Shown piece after piece: positions 1 through 51,692 of a DNA stretch of 51,692 nt. Position 1 is the first letter of the stretch; each line of letters starts with the position of its first letter. A program made the translations under genes and the position numbers. Below the pieces are notes generated by a model. The model was given only the letters and a program-made list of their open reading frames with translations, had not been told where the DNA came from and searched no databases. Source of the stretch: Pontibacterium sinense (lineage in GTDB: Bacteria; Pseudomonadota; Gammaproteobacteria; Pseudomonadales; Balneatricaceae); the NCBI RefSeq assembly GCF_015209595.1, contig NZ_JADEYS010000029.1, forward strand, positions 1-51,692, in the 5' to 3' direction.

Positions 1-4
1 CGCT

Positions 5-127
5 GTGTTGGTCCCAACCTACGTGAGGGTGATGGGATTTGGATGTTGGGAATCGCTGCGCTCGTCCCAACCTACGTGACCGCATGCCTGGATGTAGGTT
101 GGGTTGAGCAACGCGATACCCAACACA
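5..127. repeat. Cluster of REP-type palindromes
   Basis: Three related elements are visible. 5-23 is a fragment, 43-78 is a full copy with arms TTGGGA/TCCCAA and the tail CCTACGTG, and 93-127 is an inverted copy starting GTAGGTTGGG. The inverted copy has TTGGGT/ACCCAA arms where the others have TTGGGA/TCCCAA. This compensating change keeps the hairpin intact. The same element flanks the RAYT gene at 14549-15082, so these are probably dispersed non-autonomous copies of it. Confidence 0.75.
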
Positions 128-248
128 AGCCTTCATATTGACCCGATCCCACAGCAATGCATCTGACTTTCACTCCGCACCGCTGACTGTGCTAGATTGA
201 TTCACACCTGATCGGATCAATCAGGATAGCGAAATTGAGGGTATGTGA

Positions 249-1118
249 ATGTCGGTTAAGGCATTAAAAACGTTGTGTGCCATTGTGCAGCAAGGCAGCT
301 TTGCGGCGGCGGGTGATAAGCTGGGACTGACGCAAGCCGCAGTGAGTATCCAGATCCGTCAGTTGGAGGAGCAGCTAGGTGCGCGCTTGTTTGACCGTGT
401 GGGACGCAATCAGGTGCTCAACCATGATGGTCGCAAGGTGTTGGAGCGGGCGGAACAGATACTCACCCTGTACGACCAGTTGGGTGACGGTTTGGGTGCT
501 GCGGGGCAGTTCAATGGTGAGTTGCTGCTCGGCGCTGTTTTCAGCGTACAAACAGGCGTCTTAGGGCCGGTGTTGGCGCGGCTTCGTGACCGTTATCCGC
601 TGCTGAAGATCAAAGTGCTGCGTGGTATGTCGATCGATCTGGCGCAGCGGGTTGAAAGTGGTGAGCTGGATGCGGTGTTGATCACTGAACCCCAACACAG
701 TATCCCACCGGATTATGAATGGGCGACGTTAGACTGTGAGCCTTTTTACGTCGTTGCCCATAAAGATATCCCTGTACAGTCGGATGCGGAAATGCTGAGG
801 CGCTACCCGTTTATCCGGCTTGATCCCCGTGCGTGGGCCGGCAGTATGATTGATAGTGAGCTGCGTCGTCGGGGGATTGCTCCTGATGAAATGATGGAGC
901 TGGATTCCTTGCAGGCTGCATTGATGATGGTCGAACAGAAGCTGGGGCTGACAATCATGGCGGTCGGTAACCATCGACTAGAGTATTTGAGAGAACGTTT
1001 TTGTCTGGTGCCCTTTGGCGATCCGGTCATTCACCGCAATGTCGGCTTGTATCAACGGCGTGATCATGGCCGTAAGGCATTGGCTCAGGTGTTAATTGAA
1101 GAATTTCTTAAGCTTTAA
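249..1118 (+). CDS. LysR-family transcriptional regulator
   Basis: A 289-residue protein of normal LysR length. The winged HTH occupies residues 1-60, with the recognition region QAAVSIQIRQLEEQLGARLFDR and conserved bases typical of LysR (the segment is given only as a landmark, residues 29-50). A periplasmic-binding-like effector domain covers about residues 90-289. The ATG at 249 follows a GAGGG box by about seven bases. The AEC-type transporter begins about 100 bp downstream on the same strand, so the regulator may control uptake or export of an organic acid by that protein; LysR proteins usually bind a small co-inducer. The target and ligand are not visible from sequence. Confidence 0.9.
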   Translation: MSVKALKTLCAIVQQGSFAAAGDKLGLTQAAVSIQIRQLEEQLGARLFDRVGRNQVLNHDGRKVLERAEQILTLYDQLGDGLGAAGQFNGELLLGAVFSVQTGVLGPVLARLRDRYPLLKIKVLRGMSIDLAQRVESGELDAVLITEPQHSIPPDYEWATLDCEPFYVVAHKDIPVQSDAEMLRRYPFIRLDPRAWAGSMIDSELRRRGIAPDEMMELDSLQAALMMVEQKLGLTIMAVGNHRLEYLRERFCLVPFGDPVIHRNVGLYQRRDHGRKALAQVLIEEFLKL

Positions 1119-1137
1119 TATATAAATATTTTTTAAG

Positions 1138-1165
1138 TTATCTATCAAAAAAGATAAATTTTTTT
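1138..1165 (+). terminator. Weak AT-rich hairpin with T-run after LysR
   Basis: TTATCT (1138-1143) pairs with AGATAA (1152-1157) and is followed by seven Ts. The stem is AT-rich and short, so it may only partly uncouple the LysR gene from the transporter gene behind it. Confidence 0.35.
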
Positions 1166-1214
1166 GTTGTTTCTCCACGCGTAAGCTAAGCGGTAGTTGC
1201 ATTGGGAGAACATC

Positions 1215-2135
1215 ATGCCTGTCGCTATCGAAGCGTTAATTCCTATTATTCTGACCGTCCTGATCGGTTACCTGGCTCGTCAGCATTTTGGTGTGGGGGA
1301 GTCGGTATGGAGTGGGTTGGAGAAACTGACCTATTTTCTGTTCGCCCCCTGTTTGCTGGTGGTCTCACTGGCCAACAAGCCGTTATCGGATCTCGCCTGG
1401 GGTGAAGTGCTTGTCACACTCGTATCCGTTTTGCTCTTTTGCAGTCTGCTTATCGTGATCTGGCAAAAGTTTGTCCGTCCCGTTGATCTGCCGTCGTTTA
1501 CCTCGATGTTTCAGGGTGGGGTGCGCTTTAACAGTTTTATTGCATTGGCGCTGGTGGACAATTTGTTTGGTGATGAAGGCTTGATGGTCGGTGCGTTAGC
1601 AACGGTGGTGATTGTTGTATCGGTGAACATTTTAAGTGTGTCGGCTTTTTCTGTAGCAAACCGCACTGATGGCGGCTGGCGTAAGCTGCCGTATCAGTTG
1701 GTGACGAATCCGCTGATTATCGGATGCTTTATTGGATTATCACTCAATTTGAGCGGAGTAGGGCTGGCGCCTGCATTTGATAACTTGATGACGATGCTGG
1801 GTAAATCAGCGTTGCCAATGGCTTTGCTATCGGTGGGGGCTGCGCTAAGGTTGGGTGATCTGCGCAGCAGTGCCGATATGATCGCGTTTACATCGGTGGT
1901 GCAGTTTATCGCCAAACCTATTGCGGCCTTATTGGTGGGACAGTGGTTGGGGCTGGAAGGTCTAACTGCGGTAGTGGTGGTGATTTTTATGGCGGTCCCC
2001 ACTGCGCCGTCTGCTTATGTGTTGGCACGTCAGTTGGGCGGCAACCATCAGGCAATGGCGTCGATTATTACCGTACAAACAGTGTTGGCGTTCTTTACAC
2101 TGCCACTGACATTGGGTTTGCTGTTGCCAACCTGA
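1215..2135 (+). CDS. AEC-family transporter (auxin efflux carrier-like)
   Basis: An inner-membrane permease of about 306 residues with some ten hydrophobic segments in the 5+5 arrangement of the AEC family (malonate/malate and other organic-acid carriers in bacteria). The start is set at ATG 1215, which follows GGGAG at 1204-1208; an upstream in-frame TTG at 1197 has no ribosome site. Conserved family features include the N-terminal LIGYLARQ segment and the C-terminal APTAPSAYVLARQLGG segment. It sits directly behind a LysR gene, which suggests substrate-induced expression. The transported compound cannot be read from sequence. Confidence 0.88.
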   Translation: MPVAIEALIPIILTVLIGYLARQHFGVGESVWSGLEKLTYFLFAPCLLVVSLANKPLSDLAWGEVLVTLVSVLLFCSLLIVIWQKFVRPVDLPSFTSMFQGGVRFNSFIALALVDNLFGDEGLMVGALATVVIVVSVNILSVSAFSVANRTDGGWRKLPYQLVTNPLIIGCFIGLSLNLSGVGLAPAFDNLMTMLGKSALPMALLSVGAALRLGDLRSSADMIAFTSVVQFIAKPIAALLVGQWLGLEGLTAVVVVIFMAVPTAPSAYVLARQLGGNHQAMASIITVQTVLAFFTLPLTLGLLLPT

Positions 2136-2146
2136 GAGACAATAAA

Positions 2147-2178
2147 AAGGCCGCTGAACCATTTAGTTAGGCGGCCTT
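2147..2178. terminator. Bidirectional terminator between convergent genes
   Basis: AAGGCCGC (2147-2154) pairs with GCGGCCTT (2171-2178). It lies exactly between the AEC gene ending at 2135 and the GAF-GGDEF gene ending at 2198 on the other strand. Confidence 0.75.
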
Positions 2179-2197
2179 ACTCGTCCTAGAGCGAAAC

Positions 2198-3193
2198 CTA
2201 CTGGGCTTCGGTGTCATATTGCTCTGGTTTCTTCGCTTTTTTGTGTTTATACATCGACCGGTCAGCTTCTTCGATCAGGGTATCCAGCGAAATTGGGTGG
2301 TTGCCGTGGCGACAGCAATATCCATAGCTGATGCCACTATCACTTAAAATATCGCTCTCCGAGCATAGGCGATTGAACTCGTTTTCTAAGCGTTGGCAGA
2401 GTACTTGAAGGTGATCATGAGTATCTGTCAGCAACATCACTACAAATTCGTCACCACCCAAACGGGCGATGATATCGTTTTCTCGACAGCAGTTTTTCAT
2501 TGCTTGTGCCAGTGTAGAGATACAGACATCACCAGCCTGATGTCCATGTTCATCGTTTAGCGCCTTCAAATTATCGATATCAAGGTAAGCAATCCCGATA
2601 CTCAGGCCAAAGCGTTTGGCATCTTTGATCCGCTGAGCCCCCAGTACTTTCAAGCCGCGCCGGTTGCTGACGCCGGTCATTTCGTCGGTGAGCGCCAGTG
2701 TTTTGATCTCTTCATACGCAAACATCATGCGCAGATCAGCGTCGATCATGTCGCGAAACTGTTCCAGCAGCTCTATCTGATTGGATTGATAGTCGCTGCT
2801 TTTTGTATCGATAACGCAAATTGTGCCGAAAAGCGTGCCATCTGGCCAAGTAATCGGCATACCCAAGTAGGAACGCACCGGGCCATCCTTTACCGGGTCT
2901 GCATCTTTCCATTTGTCTTCATTGGGTGCATCTCTCACATAGAGGCCTTCGCCTGTTTCTATGATGGTCCGGCAAAAACTCTTCATCTCCCAAGGCCATG
3001 ACGAATCGCGCTGTAAAAAGTTGCCTTCATTGAGGCTGGCAACCACCGCATTAAATTCCTGCTGTCGAAATTGCACGATGGTGCCGCAGGCTGAGTCAAA
3101 GAGCTGTGACATCAGATCTACAGTGCGCTGCCACTTACTTATATCAATAGATGGGTGAAGGTGTCTGGAGAGGCAAGTTTGCGTATCTATCAT
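2198..3193 (-). CDS. GAF-GGDEF diguanylate cyclase
   Basis: About 331 residues. Residues ~25-155 form a GAF-type sensor domain (SYLGMPI and GTICVID landmarks); residues ~165-325 form a GGDEF domain. GGDEF is intact at about 246-250 and is preceded, five residues upstream, by an RxxD inhibitory site (REND), so it should make cyclic di-GMP and be product-inhibited. No membrane segment is seen, so the protein is probably cytoplasmic. The start is either GTG 3196 or ATG 3193; ATG is preferred. It stands alone, divergent from the AhpD-like gene across 400 bp. Confidence 0.9.
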   Translation of the reverse strand: MIDTQTCLSRHLHPSIDISKWQRTVDLMSQLFDSACGTIVQFRQQEFNAVVASLNEGNFLQRDSSWPWEMKSFCRTIIETGEGLYVRDAPNEDKWKDADPVKDGPVRSYLGMPITWPDGTLFGTICVIDTKSSDYQSNQIELLEQFRDMIDADLRMMFAYEEIKTLALTDEMTGVSNRRGLKVLGAQRIKDAKRFGLSIGIAYLDIDNLKALNDEHGHQAGDVCISTLAQAMKNCCRENDIIARLGGDEFVVMLLTDTHDHLQVLCQRLENEFNRLCSESDILSDSGISYGYCCRHGNHPISLDTLIEEADRSMYKHKKAKKPEQYDTEAQ

Positions 3194-3599
3194 CACATGC
3201 AGCCTGTTCTATAAAGTACGCCGCGTATTTAAAAATGGAGGGCGCCCTTTGTTCGAGTGAATCTTGTTAGACGGTACCAATATGTTCTTGGTGTAAACGC
3301 CAAAGCACCACAATCCCTCGTAATACTTCTTCTAAATCATACAGATTCAGAAATAATCATCTGTTTTATCAAACGTCTCTTTGGTTTAGCCGATCTCTTG
3401 TTAACTGGCAAATGCCGATTAAACCTGTTTCATCCTGAATAGATATTGAATGCTTCAAGTCAATCTAGCAGTTGTTACCCATAATGGGCAAATTGACGTG
3501 TAGGTCACACGTGATTTAAGCAAGATATCTTGCTTGCAGAGTCTTCAGATCTGTACACTTTTGGTTTTTCAGGGCGGATATTCAGCGGAGAGATACACG
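3194..3599. other. Non-coding interval with one palindrome
   Basis: About 400 bp between divergent genes. The only structure I see is ACGTGT-N5-ACACGT at 3496-3512, upstream of the AhpD-like gene, a possible operator. A 61-codon open frame at 3257-3442 has no ribosome site and no recognisable features and is not called. Confidence 0.4.
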
Positions 3600-4130
3600 A
3601 TGGCAGCAGCGATAGGTGATATGCAGTTTATGGAAGACAGCGAAGATCAGGCACAGTTTCTAACGCAGGTGTTGTCCGAGGATCAACTGACGGCCAGCAG
3701 TAAACGTTATGTTGTCTGGTCATCCGTGATGGCTGCCCGGGATAAAGCGTTAACAGACTTTGCTGCCCAATTAACCGATGCAGTACCTGATGCTGAAAAG
3801 CGAGATATACGTTTTGCCCTGAGCCGAATGGCGGTGACTAATCCGTATTTCTTTAGCCGTAATTTCGCGCAAGTGAATGCAGGTGGTTCGCTGGATGTAC
3901 TGCATATGCGGGATTTTCAGAGTATACAGGTGCATGACGAGATCGGTTATCACTACGCATGTATAGCAATCTCAATGGTGAACGGTGGTTACAATTGCTT
4001 CCGCAGTCACGTGTCCAGTTTGCAGCAACTGGGTGAGTCGGATGAGGCGATAGATCAGGCGATGCGAATCACATCTGCATTGATGGCAGTACGTCAGGCG
4101 ACGTTTACTCAGGAGCAGTGGGGCGTTTAA
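3600..4130 (+). CDS. AhpD-fold (carboxymuconolactone decarboxylase-like) protein with a single active-site Cys
   Basis: A 176-residue all-helical protein. The ATG at 3600 follows GGAGAG; an upstream in-frame ATG at 3534 has no ribosome site. Residues ~120-165 (ACIAISMVNGGYNCFRSH then a long helix) resemble the AhpD redox helix. In AhpD this carries CxxCxxxH; here the first cysteine position is Gly130, and only Cys133 and His137 remain. The protein therefore probably cannot form the usual intramolecular disulfide. It may act as a one-cysteine peroxidase-like or a non-redox member. It stands alone; the partner is unknown. Confidence 0.65.
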   Translation: MAAAIGDMQFMEDSEDQAQFLTQVLSEDQLTASSKRYVVWSSVMAARDKALTDFAAQLTDAVPDAEKRDIRFALSRMAVTNPYFFSRNFAQVNAGGSLDVLHMRDFQSIQVHDEIGYHYACIAISMVNGGYNCFRSHVSSLQQLGESDEAIDQAMRITSALMAVRQATFTQEQWGV

Positions 4131-4250
4131 CGCCTTTGTCTTATGAAGCGCAAGAGATTGAGTATTCCATAAAGGATATTCAACGCCGCGCTTCAAGGAT
4201 CTATCAGCAGTAAGCCCAAGGTGTGTTGCTGGACTTGGCATAAACGGTGC

Positions 4251-4433
4251 TTAGTCGCCCCATGAAAAGAAACAGCTAATTCCCAGCACGCCCCATACCG
4301 TTACGCAGATCCAGTACAAACCTGGCTGAACGTCACGATATACGAAGTCCCACAACAGCGTGTAACCCGCATAAATATCCCAGGCAACCCACCCCAGTAA
4401 TAACACACCCACGGTAAACCAGAACGATCTCAT
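4251..4433 (-). CDS. Tiny two-segment membrane protein, paralogue of the one at 23925-24173
   Basis: Sixty residues, mostly hydrophobic, with membrane segments at about 5-20 and 38-55 joined by a short polar loop. The ATG follows GAGAG on the minus strand. From residue ~12 it aligns without gaps to the protein at 23925-24173: by hand I count 15 identities in 41 positions, including LLxWV, DI, G, P-x-LYW and W-x3-GI. No known family was recognised. Two TTGTCA-type operator elements lie directly upstream (4449-4509), matching the arrangement in front of the radical SAM operon that carries the paralogue. It is transcribed away from the aminotransferase gene. Confidence 0.7.
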   Translation of the reverse strand: MRSFWFTVGVLLLGWVAWDIYAGYTLLWDFVYRDVQPGLYWICVTVWGVLGISCFFSWGD

Positions 4434-4448
4434 TAAACGACTCTCTTG

Positions 4449-4509
4449 TTTATTGTCAGTGTTGGTAGTTTATTATCAAATATTATTTATTGTCAATATT
4501 GATCATAAA
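4449..4509 (-). promoter_or_regulatory. Paired TTGTCA-type operators upstream of the tiny membrane protein
   Basis: Element 1 begins TTTATTGTCA at 4449 and element 2 begins TTTATTGTCA at 4486; they match at 15 of 20 positions and are 37 bp apart. Element 2 is also a palindrome (TTTAT, TCAATATTGA core, ATAAA; 4486-4509). Read on the minus strand it contains a perfect TTGACA -35 hexamer. Element 1 would then lie near the transcription start, the usual layout for repression. Confidence 0.6.
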
Positions 4510-4681
4510 CTAATAACGGTCGCCCCGATGTTTACTCTGAGAGCCTTTTGAAAAACTGTTACGTAAGTAAATGCTTAAGGTAAGTTCAATACGTTTGAAT
4601 TTAACAACCTATCAGTCAGTCCATAATGGATCGCATGTACTTGATCCTCGCTTTACAGCTACAAACCTTATGAGGTGGCAG

Positions 4682-6028
4682 ATGAATAATAAAAATGATG
4701 ACCTGTCTTTATGCGGATTGTCACAAGACCAGTTAGATGCTCACTGGATGCCATTTACCGGCAACCGTGATTTTAAGCAAGACCCGCGCATGATTGTTTC
4801 CGCAGAGGGTAATTATTACACCGCTGCGGACGGTCGTAAGATTTTTGATGGCCTGTGTGGTCTATGGACCTGTGGTGCTGGTCACAGCCGCCCGGAAATT
4901 ACCGAAGCGGTCAGCAAGCAGGTTAAAGAGCTGGATTACTCGCCAGCGTTCCAGTTTGGTCACCCAAAATCTTTCGAATTGGCCCACCGCATTACGGAGT
5001 TTATGCCGCAAGGTTTAAACCGTGTGTTCTTCACCGGTTCCGGTTCTGAATCGGTTGAAACTGCGTTGAAGATTGCCCGTGCGTACTGGCGCAAGAAAGG
5101 TCAGGGCAGCAAAACGCGCCTGATCGGTCGCGCTAAGGGGTATCACGGTGTGAACTACGGCGGTATCAGTGTGGGTGGTATTGGTCCTAACCGTGCTATT
5201 TACGGACCGGGCATCGATGCAATCCATCTGCCGCACACCCTGTTGCCAGAGAATAAGTTCGTGCAGGGTATGCCGGAAACCGGCGTGTATCTGGCCGATG
5301 ATCTGGAAGATCTGATCGCCACCCACGATGCCTCAAATATCGCGGCAGTGATCGTAGAGCCAATGGCCGGTTCTGCGGGTGTGATTCCGCCACCGGTGGG
5401 TTATCTGAAGCGTTTGCGTGAACTGTGCGACAAGCACAACATTCTGCTGATCTTTGATGAGGTGATCACTGCATTTGGTCGTGTGGGTTCTAAGACCGGC
5501 GCTGAAGAGTTTGGTGTGACCCCGGATCTGATGACCATTGCAAAACAGATGACCAACGGTGTGATTCCGATGGGTGCAACCATCGCCAAGCAGGAAATTT
5601 ACGACACCTTCATGGAAACCGGTGGTCCGGATTACATGCTGGAGTTGCCACACGGTTATACCTATTCCGCGCATCCTGTTGCGTGTGCGGCGGGTCTGGC
5701 ATCGCTGGATATTCTGGAAAACGACAAGCTGATCGAGCGTGTGAACGCGGTATCGCCTCAGTTCCAGGAGATGTTGCACAGCCTGAAAGGTACGAAATAC
5801 GTATCGGATATTCGTAACTACGGTTTGGCCGGCGCATTAAGCATCGAAGCCGCACCGGGTGAGCCAGCACTGCGTCCCTATCAGATTGCGATGAAGTGTT
5901 GGGAGAAAGGTTTCTATGTTCGTTATGGCGGCGACACCATTCAGCTGGGTCTGCCGTTCACCGTTGAGATTGAAGAGATCGACAGCCTGATTAATGCGCT
6001 GGGCGACTCCATCAACGAACTGGATTAA
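4682..6028 (+). CDS. bauA: Beta-alanine (omega-amino acid):pyruvate aminotransferase
   Basis: A 448-residue class III PLP aminotransferase that moves the amino group of beta-alanine to pyruvate, giving malonate semialdehyde and alanine. The start is ATG 4682, behind GAGG; the longer frame from 4571 adds 37 residues with no ribosome site and does not match family length. Visible features are the phosphate-binding GSGSES (119-124), the PLP-contacting IFDEV (Asp259) and the Schiff-base lysine in AKQMTNG (Lys288). The semialdehyde dehydrogenase gene follows after 91 bp, reproducing the beta-alanine catabolic pair known in Pseudomonas. Related enzymes accept other omega-amino acids, so substrate range is inferred. 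Confidence 0.85.
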   Translation: MNNKNDDLSLCGLSQDQLDAHWMPFTGNRDFKQDPRMIVSAEGNYYTAADGRKIFDGLCGLWTCGAGHSRPEITEAVSKQVKELDYSPAFQFGHPKSFELAHRITEFMPQGLNRVFFTGSGSESVETALKIARAYWRKKGQGSKTRLIGRAKGYHGVNYGGISVGGIGPNRAIYGPGIDAIHLPHTLLPENKFVQGMPETGVYLADDLEDLIATHDASNIAAVIVEPMAGSAGVIPPPVGYLKRLRELCDKHNILLIFDEVITAFGRVGSKTGAEEFGVTPDLMTIAKQMTNGVIPMGATIAKQEIYDTFMETGGPDYMLELPHGYTYSAHPVACAAGLASLDILENDKLIERVNAVSPQFQEMLHSLKGTKYVSDIRNYGLAGALSIEAAPGEPALRPYQIAMKCWEKGFYVRYGGDTIQLGLPFTVEIEEIDSLINALGDSINELD

Positions 6029-6119
6029 TTAAATAACGTACTGACGCATCACCGTCAGCCTGCTGGTCTCTTTTTGCGAATAGGGGCCAGCACACAATAA
6101 GAAAGCTCGAGGAAACATT

Positions 6120-7610
6120 ATGACTATGATTGGCCACCTGATCGACGGCGCAATGCGCGATGACGCAGCCCGCATGCAGGACGTATACAACCCATCTACC
6201 GGTGCTGTGAGCAAGCAGGTTGCGCTGGCATCCGTTGAAACTGTAGAAGAAGCGATTGCGGCTGCAGAACGTGCGTTCCCGGCTTGGCGTGACACGCCGC
6301 CAGCGAAACGTGCGCAGGTGATGTTCCGTTTTAAAGCCCTGCTGGATGCGAATAAAGACAAGATCTGCGAGATGATCGGCGAAGAACACGGCAAGATCTC
6401 TCACGATGCTGCGGGTGAACTGCTGCGTGGTATCGAAAATGTTGAGTACGCATGTGGTGCGCCAGAACTGCTGAAAGGTGAGCACAGCCGTAATGTAGGT
6501 CCGGGTATCGATTCCTGGAGTGAGTTCCAGCCACTGGGTGTGGTTGCAGGCATTACGCCGTTCAACTTCCCGGCTATGGTGCCGCTTTGGATGTACCCAA
6601 TGGCGATCGTATGCGGTAACACCTTCGTGCTGAAACCGTCTGAGCGTGATCCATCTTCAACCCTGTTTATTGCGCAGTTGTTGCAGGAAGCGGGTTTGCC
6701 AAACGGTGTTATCAATGTCGTAAACGGCGACAAAGAAGCGGTTGATGTGCTGCTGAGCGACGATCGTGTTAAAGCGGTGAGCTTCGTTGGTTCTACGCCA
6801 ATTGCGGAATACATCTACAGCACGGCGAATGCTAACGGCAAACGTTGTCAGGCACTGGGTGGCGCTAAAAACCACGCGATCGTTATGCCGGATGCGGATA
6901 TGGATAACGCTGTTAACCAGTTGCTGGGTGCTGCGTTTGGTTCCTCCGGTGAGCGTTGCATGGCGCTGTCTGTAGCAGTTGCTGTTGGTGATGAAGCTGC
7001 TGACACGCTGGTTGCGAAAATGCGTGAAGCTATGCAGCCGCTGAAAGTGGGTGCGTACAGCAACCGCGAGAACGACTTTGGTCCTGTGATCACTCGTGCA
7101 CACCAGCAGAAAGTTAACGGTTACATCGACAGCGCAGAAGCTGACGGCGCGACGGTTGTCGTTGATGGTCGTAACCCTCAAGTTGAAGGCTATGAAGACG
7201 GTTTCTTCGTCGGTGCTACCTTGATCGACGGTGTCACTTCTGAGATGCAGAGCTATCAGGAAGAGATCTTTGGCCCTGTATTGCAGGTTGTCCGTGCGAA
7301 CAGCATGGAAGAAGCGATGCAGCTGATTAACGATCACGAATACGGCAACGGTACCTGCATCTTCACCCGTGACGGCGAAGCGGCGCGTTACTTCTCTGAT
7401 CACATTCAGGTTGGCATGGTCGGCATCAACGTACCGCTGCCAGTGCCAGTGTCTTACCACAGCTTCGGTGGTTGGAAGCGTTCTTTGTTTGGTGACCTGC
7501 ATGCTTACGGTCCTGATGCGGTACGTTTCTACACCAAGCGTAAAACAATCACCCAGCGCTGGCCTTCCAGCGGTGTGCGTGAAGGGGTTTCTTTCGCATT
7601 CCCAAGCTAA
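6120..7610 (+). CDS. mmsA: CoA-acylating malonate/methylmalonate-semialdehyde dehydrogenase
   Basis: A 496-residue ALDH6-family enzyme. It oxidises malonate semialdehyde (or methylmalonate semialdehyde) with NAD and CoA to acetyl-CoA (or propionyl-CoA). The catalytic cysteine is Cys280 in GSSGERC. The general-base glutamate of ordinary aldehyde dehydrogenases is replaced by Asn251 in GGAKNHAIV, the hallmark of the CoA-dependent subfamily. ATG 6120 follows GAGGAAAC. Lying directly behind the omega-aminotransferase, it probably completes beta-alanine degradation (the role called BauC in Pseudomonas); a function in valine catabolism is the alternative. No valine-pathway neighbours are present. 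Confidence 0.9.
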   Translation: MTMIGHLIDGAMRDDAARMQDVYNPSTGAVSKQVALASVETVEEAIAAAERAFPAWRDTPPAKRAQVMFRFKALLDANKDKICEMIGEEHGKISHDAAGELLRGIENVEYACGAPELLKGEHSRNVGPGIDSWSEFQPLGVVAGITPFNFPAMVPLWMYPMAIVCGNTFVLKPSERDPSSTLFIAQLLQEAGLPNGVINVVNGDKEAVDVLLSDDRVKAVSFVGSTPIAEYIYSTANANGKRCQALGGAKNHAIVMPDADMDNAVNQLLGAAFGSSGERCMALSVAVAVGDEAADTLVAKMREAMQPLKVGAYSNRENDFGPVITRAHQQKVNGYIDSAEADGATVVVDGRNPQVEGYEDGFFVGATLIDGVTSEMQSYQEEIFGPVLQVVRANSMEEAMQLINDHEYGNGTCIFTRDGEAARYFSDHIQVGMVGINVPLPVPVSYHSFGGWKRSLFGDLHAYGPDAVRFYTKRKTITQRWPSSGVREGVSFAFPS

Positions 7611-7683
7611 GGGAGTACGAATAACCCTGTGAATTGGGTAAGTTGGGATACGCGATAGCGGTTCCTAACGCATTACCCAATGT

Positions 7684-7718
7684 GTGTTGGGCTGGGTTGA
7701 GTGAGCCTTGCCTAACAC
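7684..7718. repeat. Degenerate REP-like palindrome
   Basis: GTGTTGGGC (7684-7692) pairs with GCCTAACAC (7710-7718). The preceding bases (7632-7678) also contain a degraded TTGGGATACGCGATAG-type copy. Both resemble the REP elements at 43-127 and around the RAYT gene. Confidence 0.5.
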
Positions 7719-7754
7719 ACGATGCACCACCCGATCTGACGTTTCACCGTTTTC

Positions 7755-7887
7755 TTTTTGGCGCATTGGGAGTCATGCGTTAAGGAGAGCTCTTCCGGGA
7801 CCTCGTTGGTGATGAGGCACTTATGCTCTGTGCCTTCTTCACACCCCGTTTTGCAGACCTTGATTTGGATTGAGGTCTGCTTTTTTT
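7755..7887 (+). ncRNA. Candidate structured small RNA
   Basis: In the 340-bp gap after mmsA there are successive hairpins: GGAG/CTTCC around 7783-7797, CCTC/GAGG at 7801-7817, GGCAC/GTGCC at about 7815-7834, and then a strong terminator. No open frame of interest covers it. It could equally be the 3' untranslated end of the bauA-mmsA transcript, or a RNA processed from it. No known RNA family was recognised. Confidence 0.3.
7853..7887 (+). terminator. Rho-independent terminator
   Basis: GCAGACCT (7853-7860) pairs with AGGTCTGC (7873-7880), followed by seven Ts. It ends transcription coming from the bauA-mmsA side. Confidence 0.85.
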
Positions 7888-7950
7888 GTTTAGGCGAGAT
7901 GAAACATCTAAAGATGTCATCATGTATGGAGTGACTGGCCGTATTCCGGC

Positions 7951-8832
7951 TTAGTACTCCGCTTGCTTACATATCCACGCTTTAAATCTCACAAAAGCCT
8001 CTGATTCCGCACGTTGTTTAGACCACACCAGATAGTATGAGAATCGAGACGGTTTGTTCTGGTCGCAGGCAACCGCGAGCTGGTTATTGGCGATCTCCTG
8101 CTCGATCATCGATTTATCAACCAGTATAAACAGGTCGCTCAATGAGCATGCCTCAATTGCCTGTGCTGCGGTTTGTACCTTCATGACACAGATACGCCGG
8201 TCAGTGCGAATATCTGCCTGGGCAAACCACGCTTTCCAACGATCAGTATGTGCGACTGCATCTACCAGAGGTTTCTGAATCAGTTCTGCTGGTGAGAGTG
8301 TTCCCCCTAATTTCTCCAACAAACTGGTACGGCAGACGACGACCGGATGTTCGTTAAAGAGTTTCAAGCTGTTCACCTCCGGCCATGAGCCGTCGCCCTG
8401 ACGAATCACACAATCCAGATTACTGCTATCGACATTGACTAAGTCCGTTGTGGCTTGAATGGAAAGTTCGATATCGGGATGTTGAGTCTGAAGCTGATCC
8501 AGTCTTGGCATTAGCCAGCGTGTTGCAAACATCGGCACTGAGCTGATTTGAACAGTTGGCTTCGGCGGCATTAATGCGTGTTCGGATGCTTGAAAGAGTT
8601 CATGCAGTGGGCGATTAATCGATTGGAAGAGTTGCTGTCCCTCTGTGGTAAGGCGTACTTGCTTATCTAGGCGCTCAAAGAGTTTGTAGTCCAGCTGCTG
8701 TTCCAGTTTTCGGATCTGATGGCTCACCGCAGACGGTGTGATATGCAGCTGTTCGGCGGCAAGCTGAAAGCTCTCTACACGTGCAGCGCAAGCGAAGGTG
8801 TTAAGGCTGTTAAGGGGGATTGTAAAATGCAT
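7951..8832 (-). CDS. LysR-family regulator, GcvA-like subgroup
   Basis: A 293-residue LysR protein. The N-terminal sequence with PLNSLNTFACAARVESF and ITPSAVSHQIRKLEQQL is characteristic of the GcvA/AmpR subgroup. The effector domain starts near residue 90 and has the subgroup's short RWLMPRL segment. It converges on the bauA-mmsA operon, which is a plausible target because Pseudomonas beta-alanine genes are also regulated by a neighbouring activator; this is inference. It is divergent from the 54-residue protein starting at 8936, sharing a 100-bp promoter region. Confidence 0.9.
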   Translation of the reverse strand: MHFTIPLNSLNTFACAARVESFQLAAEQLHITPSAVSHQIRKLEQQLDYKLFERLDKQVRLTTEGQQLFQSINRPLHELFQASEHALMPPKPTVQISSVPMFATRWLMPRLDQLQTQHPDIELSIQATTDLVNVDSSNLDCVIRQGDGSWPEVNSLKLFNEHPVVVCRTSLLEKLGGTLSPAELIQKPLVDAVAHTDRWKAWFAQADIRTDRRICVMKVQTAAQAIEACSLSDLFILVDKSMIEQEIANNQLAVACDQNKPSRFSYYLVWSKQRAESEAFVRFKAWICKQAEY

Positions 8833-8935
8833 CAGATGATTTTAACTCACTTGTGAGGCGAGAATATACCTTTTGTTAGCCGCTGGAAATCACCTTAATC
8901 TCCTGCCGAAACGGATTTAATCAAATTGAGGTTGT

Positions 8936-9100
8936 ATGATGGAGAATCAGGAGTTTAAGGAAAAATTAACTGAAAATGGCCATGTTGATACTAACTATTA
9001 TCTGAGTAAGGCGCGGCTTTTACGTGGGCAGGCGTTGATAGATGTACTGAATTGGACACGAATAAAATTCATCCGTTTGTTTCGCGCTTCTGCAGATTAG
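8936..9100 (+). CDS. 54-residue helical protein, RSP_7527/DUF1127-like
   Basis: A short frame with two tandem ATG codons (8936, 8939) behind TGAGG. The second half, YYLSKARLLRGQALIDVL followed by a basic tail with RLFR, resembles small proteobacterial proteins of the RSP_7527 type and, loosely, the arginine-rich DUF1127 group, some of which bind RNA or regulators. It is divergent from the GcvA-like LysR. Assignment rests on pattern only. Confidence 0.55.
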   Translation: MMENQEFKEKLTENGHVDTNYYLSKARLLRGQALIDVLNWTRIKFIRLFRASAD

Positions 9101-9112
9101 TGTGCGTCCATG

Positions 9113-10819
9113 TTAATCAGCCACTTCTGCGATGGAGGCCCGATCAGTGCCATAAACACAGTACTGTCCTTTACCCGCTCTTTTGGCTTGATACATCGCG
9201 GAATCTGCATTCTGGAGAATGGCCTTGATGTTCCGGTCGTTATTATCGGATAACGCCACACCAATACTGGTTGATACTTGAACGCTGTCTATACCGTTCG
9301 GTAGAGAAATAGGTTCAGCGATACCGTTAATTATTCGCAAGAACAGTTCGCGTAGCCGCTCACCATTGCTAAATCCGGGGAGTAACAAAACGAACTCATC
9401 ACCACCCACTCTCGCGGCGGTATCTGACTCCCGAAGAAAGGATTGAAGCCTCTTTGCGACGGTCTTTAAAACTAAGTCTCCAACATGGTGACCGTAACAG
9501 TCGTTGATCTCTTTGAACTCATCCAGATCCAGAACGCAAATGGCTGAGAAGCTATCCAATCGGTGTTCTGTAGAGAGGGCGATCTTAAGGCGATCATTCA
9601 GTAGCAATCGGTTAGGAAGGCCAGTCAGTGCATCAAAGTATGCCAGTTCATCCAGGACTTTTTGTCTTTCGACGAGTTTGGCATTTAAGGCGGATAAGGT
9701 TTTCGCGTGCCGTGAAGATTTAGCCATGAGCACCACGATCATCAGAGTGAGAGCAATCAATGCGGCTAACAGTAACCAGGGGTGCTGACTCCTGTTAGCG
9801 GACAAAAATTCAGGTGACGCATGAAGTTCAAGTATCCACGTGCGGCCTGGAACATGAAGGGGAAAACTGGCTTTGACTGATGGTGGGCTGGTGTCGTCTG
9901 CATTGGGTGAGGTTGTATCGGCCGCTACCGTGCCCGCACCTAATCGGGGATAGATCTGAATGGGCTTTTCGGTAGAGACATCAAACAGCTTCATACCGAT
10001 ATCTCTTGTGCTTAACGCATCCTGTAACTTGAGCAATAGGATTTCCGGTCGCAGCATTAGGATGATGTAACCTTTTAGTGCGTTCCAGCGTTCTGTCTGT
10101 GTGTTGATGGGCTTTTCGTTGTTGTAGATAGGATGGTACATGGCGACCGCAAGTGGTCCATCAGGGTCCTGAACGATAGGGAAGGGCTGTGTGGTGTCTT
10201 TGGTACCATTCTTTGCTGCATCGCGGATGGTAATGGTATTAAAGGGGCGCGCTAATGGATCAAGGCCAACCGCTTTACGATTCGGTTCTAAAGGTTCTGC
10301 GTAAAAAATGGGGAAGTATTCCTGACGACTAGGGGCTCGTACAACTGTATCAGCCTCTTCAGATACATCGAATATTCCTAGTGGAGCCAGGCCCAATGAA
10401 GTCAGTCTGGCCTCGTAGTGCGTCCGTTGGGTGTCAGGTATGCGAGGTGCCCAATGAACGGCAGTAATTTCCGGATGTTTCTCCAGTACGGTATTTGCGA
10501 ATTGTCGGTATTCCTCTCGAGAAGGTTGTGTCCGTGCCTCAAACAGGCCAGCGAACGAGGTTGATAGCATGGTTGATTGTTCAATCAGTCCCTGAACTCT
10601 CAGGCTTTGGGTTTGAGCGTATTGTGCGAAGTCGGCACGGATGCGTTCATCTTCGTAGGACCGACTAACGTGGAATGCACTTTGCGATAGCAGGATACCG
10701 AGTATGAAGACAAAAATTGCAGGTAGGAAGATTGCAGCGCCAAGAGGCTGGCATCCTTTCTCATTCTCTTGCTCAGTCAATTTATTTAACACCACTGCAT
10801 TCCCAAAGTTGTCACACAA
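9113..10819 (-). CDS. CHASE-GGDEF membrane diguanylate cyclase
   Basis: Up to 568 residues. A membrane segment at about 28-46 is followed by a periplasmic CHASE sensor domain (roughly 70-290, with VHWAPRIP and PLEPNRKAVGLD landmarks), a second membrane segment at about 345-365, a short coil, and a GGDEF domain. GGDEF is intact at 472-476 and carries an RxxD inhibitory site (RESD) five residues upstream, so it should be an active cyclase responding to an external small molecule. The start is uncertain: TTG 10819 has little ribosome-site support, and an in-frame GTG eight codons in, behind a GGGA box, is an alternative. No EAL domain is present. Confidence 0.88.
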   Translation of the reverse strand: MCDNFGNAVVLNKLTEQENEKGCQPLGAAIFLPAIFVFILGILLSQSAFHVSRSYEDERIRADFAQYAQTQSLRVQGLIEQSTMLSTSFAGLFEARTQPSREEYRQFANTVLEKHPEITAVHWAPRIPDTQRTHYEARLTSLGLAPLGIFDVSEEADTVVRAPSRQEYFPIFYAEPLEPNRKAVGLDPLARPFNTITIRDAAKNGTKDTTQPFPIVQDPDGPLAVAMYHPIYNNEKPINTQTERWNALKGYIILMLRPEILLLKLQDALSTRDIGMKLFDVSTEKPIQIYPRLGAGTVAADTTSPNADDTSPPSVKASFPLHVPGRTWILELHASPEFLSANRSQHPWLLLAALIALTLMIVVLMAKSSRHAKTLSALNAKLVERQKVLDELAYFDALTGLPNRLLLNDRLKIALSTEHRLDSFSAICVLDLDEFKEINDCYGHHVGDLVLKTVAKRLQSFLRESDTAARVGGDEFVLLLPGFSNGERLRELFLRIINGIAEPISLPNGIDSVQVSTSIGVALSDNNDRNIKAILQNADSAMYQAKRAGKGQYCVYGTDRASIAEVAD

Positions 10820-11074
10820 TACATAGATATCAGTGCGTCTTGTTCTTTATCGTTTAATAATGAACTTGATTTAATGTAGACGAGATAAATGGGTTAAGCG
10901 CAATTAAACTGTAAAAAACATTAGTATCAATGGGATGTGATTGCTTTTTGTGTGTGGGGGGAGGCTTTTTTTCTATGGTCTCAAACGGTGTTTTTATTTT
11001 TTTTGTTTGAAAATATGTTGGGATACGATGATCTTAGCTTCCGTAAGAAGCGTTGGTGGGTTCTACTGCCAGGG
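10820..11074. other. Non-coding interval
   Basis: Contains the promoter region of the CHASE-GGDEF gene and low-complexity T- and G-rich stretches at 10945-11005. No gene is supported. An open frame on the plus strand at 10937-11254 runs across the terminator and into the TRAP permease gene, and is a chance frame. Confidence 0.5.
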
Positions 11075-11106
11075 AAAAAGGCGCCGTTGTATCAGAACAA
11101 CGACGC
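11075..11106 (-). terminator. Terminator of the TRAP operon
   Basis: On the minus strand GCGTCGTTGT pairs with ACAACGGCGC (one mismatch) and is followed by CTTTTT. It is about 45 bp past the stop of the large permease gene. Confidence 0.8.
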
Positions 11107-11150
11107 AAAGGATGTCGCGGTAAAGCGATCTCAGCGGAGAGGTAGTGCGG

Positions 11151-12452
11151 TTAGTAACCGAGCAATAACTTCGGCAGGAACAGGGACAGTTCTGGGACAA
11201 ACGTCACCAGGAATACCATCGGCAAGTGGCCAAAGCAGAGGAACTTCAATGTAGGGGTGATATAACGGTCGAGTGACAGTTTGCTGACCCCTCCTGCCAT
11301 ATAGAGCATCGGCGCACAGGGTGGCGAAACGTTACCCAAACCCAGGTTAACCCCCACAACGGCTGCAAAGTGGATCGGATCAATACCCAGTTCGTTGATG
11401 ATTGGCAGGAAGATAATGGCTGCTAGAACGCTGCCGGAAATATCATCAACGATCATGCCGATCAGTAACAGCAGCAGATTGATCAGCAACAGAAGCACGT
11501 ACTTGTTGTCTGAGATTTCGAGCAGGGCCAGCGCAAGATCACGTGGTACTTGCTCCAGAATCATCGCGCGACTCATGATGAACAGGAAAAACAACACTGC
11601 CATAATTGAACCGGTCATGGTGACTGCACGTACGGTTACTGCTCCCAGACTGCTCAGTGACATGCCTTTGTAAATAAACAAGCCCACAGGAATCGCGTAA
11701 ATTACCGCAATGGCCGCAGCTTCTGTTGGCGTAGCGATACCACTATAGATGGCACCCAGAATGATCAGAGGCATCAACAATGCAAAGGCTGCGTGGCAAC
11801 CGGTTGTAGCTACGCCTTTTGCCGCTTGTGCAAATGGTAGTGGTGCATCGACCTGAATATCTGGATTATTGCGCAGGAACCAGATGTTCAGACCACAATA
11901 CAGCAGCGTAAGCAGAATGCCGGGAACAATGGTGGACAGGAATGCTGCACCAACGGACAAGCCGCCCGTAATCGAAAATACGATCATTGGAATGCTCGGT
12001 GGAATCAGCAAAGCCAGTACGGATGAACAAGCGACTAATGCCGTTGCGTGGCCTGCAGGATAGCCCTCGCGAACCATGCGCGGAATCATAATTTGACCGA
12101 CCGCTGCGATCGCCGCAGAAGAGCTGCCTGAGATTGCGCCGAACAGTGCACAGGTCAGTACGGTGACGGCGCCAAGTCCGCCTTTGATGCGTCCGACAAT
12201 AGAGTTAACGAAGTTCAGTAATCGTTCTGAGATTCCGCCTTCTGCCATTAACAGGCCGGCAAAGATAAACAGGGGCAGCGCCAGTAGCGCAAAACTGCTG
12301 GCGGTCTTAAAGCCATGAGGGATCAGGAATGAGATGTTGTTGCCTGTGGTGAACGCAAACATCACGGCGCCGATGCCAAAGGCAAAAGCCACCGGAATTT
12401 CGATCAGGATCAGGATGACAACAACGAGCATTGCGACAAGAAATAATGTCAT
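11151..12452 (-). CDS. TRAP transporter large permease, DctM family
   Basis: A 433-residue membrane protein with about 12 hydrophobic segments. It is the sodium-driven transport subunit of a tripartite ATP-independent periplasmic transporter. Family landmarks include LALPLFIFAGLLMAEGG near residue 55, GSSSAAIAAVGQIMIP near residue 110, and NLGLGNVSPPCAPMLY near residue 370. Its ATG overlaps the stop of the small permease gene by four bases, so the two are translationally coupled. With the binding protein at 13238-14257 it makes a complete system; the solute is probably a carboxylate, but the sequence does not settle which. Confidence 0.93.
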   Translation of the reverse strand: MTLFLVAMLVVVILILIEIPVAFAFGIGAVMFAFTTGNNISFLIPHGFKTASSFALLALPLFIFAGLLMAEGGISERLLNFVNSIVGRIKGGLGAVTVLTCALFGAISGSSSAAIAAVGQIMIPRMVREGYPAGHATALVACSSVLALLIPPSIPMIVFSITGGLSVGAAFLSTIVPGILLTLLYCGLNIWFLRNNPDIQVDAPLPFAQAAKGVATTGCHAAFALLMPLIILGAIYSGIATPTEAAAIAVIYAIPVGLFIYKGMSLSSLGAVTVRAVTMTGSIMAVLFFLFIMSRAMILEQVPRDLALALLEISDNKYVLLLLINLLLLLIGMIVDDISGSVLAAIIFLPIINELGIDPIHFAAVVGVNLGLGNVSPPCAPMLYMAGGVSKLSLDRYITPTLKFLCFGHLPMVFLVTFVPELSLFLPKLLLGY

Positions 12453-13117
12453 TGCACAGCCTCCTTGGTGTTTAGTGATTTTCTAGCGCGATGTTTGCGG
12501 CGCAGATCGCGGAATTCATTGATTGTTTCGAGCAGGAAGTAGCCCACCATCATCGCAAAACCGACAATCATGCTGGTGCTCCATAAGCCACGTGGCCAGC
12601 GCAGGTTGATACTCAGGCGACCCCGGTCCAGCTCTTTAATCGCGTATTTACAGGCGAAATAGCCAAAAATACAGGCGGCGATCATGCAGGTAATCGAACC
12701 GATAAAGCGGATTATGTTGACCTTGTAAGGGTCTTTCACGATCAGGCTGACGATACCGCCGTGAATGTGTTCACGTTCACGGGTGGCATATCCCATACCA
12801 AGGAAATAGATCCAGACCGCAAGCAGGATGGAGGCTTCTTCAATGCCGGTAAAGGGCGACTCAAGCACATAGCGCATGATGACCTGAGAGAACATCAGGA
12901 AGGCCAGCCCCAGGCCTGCCAGCATCATCATAGAGCGGAACATCCAGTTAAGGATTCGCTCGAAACGAATCAGATAGCCGTCAACTTTGTTATTGGGTTG
13001 TTCTGGAATCGCGTGTAAGTGGGGAGGAATAGGGTGTTTACTCAGATCTGGATCATAATCGTAGATCTTGGTGTCACCCACGGATTTAACAGGTGTGAAA
13101 AGCTTGTCTTGTTGCAT
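12449..13117 (-). CDS. TRAP transporter small permease, DctQ family
   Basis: A 222-residue protein with four membrane segments between about 50 and 205, preceded by a longer than usual soluble N-terminal tail of about 45 residues. DctQ subunits form the membrane complex with DctM. The family pattern RxxLNWMFRSMM and FSQVIMRYVLESPFTGIEE is clear. It is coupled to DctM by a four-base overlap and follows the binding-protein gene after 120 bp, in which a long hairpin lies. Confidence 0.9.
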   Translation of the reverse strand: MQQDKLFTPVKSVGDTKIYDYDPDLSKHPIPPHLHAIPEQPNNKVDGYLIRFERILNWMFRSMMMLAGLGLAFLMFSQVIMRYVLESPFTGIEEASILLAVWIYFLGMGYATREREHIHGGIVSLIVKDPYKVNIIRFIGSITCMIAACIFGYFACKYAIKELDRGRLSINLRWPRGLWSTSMIVGFAMMVGYFLLETINEFRDLRRKHRARKSLNTKEAVQ

Positions 13118-13148
13118 GGTACTGATCCTGAAAAGAGTATCCGGGAGG

Positions 13149-13213
13149 GGTATCGCCCTTCGGGCCCTTGCTGTCCCGATATTGGGGGTCAGGACAGCGA
13201 GGAGGGCGATACC
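13149..13213 (-). promoter_or_regulatory. Long intercistronic hairpin between binding protein and permease genes
   Basis: GGTATCGCCC (13149-13158) pairs with GGGCGATACC (13204-13213), and inside it CCTTGCTGTCC pairs with GGACAGCGAGG. A stem this long between dctP-type and dctQ-type genes is expected to stabilise the upstream mRNA or partly stop transcription, so that binding protein exceeds permease. There is no T-run. Confidence 0.65.
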
Positions 13214-13237
13214 AAAACGGTTAGAACAGGTCAGTTC

Positions 13238-14257
13238 TTACTTGATGCCCGCAATGTCGCGCATCATGGTCATGATTTCAGGACCTACGATGCCTTCCAT
13301 GAACGGCCATTCGTTGGCGTACAATGCTTGCTTGGCGTTGTTCATCTGTTCTGGGTTCAGCTCAACGACTTTGATGCCAGCGCCGCGTACTTTATTCAGG
13401 AAGCCTTCATCGATCGCTTGTGCTTCGTCCCAGATTTTATTCAGGGTGACATCGGCCGCGGCCAGTACTTTCGCACGCTCATCCGCTGGTAGATCTTCCA
13501 ACCAGGATTTGTTTACCACCCAGAATGCGTGTTCGAAGTAGTCGCGGGTCAGGATGTATGCAGACAGTACGTCGCGCATCTGCCAGATTTCCACGGATGG
13601 GCCAAAAGAACGGCCATCAACGGTACCCAGCTGCAGAGCGGTGTACAGCTCAGAGAATGGCATTGGAACTGCGGTGAAGCCCCAGTTTTTGAAACGCTCA
13701 ATGCCGATTGGCACCGGTGGTACGCGCATCTTGATGCCTTGGGCATCAACCGGGAAGTTGGTTGGGATGCGGTCAACACCTTTACGGATTGCAACGGAGC
13801 CGAAACCGGTTGGGATTGTACCCAGTACCACCAGATCCAGGTCATCCATAATCTCGTTGTATACGTCGGTCATTTTGCCGTTAGGGCCGTACACTTTGCG
13901 TGCATCATCCCAGTTATCGACAACATAACCCAACCAGGACAAGTCGAGGCGAGGATCATATTCAGATGCACCGAAGCTCATGCTCATCGGTACAACACCT
14001 TCCATGCTCTGCTCGAAAATAGACGCCCAGTCACCCAGATCACCACCCGGATGGTAGTCAACGCTCATGGTAGAGCCTTGCTTCGCCAGTTGGTCGGTGA
14101 ACGTTTCGGATGCCAGATGGAAGATATGATCAGTCGGGTAGGCGTGTGCGAGCATGAACTCGTCACCAGCCTGAGCAGACTGCATGGTTGGAAGTGTCAG
14201 CGCTGCGGTGATGACGCATGCAGACAGTGTAGATTTAATGGTGCTTTTGATTGTCAT
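13238..14257 (-). CDS. TRAP transporter substrate-binding protein, DctP family
   Basis: A 339-residue periplasmic protein. Residues 1-30 form a signal peptide ending SAQA before GDEF. The mature part is a typical DctP fold, with the family pattern GIKMRVPPVPIGIERFKNWGFTAVPMPFSELYTALQLGTVDG around 170-215 (given as landmark only; it includes the conserved arginine that binds ligand carboxylate). GAGGT lies just before the start. It is the first gene of the operon P-Q-M. Confidence 0.92.
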   Translation of the reverse strand: MTIKSTIKSTLSACVITAALTLPTMQSAQAGDEFMLAHAYPTDHIFHLASETFTDQLAKQGSTMSVDYHPGGDLGDWASIFEQSMEGVVPMSMSFGASEYDPRLDLSWLGYVVDNWDDARKVYGPNGKMTDVYNEIMDDLDLVVLGTIPTGFGSVAIRKGVDRIPTNFPVDAQGIKMRVPPVPIGIERFKNWGFTAVPMPFSELYTALQLGTVDGRSFGPSVEIWQMRDVLSAYILTRDYFEHAFWVVNKSWLEDLPADERAKVLAAADVTLNKIWDEAQAIDEGFLNKVRGAGIKVVELNPEQMNNAKQALYANEWPFMEGIVGPEIMTMMRDIAGIK

Positions 14258-14460
14258 AGTGACCTCTAATATTTTTTGTTGTGGTCATTCTTATCACCCT
14301 CGGTGCAAGTCCGTTGATAAACAGATCTGAAGGCGTGAGATTGATTCTGGCCTATGACATTGTTTCGTTAAATTTGAAATAATTTTAACCAAGTTAAGTG
14401 ATTGGTTAACTTAATGGGATTGAAGTGTAAGTAGTGTAAAGAGGGGTAAGTGAGAGGGTT

Positions 14461-14547
14461 TGTTGGGAATCGCTTTGCTCGTCCCAACCTACACAAATCT
14501 TAAGCACTACCACCCGTAGGTTGGGACGAGCGCGAGCGATTCCCGAC
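14461..14547. repeat. Inverted REP pair downstream of the RAYT gene
   Basis: One copy at 14461-14495 reads into the inverted copy at 14517-14547, which begins GTAGGTTGGG. Each copy can fold by itself through TTGGGA/TCCCAA arms. The pair abuts the stop codon of the RAYT gene. Confidence 0.85.
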
Positions 14548-14548
14548 G

Positions 14549-15082
14549 TTACCGCTCACCGAAACAAGTGGTGTCGATCTCGCCGCTTGCTGCCCAATCG
14601 TTATCGATCCACCCCCGCTGGATATAGCGATGAATGCTCGAATACGGCCATTCCGAAGGATTTCCAACATACCCGTGCTTCACCGGATTGAAATGGATGT
14701 AATCCATATGTCGTTCTAAATCATCATTGTTGCGGATGAGGTGCTCCCAATATCGACGCTGCCACACACCACGTTCACCCCTTGATTGACGGCTCTGCGA
14801 TATCACTTCTGACTTGGGTAGCTTGCGGGAAAACGATGTTTTGATCATTCGCCATCGAGAGGCATAGGCGCTGTCATTGGTGGGCAATGTCCAGATCGCA
14901 TGAAGATGATCAGGCAGCACAACCATCGCATCAATACGAAAAGGGTGCCGCTGTTTTACAGACGCCACGCAATCGCGTAACAGATCGATGTGATCTGTCA
15001 GCAAAGTGTCCTTGCGGTTGTTGATATTTACGGTGAAGAAATAGGTGCCGCCAGCTTGTGACGCACGTCGATACAGCATCAT
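14549..15082 (-). CDS. REP-associated tyrosine transposase (RAYT, Y1 transposase-like)
   Basis: About 177 residues. The HUH motif is HLHAIWTLP near residue 59, preceded by DAMVVLPD. The C-terminal part has the RAYT pattern HMDYIHFNPVKHGYVGNPSEWPYSS, whose tyrosine is the expected nucleophile. N-terminal YRRASQAGGTYFFTVN is also typical. AAGG precedes ATG 15082 by six bases; an upstream in-frame ATG at 15088 is less well placed. RAYT proteins cut single-stranded REP DNA at the GTAG foot and are thought to spread REP elements. Unlike IS200 elements they are usually single-copy and immobile. Confidence 0.92.
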   Translation of the reverse strand: MMLYRRASQAGGTYFFTVNINNRKDTLLTDHIDLLRDCVASVKQRHPFRIDAMVVLPDHLHAIWTLPTNDSAYASRWRMIKTSFSRKLPKSEVISQSRQSRGERGVWQRRYWEHLIRNNDDLERHMDYIHFNPVKHGYVGNPSEWPYSSIHRYIQRGWIDNDWAASGEIDTTCFGER

Positions 15083-15140
15083 TAACATCCTTGTTAATTG
15101 GCTTGATTGATAAATGCTGAGTGTAGCTTCTTTTGGCTCT

Positions 15141-15218
15141 GTGTTGGGAATCGCTTTGCTCGTCCCAACCTACACAATTACCACCCGTAGGTTGGGACGA
15201 GCGTTAGCGATTCCCAAC
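15141..15218. repeat. Inverted REP pair upstream of the RAYT gene
   Basis: Copies at 15141-15175 and, inverted, 15187-15218 (starting GTAGGTTGGG). They match the pair at 14461-14547 almost base for base. The loop bases differ, while the stems TTGGGA/TCCCAA are kept. Confidence 0.85.
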
Positions 15219-15231
15219 AAAAACAGGTGTA

Positions 15232-16140
15232 CTAGCTTTCACCCATCAGGTGCTCAAGATAGGTTTCTAACACGAGATTGGAGCGGGCGCCTTTGCGGGT
15301 GATGACGGAGAAGTCAGTTTCGTAGTGGTGTTTGTCAGGATCGATGGCGCGCATTTTTCCAGCCGCGACCCACTGGTGCGCAAGATGCTCCGGCAAGTAG
15401 CCGAGGTACTGACCGGTGAGGATCAAGAAAGCGATCCCTTCGCGGTCGGTGGCGGTGGCGGTGGCTTTGAGCTGCTGGTGGCAGGCTTTAATCAGTGCGG
15501 TTTGCGCATAGGCGGGGACAACCGCGTCCCATGCACTCAAGTCTATTTCGCTGTCGTCCACGTCAAACAATGGATGGTTGTGGGAGCAATAGAGTTTAGA
15601 GCGTTCTTCGTATAACGGGTGATAGTTCAGGCCCGCCAGCGCGCGTAGAGTTGGAACAATGCCCACATGCAGTCTGCCATCCAGAACGCCCAGCTCGATG
15701 TCATTAGGCGGGATCATACGGATATTGATGATCACTTCCGGGCCTTGCTGTTTCAGTTCGGACAATGCGTTGGTGATCAGCATCTTGGGCATGGTGACCA
15801 GGTTGTCCGTGATGCCGATGTTCAGTTCACCTTTGAGCTGCGTGTGCAGGGTGTTCACCTGCGTGCGAAAGTCCTCGATTGATGAGAGCAGCTGCAGGCT
15901 GTAGTTGTAGATCTGTTGCCCCTCTTCTGTCAGCGAAAACCCCGAGCGTCCACGTTGGCAGAGGCGAAATCCCAACCGGCTTTCCAAGTCTGACATGGCG
16001 ATGCTGATGGCCGCACGGCTGATATTCAGTTCAACCTCGGCGGCAGAGAAGCCGCCGCACTCGACCACCACTTTGTAGATACGCAGCATGCGCAGATCTA
16101 CATCGCTGATCTGCCCCTTGAATTCACTTTTCTTAGCCAT
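15232..16140 (-). CDS. LysR-family regulator
   Basis: A 302-residue LysR protein with an N-terminal extension of about 12 residues before the HTH (VDLRMLRIYKVVVECGGFSAAEVELNISRAAIS as the landmark region 14-45). The effector domain runs from about 100 to the end. It ends 14 bp from a REP element. No nearby gene is clearly its target; the second LysR at 16257-17189 and the tct transporter lie upstream on the same strand. Its inducer is unknown. Confidence 0.88.
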   Translation of the reverse strand: MAKKSEFKGQISDVDLRMLRIYKVVVECGGFSAAEVELNISRAAISIAMSDLESRLGFRLCQRGRSGFSLTEEGQQIYNYSLQLLSSIEDFRTQVNTLHTQLKGELNIGITDNLVTMPKMLITNALSELKQQGPEVIINIRMIPPNDIELGVLDGRLHVGIVPTLRALAGLNYHPLYEERSKLYCSHNHPLFDVDDSEIDLSAWDAVVPAYAQTALIKACHQQLKATATATDREGIAFLILTGQYLGYLPEHLAHQWVAAGKMRAIDPDKHHYETDFSVITRKGARSNLVLETYLEHLMGES

Positions 16141-16256
16141 GTCGATGGTGTGCTCAATCTAATATGTTTAGCAAATGCTTATGTAATAGATGTTCATTTA
16201 TACATTGTATGAACATAGAGCGCCGTCGTTTCGCTGTCAACTGCGAGTAGAGTGGG

Positions 16257-17189
16257 TTATTCACCCCACGCCAGCATCTGCTCTGGATGATCAATTACAC
16301 CCTCAATACGTTTGCGTAGCAGTTCGGCGAATTCGACGGTGATCATCGATGCCGGCGTATCTGCCGGGAACATCAAGCCAATCCGCAGGAATACATCGGG
16401 CTGAAAACGGCGGAAGACGACCTTTCCAGGCTGCGCGTAGGTGGTATAGCTGTAGGCAGATAGCGGATCGAGTACTGACACGCCCAGCCCACGCTCGACA
16501 AATTTCAGCGCAGGAATAAAGAAGCGAGTTTGCAAACGTACATTCATACGATGCCCGCTGGCTTCGAACAACTGCATCAGATCGTGAAAGATCATGTGAT
16601 CCGGGTGCAGGGTGATCATCGATTGACCGTCCAGCATCTCAGGGGTAATCACCTCGTTGCCCGCCAGCGGGTGATCGGCGGGGAGGGCGCAGAGGCAAGG
16701 GAGTTCGAACATCTGGTTTTTACCGATCTGGGATTGATGCTTCGTCATCTCAGCGATACCCAGATCGTACTGATTGGACGCGATCCACTCGACAACCGCG
16801 TCAGAGGTGCGGGTTTGCAGCGAGGCCTGAACCTTGGGGTGGTCTTCCAGAAAGTCTGCCAATATATCGGGGACGAAGAAGTTGGATGGGCCAGGCATAC
16901 AACCAATTCGCAGGAAACCGTACTGTTTGTTCTGGATGTCCTGCACCGTTTGGCTGACGTCCTGAATACGGTTAAAAATTGCTTCAACCTCTTTGTACAG
17001 ATAGTTAGCTTCAGGAGTCGGGTAAAGACGTTTCTTATGACGTTCAAACAGCTGAAAACCGATCTCACTTTCCAATGAACTGATCATCATGCTGACCGCC
17101 GGTTGGGTTCGGAATAGCTGTTTCGCAGCCTGTGAAACCGAGCCGGTGAGCATAACTGCTCGAAATGCTTCCATCTGTTTAAGGTTCAT
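16257..17189 (-). CDS. LysR-family regulator, probably of the tct cluster
   Basis: A 310-residue LysR protein. HTH at residues 1-60 (MNLKQMEAFRAVMLTGSVSQAAKQL as landmark; TQPAVSMMISSLE recognition helix). The sequence resembles the NocR/OccR-like branch, whose members sense amino-acid derivatives or carboxylates. It lies just downstream of the TctCAB genes on the same strand, separated by 300 bp, so control of that transporter is a reasonable guess. Not provable here. Confidence 0.88.
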   Translation of the reverse strand: MNLKQMEAFRAVMLTGSVSQAAKQLFRTQPAVSMMISSLESEIGFQLFERHKKRLYPTPEANYLYKEVEAIFNRIQDVSQTVQDIQNKQYGFLRIGCMPGPSNFFVPDILADFLEDHPKVQASLQTRTSDAVVEWIASNQYDLGIAEMTKHQSQIGKNQMFELPCLCALPADHPLAGNEVITPEMLDGQSMITLHPDHMIFHDLMQLFEASGHRMNVRLQTRFFIPALKFVERGLGVSVLDPLSAYSYTTYAQPGKVVFRRFQPDVFLRIGLMFPADTPASMITVEFAELLRKRIEGVIDHPEQMLAWGE

Positions 17190-17489
17190 GATGATGCCTT
17201 GGTATATTAGTTTTGCTGATGAGTAGAGAAAAAAAATAGATCCAAGTTATGTTATATGCGTACGGTGCAAAGAGATCAATACTTGATAGCATCCCGTAAC
17301 CAACGTTGTATCGGCATAGAGGTGCGTGGATGGAAGAGGTATGCAGAGTCACGTCCGTGCAATGAGGGGAGGTGCGCTGTAATACGTTGACAGGTATGGT
17401 CTGTAAGGAAGAGAGAGGTGGTTTAAGCGTGGTTCAGCGGCAACCCGGATGCGTGAGCAGAGCCGGGAGCCGATGTTCATACAGGGCGT
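17190..17489. other. Interval between LysR and tctC with one hairpin
   Basis: Holds the LysR promoter region and, at 17438-17472, a stem CGGC-AA-CCCGG / CCGGG-A-GCCG, 18 bp past the tctC stop. No T-run follows on the minus strand, so it is more likely an mRNA 3'-end stabiliser than a classic terminator. No gene is seen. Confidence 0.45.
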
Positions 17490-18440
17490 TTACTTCTTGC
17501 TAACGCGCGCTGCTTCATCTTTGTAGATGCCGTAAGTGACTTTCAGGTCTTTGATCCAATCAGGACCGTGACGGAAGTCTACCAGTGCACCGATGTTTTC
17601 GTATGCTGCCAGTACCTTAGGATCTTTCATTACGTTCGCAGTTGCCGCGGTCAGTTTATCGACCACTTCCTGAGATACGCCTTTAGGGGCGAATACGCCA
17701 GACCAGCCACCGAAGCTACCTTTGATACCGTAGTCTGCGAAGGTTGGAACACCAGGGAACGCGTCCATTTTCTGGTTGATCACCAGTGCGCGGGCACGGT
17801 CAGCTTTTACGTGAGGGCCAAACGCGGGTGGGAAGGATACTGCAGAATCGATGTGACCCCCGACAACAGAGACCATGGAATCCGCAGCGCCTTTCGCGTG
17901 CACGTATTTAACTTTGTAGCCTGCCTGATTGGCGATGATGGTCGCCATGATTGTGCCGGAAGAGGATGCACCCCAAGAACCCTGAGTGATTGTCTTGCTC
18001 TTAGCACCCGCTACAAACTCGTTGAAGTCCTGATACGGGCTGTCTTTAGCCACGACTACAGCCAGCGGTACAGAGGTGAACTTTACAACCGGGGTAAAGG
18101 TATCAAAGTTGTACGGCGTGTTGGTGAAGTTTGGTGTCACCAGCATGTTACTCAGGCCCGCATTGATCAGCGTGTAGCCGTCATTTTTAGCGCGCGCAAC
18201 AAACGATGTACCGACCACGCCACCGCCACCGGTTTTGTTGATCACAACAACAGGTACACCCAGCTCTTTTTCCATTGCGTCGGCCCAGATACGGGTTGTC
18301 AGGTCGGAGTCACCGCCTGCGCCCCATGGCACGATCACTTTGATTGGTTTGTCTGGGTATGCAGCCAGTGCTGCACCAGAAGCCAGAGATACGGCGAGTG
18401 CGCCAGCGATGGATAGCAGGGTTTTTTTAGTGCTTTTCAT
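17490..18440 (-). CDS. tctC: TTT transporter substrate-binding protein (TctC/Bug family)
   Basis: A 316-residue periplasmic binding protein. Residues 1-26 form a signal peptide ending AALA. The mature N-terminus YPDKPIKVIVPWGAGGDSD is the Bug-family signature, and its loop binds the ligand carboxylate. It is the last gene of the minus-strand cluster tctB-tctA-tctC, separated from tctA by 108 bp containing a hairpin. GGAAG precedes the ATG. Bug proteins bind citrate, tricarballylate, aromatic acids and many others, so the ligand is open. Confidence 0.92.
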   Translation of the reverse strand: MKSTKKTLLSIAGALAVSLASGAALAAYPDKPIKVIVPWGAGGDSDLTTRIWADAMEKELGVPVVVINKTGGGGVVGTSFVARAKNDGYTLINAGLSNMLVTPNFTNTPYNFDTFTPVVKFTSVPLAVVVAKDSPYQDFNEFVAGAKSKTITQGSWGASSSGTIMATIIANQAGYKVKYVHAKGAADSMVSVVGGHIDSAVSFPPAFGPHVKADRARALVINQKMDAFPGVPTFADYGIKGSFGGWSGVFAPKGVSQEVVDKLTAATANVMKDPKVLAAYENIGALVDFRHGPDWIKDLKVTYGIYKDEAARVSKK

Positions 18441-18480
18441 ACGTACTTCCTTCGATTTATTTTTATTTACGTTTAACAGT

Positions 18481-18529
18481 CTTCTCAGGACGTTGGACCT
18501 AGGAGTTGGGACGTCGCGGTCCTGAGAAG
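18481..18529 (-). promoter_or_regulatory. Intercistronic hairpin between tctA and tctC
   Basis: CTTCTCAGGAC (18481-18491) is perfectly complementary to GTCCTGAGAAG (18519-18529). It lies in the gap before the binding-protein gene, parallel to the hairpin in the TRAP operon, and could set different protein levels through mRNA processing. Confidence 0.65.
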
Positions 18530-18548
18530 AAAATCAGTGTTGTCCGGC

Positions 18549-20069
18549 TCAGGCTGTTTTCTCTTTCACTGGAGCTGGGATTTTTGATGCTTTTCTTTTT
18601 GAACGCATGCTAGAGAAGACAAAGAATGCGGACAGTGCGATAAACACCCATGAGAACGGTGAAGCAAAGAATTGGTAATAATCGTCGCCAACGATGGCAA
18701 ATGCCTGATCCAGGTTCTGTTCAAGGAATGGGGTGAGGATAAAGCCGATGATAAATACCGCCGGGTTCAGTCCTACCATGCGCATGCCGTAGCCCAGAAC
18801 AGTGAAGGCGATCAGTACCAGAATGTCATTCATGTTCTGGCCCGCGGTGAAGGCGCCGGTGAAGGCAAACACAGTCACACACGGGAAGATGAAATAGCGC
18901 TTCAGAGAAGCCATATTTACGAAGAACTTGAATCCGGAACGTGCAATCACCAGCAGGAACAGATCTGTGATCAGGAAGCCTGCAAAGATCGCGTAGATGG
19001 TTTCCGTGTGTTCGAAGAAGATCATCGGACCCGGTGTTAGACCGTGGATCAGGAACGCACCCATCAACAGTGCGGCAACATCATCACCCGGAATACTCAG
19101 GGTCAGCATCGGAATCATGCTGGAGCCACAGACTGCGTTGTTAGCGGATTCTGCCGCTGCGATACCTTCAGTAGAGCCTTTGCCGTACTCGTTAGGTTTC
19201 TTAGAGGTACGTTTTGCTTCGCCGTAAGCGATGAACGCTGCAGTACTGGAACCCAAACCGGGCAGTGCACCTATAAAGGTACCGATACCACTGGATTTCA
19301 GGATGGTGCGGAACACACCGCGGAACTCTTTAAAGCTGATGCGGTTGTCAGCCGGATTGGGCGAATGGGTGATCGCCAGCTCGTGATGGGGCACCTTGCG
19401 CCGGCGAATCACATTGATCACTTCTGGCATGACCAGGATACCGATCAACATTGGCGTGAACGTAAAGCCACCGATCAGCTCATCAACGCCGAATGTAAAG
19501 CGGGATGTACCGGTAATGGAATCCATACCCACCATGGCGAACAACATACCCAGACAGCAGGACAGTAAACCGCGTGGAATGGATTCACCCGCCATCGAGC
19601 CGATCACGGTGAAGGCAAACAGCAGCAGGAATACTTTTTCAATCGGGCCTGCCTGTAGCGAGATCGCAGAGATTGGTGCCGCCACCAGAATCAGTACCAG
19701 CGTTGCAATCATCTCACCGGAGACCGAAGCAAACAGGGACATATCCAGTGCTTTGCCGGCTTTGCCTGATTTCGTCAGTGCATGACCGTCCTGAGCGGTC
19801 AGGAACGATGCGGCCGCTCCCGGTGTGTTGATCAGGATGGCTGAGATAGAGCCGCCATAAATACCGGCTTTATACACGGCCAGCAACATGGTGATACCGA
19901 TGATCGGATCGACATAAAAGGTCATTGGCAGCATGATGGCGATGGCCATGATGCAGGAGATACCTGGGATTGCACCAAACGTAATGCCGATGAAAACACC
20001 CGCAATAATGCCCAGAATCGGGCCGATTGCGAGGATAGACGAGAAACCGCTAAGAATATTATCAAACAT
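18549..20069 (-). CDS. tctA: TTT transporter large permease (TctA)
   Basis: A 506-residue membrane protein with about 10-12 hydrophobic segments; the transport subunit of a tripartite tricarboxylate transporter. Family landmarks are GAIPGISCIMAIAIMLPMTFYVDP near residue 33, GIYGGSISAILINTPGAAASFLTAQDGH near 68, and GALPGLGSSTAAFIAYGEAKR near 260; these duplicated GxPG and NTPG regions are typical of TctA. GGGGAG precedes the ATG by eight bases. TctB ends 14 bp upstream, so the two are one transcript. Confidence 0.95.
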   Translation of the reverse strand: MFDNILSGFSSILAIGPILGIIAGVFIGITFGAIPGISCIMAIAIMLPMTFYVDPIIGITMLLAVYKAGIYGGSISAILINTPGAAASFLTAQDGHALTKSGKAGKALDMSLFASVSGEMIATLVLILVAAPISAISLQAGPIEKVFLLLFAFTVIGSMAGESIPRGLLSCCLGMLFAMVGMDSITGTSRFTFGVDELIGGFTFTPMLIGILVMPEVINVIRRRKVPHHELAITHSPNPADNRISFKEFRGVFRTILKSSGIGTFIGALPGLGSSTAAFIAYGEAKRTSKKPNEYGKGSTEGIAAAESANNAVCGSSMIPMLTLSIPGDDVAALLMGAFLIHGLTPGPMIFFEHTETIYAIFAGFLITDLFLLVIARSGFKFFVNMASLKRYFIFPCVTVFAFTGAFTAGQNMNDILVLIAFTVLGYGMRMVGLNPAVFIIGFILTPFLEQNLDQAFAIVGDDYYQFFASPFSWVFIALSAFFVFSSMRSKRKASKIPAPVKEKTA

Positions 20070-20083
20070 CTGAATATCTCCCC

Positions 20084-20548
20084 TTACAGCGTCCAGGTTG
20101 GCAGGTAAACCCGCAGAAATTCTCTGGATCCGTAATAGATCAGAACGGGGGTGATAACAGACATGGTAATGATCGGTATCCAGCTACGGCCACCTAGAAG
20201 TACGGCGACAGCGAGCATGACAAAGGGAGTCGTAACCATGAATCCGAGGTGCGGGACGGCAAGCCAGTAGGCGATGAAGATGCCGATGTATATAAAGATA
20301 CCGCGGAAACCGTCTGTCACAATCAGTTCTGGGCCTTCAAGCTCCGCACCCTTGGAGAGTTTGCTGAATGACTGGATAGCGATAGTCGCAGCGAAGATGA
20401 GCATAAGGCCAGCAACCACGCGGGGCAGAAACATAATGCCCAAGTCACTTTCCGCACCACCTTCTACAAGGTTGTCGTTGGTTAGGATGATCACCGAAAC
20501 GATGATCAAGAACGTCGATACAACGACGTCTATTTTTCTTCTATCCAT
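20084..20548 (-). CDS. tctB: TTT transporter small permease (TctB)
   Basis: A 154-residue membrane protein with four hydrophobic segments and weak sequence conservation, as usual for TctB. The start is set at ATG 20548, which follows AGG by seven bases; the frame extends to 20599 but the extra 17 residues are strongly basic and have no ribosome site. It is the first gene of the tctBAC transcript. Confidence 0.88.
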   Translation of the reverse strand: MDRRKIDVVVSTFLIIVSVIILTNDNLVEGGAESDLGIMFLPRVVAGLMLIFAATIAIQSFSKLSKGAELEGPELIVTDGFRGIFIYIGIFIAYWLAVPHLGFMVTTPFVMLAVAVLLGGRSWIPIITMSVITPVLIYYGSREFLRVYLPTWTL

Positions 20549-21425
20549 TGTAATACCTAAGTATTTCTTATTTTTATTCGACCTGCGCTTGCCGTTCACA
20601 CGGTGCCTCTAGCGGGCGGTCAATTCATTTACGGCCATTGAACTGTTGACGCCATAGGTCGCTGATTCATTCAGTGTAAATAAACTGAATATAGATACAA
20701 TTCTAAAAAATATTTGATTATATAAGTTTTGCTTATGTTTTTAGGTCGTCTCTATCTTGTCTATATACAAGTCTAGAACGGGATAGAAAAACGAGAAGGG
20801 TGGGGCTATTCGAGAAAATTGCGGTGTTCAGATGACATTGTGAGGTGTTGTGTCAGTTCAGGGTGTCTTTAAAAGAAAATGAGGTTTGTTGTCCTTACTG
20901 ACTCTGCATACCGATAACGCTGCTTGCATTGAAGTCAATTCGTGGATTCGGTGAGAGATCCCCGGCGGGATATCTTTGAATATAAGGAAAATTGATGAAA
21001 TCTTAAATAAATACGATTTGTGATTATATTTTCTGAGGCAAATAATAATTGCATCAAGGCTCTGACCTGAATTGTTTTAGACATCAGGCTGAATATAAAA
21101 ATAAAAGAAGCTCCTTAATCTGCGCATCGTGTCTGCTCGCAACGTGAAATAAATCACGGTGTTCACTTTGCATCTTGATCCCTTCTCTTATCTCGTTCAG
21201 CCATCCCACTGTCTGCAAATTATTCATGTCTGTATTTCCGTATAAGTCTTACGGGGCAGGCAGGTTCACTGTTTTGATGATTCAGGCTGCCGATTGACCA
21301 GTTACACACTGATGTGTTCATGCAAAAGACGAAAACATGAGACGAAAACAGGGACGAACTGGTCCGTTGGCTCAAATCCAACGCGGGTAGCCAGCTGAAG
21401 AAAACTGATGACAAGTGAGTATGAA
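20549..21425. other. Long divergent non-coding interval with a CRP-like site
   Basis: About 880 bp between tctB (minus) and the RidA-like gene (plus), AT-rich near 20690-20760 and 20980-21110. CGTGA-N6-TCACG at 21143-21158 resembles a CRP/Vfr half-site pair. No convincing gene is seen: the open frames on the minus strand at 21220-21602 overlap the RidA-like gene and have no family features. The length suggests long leaders or an unrecognised small RNA. Confidence 0.45.
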
Positions 21426-21773
21426 ATGATCCAACGCCAACATTCCAATCAACGTATGAGTCAGCTGGTGAGCTTTGCCAACATCGTCTGGACCGCCGGG
21501 CAGGTTGCAAAAGACCCGTCTGAAGATATGGCGGGACAAACTCGTCAGATTCTGGCACAAATCGATGCATTGCTGGCTGATGCCGGAAGCGACAAAAGCC
21601 ATCTAATCAGTGCCAATATCTGGGTCTCTGATATTCGCCAGTTTGCCCAGATGAATGAGGTCTGGGATGCGTGGGTCGACAGTGAAAATGCACCGGTACG
21701 TGCGTGTGTTGAATCCCGTCTGGCCCGCCCTGAGCTTCTGGTAGAAATTCAGGTTGTGGCTGCAAAAGCTTAA
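21426..21773 (+). CDS. RidA-family protein (YjgF/YER057c/UK114)
   Basis: A 115-residue protein of the chorismate-mutase-like RidA fold. The start at ATG 21426 follows GTGAG. The C-terminal RACVESRLARPELLVEIQVVA region contains the family arginine (R near residue 99) and glutamate used to hydrolyse enamine/imine intermediates. Missing or shifted N-terminal motifs place it outside classical RidA, nearer the Rid2-7 subgroups often found with amino-acid oxidases. It is followed after 36 bp by an FAD-dependent oxidase gene, whose imine product it would deaminate. Confidence 0.85.
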   Translation: MIQRQHSNQRMSQLVSFANIVWTAGQVAKDPSEDMAGQTRQILAQIDALLADAGSDKSHLISANIWVSDIRQFAQMNEVWDAWVDSENAPVRACVESRLARPELLVEIQVVAAKA

Positions 21774-21809
21774 GTTACTGAGGCGTGGTGAACCCACCAC
21801 GTAGCGAAT

Positions 21810-23051
21810 ATGCAAAGTTCACATATTGCGATTATCGGTGCTGGGGTGGTGGGGCTGTCCACTGCGCTTAGCCTGCAAAAGGCGGGATATAAAGTCACTG
21901 TCATCGACAAGGAAGCGCCGGGTATGGGTGCGTCCTTCGGTAATGCCGGGTTGTTTGCTGATTATGCCCGCTTACCATTCGCCAAATTTGCGATGATGTG
22001 CAAGATGCCGGGTATGTTGCTGGACAAAACCAGTCCGCTCTCCATGCAAGGCAGTTATCTTCCATCCCTGATGCCCTATGGCTGGGGATTCTTCAAGGCC
22101 TGTTTCCCTGCGAAGTATGTACAGGGCAAGGCCGCATTAAAAGCATTACAGGAACATACCCAGCAAGCGGATCGGGATCTGTTGGCGCTGACGGGCGCGG
22201 CGGATCTTATTAAGTCCGAAGGTTGTCTGGGACTGTTTGCAACAGAAGACGGTTTTGCTACCGCGCAGCAAGGCGATCTGAAAGAGCGTCGGGAGCAGGG
22301 GGTTAATCTCCAGTTTCTGAACGCTAAGCAGGTGCGTGACTTAGAGCCTGATCTTGCAGGTTTTCACGCCGGTGGCGTTTTTTATCCCGACACTCGCTTT
22401 ACGGTCAGTCCGTTGGAGCTGAGCCGTCGTTATGCGCATCACTTTACCGCCAATGGCGGGATCATTGCGCAAGATGAAGTATTGGCAGTGAAGCCTAAAG
22501 ATGACGGCGTTGATCTGCGTTTGTCTCAGCATTCTGTTAGTTTTGATCGTGTGGTGATCTGCACGGGTGTGGCATCTAAAGCGCTGCTCGCGCCGTTGGG
22601 CGTGAAAGTGCCGCTGGTAAGCGAGCGTGGGTATCATCTGACGTTGGATATTGGCGATAAACAGCTCAGTCGTCCGGTCGGGTGGTTGGATAAAGCGGTG
22701 TTTTTGACCCCGATGGCCGATGGTGTGCGTCTCGCTGGTACGGCGGAGTTTGCGTCTGCGGATGCGCCACTGAACCCGCAGCGCGCTGAAACCATGTTAG
22801 AGCATGCCAAAGTGATGCTGGATGATACACCAGAGATCAAATCGACCTGGGTGGGCAGTCGTCCATCAACGCCGGATTCCTTGCCGGTGATTGGTCCGTT
22901 AGAACAGCATCCTAGGGTCAGTGTTGGATTTGGGCATGGGCATCTGGGTTTGACCTTCGGTGCGATTACTGGCCAGTTGATTGCTGAAAGTATTCAGGGG
23001 CAGACACCTTCGGTTGATCTGACTCCATTTTCCGCCGCACGTTTTAGCTGA
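21810..23051 (+). CDS. FAD-dependent D-amino-acid dehydrogenase-like oxidoreductase
   Basis: A 413-residue DAO-fold flavoprotein. The FAD-binding GxGxxG is at residues 10-15 (IIGAGVVGLSTA), with the acidic end of the second strand at ~32. The C-terminal GFGHGHLGLTFGAITGQLIAE region is the usual FAD-contacting segment of DadA/hydroxyproline-type oxidases. It would oxidise an amino acid to an imino acid in the membrane or cytoplasm. The RidA-like protein upstream and the Asp/Glu racemase-like protein downstream suggest a pathway for an amino acid of D form or a cyclic imino acid. Exact substrate unknown. Confidence 0.85.
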   Translation: MQSSHIAIIGAGVVGLSTALSLQKAGYKVTVIDKEAPGMGASFGNAGLFADYARLPFAKFAMMCKMPGMLLDKTSPLSMQGSYLPSLMPYGWGFFKACFPAKYVQGKAALKALQEHTQQADRDLLALTGAADLIKSEGCLGLFATEDGFATAQQGDLKERREQGVNLQFLNAKQVRDLEPDLAGFHAGGVFYPDTRFTVSPLELSRRYAHHFTANGGIIAQDEVLAVKPKDDGVDLRLSQHSVSFDRVVICTGVASKALLAPLGVKVPLVSERGYHLTLDIGDKQLSRPVGWLDKAVFLTPMADGVRLAGTAEFASADAPLNPQRAETMLEHAKVMLDDTPEIKSTWVGSRPSTPDSLPVIGPLEQHPRVSVGFGHGHLGLTFGAITGQLIAESIQGQTPSVDLTPFSAARFS

Positions 23052-23087
23052 TACGCGGCGGCCAGAGAACAAAACAAAGGTATATTT

Positions 23088-23804
23088 ATGATTATTAAAG
23101 GCGGCATCAATATTTGTGGGCTCAATGTAGGCGTGATCTCACTGGAATCCTACTTCCCGAAACCTGATGGCCATATCAAGCATCCGGCAAGCTTCGAGTT
23201 CCCTGTTTTCTATAAAACGGTGCAGGGCGCGACGATTGACCGCTTAATCCGTGAACGTGACCCTGAGCTGCTGAAACCCTTTATCGAAGCGGCGCAAGAA
23301 CTGGAGCGTGAAGGCGTGAAAGCGATCACGGGCAGCTGCGGTTTTCTGGCGCTGCATCAGAAAGAGATCGCCGATGCTGTGGATGTTCCGGTCTTTATGT
23401 CCAGCCTGATTCAGGTGCCGCTGGTCTCCCGTATGTTGAAGCGTGACCAGAAAGTTGGTGTCGTTGTTGCCAACAGTGATGCTCTGTCCGAGGATCATTT
23501 GAAAGGTGTCGGTATCGCTGATGAGCCGATCGTGGTGGCGGGCATGCAGGAGCAAAAGCAGTTTGCGGAAGTGATTCTGCGTGGTGAGACCAATGATCTG
23601 GATATGGACCTGTTCGAAGAGGAACTGTGTTCAGTGGTTCAGAATATGCTGGATCAGAACCCGGATGTGGGTGCGGTGGTACTGGAGTGTACGGATCTGT
23701 CCCATTTTGCGCCAAAACTACAGGCTCGATTTGGATTGCCAATCTTTGATCTGAGTAGTCTGACCCGTATGGTCGCTGCGACCGTGGATCGTCAGATCGC
23801 CTGA
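23088..23804 (+). CDS. Aspartate/glutamate racemase-family protein
   Basis: A 238-residue cofactor-independent racemase-fold protein. The two catalytic cysteines expected of the family are Cys84 in GSCGF and Cys201 in LECTDL, so it should be active as a racemase, epimerase or isomerase. AAAGG precedes the ATG. It is the third gene of the RidA-oxidase operon and is followed by a terminator. The GSCGF version, rather than the TNT/ACNT motif of glutamate racemase, argues against a cell-wall role and for catabolism. Confidence 0.85.
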   Translation: MIIKGGINICGLNVGVISLESYFPKPDGHIKHPASFEFPVFYKTVQGATIDRLIRERDPELLKPFIEAAQELEREGVKAITGSCGFLALHQKEIADAVDVPVFMSSLIQVPLVSRMLKRDQKVGVVVANSDALSEDHLKGVGIADEPIVVAGMQEQKQFAEVILRGETNDLDMDLFEEELCSVVQNMLDQNPDVGAVVLECTDLSHFAPKLQARFGLPIFDLSSLTRMVAATVDRQIA

Positions 23805-23822
23805 TTTATTTGTTGTGATACA

Positions 23823-23892
23823 GCGCAGTCGATGACTGCGCGCGAGGCCCACTCTAAAGCCGGTTCAGACTGCACTCTGAACCGGCTTTTTT
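23823..23892 (+). terminator. Tandem hairpins ending in a strong terminator
   Basis: GCGCAGTC/GACTGCGC at 23823-23841 is followed by AAAGCCGGTTCAGA (23856-23869) pairing with TCTGAACCGGCTTT (23876-23889) and a T-run to 23892. It closes the RidA-oxidase-racemase operon. Confidence 0.9.
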
Positions 23893-23924
23893 GTGTTGGC
23901 GGGCTTAAAGGCAATTGATTAGTG

Positions 23925-24173
23925 TTATTGAAGCAGAGTGGGTGTCGGATTCAGCAAATAGATGCCAAAGAAAATCCAGGTTACGATCACCAGCCAATAC
24001 AAGACTGGATCTCTATGTTTACTGAGATTCTCAAAAAAGTGTGTCTGGCCGCTTCGGATATCGGGTATGACCCATGCCAGCAATATGATCCCCAACACCC
24101 ACGGGAGATTGAACCAGAACGATATGTGCATCGCACCGATTGCAGATATTGCTTTCCACTTTATGTTGTTCAC
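23925..24173 (-). CDS. Small membrane protein, paralogue of 4251-4433
   Basis: Eighty-two residues starting at GTG 24173, five bases behind a CGGAGG box. Two clear membrane segments (about 22-36 and 59-74) are joined by a polar loop rich in K, H and R. The loop and second segment match the 60-residue protein at 4251-4433 without gaps (15 of 41 identical by hand). It starts 19 bp after the stop of the radical SAM gene and so belongs to that transcript, whose promoter carries the paired TTGTCA operators. Function unknown; a partner or anchor for the radical SAM product pathway is possible. Confidence 0.75.
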   Translation of the reverse strand: MNNIKWKAISAIGAMHISFWFNLPWVLGIILLAWVIPDIRSGQTHFFENLSKHRDPVLYWLVIVTWIFFGIYLLNPTPTLLQ

Positions 24174-24192
24174 ACGTGCCTCCGGTGTGGCA

Positions 24193-25434
24193 TCACATAT
24201 AGGAAGAGTTAATCCAGCCCAGGTTTCGTGCTTTCGTAAAGCGGCGTTTTAGGCCACGTCCAAGAGAGTTATAGTGTTCGTGGAACCAGTTCAGCCCGTC
24301 TTCCAGTTCATGAGCGGTCATCTGATTGGGTACAAACACTGCGTTTGTGCCGTCATAGCGTGACCAGTCCTGATGCAATATGCGATTCTGCTCGTTCAAT
24401 TGGTTATACAGCAAAGTACCTGGGTACGGAGTGACGATCACTGAATGGCAAACATCCAGTTCGACATCGTCTACAAACGCTAATGTCTCTTCAAATATGT
24501 CAGGGGAATGTTCGTCAAAACCAAAGAGCATAGCCGAGTCCACTGCAATACCGTACTCGTGCAGTTTACGGATATAGTCTTTTGTCCTGTCTACCCGAAT
24601 GAACCCCTTTCCTGCCGCTTTAAGTGCTGCATGGGATGGCGTCTCTATGCCGGATAAAAGGTAGAACAGTCCGCTTTCAGCTGCGGCCTCCAGAAGGTCG
24701 TCGTGTTCCGCAATGTTGATGGTTGCTTCCGCGAGCCATTGAATGTTCAGCGGCTTCAGGGCTTCAAATAATTCGAAAGCAAATTCCCGGTCAGCTACCA
24801 AATTGTCTGCGTGTAGCTCAATGTATTCGAGCCCGGAGCTACGAATTTCGTCAACAATCTGCCCGACGGGGCGTGTACGGAATTCGTGAAAGAAGCGATG
24901 CACGGTGCAGTAACTGCAATGAAACTTACAGCCCCTGGATACGACCACAGATCCCAGCCCTTGATAGGGGGCTAAATCCATATACTCATGCGGATAGCGA
25001 TGAAGTTTCGCAAGATCTGAAGGGCTGGATTGTTCGTATTTCGCCTGCAATCTACCCTGTTCGAAATCATCCAGCAGATGGGGCCAAATGGCCTCTGCTT
25101 CCCCGATCAGCACCGCATCACTGTGTATCAGTGCTTCGTCAGGCAAAAATGATGCATGGAGGCCGCCAAATACGACGCTGATATTTTGCGCGCGATAGCG
25201 ATCGGCCAACTCATAGCCCCGCATTGCATCGGGCGTTGACATAAATATAGCGACCAGATCGCTCTCCAGCTTGATAGGAGCCGGCTTGTCAGAGGTTTCG
25301 TCGATGATGTCTAACTCAATATATTCAGGTGTGGCTGCGGCAAGGGAATAGACGCTTTGTGGCGGGGCGCCCATGTATGCTTTGTAGTCTTTAAATGCTC
25401 CTGATGCGGAGGCTTTTATTAAAGTCACCTTCAT
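24193..25434 (-). CDS. B12-binding-domain radical SAM protein
   Basis: A 413-residue cytoplasmic protein. Residues ~1-135 form a cobalamin-binding-like domain (VVFGGLHASFLPDEA landmark) without the DxHxxG motif, as in BchE-type proteins. Residues ~160-350 form a radical SAM barrel with CxxxCxxC at Cys169, Cys173 and Cys176. Such proteins methylate, cyclise or rearrange unactivated carbons, often in lipids, hopanoids, porphyrins or natural products. ATG 25434 follows AGAGAG; the frame continues to a TTG at 25455. It shares its promoter region with a divergent ABC membrane-domain gene and its transcript with a small membrane protein. Confidence 0.88.
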   Translation of the reverse strand: MKVTLIKASASGAFKDYKAYMGAPPQSVYSLAAATPEYIELDIIDETSDKPAPIKLESDLVAIFMSTPDAMRGYELADRYRAQNISVVFGGLHASFLPDEALIHSDAVLIGEAEAIWPHLLDDFEQGRLQAKYEQSSPSDLAKLHRYPHEYMDLAPYQGLGSVVVSRGCKFHCSYCTVHRFFHEFRTRPVGQIVDEIRSSGLEYIELHADNLVADREFAFELFEALKPLNIQWLAEATINIAEHDDLLEAAAESGLFYLLSGIETPSHAALKAAGKGFIRVDRTKDYIRKLHEYGIAVDSAMLFGFDEHSPDIFEETLAFVDDVELDVCHSVIVTPYPGTLLYNQLNEQNRILHQDWSRYDGTNAVFVPNQMTAHELEDGLNWFHEHYNSLGRGLKRRFTKARNLGWINSSYM

Positions 25435-25491
25435 TGCTAAATCTCTCTGTACCAAGACTAGAGCCGTGTCTTAAATGGATTGCTCTAAATG

Positions 25492-25552
25492 CTGTCAACA
25501 TTGACAATTTAAGGTGAAGTTATATAAATTGTCAAAAATGACAACTTATATA
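25492..25552. promoter_or_regulatory. Divergent promoters bounded by two TTGTCA-type operators
   Basis: Operator 1 is TGTCAACATTGACA (25493-25506). Operator 2 is TTGTCA-A4-TGACAA (25529-25544), extended by AT-rich arms to a 32-bp palindrome with one mismatch (25521-25552). Their half-sites start 37 bp apart. The minus-strand promoter reads TTGACA (inside operator 2), 17-bp spacer, TTAAAT. The plus-strand promoter reads TTGACA 25501-25506 (inside operator 1), 16-bp spacer, TATAAA 25523-25528. One regulator could therefore block both directions. Confidence 0.75.
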
Positions 25553-25580
25553 TTGATCTACAGCAGGGTTTTGAGAGGGC

Positions 25581-26453
25581 GTGGTGTTGAATAACAGAAA
25601 GGTGGATCTGCGTACTTTAATCAGGCGTAACCGCAGGCGAGTGTCTGCAACCTGGTGTCTTGTTTTAGTCGAAAACTTCCTGTTGGCATCCATTCCCCTG
25701 TTTATCGGATTTACCATTGACGGTCTTCAAGAGGGAAATATTGATGACCTGATCTCGCTCTTTGTTGTACTGATGTTGTTGACGCTGATTTCGGTGGCGC
25801 GACGTGTCTATGACACGCGGGTATATGGGGCCATGAAAGTTGTGTTGGGCTTGGAAGTGGATAGCCTTAATCACGCGTTGCCATTGTCGGTACGCAGTGC
25901 TCGCCTGGACATGTCGCGGGAGTTGGTCGACTTCCTAGAGCATCAGGTGCCGCAGCTCATCACAAGCATGACTCAGATAATCGTGTCGCTGGTGGTGTTA
26001 ACGTCGTTTGGGGGAGATCTTGCTTTATCCGCTTTGGGAGTCACGGTGGTGATGTTATTGCTATATAGCTGTTTTCATCGCACGTTCTATCGACTCAACC
26101 AAGCGCTAAATGCTCAGGTTGAACGTCAGGTGTCCCTGTTGGAGCGAAGCAGTCGCTTTTACCTGTCATTACCTAAACATTTGTCATTGCTGCGCCGCTG
26201 GGAGGTGAAGCAGTCTGATACTGAAGCGGTTCTTTATGGCCTGATATTCGCGGCAATATCGGTATTTATCGTAGGGAACTTGTGGCTGGCAGCACGGCTT
26301 GATGGCTTGACCGTAGGAACAATTTTTTCAATTGTTACCTATTCATGGGAATACATTGGTGCGGCTCTGATATTACCTGAAGCGCTGCAGGGTTTTACAC
26401 GGTTGAATGAAATCACGGCACGAATCAACAATTCGCAAAATGTACTTCAGTAA
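25581..26453 (+). CDS. ABC transporter six-helix membrane domain lacking the ATPase
   Basis: About 290 residues. Six hydrophobic segments in the pattern of a type-I ABC exporter half (pairs at about 25-70, 130-170 and 215-265), with the exporter-like segment RLDMSRELVDFLEHQVPQLI in the first cytoplasmic loop. The protein ends shortly after segment six; no Walker A, signature or Walker B motifs follow, and the reading frame closes normally. GAGAGGG lies just upstream; GTG 25581, GTG 25584 or TTG 25587 could be the start. It may recruit an ATPase from elsewhere or act without one. It is divergent from the radical SAM operon under shared operators. Confidence 0.75.
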   Translation: MVLNNRKVDLRTLIRRNRRRVSATWCLVLVENFLLASIPLFIGFTIDGLQEGNIDDLISLFVVLMLLTLISVARRVYDTRVYGAMKVVLGLEVDSLNHALPLSVRSARLDMSRELVDFLEHQVPQLITSMTQIIVSLVVLTSFGGDLALSALGVTVVMLLLYSCFHRTFYRLNQALNAQVERQVSLLERSSRFYLSLPKHLSLLRRWEVKQSDTEAVLYGLIFAAISVFIVGNLWLAARLDGLTVGTIFSIVTYSWEYIGAALILPEALQGFTRLNEITARINNSQNVLQ

Positions 26454-26630
26454 ATAAACGTACACCTCAATAGAAACGCTGAAGGTATGCCTGGATGTTT
26501 CTGGAAATTTCACTATGAATGAAATATCAGGTGATCTTATACATTGTTCAAAATTCTTTAATTGACCTATTTTGGTGCATGCGGATAATGCCGCCTTCTC
26601 TCCATATCGCTGAAGTGTGTTTCGCAATCC

Positions 26631-27554
26631 ATGCAACCATCAAATCTGCCACAAAATGGTCTTTTCTGGACCTTGTCTGCCTACACTGTTTGGGGGCTGA
26701 TGCCCTTGTTCTATCAGCATCTCAAAGGTGTTGAGGCGATGGAGATCTTTGCCCTGCGTGTGCTGTGGTCGGTTCCTCTCATGGCGTTGCTTTTGTGGCT
26801 GACGGTCACCCCTGTGCGGGTGTTCAAGATGTTGATGGAGCCTAAGACGTTTTTTTGGCTATTTCTCTCTACGGCCTGTATCTCTACGAGTTGGTACCTG
26901 AATACGTGGGGGGCGACCCATGGGCAGGTCTTAATGGTTAGTCTTGCGTTCTTTCTTACTCCGCTGATCAGTATTTTGATTGGTGTGTTTTACCTCCGCG
27001 AGCGGTTAACCCCCTTGCAAAAGTTGGCGCTGATTCTGTGTGCGTCTGGTTTTATCTATGCATGCCTTAACCTTGATACGTTTCCGTGGATTACTGTCGG
27101 TATCGCGCTGGCATTTGGTTGTTATGGTGTGATCAAAAAGCAGGTGAAGATCGATACATTGAACGGGCTGAGTGCGGAAGTGATCCTGATGATTCCGTTT
27201 GCCTTGTTTTACCTGATCGGTACAGCAGGTGAAACCCACTGGGAAGCGGGAGAGGGCGATGTGCGTTTGCTGTTGGCTCTGACTGCACCTATGACGATCT
27301 TGCCGCTAGGCTTGTTTGCTTTTGGCGTGGTGCGTATGAAAAACCTGTCGTCGGTCGCCATTCTGCAATATATCGAACCCACCTTGTACTTCTTGCTTGC
27401 GGTATTCGTATTTGGCGAAGCGATTGATGCCGAACGTCTCACCACCTTTGGCCTCGTCTGGGCAGGGTTTATCGTATTCTCTGTTGACGCGTTGAAACGT
27501 GCAAAAGTGGCTAAAGCAGTGGGTACCCTTGAGCTGGATAAACCCAATATTTAG
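26631..27554 (+). CDS. rarD: EamA-family transporter, RarD type
   Basis: A 307-residue membrane protein with ten hydrophobic segments (two EamA repeats). The N-terminal LFWTLSAYTVWGLMPLFYQHL and the SWYLNTWGATHGQVLMVSLAFFLTPL region near residue 90 identify the RarD subgroup of drug/metabolite transporters. Substrates are not settled; family members export amino acids or metabolites. The ribosome site is weak. It stands alone between the ABC-like gene and the aldehyde dehydrogenase. Confidence 0.9.
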   Translation: MQPSNLPQNGLFWTLSAYTVWGLMPLFYQHLKGVEAMEIFALRVLWSVPLMALLLWLTVTPVRVFKMLMEPKTFFWLFLSTACISTSWYLNTWGATHGQVLMVSLAFFLTPLISILIGVFYLRERLTPLQKLALILCASGFIYACLNLDTFPWITVGIALAFGCYGVIKKQVKIDTLNGLSAEVILMIPFALFYLIGTAGETHWEAGEGDVRLLLALTAPMTILPLGLFAFGVVRMKNLSSVAILQYIEPTLYFLLAVFVFGEAIDAERLTTFGLVWAGFIVFSVDALKRAKVAKAVGTLELDKPNI

Positions 27555-27777
27555 CGTTTGGCAGCTCATCTAAAAAATGACATCTGGTGTTGCAGGGCGT
27601 GCGTATATGCATTGCTGATACGGCCTGCAATGCCGGAAATGTTATCCCTCCCTCTCATCCATTACTCTCATCCGTCGCTCTGAATGATTGGGTGTGTCCA
27701 AAAAATTATCCTGTTTTGCTGCCCATTGGTCGAAATCGTCCTTTATAAGTGAAAACCATGACTTAGACTAAAGGAAG

Positions 27778-27812
27778 TAGGTACTATTACTTACTGTATT
27801 TGTATGTACCTA
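27778..27812. promoter_or_regulatory. Inverted repeat upstream of the aldehyde dehydrogenase
   Basis: TAGGTAC (27778-27784) and GTACCTA (27806-27812), separated by 21 bp, lie 35-70 bp before ATG 27847 in an otherwise empty 290-bp interval. Possible operator; regulator unknown. Confidence 0.4.
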
Positions 27813-27846
27813 ATAACAATAGTCACTAGAGCAAAGGGCGATAAGG

Positions 27847-29280
27847 ATGCTGGAAAAGCGCGAGTTTTATATCAATGGGCAGTGGGTTTCACCTGTTCGT
27901 ACAAATGACTTCGAGGTGATTAATCCGTCGACAGAAGAGTCGTGCGCAGTGATCTCTCTGGGTGCCAAGGAAGATACTGATGCCGCTGTGGCCGCAGCGC
28001 GCAACGCCTTTGAAAGTTGGAGTCAGACCAGCAAAGAAGAACGTATGGCGTTACTGGAAAAGCTCTACGCCATTTACAAAACACGTTCGGGTGAGATGGC
28101 TGAAGCTATTTCAACAGAGATGGGTGCGCCGATGGCGCTGGCAAAAACGGCCCAATGGGGTGCGGGTGCCGGGCATATCAAGAACCTGATGCGTGCATTG
28201 AAGAACTTCGAGTTTGAGCAGCCATTGGGCGATCACGCGCCTAATAACCATATCCTGTATGAGCCGGTAGGCGTTTGCGGTTTGATTACGCCGTGGAACT
28301 GGCCGATGAATCAGGTGGCATTGAAGGTGATTGCAGCGATGGCTGCGGGTTGCACGATGGTGCTCAAACCATCTGAAGTGTCTCCTCTATCCTCCTTGCT
28401 GTTTGCTGAAATGATCCATGAGGCAGGTTTTCCGGCAGGTGTATTTAACCTTGTGAATGGTGATGGTGTTGGGGTGGGCTCTGAGCTATCCGGTCACCCT
28501 GATGTTGATATGATCTCGTTTACGGGTTCCACCCGTGCAGGTGTGGCGATCTCCAAAAATGCAGCGGACACGGTAAAGCGTGTGAGCCTGGAGCTGGGCG
28601 GTAAAGGTGCGAATATCGTCTTTGCTGATGCCGATGAAAAAGCTGTAGTGCGCGGTGTACGCCATTGCTTTAATAACACCGGACAGTCCTGTAATGCGCC
28701 AACGCGGATGCTGGTTGAACGCTCTATTTATGATCAAGCGGTGGCGACGGCGGCGGATGTGGCAGCGAAGACCAGTGTTGATCTCGCGTCAATTGAGGGG
28801 CGTCATATCGGTCCAGTGGTCTCTGGTCTGCAGTATGAGAAGATTCAGGGAATGATTGATAAAGGTATCGCAGAGGGTGCGCGTCTGGTCGCGGGTGGCC
28901 CCGGCAAACCTGAAGGATTGGAAAAGGGCTACTTTGTGCGGCCAACCGTGTTCGCTGATGTGAATAATGAGATGGCGATTGCGCGTGAAGAGATCTTTGG
29001 TCCAGTGCTGTCTATCATCCCGTTTGATAGCGAAGAAGAAGCGGTCCAGATTGCGAACGATACCCTCTACGGACTGACCAATTATATCCAGACGCAGGAT
29101 GGCGACAAAGCAAACCGTATCGCGCGTCAGTTGCGTTCCGGCATGGTCCAGATTAATGGTGAGATGTTGGGAGCGGGGGCGCCGTTCGGTGGTTATAAAC
29201 AATCAGGTAACGGTCGCGAAGGTGGCACTTGGGGTCTAGAGGAATTTCTTGAAGTTAAAGTGGTAACCGGTTGGTTATAA
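27847..29280 (+). CDS. NAD(P)-dependent aldehyde dehydrogenase
   Basis: A 477-residue ALDH-superfamily enzyme. Visible residues are Asn151 (PWNWP), Lys174 (KPSE), Glu249 (LELGGK) and the nucleophile Cys282 (NTGQSC), so it is a complete non-acylating dehydrogenase. AAAGGG lies eight bases before the ATG. It is a single-gene unit with its own terminator. Broad sequence type is that of short-chain or semialdehyde dehydrogenases; I cannot assign the substrate. Confidence 0.93.
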   Translation: MLEKREFYINGQWVSPVRTNDFEVINPSTEESCAVISLGAKEDTDAAVAAARNAFESWSQTSKEERMALLEKLYAIYKTRSGEMAEAISTEMGAPMALAKTAQWGAGAGHIKNLMRALKNFEFEQPLGDHAPNNHILYEPVGVCGLITPWNWPMNQVALKVIAAMAAGCTMVLKPSEVSPLSSLLFAEMIHEAGFPAGVFNLVNGDGVGVGSELSGHPDVDMISFTGSTRAGVAISKNAADTVKRVSLELGGKGANIVFADADEKAVVRGVRHCFNNTGQSCNAPTRMLVERSIYDQAVATAADVAAKTSVDLASIEGRHIGPVVSGLQYEKIQGMIDKGIAEGARLVAGGPGKPEGLEKGYFVRPTVFADVNNEMAIAREEIFGPVLSIIPFDSEEEAVQIANDTLYGLTNYIQTQDGDKANRIARQLRSGMVQINGEMLGAGAPFGGYKQSGNGREGGTWGLEEFLEVKVVTGWL

Positions 29281-29298
29281 AGAAAAAATAGTAATTAG

Positions 29299-29324
29299 AG
29301 GCGCCGATTTATGGCGCCTTTTTT
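29299..29324 (+). terminator. Rho-independent terminator
   Basis: AGGCGCC (29299-29305) pairs with GGCGCCT (29313-29319) followed by a T-run, 19 bp past the aldehyde dehydrogenase stop. Confidence 0.9.
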
Positions 29325-29356
29325 GTGTCTGTGTACTTTATGTCTGGATGTGTTTT

Positions 29357-29400
29357 GTAGGGCTGCCTTTAGGCTGCCGGTAGGCTGAAGCCTACCCTAC
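29357..29400. repeat. Second type of extragenic palindrome
   Basis: GGTAGGC/GCCTACC (29379-29396) nested within GTAGGG/CCCTAC (29357-29362, 29395-29400). The GTAG foot is shared with REP elements, but the stem differs from the TTGGGA family near the RAYT gene. Confidence 0.6.
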
Positions 29401-29597
29401 ATAGTTCGATGAATAGATTTGTCAAAATATCCTGCCTAATGCATTGGTTTGGGGCCAACCTTAACTCCCTGTTTAGGCCAGTCCCCCTCTGGTACCACCG
29501 TTTTCCATGCTGGTCCCATCTGCGCCCGCGGTCTGGTCGTTGTCTGGAAACAGCCCCCCCCATAGCATGAATATCAGAGCTATAACTTCGTGAGGCT

Positions 29598-29641
29598 GTC
29601 CTAGTGGTTTAGGACAAACCGACGCTCGTCGCGGTATATAA
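29598..29641 (+). promoter_or_regulatory. Overlapping palindromes and -10 before soeA
   Basis: GTCCTA-N6-TAGGAC (29598-29615) overlaps GGTTT-N5-AAACC (29606-29620); TATATAA follows at 29635-29641. The palindromes would cover the -35 region. The interval 29325-29687 holds no gene. Confidence 0.45.
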
Positions 29642-29687
29642 AAACTGCGTCAGTGATACGGCACTGATGCAACGGTGGATAATAAAT

Positions 29688-32612
29688 ATGACAAGCCAAG
29701 CCAATGTAATTCCGGTTCAGTCTGGCCTTCCTGAGTTTGAAGATCGGGACAACCAAGAGACCAAATATACGACCTGTTATATGTGCGCCTGTCGCTGTGG
29801 TATCAAAGTCACAGTAGAGGACAACAAGGTCCGTTTCATTCAGGGTAACCCCAACCATCCAATCAATAAGGGTGTTCTCTGCGCCAAAGGTAACTCAGGC
29901 ATTATGAAGCAGTACTCTCCGGCGAAGCTTAGCTCGCCGTTGCTGCGTAAGCCGGGAACCGAACGTGGTGCAGGTGAGTTCGAAGAGATCTCCTGGGATC
30001 AGGCGCTGGATATGCTTGAAAAGCGCCTGTCTCACATCCGTGCAACCGACCCTAAAAAGCTGGCGTACTTCACCGGCCGTGACCAGATGCAGGCTCTGAC
30101 CGGCATGTGGGCGAGCCAGTTCGGTACGATCAACTGGGCTGCACACGGTGGCTTCTGCTCCGTGAACATGGCGGCGGGTGGTTTGTACACCATGGGCCAC
30201 GCGTTCTGGGAATTTGGCGATCCGGATTGGGATAACACCAAATACTTCATGATGTGGGGTGTGGCGGAAGACCACAGCTCCAACCCGATCAAGTTGGGTC
30301 TGAAGAAGCTCAAAGAGCGCGGTGCTAAGTTTGTTGCTGTGAACCCTGTTCGTACCGGCTATCAGGCGATTGCCGATGAGTGGGTTGCGATCCGTCCGGG
30401 TACTGATGCAGTGCTGGCGCTGTCGATGGTTCACGTACTGCTGAAAAATAAGCTGGTGGACGAAGAGTTCCTGATTCGCTACACCAACTCACCTCAGCTG
30501 GTCGTGAATACTCCGGGACAGAAGGGTGATGGTCTGTTCTACCGCGGTGAAAGCGGTGAGATCCAAGTGTGGGATCTGGTAAAAGAAGAGTATGTTGACG
30601 CGAACCTGCCTGACATCAATCCAGCCCTGTTTGGTGAGTTCACCATGCCGGATGGCACGCCTGTCCGCACCGCCATGACTATCATGATTGATAAGTACAT
30701 GGATGAGCAGTACGCACCGGAAAATGCCGCGAAAGAGTGTGGTGTTTCCGCTGAAGATATCGAACGCATGGCGCTGGAAATGGCGCACGTCGCGTTCAAA
30801 GAAACCATTACTATCGATGTAGAGTGGACCGACTGGGCTGGCCGCAAGCAGGACAAGTTCATTGGTCGTCCGGTATCCATGCACGCAATGCGTGGTATCT
30901 CCGCACACTCCAACGGATTCCAGACCTGTCGCGCAATTCACTTGCTGCAGGTTCTACTGGGCACGATTGACTGCCCTGGGGGCCACCTGGCGAAGCCACC
31001 GTTCCCTAAACATGTTCCACCGGGTATCAAACCAGCCAAAGAGATGGCGCCGAATACACCACTGAAATCGCCACCTCTGGGCTTCCCAACGTGTCCTGAA
31101 GATCTGGCGATTGATGCGGATGGTAATCCACTGCGTATCGATAAAGCCTACAGCTGGGATGCTCCGGTTTCTTGTCACGGTCTGATGCACATGGTGATCA
31201 GCAATGCAGTGAAGGGTGATCCGTATGAGATCGATACCCTGATGCTATTCATGGCCAACATGGCATGGAACTCCAGCATGAACACGGCTCAGACGATGGA
31301 CATGCTGTGTGAGAAGAAAGAGGACGGTGAGTACAAGATCCCGTTCATCGTCTGCTCCGATGCATTCAACTCCGAGATGGTGGCTTACTCTGATCTGGTA
31401 CTGCCAGATACCACGTATCTTGAGCGTTACGACACCATCTCCATGCTTGACCGTCCAATCTCCGAGCCGCATGCGGCATGTGACTCTGTACGTATCCCAG
31501 TGGTACAGCCGGATCGCAACGTGATGAGCTGGCAGGAAGTGATGGTAGAGATGGCAGGACGCTTAGGCTTCCCGGCATTTAGCAAACCTGAAGGTGGCCG
31601 TAAGTACGAAGGCTATAAAGACTTCATCGTTAACTTCGAAAAAGAACCGGGTATCGGTTTCCTGGCGGGTTATCGCGGTAAAGACGGTGACAAGTCTCTG
31701 CGCGGTGAGCCTAACCCACGTCAGTGGGAAGCCTACGAAGAGAACGAAGGTTTCTTCGAGATGCATCTCGAACCGAACCAGCGTTACATGCGTCACGCCA
31801 ACAAAGACTATCTGGAGCTTGCAAAAGAAGCCGCATGGGTCGGCTCGACCAACCAGATTGTTATCGAGCTGTACTCTGAGAAGATTCAGACGTTCCGTTT
31901 GGCGGGACAGGGCTTGTACGACGGTCCGATGCCAACCGAAGAGCACCACAAAGAGCGTCTGGTGAAATACTTCGATCCACTGCCAACGTACTACATGCCA
32001 CTGGAAGAGCAGCGTATCGATCGCGAGGAATACCCATTCCACGCCGTCAACCAGCGTCCAATGTTCATGTATCACAGCTGGGATAGCCAGAACGCGTGGT
32101 TGCGTCAGATCATGTCGCAGAACTACCTGTTCATGAACCGTGTCGCTGCCGAGAAGATGGGTATCGATGACCTGTCTTGGGTATGGGTTGAATCCCATAA
32201 CGGCAAAATCCGTGTGCAGATCAAGCATATGGAAGGCACCAACGAGCAGACGGTCTGGACCTGGAACGCCATTGCGAAGCGTGGCGGTGCATGGGGTCTG
32301 TCCGACGATGCGAACGAAGCGACCGATGCGTTCCTGATGAACCATCTGATCTCCGAACTGTTGCCGCAGAAAGGTGACAATGAGGACCGTGTAACAAACT
32401 CTGACCCGATCACCGGTCAGGCAGCATGGTATGACCTGCGTGTGAAAATCACACCAGCGGCACCGGGTGAAACAGGCGCATGGCCAAGCTTCAGCGCGCT
32501 GAAGTCACAGCCAAACGCGAAGCCGTCACCGGATATGTTGAGCTACACGTCCCACGAAAACGTCAACCTGAACCGCCCGATGTCAGACATCCTGACCCGT
32601 GGCGAGAAGTAA
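29688..32612 (+). CDS. soeA: Molybdopterin catalytic subunit, SoeA-type sulfite dehydrogenase
   Basis: A 974-residue DMSO-reductase-superfamily protein. Residues 30-65 bind a [4Fe-4S] cluster: Cys30-x2-Cys33-x3-Cys37-x27-Cys65. Cys157 in HGGFCSVN is the likely molybdenum ligand, as in the thiosulfate/polysulfide reductase and Soe branch. No Tat signal is seen, which fits Soe, whose catalytic subunit faces the cytoplasm. It would oxidise sulfite to sulfate and pass electrons to SoeB and SoeC. ATG 29688 follows GGTGGA; an earlier ATG at 29667 lacks a ribosome site. The Soe assignment is by recalled sequence type; another sulfur-compound reductase is possible. Confidence 0.72.
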   Translation: MTSQANVIPVQSGLPEFEDRDNQETKYTTCYMCACRCGIKVTVEDNKVRFIQGNPNHPINKGVLCAKGNSGIMKQYSPAKLSSPLLRKPGTERGAGEFEEISWDQALDMLEKRLSHIRATDPKKLAYFTGRDQMQALTGMWASQFGTINWAAHGGFCSVNMAAGGLYTMGHAFWEFGDPDWDNTKYFMMWGVAEDHSSNPIKLGLKKLKERGAKFVAVNPVRTGYQAIADEWVAIRPGTDAVLALSMVHVLLKNKLVDEEFLIRYTNSPQLVVNTPGQKGDGLFYRGESGEIQVWDLVKEEYVDANLPDINPALFGEFTMPDGTPVRTAMTIMIDKYMDEQYAPENAAKECGVSAEDIERMALEMAHVAFKETITIDVEWTDWAGRKQDKFIGRPVSMHAMRGISAHSNGFQTCRAIHLLQVLLGTIDCPGGHLAKPPFPKHVPPGIKPAKEMAPNTPLKSPPLGFPTCPEDLAIDADGNPLRIDKAYSWDAPVSCHGLMHMVISNAVKGDPYEIDTLMLFMANMAWNSSMNTAQTMDMLCEKKEDGEYKIPFIVCSDAFNSEMVAYSDLVLPDTTYLERYDTISMLDRPISEPHAACDSVRIPVVQPDRNVMSWQEVMVEMAGRLGFPAFSKPEGGRKYEGYKDFIVNFEKEPGIGFLAGYRGKDGDKSLRGEPNPRQWEAYEENEGFFEMHLEPNQRYMRHANKDYLELAKEAAWVGSTNQIVIELYSEKIQTFRLAGQGLYDGPMPTEEHHKERLVKYFDPLPTYYMPLEEQRIDREEYPFHAVNQRPMFMYHSWDSQNAWLRQIMSQNYLFMNRVAAEKMGIDDLSWVWVESHNGKIRVQIKHMEGTNEQTVWTWNAIAKRGGAWGLSDDANEATDAFLMNHLISELLPQKGDNEDRVTNSDPITGQAAWYDLRVKITPAAPGETGAWPSFSALKSQPNAKPSPDMLSYTSHENVNLNRPMSDILTRGEK

Positions 32613-32633
32613 CAGCAGACGGAGAATAAAAAG

Positions 32634-33323
32634 ATGAAATTAGGTCTGGTTGTTGATCTCGATACTTGTGTGGGCTGCCACGGTTGCGCCACCGCCTGTA
32701 AGCAATGGAATACGTCCGGCACCATCGGTCCGTTGTCGGATGAAAATCCGTACGGCAAAGATCCGAACGGTGCATGGCTGAACCGTATCCGCACCTATGA
32801 GGTGGACGATACGCCAAACAGCAAAACCGTCAACATGCCGATGTCATGTATGCACTGTGATAATGCTGCATGTGTCACCGTCTGCCCGACAGGTGCGTCT
32901 TATAAGCGTGAAGAAGACGGTATCGTTCTGGTCGATCAGGATAAATGCATGGGCTGTAACTTATGCTCATGGGCGTGTCCATACGGTGCGCGTGAACTCG
33001 ATCCACAAGAAGGCACAATGAAGAAGTGTACTCTCTGTGTGGACCGTATTTACGATGAAAAATTGCCGGAAGACGAGCGTAAGCCAGCATGTGTTATGAC
33101 CTGCCCGACGAAGTCCCGTGTATTCGGTGACTTTGATGATCCAAACTCTGAAGTCAGCCAGCTGGTACGTGATCGTGCCGGTAAACAGCTGATGCCAGAG
33201 CTGGGTTACGAGCCTGTAAATACCTACTTGCCGCCGCGTAATAAGCCGGTTGTAGAGATGTATGAAACCACTTCTCTGAAAGATACGGTGAAGGGTTGGG
33301 TCAATAAGGTTATCGCTCGCTGA
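32634..33323 (+). CDS. soeB: Iron-sulfur electron-transfer subunit (SoeB type)
   Basis: A 229-residue ferredoxin-like protein with four [4Fe-4S] cluster motifs, beginning Cys12-x2-Cys15-x2-Cys18-x3-Cys22, then SCMHCDNAACVTVCP, KCMGCNLCSWACP and KKCTLCVDRI...CVMTCP. This is the arrangement of DmsB/PhsB/SoeB subunits that wire the molybdenum site to the membrane subunit. GGAG precedes the ATG and the gene lies 21 bp after soeA. No signal peptide. Confidence 0.85.
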   Translation: MKLGLVVDLDTCVGCHGCATACKQWNTSGTIGPLSDENPYGKDPNGAWLNRIRTYEVDDTPNSKTVNMPMSCMHCDNAACVTVCPTGASYKREEDGIVLVDQDKCMGCNLCSWACPYGARELDPQEGTMKKCTLCVDRIYDEKLPEDERKPACVMTCPTKSRVFGDFDDPNSEVSQLVRDRAGKQLMPELGYEPVNTYLPPRNKPVVEMYETTSLKDTVKGWVNKVIAR

Positions 33324-33484
33324 TAATGGCTGCGGGTGATCGCGCAGGCTCCTGCGTTGATCACCTTTGCAATCCGCTATCGCAGATTGGTATTCGAAAA
33401 CAACAATAAAGTTTTGTCGGTTAGTAGCACCGACAAGCCGGGCCGCCTCCACTGGCCCGGCACCCTTATAACGGAGACGTTACT

Positions 33485-34414
33485 ATGCATCCGGCTTTTT
33501 CAGTACTCGTATTCACCGTGATGTCAGGGGCAGGTTACGGCCTGATTACTCTGATGATCCTGGGGCACCTGTTTGGTTTGCCTCAGCTGCAGGACAGCAC
33601 CGTTTTGTTGACGGGGGGCGGTTTGGCCTTTGCGTTGATCAGCGGTGGTTTGCTGTCATCCACGCTTCACTTGGCTAATCCTAAGAATGCATGGCGTTCT
33701 TTCAGCCGTTTTAAAACATCCTGGTTGTCTCGCGAAGCCGTATTTGCTGTCCTGTTCTACCCATTCCTACTGGGTTATCTGGCAAATATCTGGGCGAATG
33801 GTACAGAAGTAACTGGTATCGCTCAGCTTGCAGGCTTCGGCGCTGCGGCGTTGGCAATGGTGACGCTGTTCTGCACCAGTATGATTTACGCAAGCCTTAA
33901 AACCATCCGTCAGTGGAACTCATCCTTGACCCCGGTAAACTATATCGCGCTGGGCCTGATGTCAGGTTCTCTGCTGTTGGCTGCGGTGCAGTCTGCGGTG
34001 ACCGGTGACCTGTCCTCAACATTGCACACTATTGCGATGGGATTGGTTGTTCTGGGTGCGGTCGTGAAGGTTATTTACCTGTTCTGGATTGGTAAGCCTG
34101 CAGGCAGCACAATTAATACAGCAACAGGCTTTACGCAGGCGAGTGTGCGTTTGTTGGATCAGGGCCATACGTCTAACGGCTTCCTGAACAATGAATTTGG
34201 TTACACCGTTGAAGCGAACAAGTTAGTCCGTCTGCGTGTGTTGATGGTAGCAATCGCTTTCGTCCTGCCATTCCTGCTATTGCTGACCAGCAGCGCAGGT
34301 CTGTTAGTACTGGCAGCGATTCTGACCATTATTGGTCTGTTGGTAGAACGCTGGTTGTTCTTCGCAGAAGCGCGTCACGTTGTACGTTTGTTCCATGGTG
34401 ACCAGCGCGTCTAA
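33485..34414 (+). CDS. soeC: DmsC/NrfD-type membrane anchor (SoeC type)
   Basis: A 309-residue membrane protein with about eight hydrophobic segments, of the DmsC family that exchanges electrons with the quinone pool. N-terminal MHPAFSVLVFTVMSGAGYGL and the internal LGRPKNAWR-like sequence LANPKNAWRSFSRFKTSWLSRE (residues ~61-82) are family landmarks. GGAG precedes the ATG. It follows soeB after 160 bp in the order A-B-C typical of sulfite dehydrogenase operons. Confidence 0.85.
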   Translation: MHPAFSVLVFTVMSGAGYGLITLMILGHLFGLPQLQDSTVLLTGGGLAFALISGGLLSSTLHLANPKNAWRSFSRFKTSWLSREAVFAVLFYPFLLGYLANIWANGTEVTGIAQLAGFGAAALAMVTLFCTSMIYASLKTIRQWNSSLTPVNYIALGLMSGSLLLAAVQSAVTGDLSSTLHTIAMGLVVLGAVVKVIYLFWIGKPAGSTINTATGFTQASVRLLDQGHTSNGFLNNEFGYTVEANKLVRLRVLMVAIAFVLPFLLLLTSSAGLLVLAAILTIIGLLVERWLFFAEARHVVRLFHGDQRV

Positions 34415-34550
34415 AATACGGCTGTAATGCAAAGCGCTGGAGAGGGTAATATGACGTTTTTACCTAACCCGGCGCTTTTTACGTTTTGGTCTGCACACTG
34501 GCCTGTTATAGAGTTTTGGTACAGTGGGCAGCGCAGGAAGGAGATGTATT

Positions 34551-35915
34551 TTGAACTTTGAAACCCGCAATCCGGCGACAGGTGAACTGATTGAACAGTT
34601 CGATTTCCTGACCGACGACCAGTTAGATCAGCGTCTGTATAGTGCTGAGCAAGCAGCAGAAGCCTGGCGCTTCAGTAGCTTCGCAGAACGATCCAAGCTG
34701 ATGCATGCTTTGGGTAATCTGATCACCGAACGTCGCCAACAATTGGCCGAGACTATCTCTCTGGAGATGGGCAAGTTGCTGACTGAAGCGCTGGGTGAAG
34801 TCGATAAATGCGCACTGGCCTGTGGCTACTATGCCGACAACGCAGAAGCGATGTTGCAGGATGATCTGATCGAAACCCCTGCGCAACGCAGTTTGGTTGC
34901 CTATGAGCCACTGGGTGTGATTTTGGCGATCATGCCATGGAACTTCCCATTGTGGCAGGTCTTCCGTTGTCTGGTGCCAGCGATGATGGCGGGTAACGGT
35001 ATTGTGTTGAAGCACGCACCGAATGTGCCGCGTTGTGCGAAGCTGGTCGAAACACTGCTACGTGATGCGGGCGCACCTGAAGGTCTCGTCTCTGAGCTGA
35101 CGATCTCTGTTGATCAGGCAGCCAAAGTCATTGCCGATCATCGTATTAATGGTGTTGCATTCACCGGAAGCGAAGGCGCAGGTCGAAAGATCGGTGCGAT
35201 GGCCGGTCAGCACTTGAAGAAAGCAGTGCTCGAGCTGGGTGGATCAGATCCTTTGATCGTTTTAGATGATGCCGATCTGGAGGCTGCACTTGATGTTGCG
35301 ATGCGTGCGCGCTTTAGCAATGCAGGTCAGATCTGTATTGCTTCTAAGCGTTTTCTGGTCGTGCCAAGCCGCATCACAGAATTCACTGAGCTGTTGGTGG
35401 AGCGTACCCAAGCGCTGAAAACCGGTGATCCGCTGAATCCTGAAACCACACTGGCGCCAATGGCGCGGGCTGATCTGCGGGATCAGGTACATCAGCAGGT
35501 CCAGACGACCATCGCTGAGGGGGCGCGTGCTTTGACGGGTTGTCATATTCTCGAAGGGGAAGGTTACTACTACGCGCCATCCGTACTGGATAACGTGAAG
35601 CTGGGTATGACCGCTTTTAACGAAGAGATCTTTGGGCCTGTGGCATCAATCGTTGCCGTACGTAACGAGGCTGATGCCGTGGCGCAGGCCAACGCAACCC
35701 GTTTCGGTCTGGGCGCCAGTGTCTGGACTCAGGATGTGGAGAAGGGTGAAGCGATCCTGCGTCAATTGGATGTGGGCGCTGGATTTGTGAATGCGCAGGT
35801 TGCGAGTGATATCCGTATGCCGTTCGGTGGCACTAAAGCGTCCGGTCTGGGACGTGAGTTGGGTGTAAACGGTATCCGTGAGTTCTGTAACAGTAAATCC
35901 GTTTGGATCGCTTAA
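34551..35915 (+). CDS. NAD(P)-dependent aldehyde dehydrogenase, co-located with soeABC
   Basis: A 454-residue aldehyde dehydrogenase of the succinate-semialdehyde/short-chain type, with Asn131 (PWNFP), Lys154, Glu228 (LELGGS) and nucleophile Cys262 (NAGQIC). The start is a TTG at 34551, seven bases behind a perfect AAGGAG; the frame extends to GTG 34524 across the ribosome site. Lying 136 bp behind soeC and before a shared terminator, it may act on an aldehyde of organosulfonate breakdown, such as sulfoacetaldehyde, with Soe removing the sulfite. That link is inference; generic semialdehyde oxidation is the alternative. Confidence 0.88.
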   Translation: MNFETRNPATGELIEQFDFLTDDQLDQRLYSAEQAAEAWRFSSFAERSKLMHALGNLITERRQQLAETISLEMGKLLTEALGEVDKCALACGYYADNAEAMLQDDLIETPAQRSLVAYEPLGVILAIMPWNFPLWQVFRCLVPAMMAGNGIVLKHAPNVPRCAKLVETLLRDAGAPEGLVSELTISVDQAAKVIADHRINGVAFTGSEGAGRKIGAMAGQHLKKAVLELGGSDPLIVLDDADLEAALDVAMRARFSNAGQICIASKRFLVVPSRITEFTELLVERTQALKTGDPLNPETTLAPMARADLRDQVHQQVQTTIAEGARALTGCHILEGEGYYYAPSVLDNVKLGMTAFNEEIFGPVASIVAVRNEADAVAQANATRFGLGASVWTQDVEKGEAILRQLDVGAGFVNAQVASDIRMPFGGTKASGLGRELGVNGIREFCNSKSVWIA

Positions 35916-35927
35916 GCGGCTGAGTTT

Positions 35928-36104
35928 ATGGCTAACGGATATCCAAACCCAAGTGAAAGCCTGATGACCTGGGATATCTTTCAGCATCAGGAGCAGCTGA
36001 TGATGCGTAAAACCAAAACGCCTTCTGCGGGCACTCACTGCACCGCAGAAATTGAAGCGACGGTATCACACGCATCAACCGAGCACCCGGTGAGAGACCG
36101 GTAA
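35928..36104 (+). CDS. Small hypothetical protein (58 residues)
   Basis: A 58-codon frame 12 bp after the aldehyde dehydrogenase stop and before the terminator, beginning MANGYPNPSESLMTWD. No family was recognised. The ribosome site is weak (TGAG). It may be a real short gene of the soe transcript or only a long 3' end. Confidence 0.3.
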   Translation: MANGYPNPSESLMTWDIFQHQEQLMMRKTKTPSAGTHCTAEIEATVSHASTEHPVRDR

Positions 36105-36123
36105 TTTCCGCTTAACGCTCTCT

Positions 36124-36163
36124 AACCGCAAAGGCCATCAAATCAGGTGGTTTTTGCGGTTTC
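36124..36163 (+). terminator. Terminator of the soeABC-aldehyde dehydrogenase operon
   Basis: AACCGCAAA (36124-36132) pairs with TTTGCGGTT (36153-36161), and inside it CCATC pairs with GGTGG. Confidence 0.75.
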
Positions 36164-36243
36164 TATTTAAAGATGAAGTCGTATAAGATACACGCCATTA
36201 TTAGGCGTGTAAGTTGCACCATTATTGAAAATGGAGTTTTCAT

Positions 36244-37356
36244 TTGAATCAGCATAATTACGATCTTTCTGTGTATCGTGAGGCTTTGGATAAGTCGAAT
36301 AAAGTCAAATCACTGCTCATTACGAGTACTGTATTTATATGTGCAATGAGTTTGATAATCGAACTGATTGGTCTTTCAGGACACCGTTACGAAGAATACT
36401 TATCTGCATTGGCTGTTCTTGTAGTTGCTTTTTGGGTTTACTGGTATTTGCAAATAAAGCCGTCAAATAGGTCGGTTGATATTTTGCAAAAATCATCAGA
36501 AATTTATTATACGCTTGAGGATAAGCTTAGAATTATAAAAGAAATTGAGGACGCGGTTTTATTGTTTAAAAAGCCGGATGCCTCATTGGAAGATGTTTCA
36601 AAGTTTATTGCTGGTAAGTTAAACGTGTTTCCTCGTAATCACGAGTTAAGAAAATTTGATGTTAGTCGTTTGAATCACGAAACTAGCTTGGAATTGTTTA
36701 AAATATCTCTTAGTACGTTTAAAGCAGATATTCAAGAGAAAGTTTCACGTAAGAAAGTCAATATTCCAGAAGAATTTGAAAAAATTGATGAGCTAGAAAA
36801 TTCAACTGATCGCTTAGTTAAACTAAATAATATCGCCACATCAAGGCTTAAAGAAGAGGTTGAGGCTCTCTCTAAGAGAGCAAATGTTTATATTGTTATT
36901 GGATCTGTGATAACTATAGGGTCTGGAGTTCTTCTATACGGCGCTATACAGGACATGATTGGTTCTTCTTCAGGGCTTTCTAGCCCAAGCCATGATGTTA
37001 CTCTTGGGGCTAATGAGATTTTGTCGATTTCTACTAGGCTATCAATTGTTGTGTTTGCAGAAGTTTTTGCATTTTATTATTTGAGGTTATATCGAGAGAT
37101 AATGGCAAATATAAAATATTATCAAAATGAAATAACCAATATAGAGATGAAAATATTGGCTCTACATGCAGTAGAAAGCGGGAATTGTACTGAGTCATTG
37201 AAGGTTTTGTCAGAAGAACTTGCGAAAACTGAAAGAAATTTTGTAATTGATAAAGGAAAGACAACGATAGATTTAGAACGAACTAGGTTGGATTCAGATG
37301 TAGTGACCAAATCTCTAGAAAGTTTTACCAAGGTAATTAAAGGGGTTAAGTCATAG
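36244..37356 (+). CDS. AT-rich orphan membrane/coiled-coil protein
   Basis: A 370-residue protein starting at TTG 36244 behind GGAG (seven bases). Two hydrophobic segments near 22-42 and 52-70 are followed by a charged helical region (about 85-215), two more hydrophobic segments near 215-238 and 262-285, and a second coiled-coil tail rich in K, E and D. No known family was recognised. Base use is visibly poorer in G+C than neighbouring genes, with many AAA, ATA and TTA codons, suggesting recent transfer. The layout (membrane anchor plus long coils) resembles sensor or effector proteins of accessory islands, but no function can be assigned. Confidence 0.75.
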   Translation: MNQHNYDLSVYREALDKSNKVKSLLITSTVFICAMSLIIELIGLSGHRYEEYLSALAVLVVAFWVYWYLQIKPSNRSVDILQKSSEIYYTLEDKLRIIKEIEDAVLLFKKPDASLEDVSKFIAGKLNVFPRNHELRKFDVSRLNHETSLELFKISLSTFKADIQEKVSRKKVNIPEEFEKIDELENSTDRLVKLNNIATSRLKEEVEALSKRANVYIVIGSVITIGSGVLLYGAIQDMIGSSSGLSSPSHDVTLGANEILSISTRLSIVVFAEVFAFYYLRLYREIMANIKYYQNEITNIEMKILALHAVESGNCTESLKVLSEELAKTERNFVIDKGKTTIDLERTRLDSDVVTKSLESFTKVIKGVKS

Positions 37357-37411
37357 ATATGACGTGGACAACTGTTGGTTGACTAAGAAGCTATGAAACC
37401 GCGCGATCTAT

Positions 37412-38023
37412 ATGATTTGGACTATGAAAAGAGACCTCAGAATCTGCTTTATCGGTGACTCGTTTGTTAACGGCACGGGTGATGAAACCACGTTGGGCTG
37501 GACAGGGCGGATCAGCGCTCAGCTTGAACGAGATAGGGAGGGTCTTGAAGTGACCCATTACAATCTGGGGATTCGCCGTAACACTTCTGAAGATATCCTG
37601 AAGCGCTGGAGAGAAGAGAGTTCACAGCGCCTTGAGGGCGACTTTGAAAAGCTGCTCGTTTTTTCGTTTGGTGTGAATGACACGGTGATCGAGAACGGTA
37701 ACCAACGGGTGTCAAAGCCGCGCTGCCTGAAAAACGCGCATGCGATCCTGTCGTCTGCCGCATCCGAGAGTCGGGTATTGATGATTGGTCCGCCGCCGAT
37801 CGCGGATTCAGAACAAAACACACGCATCAGGGATCTTGATGCTTCGTTAGCCCTGCTGTGCCAAAGCATTTCAGTGCCCTATCTATCGGTGGTGAGCGAA
37901 TTGATTGATGACCCGATATGGATGCAAGAAGTCGCATCCAATGATGGTGCTCATCCCAGGTCTGCAGGTTATACGAGATTGGCGAGTTTCATCTCGGCAT
38001 GGGAAGAATGGGACGGCTATTGA
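37412..38023 (+). CDS. SGNH/GDSL-family hydrolase
   Basis: About 200 residues. The serine block is FIGDSFVNGTGD near residue 13, the oxyanion-hole asparagine is in FSFGVND near 85, and the catalytic Asp-His pair is in NDGAHP near 178, so all four SGNH blocks are present except for a weak Gly block (NLGIRRNTSEDI). The protein has no signal peptide and is probably a cytoplasmic esterase or thioesterase. The start may be ATG 37412 or 37424; neither has a good ribosome site. Base composition returns to the genomic norm, so it is not part of the AT-rich neighbour. Confidence 0.82.
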   Translation: MIWTMKRDLRICFIGDSFVNGTGDETTLGWTGRISAQLERDREGLEVTHYNLGIRRNTSEDILKRWREESSQRLEGDFEKLLVFSFGVNDTVIENGNQRVSKPRCLKNAHAILSSAASESRVLMIGPPPIADSEQNTRIRDLDASLALLCQSISVPYLSVVSELIDDPIWMQEVASNDGAHPRSAGYTRLASFISAWEEWDGY

Positions 38024-38135
38024 ATTGCGTCCCCTAACATTATGCGAAGGCAGCGCTCTTCAGTCGCGTGTTGGTGAGCGCGTTAGTCATCTCAGCCGAC
38101 GAAAGAAGCAGGGTATCTGGCAATGATCTGTGTTT

Positions 38136-39011
38136 TTAGCGTGGCGCAGTTTCATTCTTACTCAGACACTTCAGATATTGACCTGGCGTCAGGCCCACTA
38201 CGCGCTTGAACTCCCGGCTCATGTGCGCTTGATCGAAATATCCCGCGTTGATCGCTTCGTCACTCAAACGGATATCGTGTGATTGATTTCTCAGGCTGGA
38301 ACGTACGGTATTTATCCGCACTATACGATGATACTGCTTCGGGCTTATTCCGACCCACTGTTTAAACACTCGTTCTAGCTGGCGTTGGCCGAGGTCGACG
38401 TGATGAGGCAGGTTAGCTATCGGGTCTTGAGGTTGTTGCTCCAGCCAATTCAATGCGGCAGTAAGATCGGGTTGAATGCTCAGTGAGTGCGTCAGATGAT
38501 GCAGCAACCAATCATCCAGTAACAGCGTCCGCTCTGATGGGTGCTGCGCTTTGGCGAGCTGATCATATATGTGATTTAACGTTAGCCGCAGGGTTAACTG
38601 GGAGTGAGGTTCAATCGGTTCTGGAAAATCGGTAAGCGGTTGCTGAAAAAAAGGATACCCCATGCCGGGATGAAAACGGATGCCGAGTGCATCAACATGA
38701 GAGCCAAGGTGAAGGGGCATAGAGCGCGTATTGGGGCCATTGACAACGCAGCACTGATTAGTGAGGGTCTCACCCATCAATATGCTGTCACCAAAATTGA
38801 AAGTGATGCCACAACCGGTGTCCGCAGGCAGATACTCAGTTTTAGGAGAGGTGCCTGCGGTGCCGGAAATAAACCAATAGTCTTTGACAAACGGGTGCAG
38901 CGCGGCGGCTGGCTTATGCAGCGTTAAGTTAATGTGGGACAGTGTGGCGACCGTGTTGCCCATCGTTTTATGACTCTCTATAGGAGATGCCAGTCTAGCA
39001 TCGACTGACAT
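38136..39011 (-). CDS. AraC-family transcriptional regulator
   Basis: Up to 291 residues. The N-terminal half (about 30-140) is a cupin-like sensing region of the kind in AraC proteins with PxxxYWF and FHPGMGYPFF motifs. The C-terminal half has two HTH units, ending in the AraC signature SDEAINAGYFDQAHMSREFKRVVGLTPGQY. ATG 38963, 16 codons in, behind GAGAG, may be the real start. It lies next to a frameshifted AhpD-family gene on the same strand, which it might have controlled. Confidence 0.88.
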   Translation of the reverse strand: MSVDARLASPIESHKTMGNTVATLSHINLTLHKPAAALHPFVKDYWFISGTAGTSPKTEYLPADTGCGITFNFGDSILMGETLTNQCCVVNGPNTRSMPLHLGSHVDALGIRFHPGMGYPFFQQPLTDFPEPIEPHSQLTLRLTLNHIYDQLAKAQHPSERTLLLDDWLLHHLTHSLSIQPDLTAALNWLEQQPQDPIANLPHHVDLGQRQLERVFKQWVGISPKQYHRIVRINTVRSSLRNQSHDIRLSDEAINAGYFDQAHMSREFKRVVGLTPGQYLKCLSKNETAPR

Positions 39012-39029
39012 CTGGCCTTAGCATCCATT

Positions 39030-39510
39030 CTAGAACGCTATGTTTCCTGCTTTGTAATGACCCGCTTCAGTACGAAAGCTTCTGGCGATACGGTTCCAGC
39101 TGTTGATCGTGGTGATAGCCAATGTCAGGTCGACCAGTGCAACTTCGCTGAAATGCTCTCTGGTTTCACCGTATAAGGTGTCATCAATATTGTTCCCTGC
39201 GATGAGCGTATTGGCTTCCGCCCACGCGAGAGCTGCACGTTCTTTATCTGAGTAATAAGGCGTCTCACGCCACGCATTTAATCCATAGAGGCGTTGTTCA
39301 GTTTCACCGGCTGCCCGCGCTTCTTTGGTGTGCATATCGATACAAAAGGCACAGCCGTTGATCTGTGAAACGCGAAGCTTAATCAGGTCCAAAAAGGGTC
39401 TTTTTAAAGCTATCGCGCTCTTGGTAGCAGCGTGCGATGTAGCGTTCCAGGTTGTACATGGTTTCCATTGCTTCGGGCGCGTATTGAGCGTAGTTGATGC
39501 GTTCAGTCAT
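39030..39510 (-). pseudogene. AhpD-family (carboxymuconolactone decarboxylase) gene broken by one base
   Basis: The reading frame starts well at ATG 39510 (GGAGAG upstream; MTERINYAQYAPEAMETMYNL, typical of the family) and runs to KKTLFGPD-stop. The family sequence LDLIKLRVSQINGCAFCIDMHTKEAR continues in the next frame. Removing one T from the five-base run (A-run 39391-39395 on the plus strand) joins the two parts into a normal 150-160-residue protein with the CAFCIDMH redox motif. Either the gene is freshly inactivated or the run was misread in sequencing. Confidence 0.8.
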
Positions 39511-39684
39511 CGGGGAATCTCTCCATTAAGATTAACTGGTCATCACTTTAATGCTGGTCACGAGGCCCGTATTGTATATTTTCGACATCAACACGCGGTG
39601 AGCTCCGAAACCTAAAGCGGGGTGCAGAGCATCCGTTATCTGCACCCTGATGAGACGATCCAGAGAATAACCTTTCTGGTTAGA

Positions 39685-40326
39685 TTACGATGAGCAGCTG
39701 CGTGTTTCTGCGTCTCCGCTATTTCGTTTTTCGCGCAGGGCTTGAGTGGTGATCTGCCATGCAGATGAAAGGAATAAGCCTGCCATAATGCCTGCGACAA
39801 TCAGATCAGGCCATGCACTGTCTGAGTACCAAACCCCCGACGCAGCGACCAATACAATCAGGTTGCCGATGGCATCGTTACGACTGCAAAGCCAAACGGA
39901 CCGGACATTGGCGTCACCGTCTTTATAGCGCATCAATAACAGCACGCTGATCAGGTTGGCGGCGAATGCGGCGACTGCAATCGTGCCCATTGTGAACGGT
40001 TCGGGGCTGTTCATCACGAAGATGCGATAGATCGTACTGCCGACCACCCACAGAGACATCAACGTCAGCGTGAAGCCTTTAAACAGTGCGGCGTTACTGC
40101 GGATGCTTACGGCTTTACCAATCGCCCAAAGGCTAATGCCGTAGCTGAGCGTGTCGCCGATAAAATCAAGTGCATCTGCCTGAAGGGCTTGGGATTGCGC
40201 AAGAATACCCGCCACCATCTCTACGCCAAACATAGTGCCGTTGATCACGATGATCAGCCACAAAATGCGTTTGTATGCCGGATCTAATCCGGTGAATTCA
40301 GTATTGCCGCAGCAGTGTTGTGCCAT
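39685..40326 (-). CDS. CDF-family metal cation efflux protein (short form)
   Basis: A 213-residue membrane protein with five to six hydrophobic segments. The metal site is DALDFIGD near residue 52, with a second acidic/Asn pair (SRNDAIGN) near 148. The cytoplasmic C-terminal domain of classic CzcD/FieF is absent. The N-terminus carries HCC and the C-terminus SCSS, possible metal ligands. AGGGAG precedes the ATG by seven bases. It is divergent from a MerR gene with a MerR-type promoter between them, so it is probably induced by a soft or divalent metal and exports it. Confidence 0.88.
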   Translation of the reverse strand: MAQHCCGNTEFTGLDPAYKRILWLIIVINGTMFGVEMVAGILAQSQALQADALDFIGDTLSYGISLWAIGKAVSIRSNAALFKGFTLTLMSLWVVGSTIYRIFVMNSPEPFTMGTIAVAAFAANLISVLLLMRYKDGDANVRSVWLCSRNDAIGNLIVLVAASGVWYSDSAWPDLIVAGIMAGLFLSSAWQITTQALREKRNSGDAETRSCSS

Positions 40327-40364
40327 CGGTCTACTCCCTAATGAGTTCCATATTTGATAGGGAA

Positions 40365-40395
40365 AGCTTAAAGTCTCTAGTAACTAGAGGTTCAA
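40365..40395 (-). promoter_or_regulatory. MerR-type operator-promoter of the CDF gene
   Basis: On the minus strand: TTGAAC (-35), a 19-bp spacer that contains the dyad CTCTAG-TTA-CTAGAG (40375-40389), then TAAGCT (-10). A dyad inside a 19-bp spacer is the classical MerR activation promoter, close to the ZntR/CadR/PbrR type. Confidence 0.85.
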
Positions 40396-40411
40396 TAGGC
40401 ACAGATAAAAA

Positions 40412-40840
40412 ATGTCGAATTATTATTCCATTGGGCAACTATCCAAGCTGTCGGATTGCAAAGTGACGACCATTCGATGGTATGAAGACAAGGGGTTGTT
40501 GCCACCCGCAGGGCGTACCGAAGGTAATCAGCGGCGTTATACAGACAAGCATCTGACGACACTGCGCTTTATCCGGCATGCACGCGCATTGGGGTTTGAT
40601 CTTGCGGCTATTGAGAAACTTAAGCAGTTAAACGGCTGTTGTTATGGTGATCATGTTGAAGCAGATAAAATTGCTCAGCATCATCTGACCGATGTCCGTG
40701 ACAAAATCCAGCGGTTACAGGCATTGGAGACGGAGTTGGTGACGATGATCGAAGGGTGTCACTATGAGGAAAGCCACCAGTGTCGGATTCTGGAGGTCTT
40801 GGCGGATCATGGTCAGTGCGAAGGTGATCACCGTGGATAG
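40412..40840 (+). CDS. MerR-family metal-responsive regulator (CadR/PbrR-like)
   Basis: A 142-residue protein with the MerR HTH at the N-terminus (YYSIGQLSKLSDCKVTTIRWYEDKGLLPPAGR as landmark, residues 4-35) and a long dimerisation helix. Cysteines at 76, 77, 116, 124 and 136, with histidines between, match the pattern of Cd/Pb/Zn-responsive members. It is divergent from the CDF exporter and would activate its promoter on metal binding. The exact metal cannot be read; Cd, Pb, Zn and Co are candidates. Confidence 0.9.
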   Translation: MSNYYSIGQLSKLSDCKVTTIRWYEDKGLLPPAGRTEGNQRRYTDKHLTTLRFIRHARALGFDLAAIEKLKQLNGCCYGDHVEADKIAQHHLTDVRDKIQRLQALETELVTMIEGCHYEESHQCRILEVLADHGQCEGDHRG

Positions 40841-40861
40841 AATGCGTATTGGCAAACGCCA

Positions 40862-40889
40862 AAGAAAAGGGGAGCGTTGCTGCTCCCCG
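40862..40889 (-). terminator. Terminator of hmp
   Basis: On the minus strand GGGGAGC pairs with GCTCCCC (40869-40875 and 40882-40888), followed by TTTTCTTT. It lies between the convergent merR and hmp genes. Confidence 0.8.
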
Positions 40890-40923
40890 GGGTGAGATGA
40901 GTTCTCAGACCTGATCGATGTGA

Positions 40924-42114
40924 TCAGATCTCTTTATGAGGACCAAACACTTCAAAGTGGATGTTCTCCGCAGGTACGCCCCAGCCTTTCAGGGTGTCAC
41001 TGACCATCGACATGTAACCCAGCGGGCCGCAGAAATAGTAATGAGCGTCAGGCAGCTCAATTTGCTTGCGTACAGCATTCAAGTCAGTCAGACCGGAGAA
41101 CTGGTGGCCGGAGCAAGTATCCGTCGGTTGATCATAGAACAGAACCTGTTCGACGTTGTCATGCTTGGTCGCTATCTCAGAAACGTGTTCACCAAACGCA
41201 TGTACCTTGCCGTTCACGGCACTGTGTACGTAGCGAATCTCACGTTGGCTGCTACTCGCGATCAGGCTATTCAGCATGCTTAGCATCGGTGTCTGACCAA
41301 CGCCACCACTGAGCAATACCACCGGATTTTCAGCGCGGGTGTCGAGGAAGAAATCGCCACTCGGAGGGCTTAACTGTACGGTATCTCCCACCTGTACTGT
41401 GTCGTGAAGATGGTTGGAGATCTGTCCGTTATCTTCTCGTTTTACCGAGATGCGATATTGCTTGCCGTTCGGCGCATCTGAGAGGCTGTATTGACGAATA
41501 CAGCGGTTCTCAGAGTCTTGCGGGTTCAGGTAGATGCCAATGTACTGACCGGGAATGAAATCCGCAACAGTGCCACCATCAGCAGGCTCGAAATAGAAGG
41601 ATGTGATCAGCTCGCTTTCCAGTACCTTGCCGACAACCTTGAAGTCGCGGGTGCCGCGCCAGCCGCCCTGACTGTTTTCGTTTTCGCGATAAATGCCTTC
41701 TTCCACCTCGATGAAGATATCAGCGAGCAATCCGTATGCTTCTGTCCATGCCTTAACAACATCATCGGTGACAGCGTCCCCCAGTACATGAGCGACTGCA
41801 CCCAGCAGGTGTTTTCCGACGATAGGGTAGTGCTCAGGAAGGATATTGAAGCTGGCGTGTTTGTGAGCAATACGCTGCACGGCCGCTGTTAGTACACCCA
41901 GATTGTCGATGTTGGCCGCATACGCGTAAACCGCGTTAGCCAGCGCCGCTTGTTGGCGCCCTGTCTTTTGGTTTGCTGCGTTAAAGATATCCAGCAGCTC
42001 AGGGTTTTCCTTAAACATCTGCTGATAGAAGTGCTGAGTGATCTCTTCGCCATGTTGTGCGAGAACAGGTGCGGTGGATTTTACGATGCTGATTGTTTGT
42101 GCAGAAAGGCTCAT
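40924..42114 (-). CDS. hmp: Flavohaemoglobin, nitric oxide dioxygenase
   Basis: A 396-residue fusion of a globin domain (1-140), an FAD-binding domain (about 150-260) and an NAD-binding domain (about 265-396). Distal Tyr30, Gln54 and proximal His86 (HKHASF) are in place; the FAD motif is RQYSLSDAPNG and the NAD motif LLSGGVGQTPMLSML. It converts NO with O2 to nitrate in the cytoplasm. The promoter region carries a perfect FNR/Anr-type box and NsrR-like half sites, consistent with NO and low-oxygen control. Confidence 0.95.
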   Translation of the reverse strand: MSLSAQTISIVKSTAPVLAQHGEEITQHFYQQMFKENPELLDIFNAANQKTGRQQAALANAVYAYAANIDNLGVLTAAVQRIAHKHASFNILPEHYPIVGKHLLGAVAHVLGDAVTDDVVKAWTEAYGLLADIFIEVEEGIYRENENSQGGWRGTRDFKVVGKVLESELITSFYFEPADGGTVADFIPGQYIGIYLNPQDSENRCIRQYSLSDAPNGKQYRISVKREDNGQISNHLHDTVQVGDTVQLSPPSGDFFLDTRAENPVVLLSGGVGQTPMLSMLNSLIASSSQREIRYVHSAVNGKVHAFGEHVSEIATKHDNVEQVLFYDQPTDTCSGHQFSGLTDLNAVRKQIELPDAHYYFCGPLGYMSMVSDTLKGWGVPAENIHFEVFGPHKEI

Positions 42115-42145
42115 CGTGTTCTATATCTCTAAATTAAATATTAAC

Positions 42146-42194
42146 GTGCATTTGATATACATCAATTGAGACGGTGCATTCTATATACATCTTT
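42146..42194 (-). promoter_or_regulatory. FNR/Anr/Dnr box and NsrR-like sites upstream of hmp
   Basis: TTGAT-ATAC-ATCAA at 42152-42165 is a perfect FNR-type palindrome, 38 bp before the hmp start. Two stretches resemble the NsrR site: GTGCATTTGATATACATCAA at 42146-42165 and a second one, ending CATCTTT, at 42173-42194. The two share the pattern GTGCATT-x4-7-ACATC. Confidence 0.7.
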
Positions 42195-42638
42195 AGCATT
42201 TGACTATGGAAAAATTTGATTGGCGCGTATTGGTTAGGAATGGGACAGAGACTGCATTACAAAAATTACGTAACACTATGATTTGTTTTACTAAATTATG
42301 AATTTTTGACGGCCGGGGTTGCGCTTGAAAGTTGGCATATCGTGATTGAAGAGTACGTTGTTATTGCAAAGAGAGTGGTTTTCTTTCCATTTGGGACGAT
42401 GTTAAGTTTCAATCTGGAGGGCTACGAGAGTGGGTAGTGTATGGATAGAGGTTATCGGGGATCGGTGGTGATTTAGAAGATCAGCAAGTTTACATCCGTG
42501 TTTGATCGTTAATGTTCATACATGATGATCTCAGGCTATAAGGCGGGTTTGGTCATCACTTTTATGTTTGAATGTCTGTACAAGAACTCCGGGGAAAATG
42601 TATAGTGACCATACTTTATAAGTGGGGTTGATGTTGCG
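42195..42638. other. Non-coding interval
   Basis: About 440 bp between divergent hmp and the periplasmic-protein gene. Apart from the hmp control sites I see no gene, terminator or repeat. Confidence 0.5.
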
Positions 42639-43118
42639 ATGAGATTCTCTCGTATAACACACGCTTTCTTCTCTGGATTTCTATTGTGTCTGATGGCGCT
42701 ATCTGCGCATGGGAACGATAAAATCATTCTCACCGTAACGCACGGAGAGGCTTCAGAACAGTACAGCCTAAAGCAGCTCGATGCTTTTCCTCAGCACGTT
42801 TACGAAACAAAAACCCCGTGGACAAGCCGACACTCATTCAGTGGACCTTTGTTAAAGGACGTTATGTATAAATCCGGCCTCGTCAGTCCGAGGGCTATCA
42901 CAGCGCGTGCTCTGAATGATTACATCGTAGATATCGATTTGATACTAATGGAAAAGTATCCGGTGCTTTTAGCGACACGCATGGATGGAAACCCGATGCG
43001 CATTCGCAACAAAGGCCCGATCTGGATTCTATTTCCTTTGGATCAGTTCCCTGAGTTAAACACGATGGAAGTTCACGGCCAGATGGTTTGGCAGCTTGAA
43101 AAATTAGAGAGCCCCTAA
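42639..43118 (+). CDS. Periplasmic protein with molybdopterin-binding-like (SUOX-fold) domain
   Basis: A 159-residue exported protein; residues 1-25 form a signal peptide ending SAHG. The rest (TSRHSFSGPLLKDVMYKSGL, RALNDYIVDI, MRIRNKGPIWILFPLD as landmarks) resembles the sulfite-oxidase-type fold without molybdenum-ligand cysteine, as in short proteins placed beside signal-transduction genes. Its stop is directly followed by the TTG start of a membrane GGDEF protein, so the two are translated together and probably work together as a periplasmic sensor and its cyclase. Confidence 0.7.
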   Translation: MRFSRITHAFFSGFLLCLMALSAHGNDKIILTVTHGEASEQYSLKQLDAFPQHVYETKTPWTSRHSFSGPLLKDVMYKSGLVSPRAITARALNDYIVDIDLILMEKYPVLLATRMDGNPMRIRNKGPIWILFPLDQFPELNTMEVHGQMVWQLEKLESP

Positions 43119-44243
43119 TTGAAGTTTACTAAGGTCCGTAAGGACTATGCGCTGATCAGTATTGCGGTCATGGTGTTTGCGCTGAGTTCTGCATTTAGCC
43201 TCTTTAAAATCAATGTTGCTTCGGTCACTTTATCCGATGAATACCCTTTGGCTGTCTGGACCATCAGCCAGTTGGAAACTGAGCATCGGGAACTGATTCA
43301 TCGCCTCGAGCTGTATTCCGTCGGTGAAGCGAACAAAGATGCAGTACTTGAGAGCTTCGATATTCTTTGGAATCGCGCTGACATCGTATTGCAGGGATAC
43401 GAAGCACATTTTGCCCGCCAATCGTTGGGGGCAACTGAAATTACCCAGCAGCTGTTAAATACGCTGATTCAGTTTGATGAGCGAATGCAGGCGCTGCCTG
43501 ATATTGGCAACAAGCAGATTACACAGGATGTTTACGATGCGCTGGTGGCGTTTAGTGAGCCTTTGCATGTGATGAATATTCGTAGCTTTCACGAGCGTGA
43601 TACGGTGTACGGATTAGATGCTCTGACGGATACGTTAAGTGCGGCCAGTGCAGCGTTCTTCGGTCTGATCATGAGTGGGTTATTGTTGGTTGTGATGTTA
43701 GTGCGCCAGTTTCGAACCAGTCATCATAATGCTAATCACGATGCTATGACGGGTCTGGCAAACAGACGTTTCTTTATGGAGCACCTAAACCAACTAATCT
43801 TTCAGGCTGAACGCTATGATCAGCGTTTTGCGGTATATCTGATTGATCTTGATGGGTTCAAGCCCATTAACGATATGCACGGTCATATGTTTGGTGACAA
43901 AGTACTCACAGTCTTTGGGCACAGTCTACTACAAAGCTTGCGTAAGTCAGACCTAGCTGCTCGATTGGGCGGCGATGAGTTTGCCGCTATTCAGTACCCG
44001 GTTAGGTCGCCTAGTGAGATACCGGCACTCACTGAGCGGTTGAGAAGAGGGCTGGTTGAATCAATTCCCAATGGATGTTCTGCGGTTAGCGTTGAACATA
44101 GTGTGGGGGTCGCGATCTATCCTGAAGATGGTCGTAATGCTGAGCAGCTGCTTCATGCGGCTGATATGCGAATGTATGCAGAGAAAACGCAGTCAAAGCG
44201 CTTAGCTAAGGCTCAAGCAGCACCTCAATCAATCGGTGTCTGA
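43119..44243 (+). CDS. Membrane GGDEF diguanylate cyclase with periplasmic sensor
   Basis: A 374-residue protein starting at TTG 43119 immediately after the preceding TAA; GAGAG lies upstream. Membrane segments at about 10-30 and 183-203 enclose a helical periplasmic domain of ~150 residues. The GGDEF motif is intact (residues 284-288) and an RKSD inhibitory site lies five residues before it, so it should be active. The partner is the periplasmic protein of the preceding gene, which could report on a ligand to the periplasmic domain. Confidence 0.88.
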   Translation: MKFTKVRKDYALISIAVMVFALSSAFSLFKINVASVTLSDEYPLAVWTISQLETEHRELIHRLELYSVGEANKDAVLESFDILWNRADIVLQGYEAHFARQSLGATEITQQLLNTLIQFDERMQALPDIGNKQITQDVYDALVAFSEPLHVMNIRSFHERDTVYGLDALTDTLSAASAAFFGLIMSGLLLVVMLVRQFRTSHHNANHDAMTGLANRRFFMEHLNQLIFQAERYDQRFAVYLIDLDGFKPINDMHGHMFGDKVLTVFGHSLLQSLRKSDLAARLGGDEFAAIQYPVRSPSEIPALTERLRRGLVESIPNGCSAVSVEHSVGVAIYPEDGRNAEQLLHAADMRMYAEKTQSKRLAKAQAAPQSIGV

Positions 44244-44367
44244 GTACGATGTTCGCAAGTAGGCTGGTTCCTAATCTGTAATCAATCTCACGGGATTTTG
44301 TTGTAAGGCCCAGCACGTATGCAGGGTTTTTTGCTGTCGCTGAACCTTCTTTGATTGTTGAGTCTGG

Positions 44368-45021
44368 TTACTCAATAGGGAGGTGGCCGGTTTTGACCCA
44401 GATGATCGTTTCCTCCTCAACAAACGGGAAGTGTTCGCTCATATGGGGACTGCGGAGCCAGCTTCTCGCAGGATATTGCCCAAACTCATCACAGAACGTA
44501 CCGGACAAGACCAATATCTCTTCGCCGCCAAAGTGCTTGTGAGGCAGGAAGCGTTCACCCGCAGGCCACTTCACCAGCGCGGTATGTTCATGTTCGAAGC
44601 TATGCAAAGGCATAACTTCTAAATTTCCCTGACCCGGTAGCCATGATGCCGACCTCGTGTCGATCCGTACGGTTTTCTGGTCATCTAATGAAAACTGATG
44701 CAGTTTTACAAAGAGCGTGCAGCCATTTTCACTGAACGGTGCATGGGTGCTGCCATGCGGGTTGCGAATATAGGTCCCCGCAGGATAATCACCGTGCTCG
44801 TCAGAAAATACCCCTTCGAGAACCAAAATCTCTTCGCCATAAGGGTGCGGGTGGCTGTTGAAGCGTGCACCTTTTTCGTAGCGGACAATGCTGGTGGCGT
44901 GCCCCGATTCAGCATCGGCACGTGCCAGTGGTTTACGTTCGACGCCCTTAGCAGGGCTGGGGAGCCATGCCATTGAGTGGGTCTCGATTACAACCCGTTG
45001 TGAGAAGTCCATATTCAACAT
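44368..45021 (-). CDS. Two-cupin protein (ChrR-type cupin domains)
   Basis: A 217-residue protein built from two similar cupin domains, about 15-110 and 120-210. Each has the metal-binding pattern HxHxxGEEILVL with a later His: HPHPYGEEILVLEG near 57 and HKHFGGEEILVLSG near 162. These resemble the anti-sigma ChrR cupin. Its ATG lies 3 bp after the SDR stop, and its ribosome site overlaps the SDR end, so the two are coupled. A role in metabolism of a reactive small molecule is likely; the substrate is unknown. Confidence 0.8.
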   Translation of the reverse strand: MLNMDFSQRVVIETHSMAWLPSPAKGVERKPLARADAESGHATSIVRYEKGARFNSHPHPYGEEILVLEGVFSDEHGDYPAGTYIRNPHGSTHAPFSENGCTLFVKLHQFSLDDQKTVRIDTRSASWLPGQGNLEVMPLHSFEHEHTALVKWPAGERFLPHKHFGGEEILVLSGTFCDEFGQYPARSWLRSPHMSEHFPFVEEETIIWVKTGHLPIE

Positions 45022-45024
45022 CGT

Positions 45025-45792
45025 TTAATTTCTCCCAGCCATTACGCCACCATCCACGTCCCATACAGTGCCGGTGACCCAGCTGCTTTTATCATCCAGC
45101 AGAAAGTCGATCACAGCCGCTACATCATCCGGCGAGCCGATGCGGCCGATGGGGTGGAACTCATCAAACGTAGACAATACTGCATCTACTTCGTTCGGGT
45201 CGATAAAGGATTCATAAATTGGTGTTTTAACCACGGCTGGAGCCACGGCATTAACACGGATATTGTGGTCCGCCAGCTCCATCGCCATATGCTGGGTCAG
45301 TGCGTGAAGCCCGGCTTTTGCCATGGAATATGCGGATGAAGGTGTGGCCTTAATCGCTTGTTTAGCCCACATTGAGCCAATGTTTACGATGGCCCCGGCA
45401 CCGTGAGATACCATGTTGCGGGCAACAGCTTGGGAAATGAAAAATGCCGCACGGTTAAGACTCATGTATTTGTCATAGTCGTCAGAGCTGTGTTCGAGAA
45501 ACGCTGTTGGCGTGAACTTACCTGCTGCATTAACCAGGTATTTTACGTGTGTGGTGTGGTCGCTTACAAAGTCTATGATACGTTGTACGTCTTCGGGCAG
45601 GTATAGGTCTGCTTGTAGCGTATCCGCTTGTTCTCGGAAAGCGAGGCTGTTTTTTGCGGTATTGAGTTTATCAGTTGAGCTGCCAATCAACACAGTGTGA
45701 ATGCCGCGTTTGTTAAGGAGTTTGGCTGTCGCGAGTCCCATGCCGCTGGAACCACCAATAATGAGTGCTATCGTTTGGTTGAGGTCTCTCAT
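45025..45792 (-). CDS. Short-chain dehydrogenase/reductase (SDR)
   Basis: A 255-residue classical SDR. The coenzyme motif is GGSSGMG near residue 13, the NAG motif is VNAAGK near 88, and the catalytic Ser-Tyr-Lys are S140-ish/Y154/K158 in SSAYSMAKAG. The basic and small residues after strand two (IGSSTDKL) suggest NADP or NAD use cannot be fixed by eye. It forms an operon with the cupin gene and is divergent from an HxlR regulator that probably controls it. Confidence 0.9.
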   Translation of the reverse strand: MRDLNQTIALIIGGSSGMGLATAKLLNKRGIHTVLIGSSTDKLNTAKNSLAFREQADTLQADLYLPEDVQRIIDFVSDHTTHVKYLVNAAGKFTPTAFLEHSSDDYDKYMSLNRAAFFISQAVARNMVSHGAGAIVNIGSMWAKQAIKATPSSAYSMAKAGLHALTQHMAMELADHNIRVNAVAPAVVKTPIYESFIDPNEVDAVLSTFDEFHPIGRIGSPDDVAAVIDFLLDDKSSWVTGTVWDVDGGVMAGRN

Positions 45793-45862
45793 TCGGTAAT
45801 TTCCTGTGTTTGATGTATGGTGTGATTGAAGCTTAAGGAGTGCAGTAGCTCTTTGAAAAGTA

Positions 45863-45887
45863 AGTACAAATTGGTTGGGTAGGTACT
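45863..45887. promoter_or_regulatory. Candidate HxlR operator
   Basis: AGTAC (45863-45867) and GTACT (45883-45887) form an inverted repeat with a further GTAC at 45893-45896, between the divergent SDR and HxlR genes. Confidence 0.5.
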
Positions 45888-45902
45888 TTTTGGTACATCT
45901 TT

Positions 45903-46244
45903 ATGAAAAGTCAGGAAAAAGTTTTTTCTAGAAAATCAGCACCAGAACGTAGTGCGCGGATGGTGGAAACTATCTATGGCTGTAAATGGTCGTTAACGGT
46001 GTATCAGTTGCTTGCGAACGGAATTAATCGACCGGGTGAAATGGTGCGTAGTGTGGAAGGGTTGAGCACCAAGGTGTTGAATGAGTGTCTGCGAAAAAAC
46101 ATCCAGTTTGGCATTCTTGAACGTCAAACATTCAATGAGATACCGCCGCGTGTTGAATACCATGTGACGGAGTTTGGCGGAAAATTCCTGCGCATTATTG
46201 ACGCGCTGGAAGCGTTGCAAGATGAGATTGACGATGATGAATAG
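45903..46244 (+). CDS. HxlR-family transcriptional regulator
   Basis: A 113-residue winged-helix regulator. ETIYGCKWSLTVYQLLANGINRPGEMVRSVEGLSTKVLNECLRKN (landmark region about 22-66) is the HxlR pattern, with a single cysteine in GCKW as in the redox/electrophile sensors YodB and HypR. The C-terminal tail is acidic. It is divergent from the SDR-cupin operon and probably represses it until a reactive carbonyl or quinone modifies the cysteine; the inducer is inference. Confidence 0.88.
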   Translation: MKSQEKVFSRKSAPERSARMVETIYGCKWSLTVYQLLANGINRPGEMVRSVEGLSTKVLNECLRKNIQFGILERQTFNEIPPRVEYHVTEFGGKFLRIIDALEALQDEIDDDE

Positions 46245-46334
46245 GGAAGTCGCCGTAAGAAATTTCTAGTAGCGGGATATTGCCCCCGTTATGTTTGTTC
46301 CGCTGATATTAACCGGTTTCTAAGAGCAAAATAG

Positions 46335-47456
46335 ATGATAACAAGACGCCGCTTTCTGCAATACACATCCCTTTTGACGGGTGGATCTTTTATGGGACGC
46401 GCACAAGGAAGATCCCTGAATAGCGATGCGCGAGGTGACTGGTATATGCCGGACGAGAGTACGCCTCATAAACGGACGTGGATGTGTTTTATGGCGAGCT
46501 ACGATATTTGGAGTGAGAGACAAGTACCTGAAGTTCAGCGCAATTTGGCGACAATTGCTAAAACCATCGCAAAATATGAACCGGTATCTCTGCTTGTGAG
46601 TCGTGAGGATTACGCTATCGCTGTAGAGCTATTGGGTGGCTTAGATAATCACGTTCATCCCATTACGCTGATTGAATTCACCCTGAATGACTTGTGGATG
46701 AGGGATACAGGCCCCGCTTTTGTCGTGAATGACCGCGGAGGATTGGCGGCGGTGGACTTCAACTTTAATGGTTGGGGAGAAAAACAGGACTATGAGTTTG
46801 ATGCCAAAGTGGCAGGTTTTGTCGCACAGCAAGCAGGAGCGCGTACCATCGAATCGAGCCTGATTCTCGAAGGTGGCTGTTTCGAATTGGATGGGCAGGG
46901 TACTGCGATCATGACAGAAAGCTGCATACTCAACGACAATCGGAATCCCGGCCAGTCGAAAGCCGATGCAGAGCGTGAGTTAAAAGCGTTGCTGGGGTTG
47001 GACAAAATTATTTGGCTGAAGGGCATTAAAGGTAAGGACATTACCGATGGTCATACAGATTTCTACGCACGCTTTGCTAAGCCCGGTGTGGTCGTTGTCG
47101 GTCGAGAGATGGATGGTGATTCTTATGATTACAAGATCACGCGAGAGAACATAGAGATTCTGGAGGCATCCACTGATGCTCAGGGAAATTCATTGGAGAT
47201 TATCGTGTTGGATACACCATGGGACATTAACACGCGATACGGCACAGAATATTTTGCGGCAGGTTATGTTGGGTATTACGTCTGTAATGGAGCAATAATC
47301 ATGCAGAAGTTTGGTGATAAACAGGCGGATAGCGCGGCAAAACGTCAATTACAAAGGGCGTTTCCCAACCATCGTATAGAACAACTCGCCGTAGATGGTA
47401 TCGCCAGCGGGGGCGGCAGTATTCACTGCGCGACTCAGCAAGAGCCACGCGTTTAA
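46335..47456 (+). CDS. Tat-exported agmatine deiminase-family protein
   Basis: A 373-residue protein. Residues 1-25 carry a twin-arginine signal (ITRRRFLQYTSLLTGGSF). The mature part is a peptidylarginine-/agmatine-deiminase fold with LNDLWMRDTGPAFV near 117, DGHTDFYARF near 238 and the catalytic cysteine, Cys365, in GGGSIHC. Most agmatine deiminases are cytoplasmic, so export is notable; periplasmic agmatine or another guanidine would be converted to N-carbamoyl product. It follows HxlR but after a 90-bp gap, so co-transcription is unsure. Confidence 0.88.
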   Translation: MITRRRFLQYTSLLTGGSFMGRAQGRSLNSDARGDWYMPDESTPHKRTWMCFMASYDIWSERQVPEVQRNLATIAKTIAKYEPVSLLVSREDYAIAVELLGGLDNHVHPITLIEFTLNDLWMRDTGPAFVVNDRGGLAAVDFNFNGWGEKQDYEFDAKVAGFVAQQAGARTIESSLILEGGCFELDGQGTAIMTESCILNDNRNPGQSKADAERELKALLGLDKIIWLKGIKGKDITDGHTDFYARFAKPGVVVVGREMDGDSYDYKITRENIEILEASTDAQGNSLEIIVLDTPWDINTRYGTEYFAAGYVGYYVCNGAIIMQKFGDKQADSAAKRQLQRAFPNHRIEQLAVDGIASGGGSIHCATQQEPRV

Positions 47457-47547
47457 GCTCCGCGCCTGAGTGTGAGAATCGGACCCCTTGTCGCAACAGG
47501 GGGGCAAAGAAGACGGACGTTGGGTCTCCGTCGGATGTGTGTCGTCC

Positions 47548-48171
47548 TCAGGTCATCAGGGCCGTGACTCGTTTGGCTACCTCTTGCCCTAATAGATTAT
47601 GCTCAGGTGTATCCAGATGGACACCGTCGAACCGGCTTAATGTGATGTGCTCTGACGCACGGATGTAAGGAACATCCAGTGTCTCCAGTACGTTAATATA
47701 GCGTGCTTCCGCGCCATGTCCGCGTGTGTACCCCGAAAATTTATCGGCCATAGTATTCAGCGGTTCAACGATATCTGGCGGAACGATGGCCAGAATTTGA
47801 GCTGGACGTTTCATAGGTTCAGGTTTCAGTGTCTGCAGCCTGCTAATCAGCTTTTCGTACCCCGCAGCGCTTTCGATTGCGTTGGCACCGATCACATCCT
47901 GAAAATCGTTGATACCCAGCATGACAACGATCAGATCAATCGGGGAGTGAGATTCCAGAATCATCTGGATGTATTCCAGCCCATTGCGCTTAGGGCGATT
48001 GGGATCGTCAAAGTGTGTTGTGCGTCCATTGAGGCATTCTTCAATCACACTGATCTCAGGCCCCAATCGTTGCTGCATGATACCCGGCCAGCGTAGTGCG
48101 CGTGGTTGGCGATTGCGGCTGCCGGGAATGATCCCCCATGACATCGAGTCGCCATAAACTAAGATATTCAA
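47548..48171 (-). CDS. SGNH/GDSL-family hydrolase (arylesterase-like)
   Basis: A 207-residue cytoplasmic hydrolase with all SGNH blocks: GDSMSWG (Ser9), LNGRTT (Gly ~49), LGINDF (Asn ~87) and DGVHL (Asp/His ~183). LNGRTT and FDDPNRP match carbohydrate or aryl esterases of this family. The start is TTG 48171, eight bases behind a perfect AAGGAG. It lies 28 bp after the enolase-superfamily gene, so the pair probably share a transcript and a substrate pathway. Confidence 0.88.
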   Translation of the reverse strand: MNILVYGDSMSWGIIPGSRNRQPRALRWPGIMQQRLGPEISVIEECLNGRTTHFDDPNRPKRNGLEYIQMILESHSPIDLIVVMLGINDFQDVIGANAIESAAGYEKLISRLQTLKPEPMKRPAQILAIVPPDIVEPLNTMADKFSGYTRGHGAEARYINVLETLDVPYIRASEHITLSRFDGVHLDTPEHNLLGQEVAKRVTALMT

Positions 48172-48199
48172 CGTTCAAACTCCTTTTCTGTAGAACTGA

Positions 48200-49288
48200 T
48201 CAGATGCGGTATTGCTCAGCGATATCGTCGAGCCAGTCCATACCCGTACCGATGCTGTCGCTAAGTGTGCTGTAACCGTTTTCAACCTGTAACGGTTCAA
48301 CGAGGAGCGGATTCCACCAATCGCAGTACTCTACCCAATGAGCGGTTGGCGTGATGCTGAGTAGTTGGCTGCTTATTTCGGGCCAGAGATGGCTGGATAC
48401 AGGGATGTTTTTGCTCGCTGCCATCGCTGCCCCGCGTAGCCATCCGCTAACACCGCCGACTTTCATGACATCGAGCATCACAAAATCAGAGGCATTGTTG
48501 TCGAGTGCGTGCTGCAGATCCTGTGTGCCCCACCAATTCTCGCCGCTTTGAATCGGGGTATCAGACTGGGTACAGATGGCAGCATGGCCGCTGTAATCAT
48601 GGGCGAGGGTAGGTTCTTCAATCCAGGTGAGTCCCGCATCATTCAGGTGTTTCACCCGTTCTATCGCTTCAACGGGGGAAAGGCACTGATTGTAATCCAC
48701 CATCACGGCGACATCCGGGCCAACGGTATTGCGGATTGCGCGAATGACCTTGAGGTCTTCACTGACGTCTGGATAGCCAATTTTAGCCTTGATCCCCTTA
48801 AATCCGCGTTTGACCCAAGTTTCTGCGCTTTTGGCGGAGCCGTGCTCGCCGTCGTAACCAACGCCACCATAAACGGGAACTGCTTTAGCAGTGCCTCCGA
48901 GCAGTTGCACCAGATTGGTTTGATGGACGCGTGTATGTGCATCCCACAGAGCCATATCAATTGCGGCCAATGCCATACCGATCAGACCCTGTGTGCCCAG
49001 TAAGCGGAAGCGACCACTAAGTTGCGGTTCCAGCTGTGTTGGTGCCAGAGACTGGTTTTCAATAAGCGCAGACATATTGTTGATCAGATCTGCAAGAGGC
49101 TTGAGTGCAATGGGTGTGTAGGTGAATACGATGCTGCGCCCGATGATACCCGCATCGGTATATATCTCTGTGAGCACTAAGGGCGATTCAGACACCGCAC
49201 CACTAGCGGTACGATGGGGTTCAAGCATCGGTAAACGAATAGCTGAAACGTTAAGGCCGGTGATTTTAGGTTGATGGCTACCAGTCAT
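48200..49288 (-). CDS. Enolase-superfamily enzyme, mandelate racemase/muconate lactonising type
   Basis: A 362-residue enzyme with a capping N-terminal domain and a barrel. Visible residues are the catalytic KxK (GIKAKIG, near 171), metal ligands Asp (MVDYNQ, ~200), Glu (WIEEPT, ~228) and Glu (QSGENWW, ~252), and His (SSHLWPE, ~304). The Lys plus His pair points to a racemase or acid-sugar dehydratase of the mandelate racemase subgroup. The substrate is open. It is the first gene of a two-gene unit with an SGNH hydrolase. Confidence 0.88.
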   Translation of the reverse strand: MTGSHQPKITGLNVSAIRLPMLEPHRTASGAVSESPLVLTEIYTDAGIIGRSIVFTYTPIALKPLADLINNMSALIENQSLAPTQLEPQLSGRFRLLGTQGLIGMALAAIDMALWDAHTRVHQTNLVQLLGGTAKAVPVYGGVGYDGEHGSAKSAETWVKRGFKGIKAKIGYPDVSEDLKVIRAIRNTVGPDVAVMVDYNQCLSPVEAIERVKHLNDAGLTWIEEPTLAHDYSGHAAICTQSDTPIQSGENWWGTQDLQHALDNNASDFVMLDVMKVGGVSGWLRGAAMAASKNIPVSSHLWPEISSQLLSITPTAHWVEYCDWWNPLLVEPLQVENGYSTLSDSIGTGMDWLDDIAEQYRI

Positions 49289-49412
49289 GTGTGTACTGCT
49301 CCGTGTTCATATGTGACCTGAGATGCAGAGTAAGCAGCGGAGAGTAAAGGGGTCAATCACATCAGGAGAAGTGGTCTGACCGTCGTGAGTACATAGAGGG
49401 TGGCAGACATAG

Positions 49413-49436
49413 AAATGGCCCTATACAGGGCCATTT
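49413..49436. terminator. Perfect hairpin downstream of the DUF3461 gene
   Basis: AAATGGCCCT (49413-49422) pairs with AGGGCCATTT (49427-49436) around a four-base loop. On the minus strand it lies 24 bp past the DUF3461 stop; the T-run is short. Confidence 0.6.
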
Positions 49437-49459
49437 GAGAGAGGTTGGAGCGTGTAAAA

Positions 49460-49843
49460 TCAGACGATACGATTTAGGTCTTCTCGCAGTTCACGTAGCT
49501 TCGCAGCCATGATCTGCTCAAGGCGGTCTAGTTCATTCACCAGGGCCAGGCGACGATCATGATTGTTCTGGTTTTTATTCAGTGCATTCAGTTCTTCTAC
49601 CGCTGCCAGCAGTACTGGATCGCTGCCGTCGTTATCGCGGCTTTGAGATGCTGCCTGCGTGTCGGCAGCGACCACTTTGTTTCGTTCAAAAGAAAAAGTA
49701 CTGCTGTCGGGCAGGGCGGAGCCTTCAGGGCGCTTAAAGTAAACTTTCAGCACCTCCTGCTCATCCTGGCGACTCAATTTGTAGTGGCTGATGATGTTTG
49801 TATCTGTCAGGCCCATCGCACTCAGGGTGTTAAATTCAGACAT
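49460..49843 (-). CDS. DUF3461-family protein
   Basis: A 127-residue protein. The start MSEFNTLSAMGLTDTNIISHY, the VLKVYFKRPEGSALPDSSTFSFER segment and the C-terminal coiled coil (about 80-125) match DUF3461, a small cytoplasmic family largely confined to gammaproteobacteria. No function is known to me. AGGAAGAG lies before the ATG. It is a single-gene unit with its own hairpin. Confidence 0.85.
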   Translation of the reverse strand: MSEFNTLSAMGLTDTNIISHYKLSRQDEQEVLKVYFKRPEGSALPDSSTFSFERNKVVAADTQAASQSRDNDGSDPVLLAAVEELNALNKNQNNHDRRLALVNELDRLEQIMAAKLRELREDLNRIV

Positions 49844-50123
49844 TGCTCTTCCTACTTTTTCTTATATTGATAACGCATGATGATCGACTTTTAGCATAGT
49901 GAACGGTGCTGGAAGCTGTAGGGCCAGTTGGTTGCTGATGATGCGGCCAGTTTTGGTTCTAGCGTTAATATTTTTCTGGCACTAATCCCGAAACGGCGCA
50001 CTGCTTATAGTGAAATGATCAAGTCAGCACCGTATTGAGGGAATAAACGGATGTTTGGCTGTGGTTATGGAGCCGGCCCCAACCGGAAACTGTACAGACT
50101 ATAAAAAGACGCAGGAGTCACTA

Positions 50124-50396
50124 ATGGCGACTAAGACCCACGTTCAGATCGAACTACAAGCTGAAACTCTGGAACTGTTTGATCGTTACCACAAATACAC
50201 CGGTACAACGCCTGAGCTATACATCACCGAACTGGTTGAGAAAACACTGCCAACCGTTTCTGCCATGGTAGATGCGATGGATGAAGCGAGTGAAAGCCCG
50301 GAAGGTGCTGATGTGATGGAAATTTTTGGACGCAAGATGGCTGAGGCCGCCTTGCAGCAGAAACAGGAAGCGAAGGAAGCTCCGCTGACTGTTTGA
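50124..50396 (+). CDS. Small acidic protein with a helical N-terminal region
   Basis: Ninety residues from ATG 50124 behind GGAG; the frame continues upstream to 50055 without ribosome-site support. The first half, THVQIELQAETLELFDRYHKYTGTTPELYITELVEKTLPTV (landmark, about 5-45), looks like a ribbon-helix-helix or similar dimer fold, and the tail is rich in E, A, M and Q. No family was recognised. It has its own terminator and faces the isocitrate lyase gene. Confidence 0.65.
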   Translation: MATKTHVQIELQAETLELFDRYHKYTGTTPELYITELVEKTLPTVSAMVDAMDEASESPEGADVMEIFGRKMAEAALQQKQEAKEAPLTV

Positions 50397-50455
50397 GACG
50401 GACTCGTCTCTCCCTTAGAGTCGTTACTCTTTCTTTGCTCTGGTAACGCGCTTTT

Positions 50456-50487
50456 AGAGCCACATCCCCATGTGGCTCTTTTTTTTG
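50456..50487 (+). terminator. Rho-independent terminator
   Basis: AGAGCCACAT (50456-50465) pairs with ATGTGGCTCT (50470-50479), followed by eight Ts. Confidence 0.92.
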
Positions 50488-50808
50488 CCTACCCGTCTTG
50501 ATTATTCCTGTCCTGATTATCTATCAGCGATTGCCCGTCATTGTCTCTGTAGTTGTGATCGTGTTCTGGTCTTTTCGCGTGCTTTGATCTGTGTTGATCT
50601 AAGACGTTCGAGATCGTCGCTAGATGAACTAAAGCCGTCCGGTTAAAGTGCCAATAAATAGCAGCTCAATATGAATGGGTAGAACACACGCCAATACGAG
50701 GGCAGCAGGCGGAGGGATGATTAGCCACGTTCAGCTATGGCCGTCATACTGAGTTGTGAGAGTGCTCTACAGGGGGAGATGAATGCTGTATGCGTTTGTT
50801 GAGAGGCA
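50488..50808. other. Non-coding interval
   Basis: About 320 bp between convergent terminators. No gene, repeat or clear signal seen. Confidence 0.5.
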
Positions 50809-50843
50809 CAAAAAAGGCGACGCCTTGTAAAAGGGGTCGCCTT
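50809..50843 (-). terminator. Terminator of aceA
   Basis: On the minus strand AAGGCGAC pairs with GTCGCCTT (50814-50821 and 50836-50843), followed by TTTTTTG. Confidence 0.85.
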
Positions 50844-50861
50844 GATGTCCAGAGCTGGACC

Positions 50862-50896
50862 GTACCCTGATTATGCAGATGCAATCATCAGGGTAC
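50862..50896 (-). terminator. Second hairpin at the aceA 3' end
   Basis: GTACCCTGAT (50862-50871) pairs perfectly with ATCAGGGTAC (50887-50896), 17 bp past the aceA stop. It lacks a T-run and may protect the mRNA end ahead of the terminator behind it. Confidence 0.6.
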
Positions 50897-50912
50897 TCAA
50901 AGTTACTTCAGC

Positions 50913-51692
50913 TTAGCTGAACTGGTTAGAGGTGTTTTTCGCACCGCCAGCTTTCAGCGCGTTCTCGCCTGCGAAGTATTCTTTGTGGTCGTCGCCCATG
51001 TCGGAACCAGACATGTTCTGGTGTTTAACACATGCGATGCCCTGACGGATCTCTTTACGCTGTACGCCTTCAACGTAACCCAGCATACCCTGCTCACCGA
51101 AGTACTCTTTCGCCAGGTTGTCTACAGACAGGGCGGTAGTGTGGTAAGTCGGCAGTGTGATCAGGTGGTGGAATACGTTCGCTTCACGTGCAGTATCAGC
51201 CTGGAATGTCTTAACACGAGCGTCAGCTGCAGCAGACAGTTCAGAATCATCGTATTCAGCAGACATCAGGTTGCTACGGTCGTAAGCAGAAACGTCTTTG
51301 CCTTCAGCTTCCCAAGTATCAAACGTCTGCTGACGGAAGTTCAGCGTCCAGTTGAAAGATGGGGAGTTGTTGTAAACCAGTTTCGCATCTGGGTGAACTT
51401 TACGAACGTCGTCCATCATGCCCTTGATTTCGTGGACAGTAGGAACAGCAGTTTCGATCCACAGCAGGTCAGCGCCGGCATTGATCGCTTCGATGCAGTC
51501 GAATACGCAACGCTCGTGGCCAGTACCCGGACGGAACTGGTACAGACCAGAAGGCAGACGCTTAGGACGAACCAGCTTGCCGCCGCGGTTGAAGACAACA
51601 TCGCCTTCAGCCATGTCAGCTACGTCGATCTCTTCAACGTCCAGGAAGGAGTTGTATACGTCACCCTGGTCGCCTGGCTCTTTAACTACAGC
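50913..51692 (-). CDS. aceA: Isocitrate lyase, C-terminal part (cut by window edge)
   Basis: The visible 259 codons run unbroken to the window end; the true start lies outside. Sequence landmarks are KLVRPKRLPSGLYQFRPGTG, VYNNSPSFNWTLNFRQQ, HHLITLPTYHT and the C-terminal KNTSNQFS, which match the longer (about 530 residue) isocitrate lyase of Pseudomonas-like bacteria. It cleaves isocitrate to glyoxylate and succinate, the entry of the glyoxylate shunt, in the cytoplasm. The catalytic KKCGH-type loop lies outside the window. Two hairpins follow the stop. Confidence 0.93.
   Translation of the reverse strand, partial: AVVKEPGDQGDVYNSFLDVEEIDVADMAEGDVVFNRGGKLVRPKRLPSGLYQFRPGTGHERCVFDCIEAINAGADLLWIETAVPTVHEIKGMMDDVRKVHPDAKLVYNNSPSFNWTLNFRQQTFDTWEAEGKDVSAYDRSNLMSAEYDDSELSAAADARVKTFQADTAREANVFHHLITLPTYHTTALSVDNLAKEYFGEQGMLGYVEGVQRKEIRQGIACVKHQNMSGSDMGDDHKEYFAGENALKAGGAKNTSNQFS

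Follow-up and report, generated by a model that had tools for sequence, protein, structure and literature searches.

The window (the whole stretch of 51,692 nt that was analysed) contains two pairs of short palindromes, one upstream of a gene for a small membrane protein (MP1) and the other between a radical SAM gene and a divergent ABC transporter gene. The sequence-only reading placed TTGTCA half-sites at 4453 and 4490 and (C/T)TGTCA half-sites at 25492 and 25529, and the 37 bp offset that it reported was confirmed at both loci. A further pair lies on contig C14 of the window's own genome (G000; 4,637,155 bases, or 4.64 Mb). The features concerned are:

4251–4433, minus strand: MP1, an ORF of 60 aa; two-helix membrane protein, homologous to MP2 and MP3
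4453–4468, no strand: predicted proximal operator of MP1, TTGTCAGTGTTGGTAG, half-degenerate, 10/12; kept in genome G004 and perfect in G003
4467–4496, minus strand: predicted promoter of MP1, TTGACA (4496–4491), 18 bp, TAAACT (4472–4467); consensus match only
4490–4505, no strand: predicted distal operator of MP1, TTGTCAATATTGATCA, 10/12; contains the −35 box
23925–24173, minus strand: MP2, an ORF of 82 aa downstream of the radical SAM gene; homologous to MP1
24193–25455, minus strand: radical SAM gene (Radical_SAM 54.5 bits, cut-off 29.5); the start is perhaps an internal ATG near 25434
25492–25507, no strand: predicted operator O1 of the radical SAM/ABC promoter, CTGTCAACATTGACAA, one of five perfect palindromes in the genome
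25501–25530, plus strand: predicted mirror-image promoter of the ABC gene, TTGACA, 18 bp, TAAATT; consensus match only
25506–25535, minus strand: predicted promoter of the radical SAM-MP2 operon, TTGACA, 18 bp, TAAATT; consensus match only
25529–25544, no strand: predicted operator O2 of the radical SAM/ABC promoter, TTGTCAAAAATGACAA, one of five perfect palindromes in the genome
25581–26453, plus strand: ABC transporter membrane-region gene, 290 aa (PF13748, 218 bits, cut-off 27)
G000:C14:85586–86182, outside the window: TetR-type regulator gene, 199 aa; preceded by the third pair

When each site is scored by its matches to the 12 specified bases of YTGTCA-N4-TGACAR (pair maximum 24), the sites at 25492 and 25529 reach 12/12 each, and those at 4453 and 4490 reach 10/12 each. 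Pairs scoring at least 20/24 at exactly 37 bp occur twice in the window, and none of 200 first-order Markov resamplings gave any. Single TTGTCA hexamers are not enriched in the window (33 found vs 35.5 expected) and were dropped as a signal in their own right. Genome-wide, four of the five exact palindromes form two pairs at exactly 37 bp, at 25492/25529 of the window and at C14:86202/86239. The fifth (C23:224229) falls within a coding ORF that looks murF-like by eye, and was taken as a chance occurrence. A relaxed pair pattern (up to one mismatch) is found at exactly three places in G000, namely C14:86202 and window positions 4453 and 25492, while a reversed control pattern has no match in G000 and one each in genomes G001 and G011. 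The genome scan thus returned three places rather than hundreds, and the two-locus regulon proposed earlier has to be enlarged: both window loci do share the paired sites, but the set in the genome comprises three operons. The third pair is found upstream of the TetR-type regulator gene (tetR), 19 bp from its start codon.

The distal element was also said to overlap a minus-strand TTGACA −35 box at each locus, and this was borne out (TTGACA-18-TAAACT at 4496–4467, TTGACA-18-TAAATT at 25535–25506). Promoter-like matches taken alone are near chance, with 2 against 1.3 ± 1.0 expected in the scan for the MP1 promoter and 2 against 0.6 ± 0.9 in that of the radical SAM/ABC region. The same layout, TTGACA-18-TAAACT/TAAATT, is present in all four gene directions of G000 (tetR, MP1, radical SAM and ABC), and at 25492/25529 two identical, opposed predicted promoters overlie the same two operators. 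The −10 element in G000 ends 2 bp within the proximal palindrome, so that this palindrome would cover the inferred transcription start. In 31 of 34 hand-picked aligned promoters, oriented by the controlled gene and counted by eye, the distal palindrome ends in TTGACA; the remaining three are those of G005, of L084 (its near twin) and of L149. Such regularity is what would be seen if the pairs were mere promoter elements (TTGACA and its neighbours) with no regulator involved. Against this, the other half of each palindrome is conserved though it is no promoter element, and the pattern occurs at three places in the genome whereas sigma-70-like promoters are common, making this explanation very improbable indeed. 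Given the predicted promoters, the 37 bp offset is a consequence of promoter layout, corresponding to the distance from −35 box to start, since the distal palindrome provides the former and the proximal one covers the latter. The spacing is 35–37 bp in the window's family and drifts from 33 to 38 bp across other lineages.

The 199-aa regulator matches TetR_N with 20.2 bits (E 5e-4), below the Pfam cut-off of 24, and its homologue at locus L060 scores 25.5 bits, above that cut-off. Its predicted structure is all-helical, with nine helices (mean pLDDT 91.9), and the best Foldseek matches of the model are TetR-type regulators, DNA-bound EilR among them, with TM scores to the query of 0.63–0.76 in the top ten. 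The nearest solved protein by sequence is RcdA (5x5i, E 1.5e-7). None of the NCBIfam equivalogs fits; the best is the choline-responsive BetI, an identity that was rejected at 36.6 bits against a cut-off of 201.3.

Searching 37 relatives with the regulator protein gave matches in 22 (E up to 0.001), and 30 tetR-like loci were fetched from relatives and scanned for pairs. All seven full-length loci of at least 60% identity have one, with a spacing of 35–37. The tetR of G005 (32% identity) has a pair at 36 bp, that of G036 (34%) has none, and the other 21 loci have none, one of these being a contig-edge fragment (L041). In tetR loci with pairs, the recognition helix reads R[SP]xxR[HY]xxGN. Among the 30 protein-found loci, which give the unbiased count because many other loci with this motif were found via the operator, a pair is present in eight of nine with the motif and in 0 of 21 without it, showing that the helix motif goes with the operator. 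A profile search of the family, using protein only, recovered 23 tetR genes in 22 of 116 genomes. All 23 have the palindromic operators upstream of their own gene, as in G000, at 35–37 bp and with scores of 20–24 of 24; when each upstream region was shuffled 100 times, the best score never exceeded 19/24. Together with the resampling and the rarity of the pattern in the genome, these 23 loci rule out a chance origin of the pairs. At class level, tetR was found in 2 of 370 genomes, a count that may be low as at most eight candidates were scored per genome, and the second of these (L228) has no pair. Because it misses variants, the exact double pattern turned up in no more than 3 of the order's 293 genomes (reversed control 0 throughout), and the searches therefore started from the protein.

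Conservation of the pairs in related genomes, whose absence had been named as a refutation, was found within the genus as well. G004 has all three pairs as in G000, G003 has two (at tetR and at MP1), and G002 lacks tetR, the small protein, a radical SAM orthologue and any 37 bp pair. An observation apart concerns L041 (G004:C298:2–172), where a second tetR fragment and a small membrane protein lie at a contig edge; this is perhaps a strain duplicate, G004 having 500 contigs and a contamination value of 6. Further afield, the whole genomes of Neptunomonas, Parendozoicomonas, Leisingera and Ruegeria contain one exact pair each, at tetR, and that of G018 contains no exact pair, its tetR pair being degenerate. 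A plasmid search with the Leisingera protein gave two full-length matches, both in Ruegeria, and each plasmid stretch has one perfect pair (38 bp) upstream of a DUF2141-tetR operon, in the gene order DUF2141-tetR-hypothetical-SRPBCC protein-reductase.

Species genomes were also scanned by DNA alone for two exact palindromes with 19–24 bases between the five-base cores, which returned at least 118 stretches. Among the matches listed, 37 of 118 have a tetR homologue (at least 80 bits) no more than 1 kb from the pair, or 34 of 115 after dropping three genomes already in the tetR profile (L073, L125, L151); one of the 118, L056, shows no pair on re-scanning. The small protein is near the pair in 28 of the 118 listed, and tetR together with the small protein in 26. 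Only L110 and L135 among them have the small protein without tetR; L110 corresponds to 4453/4490 in G003, where the operators are perfect, and L135 to the radical SAM region in G004, and neither is independent of those genomes (identical 200-base stretch). Exact pairs adjoined by neither tetR nor genes of the L110/L135 type make up 79 of the 118 matches listed. Of the 37 listed stretches linked to tetR, 22 have a spacing of 34 bp. The holders of pairs among these matches include Neptunomonas, Marinobacterium, Parendozoicomonas, Ruegeria, Phaeobacter, Leisingera, Shimia and Aliiroseovarius, along with the marine gammaproteobacterium HTCC2143 and a Planctomycetaceae MAG.

A different regulator, for example a Crp/Fnr-type or second TetR protein, might bind the pairs and count tetR as one of its targets. 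Two loci fit this, L026 (G036) and L228 (G430), where the helix motif is present and no pair lies upstream. It is nevertheless distinctly unlikely, because pairs accompany this tetR at every family locus, tetR also lies by the pair in distant groups (the 37 of 118 listed), G002 is without both, and the four further genomes have their single exact pair at tetR. The third pair at tetR, the 23 family pairs, the absence of both from G002 and a relative that has the genes in one cluster (G018, below) instead argue that the single regulator postulated for the two window loci is very probably this TetR-type protein, acting as an autoregulated repressor. That one regulator serves both loci is supported by the rarity and conservation of the pairs, and by their presence at all three small-protein operons.

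MP1 is predicted to form a two-helix hairpin (helices 2–22 and 37–56, mean pLDDT 91). It was held to belong to the same family as MP2, and the two share 20 of 54 residues (E 8e-11, single comparison). The third member, MP3, is a 59-aa membrane protein whose gene start is overlapped by tetR on C14. A search of G000 with MP3 found itself, MP1 and MP2, and no others; all three detected paralogues sit in pair-bearing operons. MP1 and MP2 have no NCBIfam match and, in Pfam, nothing but one spurious sub-threshold match. The gene set varies, as G005 has tetR and the pair while its small protein is not detectable. In G017 and G019 (L218, L219) the Rieske and small-protein genes adjoin, by eye, a different divergent TetR-like gene, which suggests that the small protein is linked with the enzymes and not with this repressor; at these loci it looks as if the regulator had been exchanged.

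The pair upstream of MP1, with both palindromes at 10/12, could have decayed, in which case control would be limited to tetR and the radical SAM/ABC locus. This is unlikely, as the degenerate outer halves of the pair recur in tetR promoters elsewhere (TGATCA in that of L247, CTACCA in that of L236), and the orthologous gene keeps the pair in G004, and in perfect form in G003, although the surrounding intergenic DNA differs. For these reasons the 4453/4490 pair is probably live. MP1 is adjoined at 4571–7610 by an omega-aminotransferase gene, after which comes another long ORF of like orientation, a neighbourhood kept in G003 (L110). The aminotransferase ORF (4571–6028, plus strand) matches the AptA model with 710 bits (cut-off 500), and the promoter scan at 4453/4490 found no plus-strand promoter for it.

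At the second locus, the N-terminus of the radical SAM protein is weakly B12-binding-like (22.7 bits, below the cut-off of 32.1), and identities with BchE (96.7 of 481 bits) and HpnJ (95.7 of 578) were rejected. The ABC gene matches in its membrane region only, no ATPase domain being matched across its 290 residues. The tetR operon of G000 consists of tetR, MP3, a 222-aa protein and a gene of the fatty acid (FA) hydroxylase superfamily (PF04116, 93.6 bits, cut-off 31). DUF1800, DUF1501 and Rieske oxygenase genes come next on the same strand (L226, G000:C14:79469–84792), and may belong to the operon. The 222-aa protein matched no Pfam family; its G018 homologue is GyrI-like (29.1 bits, cut-off 26). 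In G018 a single cluster, tetR-MP3-p205-FA hydroxylase-radical SAM-MP2 with the ABC gene divergent, unites two loci that are separate in the window's organism. The Parendozoicomonas locus combines tetR and a split small-protein frame with genes for FA hydroxylase, DUF2141 and radical SAM. A Rieske oxygenase gene is divergent from tetR in Neptunomonas, G001 and G024, and probably in G011 (L125, by eye), and Ruegeria locus L075 reads tetR-MP-Rieske-p162-reductase. The solved chain nearest to the Neptunomonas Rieske protein is carnitine monooxygenase.

Taken together, it is highly probable that a single TetR-type repressor, encoded on C14 and autoregulated, uses the paired palindromes as its operators and switches three operons. 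Sequence-level support comes from the operators themselves, their rarity, their co-occurrence with tetR, the conserved neighbourhoods and the helix motif that accompanies the operator. A repressor dimer would bind each TGTCA-N4-TGACA palindrome, the distal one containing the controlled gene's −35 box and the proximal one lying over the transcription start, and RNA polymerase would be kept out because the occupied operators cover both. At the radical SAM/ABC locus, where the two promoters face opposite ways over both operators, each operator would therefore act as the −35 box of one promoter and the start block of the other. The repressor would be released by an inducer, perhaps a small molecule of hydrophobic or amphipathic character, which would turn on together the tetR-MP3-membrane protein-FA-hydroxylase-type operon, the radical SAM-MP2 operon with the divergent ABC gene, and MP1.

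Local regulons under a TetR-type protein are a familiar sort of system, and here the operator signature is unusually clear. In Tn10 tet, regulator and target are divergently arranged. Repression is the likely mode here because the predicted operators lie over −35 and start, as in the Tn10 tet operon. That operon likewise has one autoregulating TetR-type repressor, two operators (tetO1/tetO2) and overlapping promoters of regulator and target (PMC3037858). The present system differs in having three operons, another operator sequence, spacing and set of targets, a −35 box in each palindrome and no gene for antibiotic efflux. RcdA (YbjK) of E. coli, besides being the closest solved protein, has a box beginning with TTGT between rcdA and a divergent gene. 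That box, as given in PMC3535384, is TTGTnnACA rather than TTGTCA-N4-TGACAA, and RcdA acts on genes of biofilm formation and stress instead of on oxygenases. Rv3160c is similar in arrangement, being a TetR-like repressor on an inverted repeat before a putative Rieske oxygenase gene, but PMC7810876 describes nested repeats of 12 bp and 8 bp, in contrast to two separate palindromes here. BetI, although the top NCBIfam model for the regulator, falls far below its cut-off. The literature searched contained neither the motif strings, regulator and pathway nor the combinations of genes, an absence that holds for those searches.

The regulon would constitute a membrane-associated module for oxidative modification or degradation, with the two-helix proteins as accessory parts. 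It is the enzyme types that suggest both the hydrophobic ligand and the oxidative membrane pathway. A more tentative reading, which may well prove wrong, is that of a sparse but wide undescribed regulon in which one TetR-type repressor, set apart by its recognition helix R[SP]xxR[HY]xxGN, uses operator pairs that double as the −35 boxes of mirror-image promoters, and which controls a new membrane oxidative pathway with the small proteins, a new two-helix family, as accessory subunits, split in the window's genus over three operons with one small protein each. Members of the pathway could then possibly be the FA-hydroxylase-type enzyme, the Rieske oxygenase, the radical SAM enzyme, DUF2141 and the GyrI-like binder. 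What was an orphan motif thereby becomes a circuit open to testing, with a named candidate repressor, a defined operator and a short list of targets. It ties together radical SAM, FA-hydroxylase-type and Rieske enzymes, and gives a first functional context to small membrane proteins outside all Pfam and NCBIfam families. The two opposed promoters over common operators would be a compact natural design, and one that is measurable.

Some distant tetR genes with the same paired operators adjoin a hydrolase-like gene (L154, L126, L105, L115, L168 and L071); that of L154 matches Beta-lactamase (PF00144), and the other five are alike by eye. Lactococcus hircilactis (L057, L076, L111, L112, L119) has several unrelated pairs on dispersed palindromes resembling TGTCAGTACTGACA. 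The Myxococcales MAG UBA2376 (L059, L062, L065, L068, L129, L143, L161) carries many near-identical inverted repeats of the form TGTCAACTTTGACAA...TTGTCAAAGTTGACA, which are perhaps mobile or terminator-like elements.
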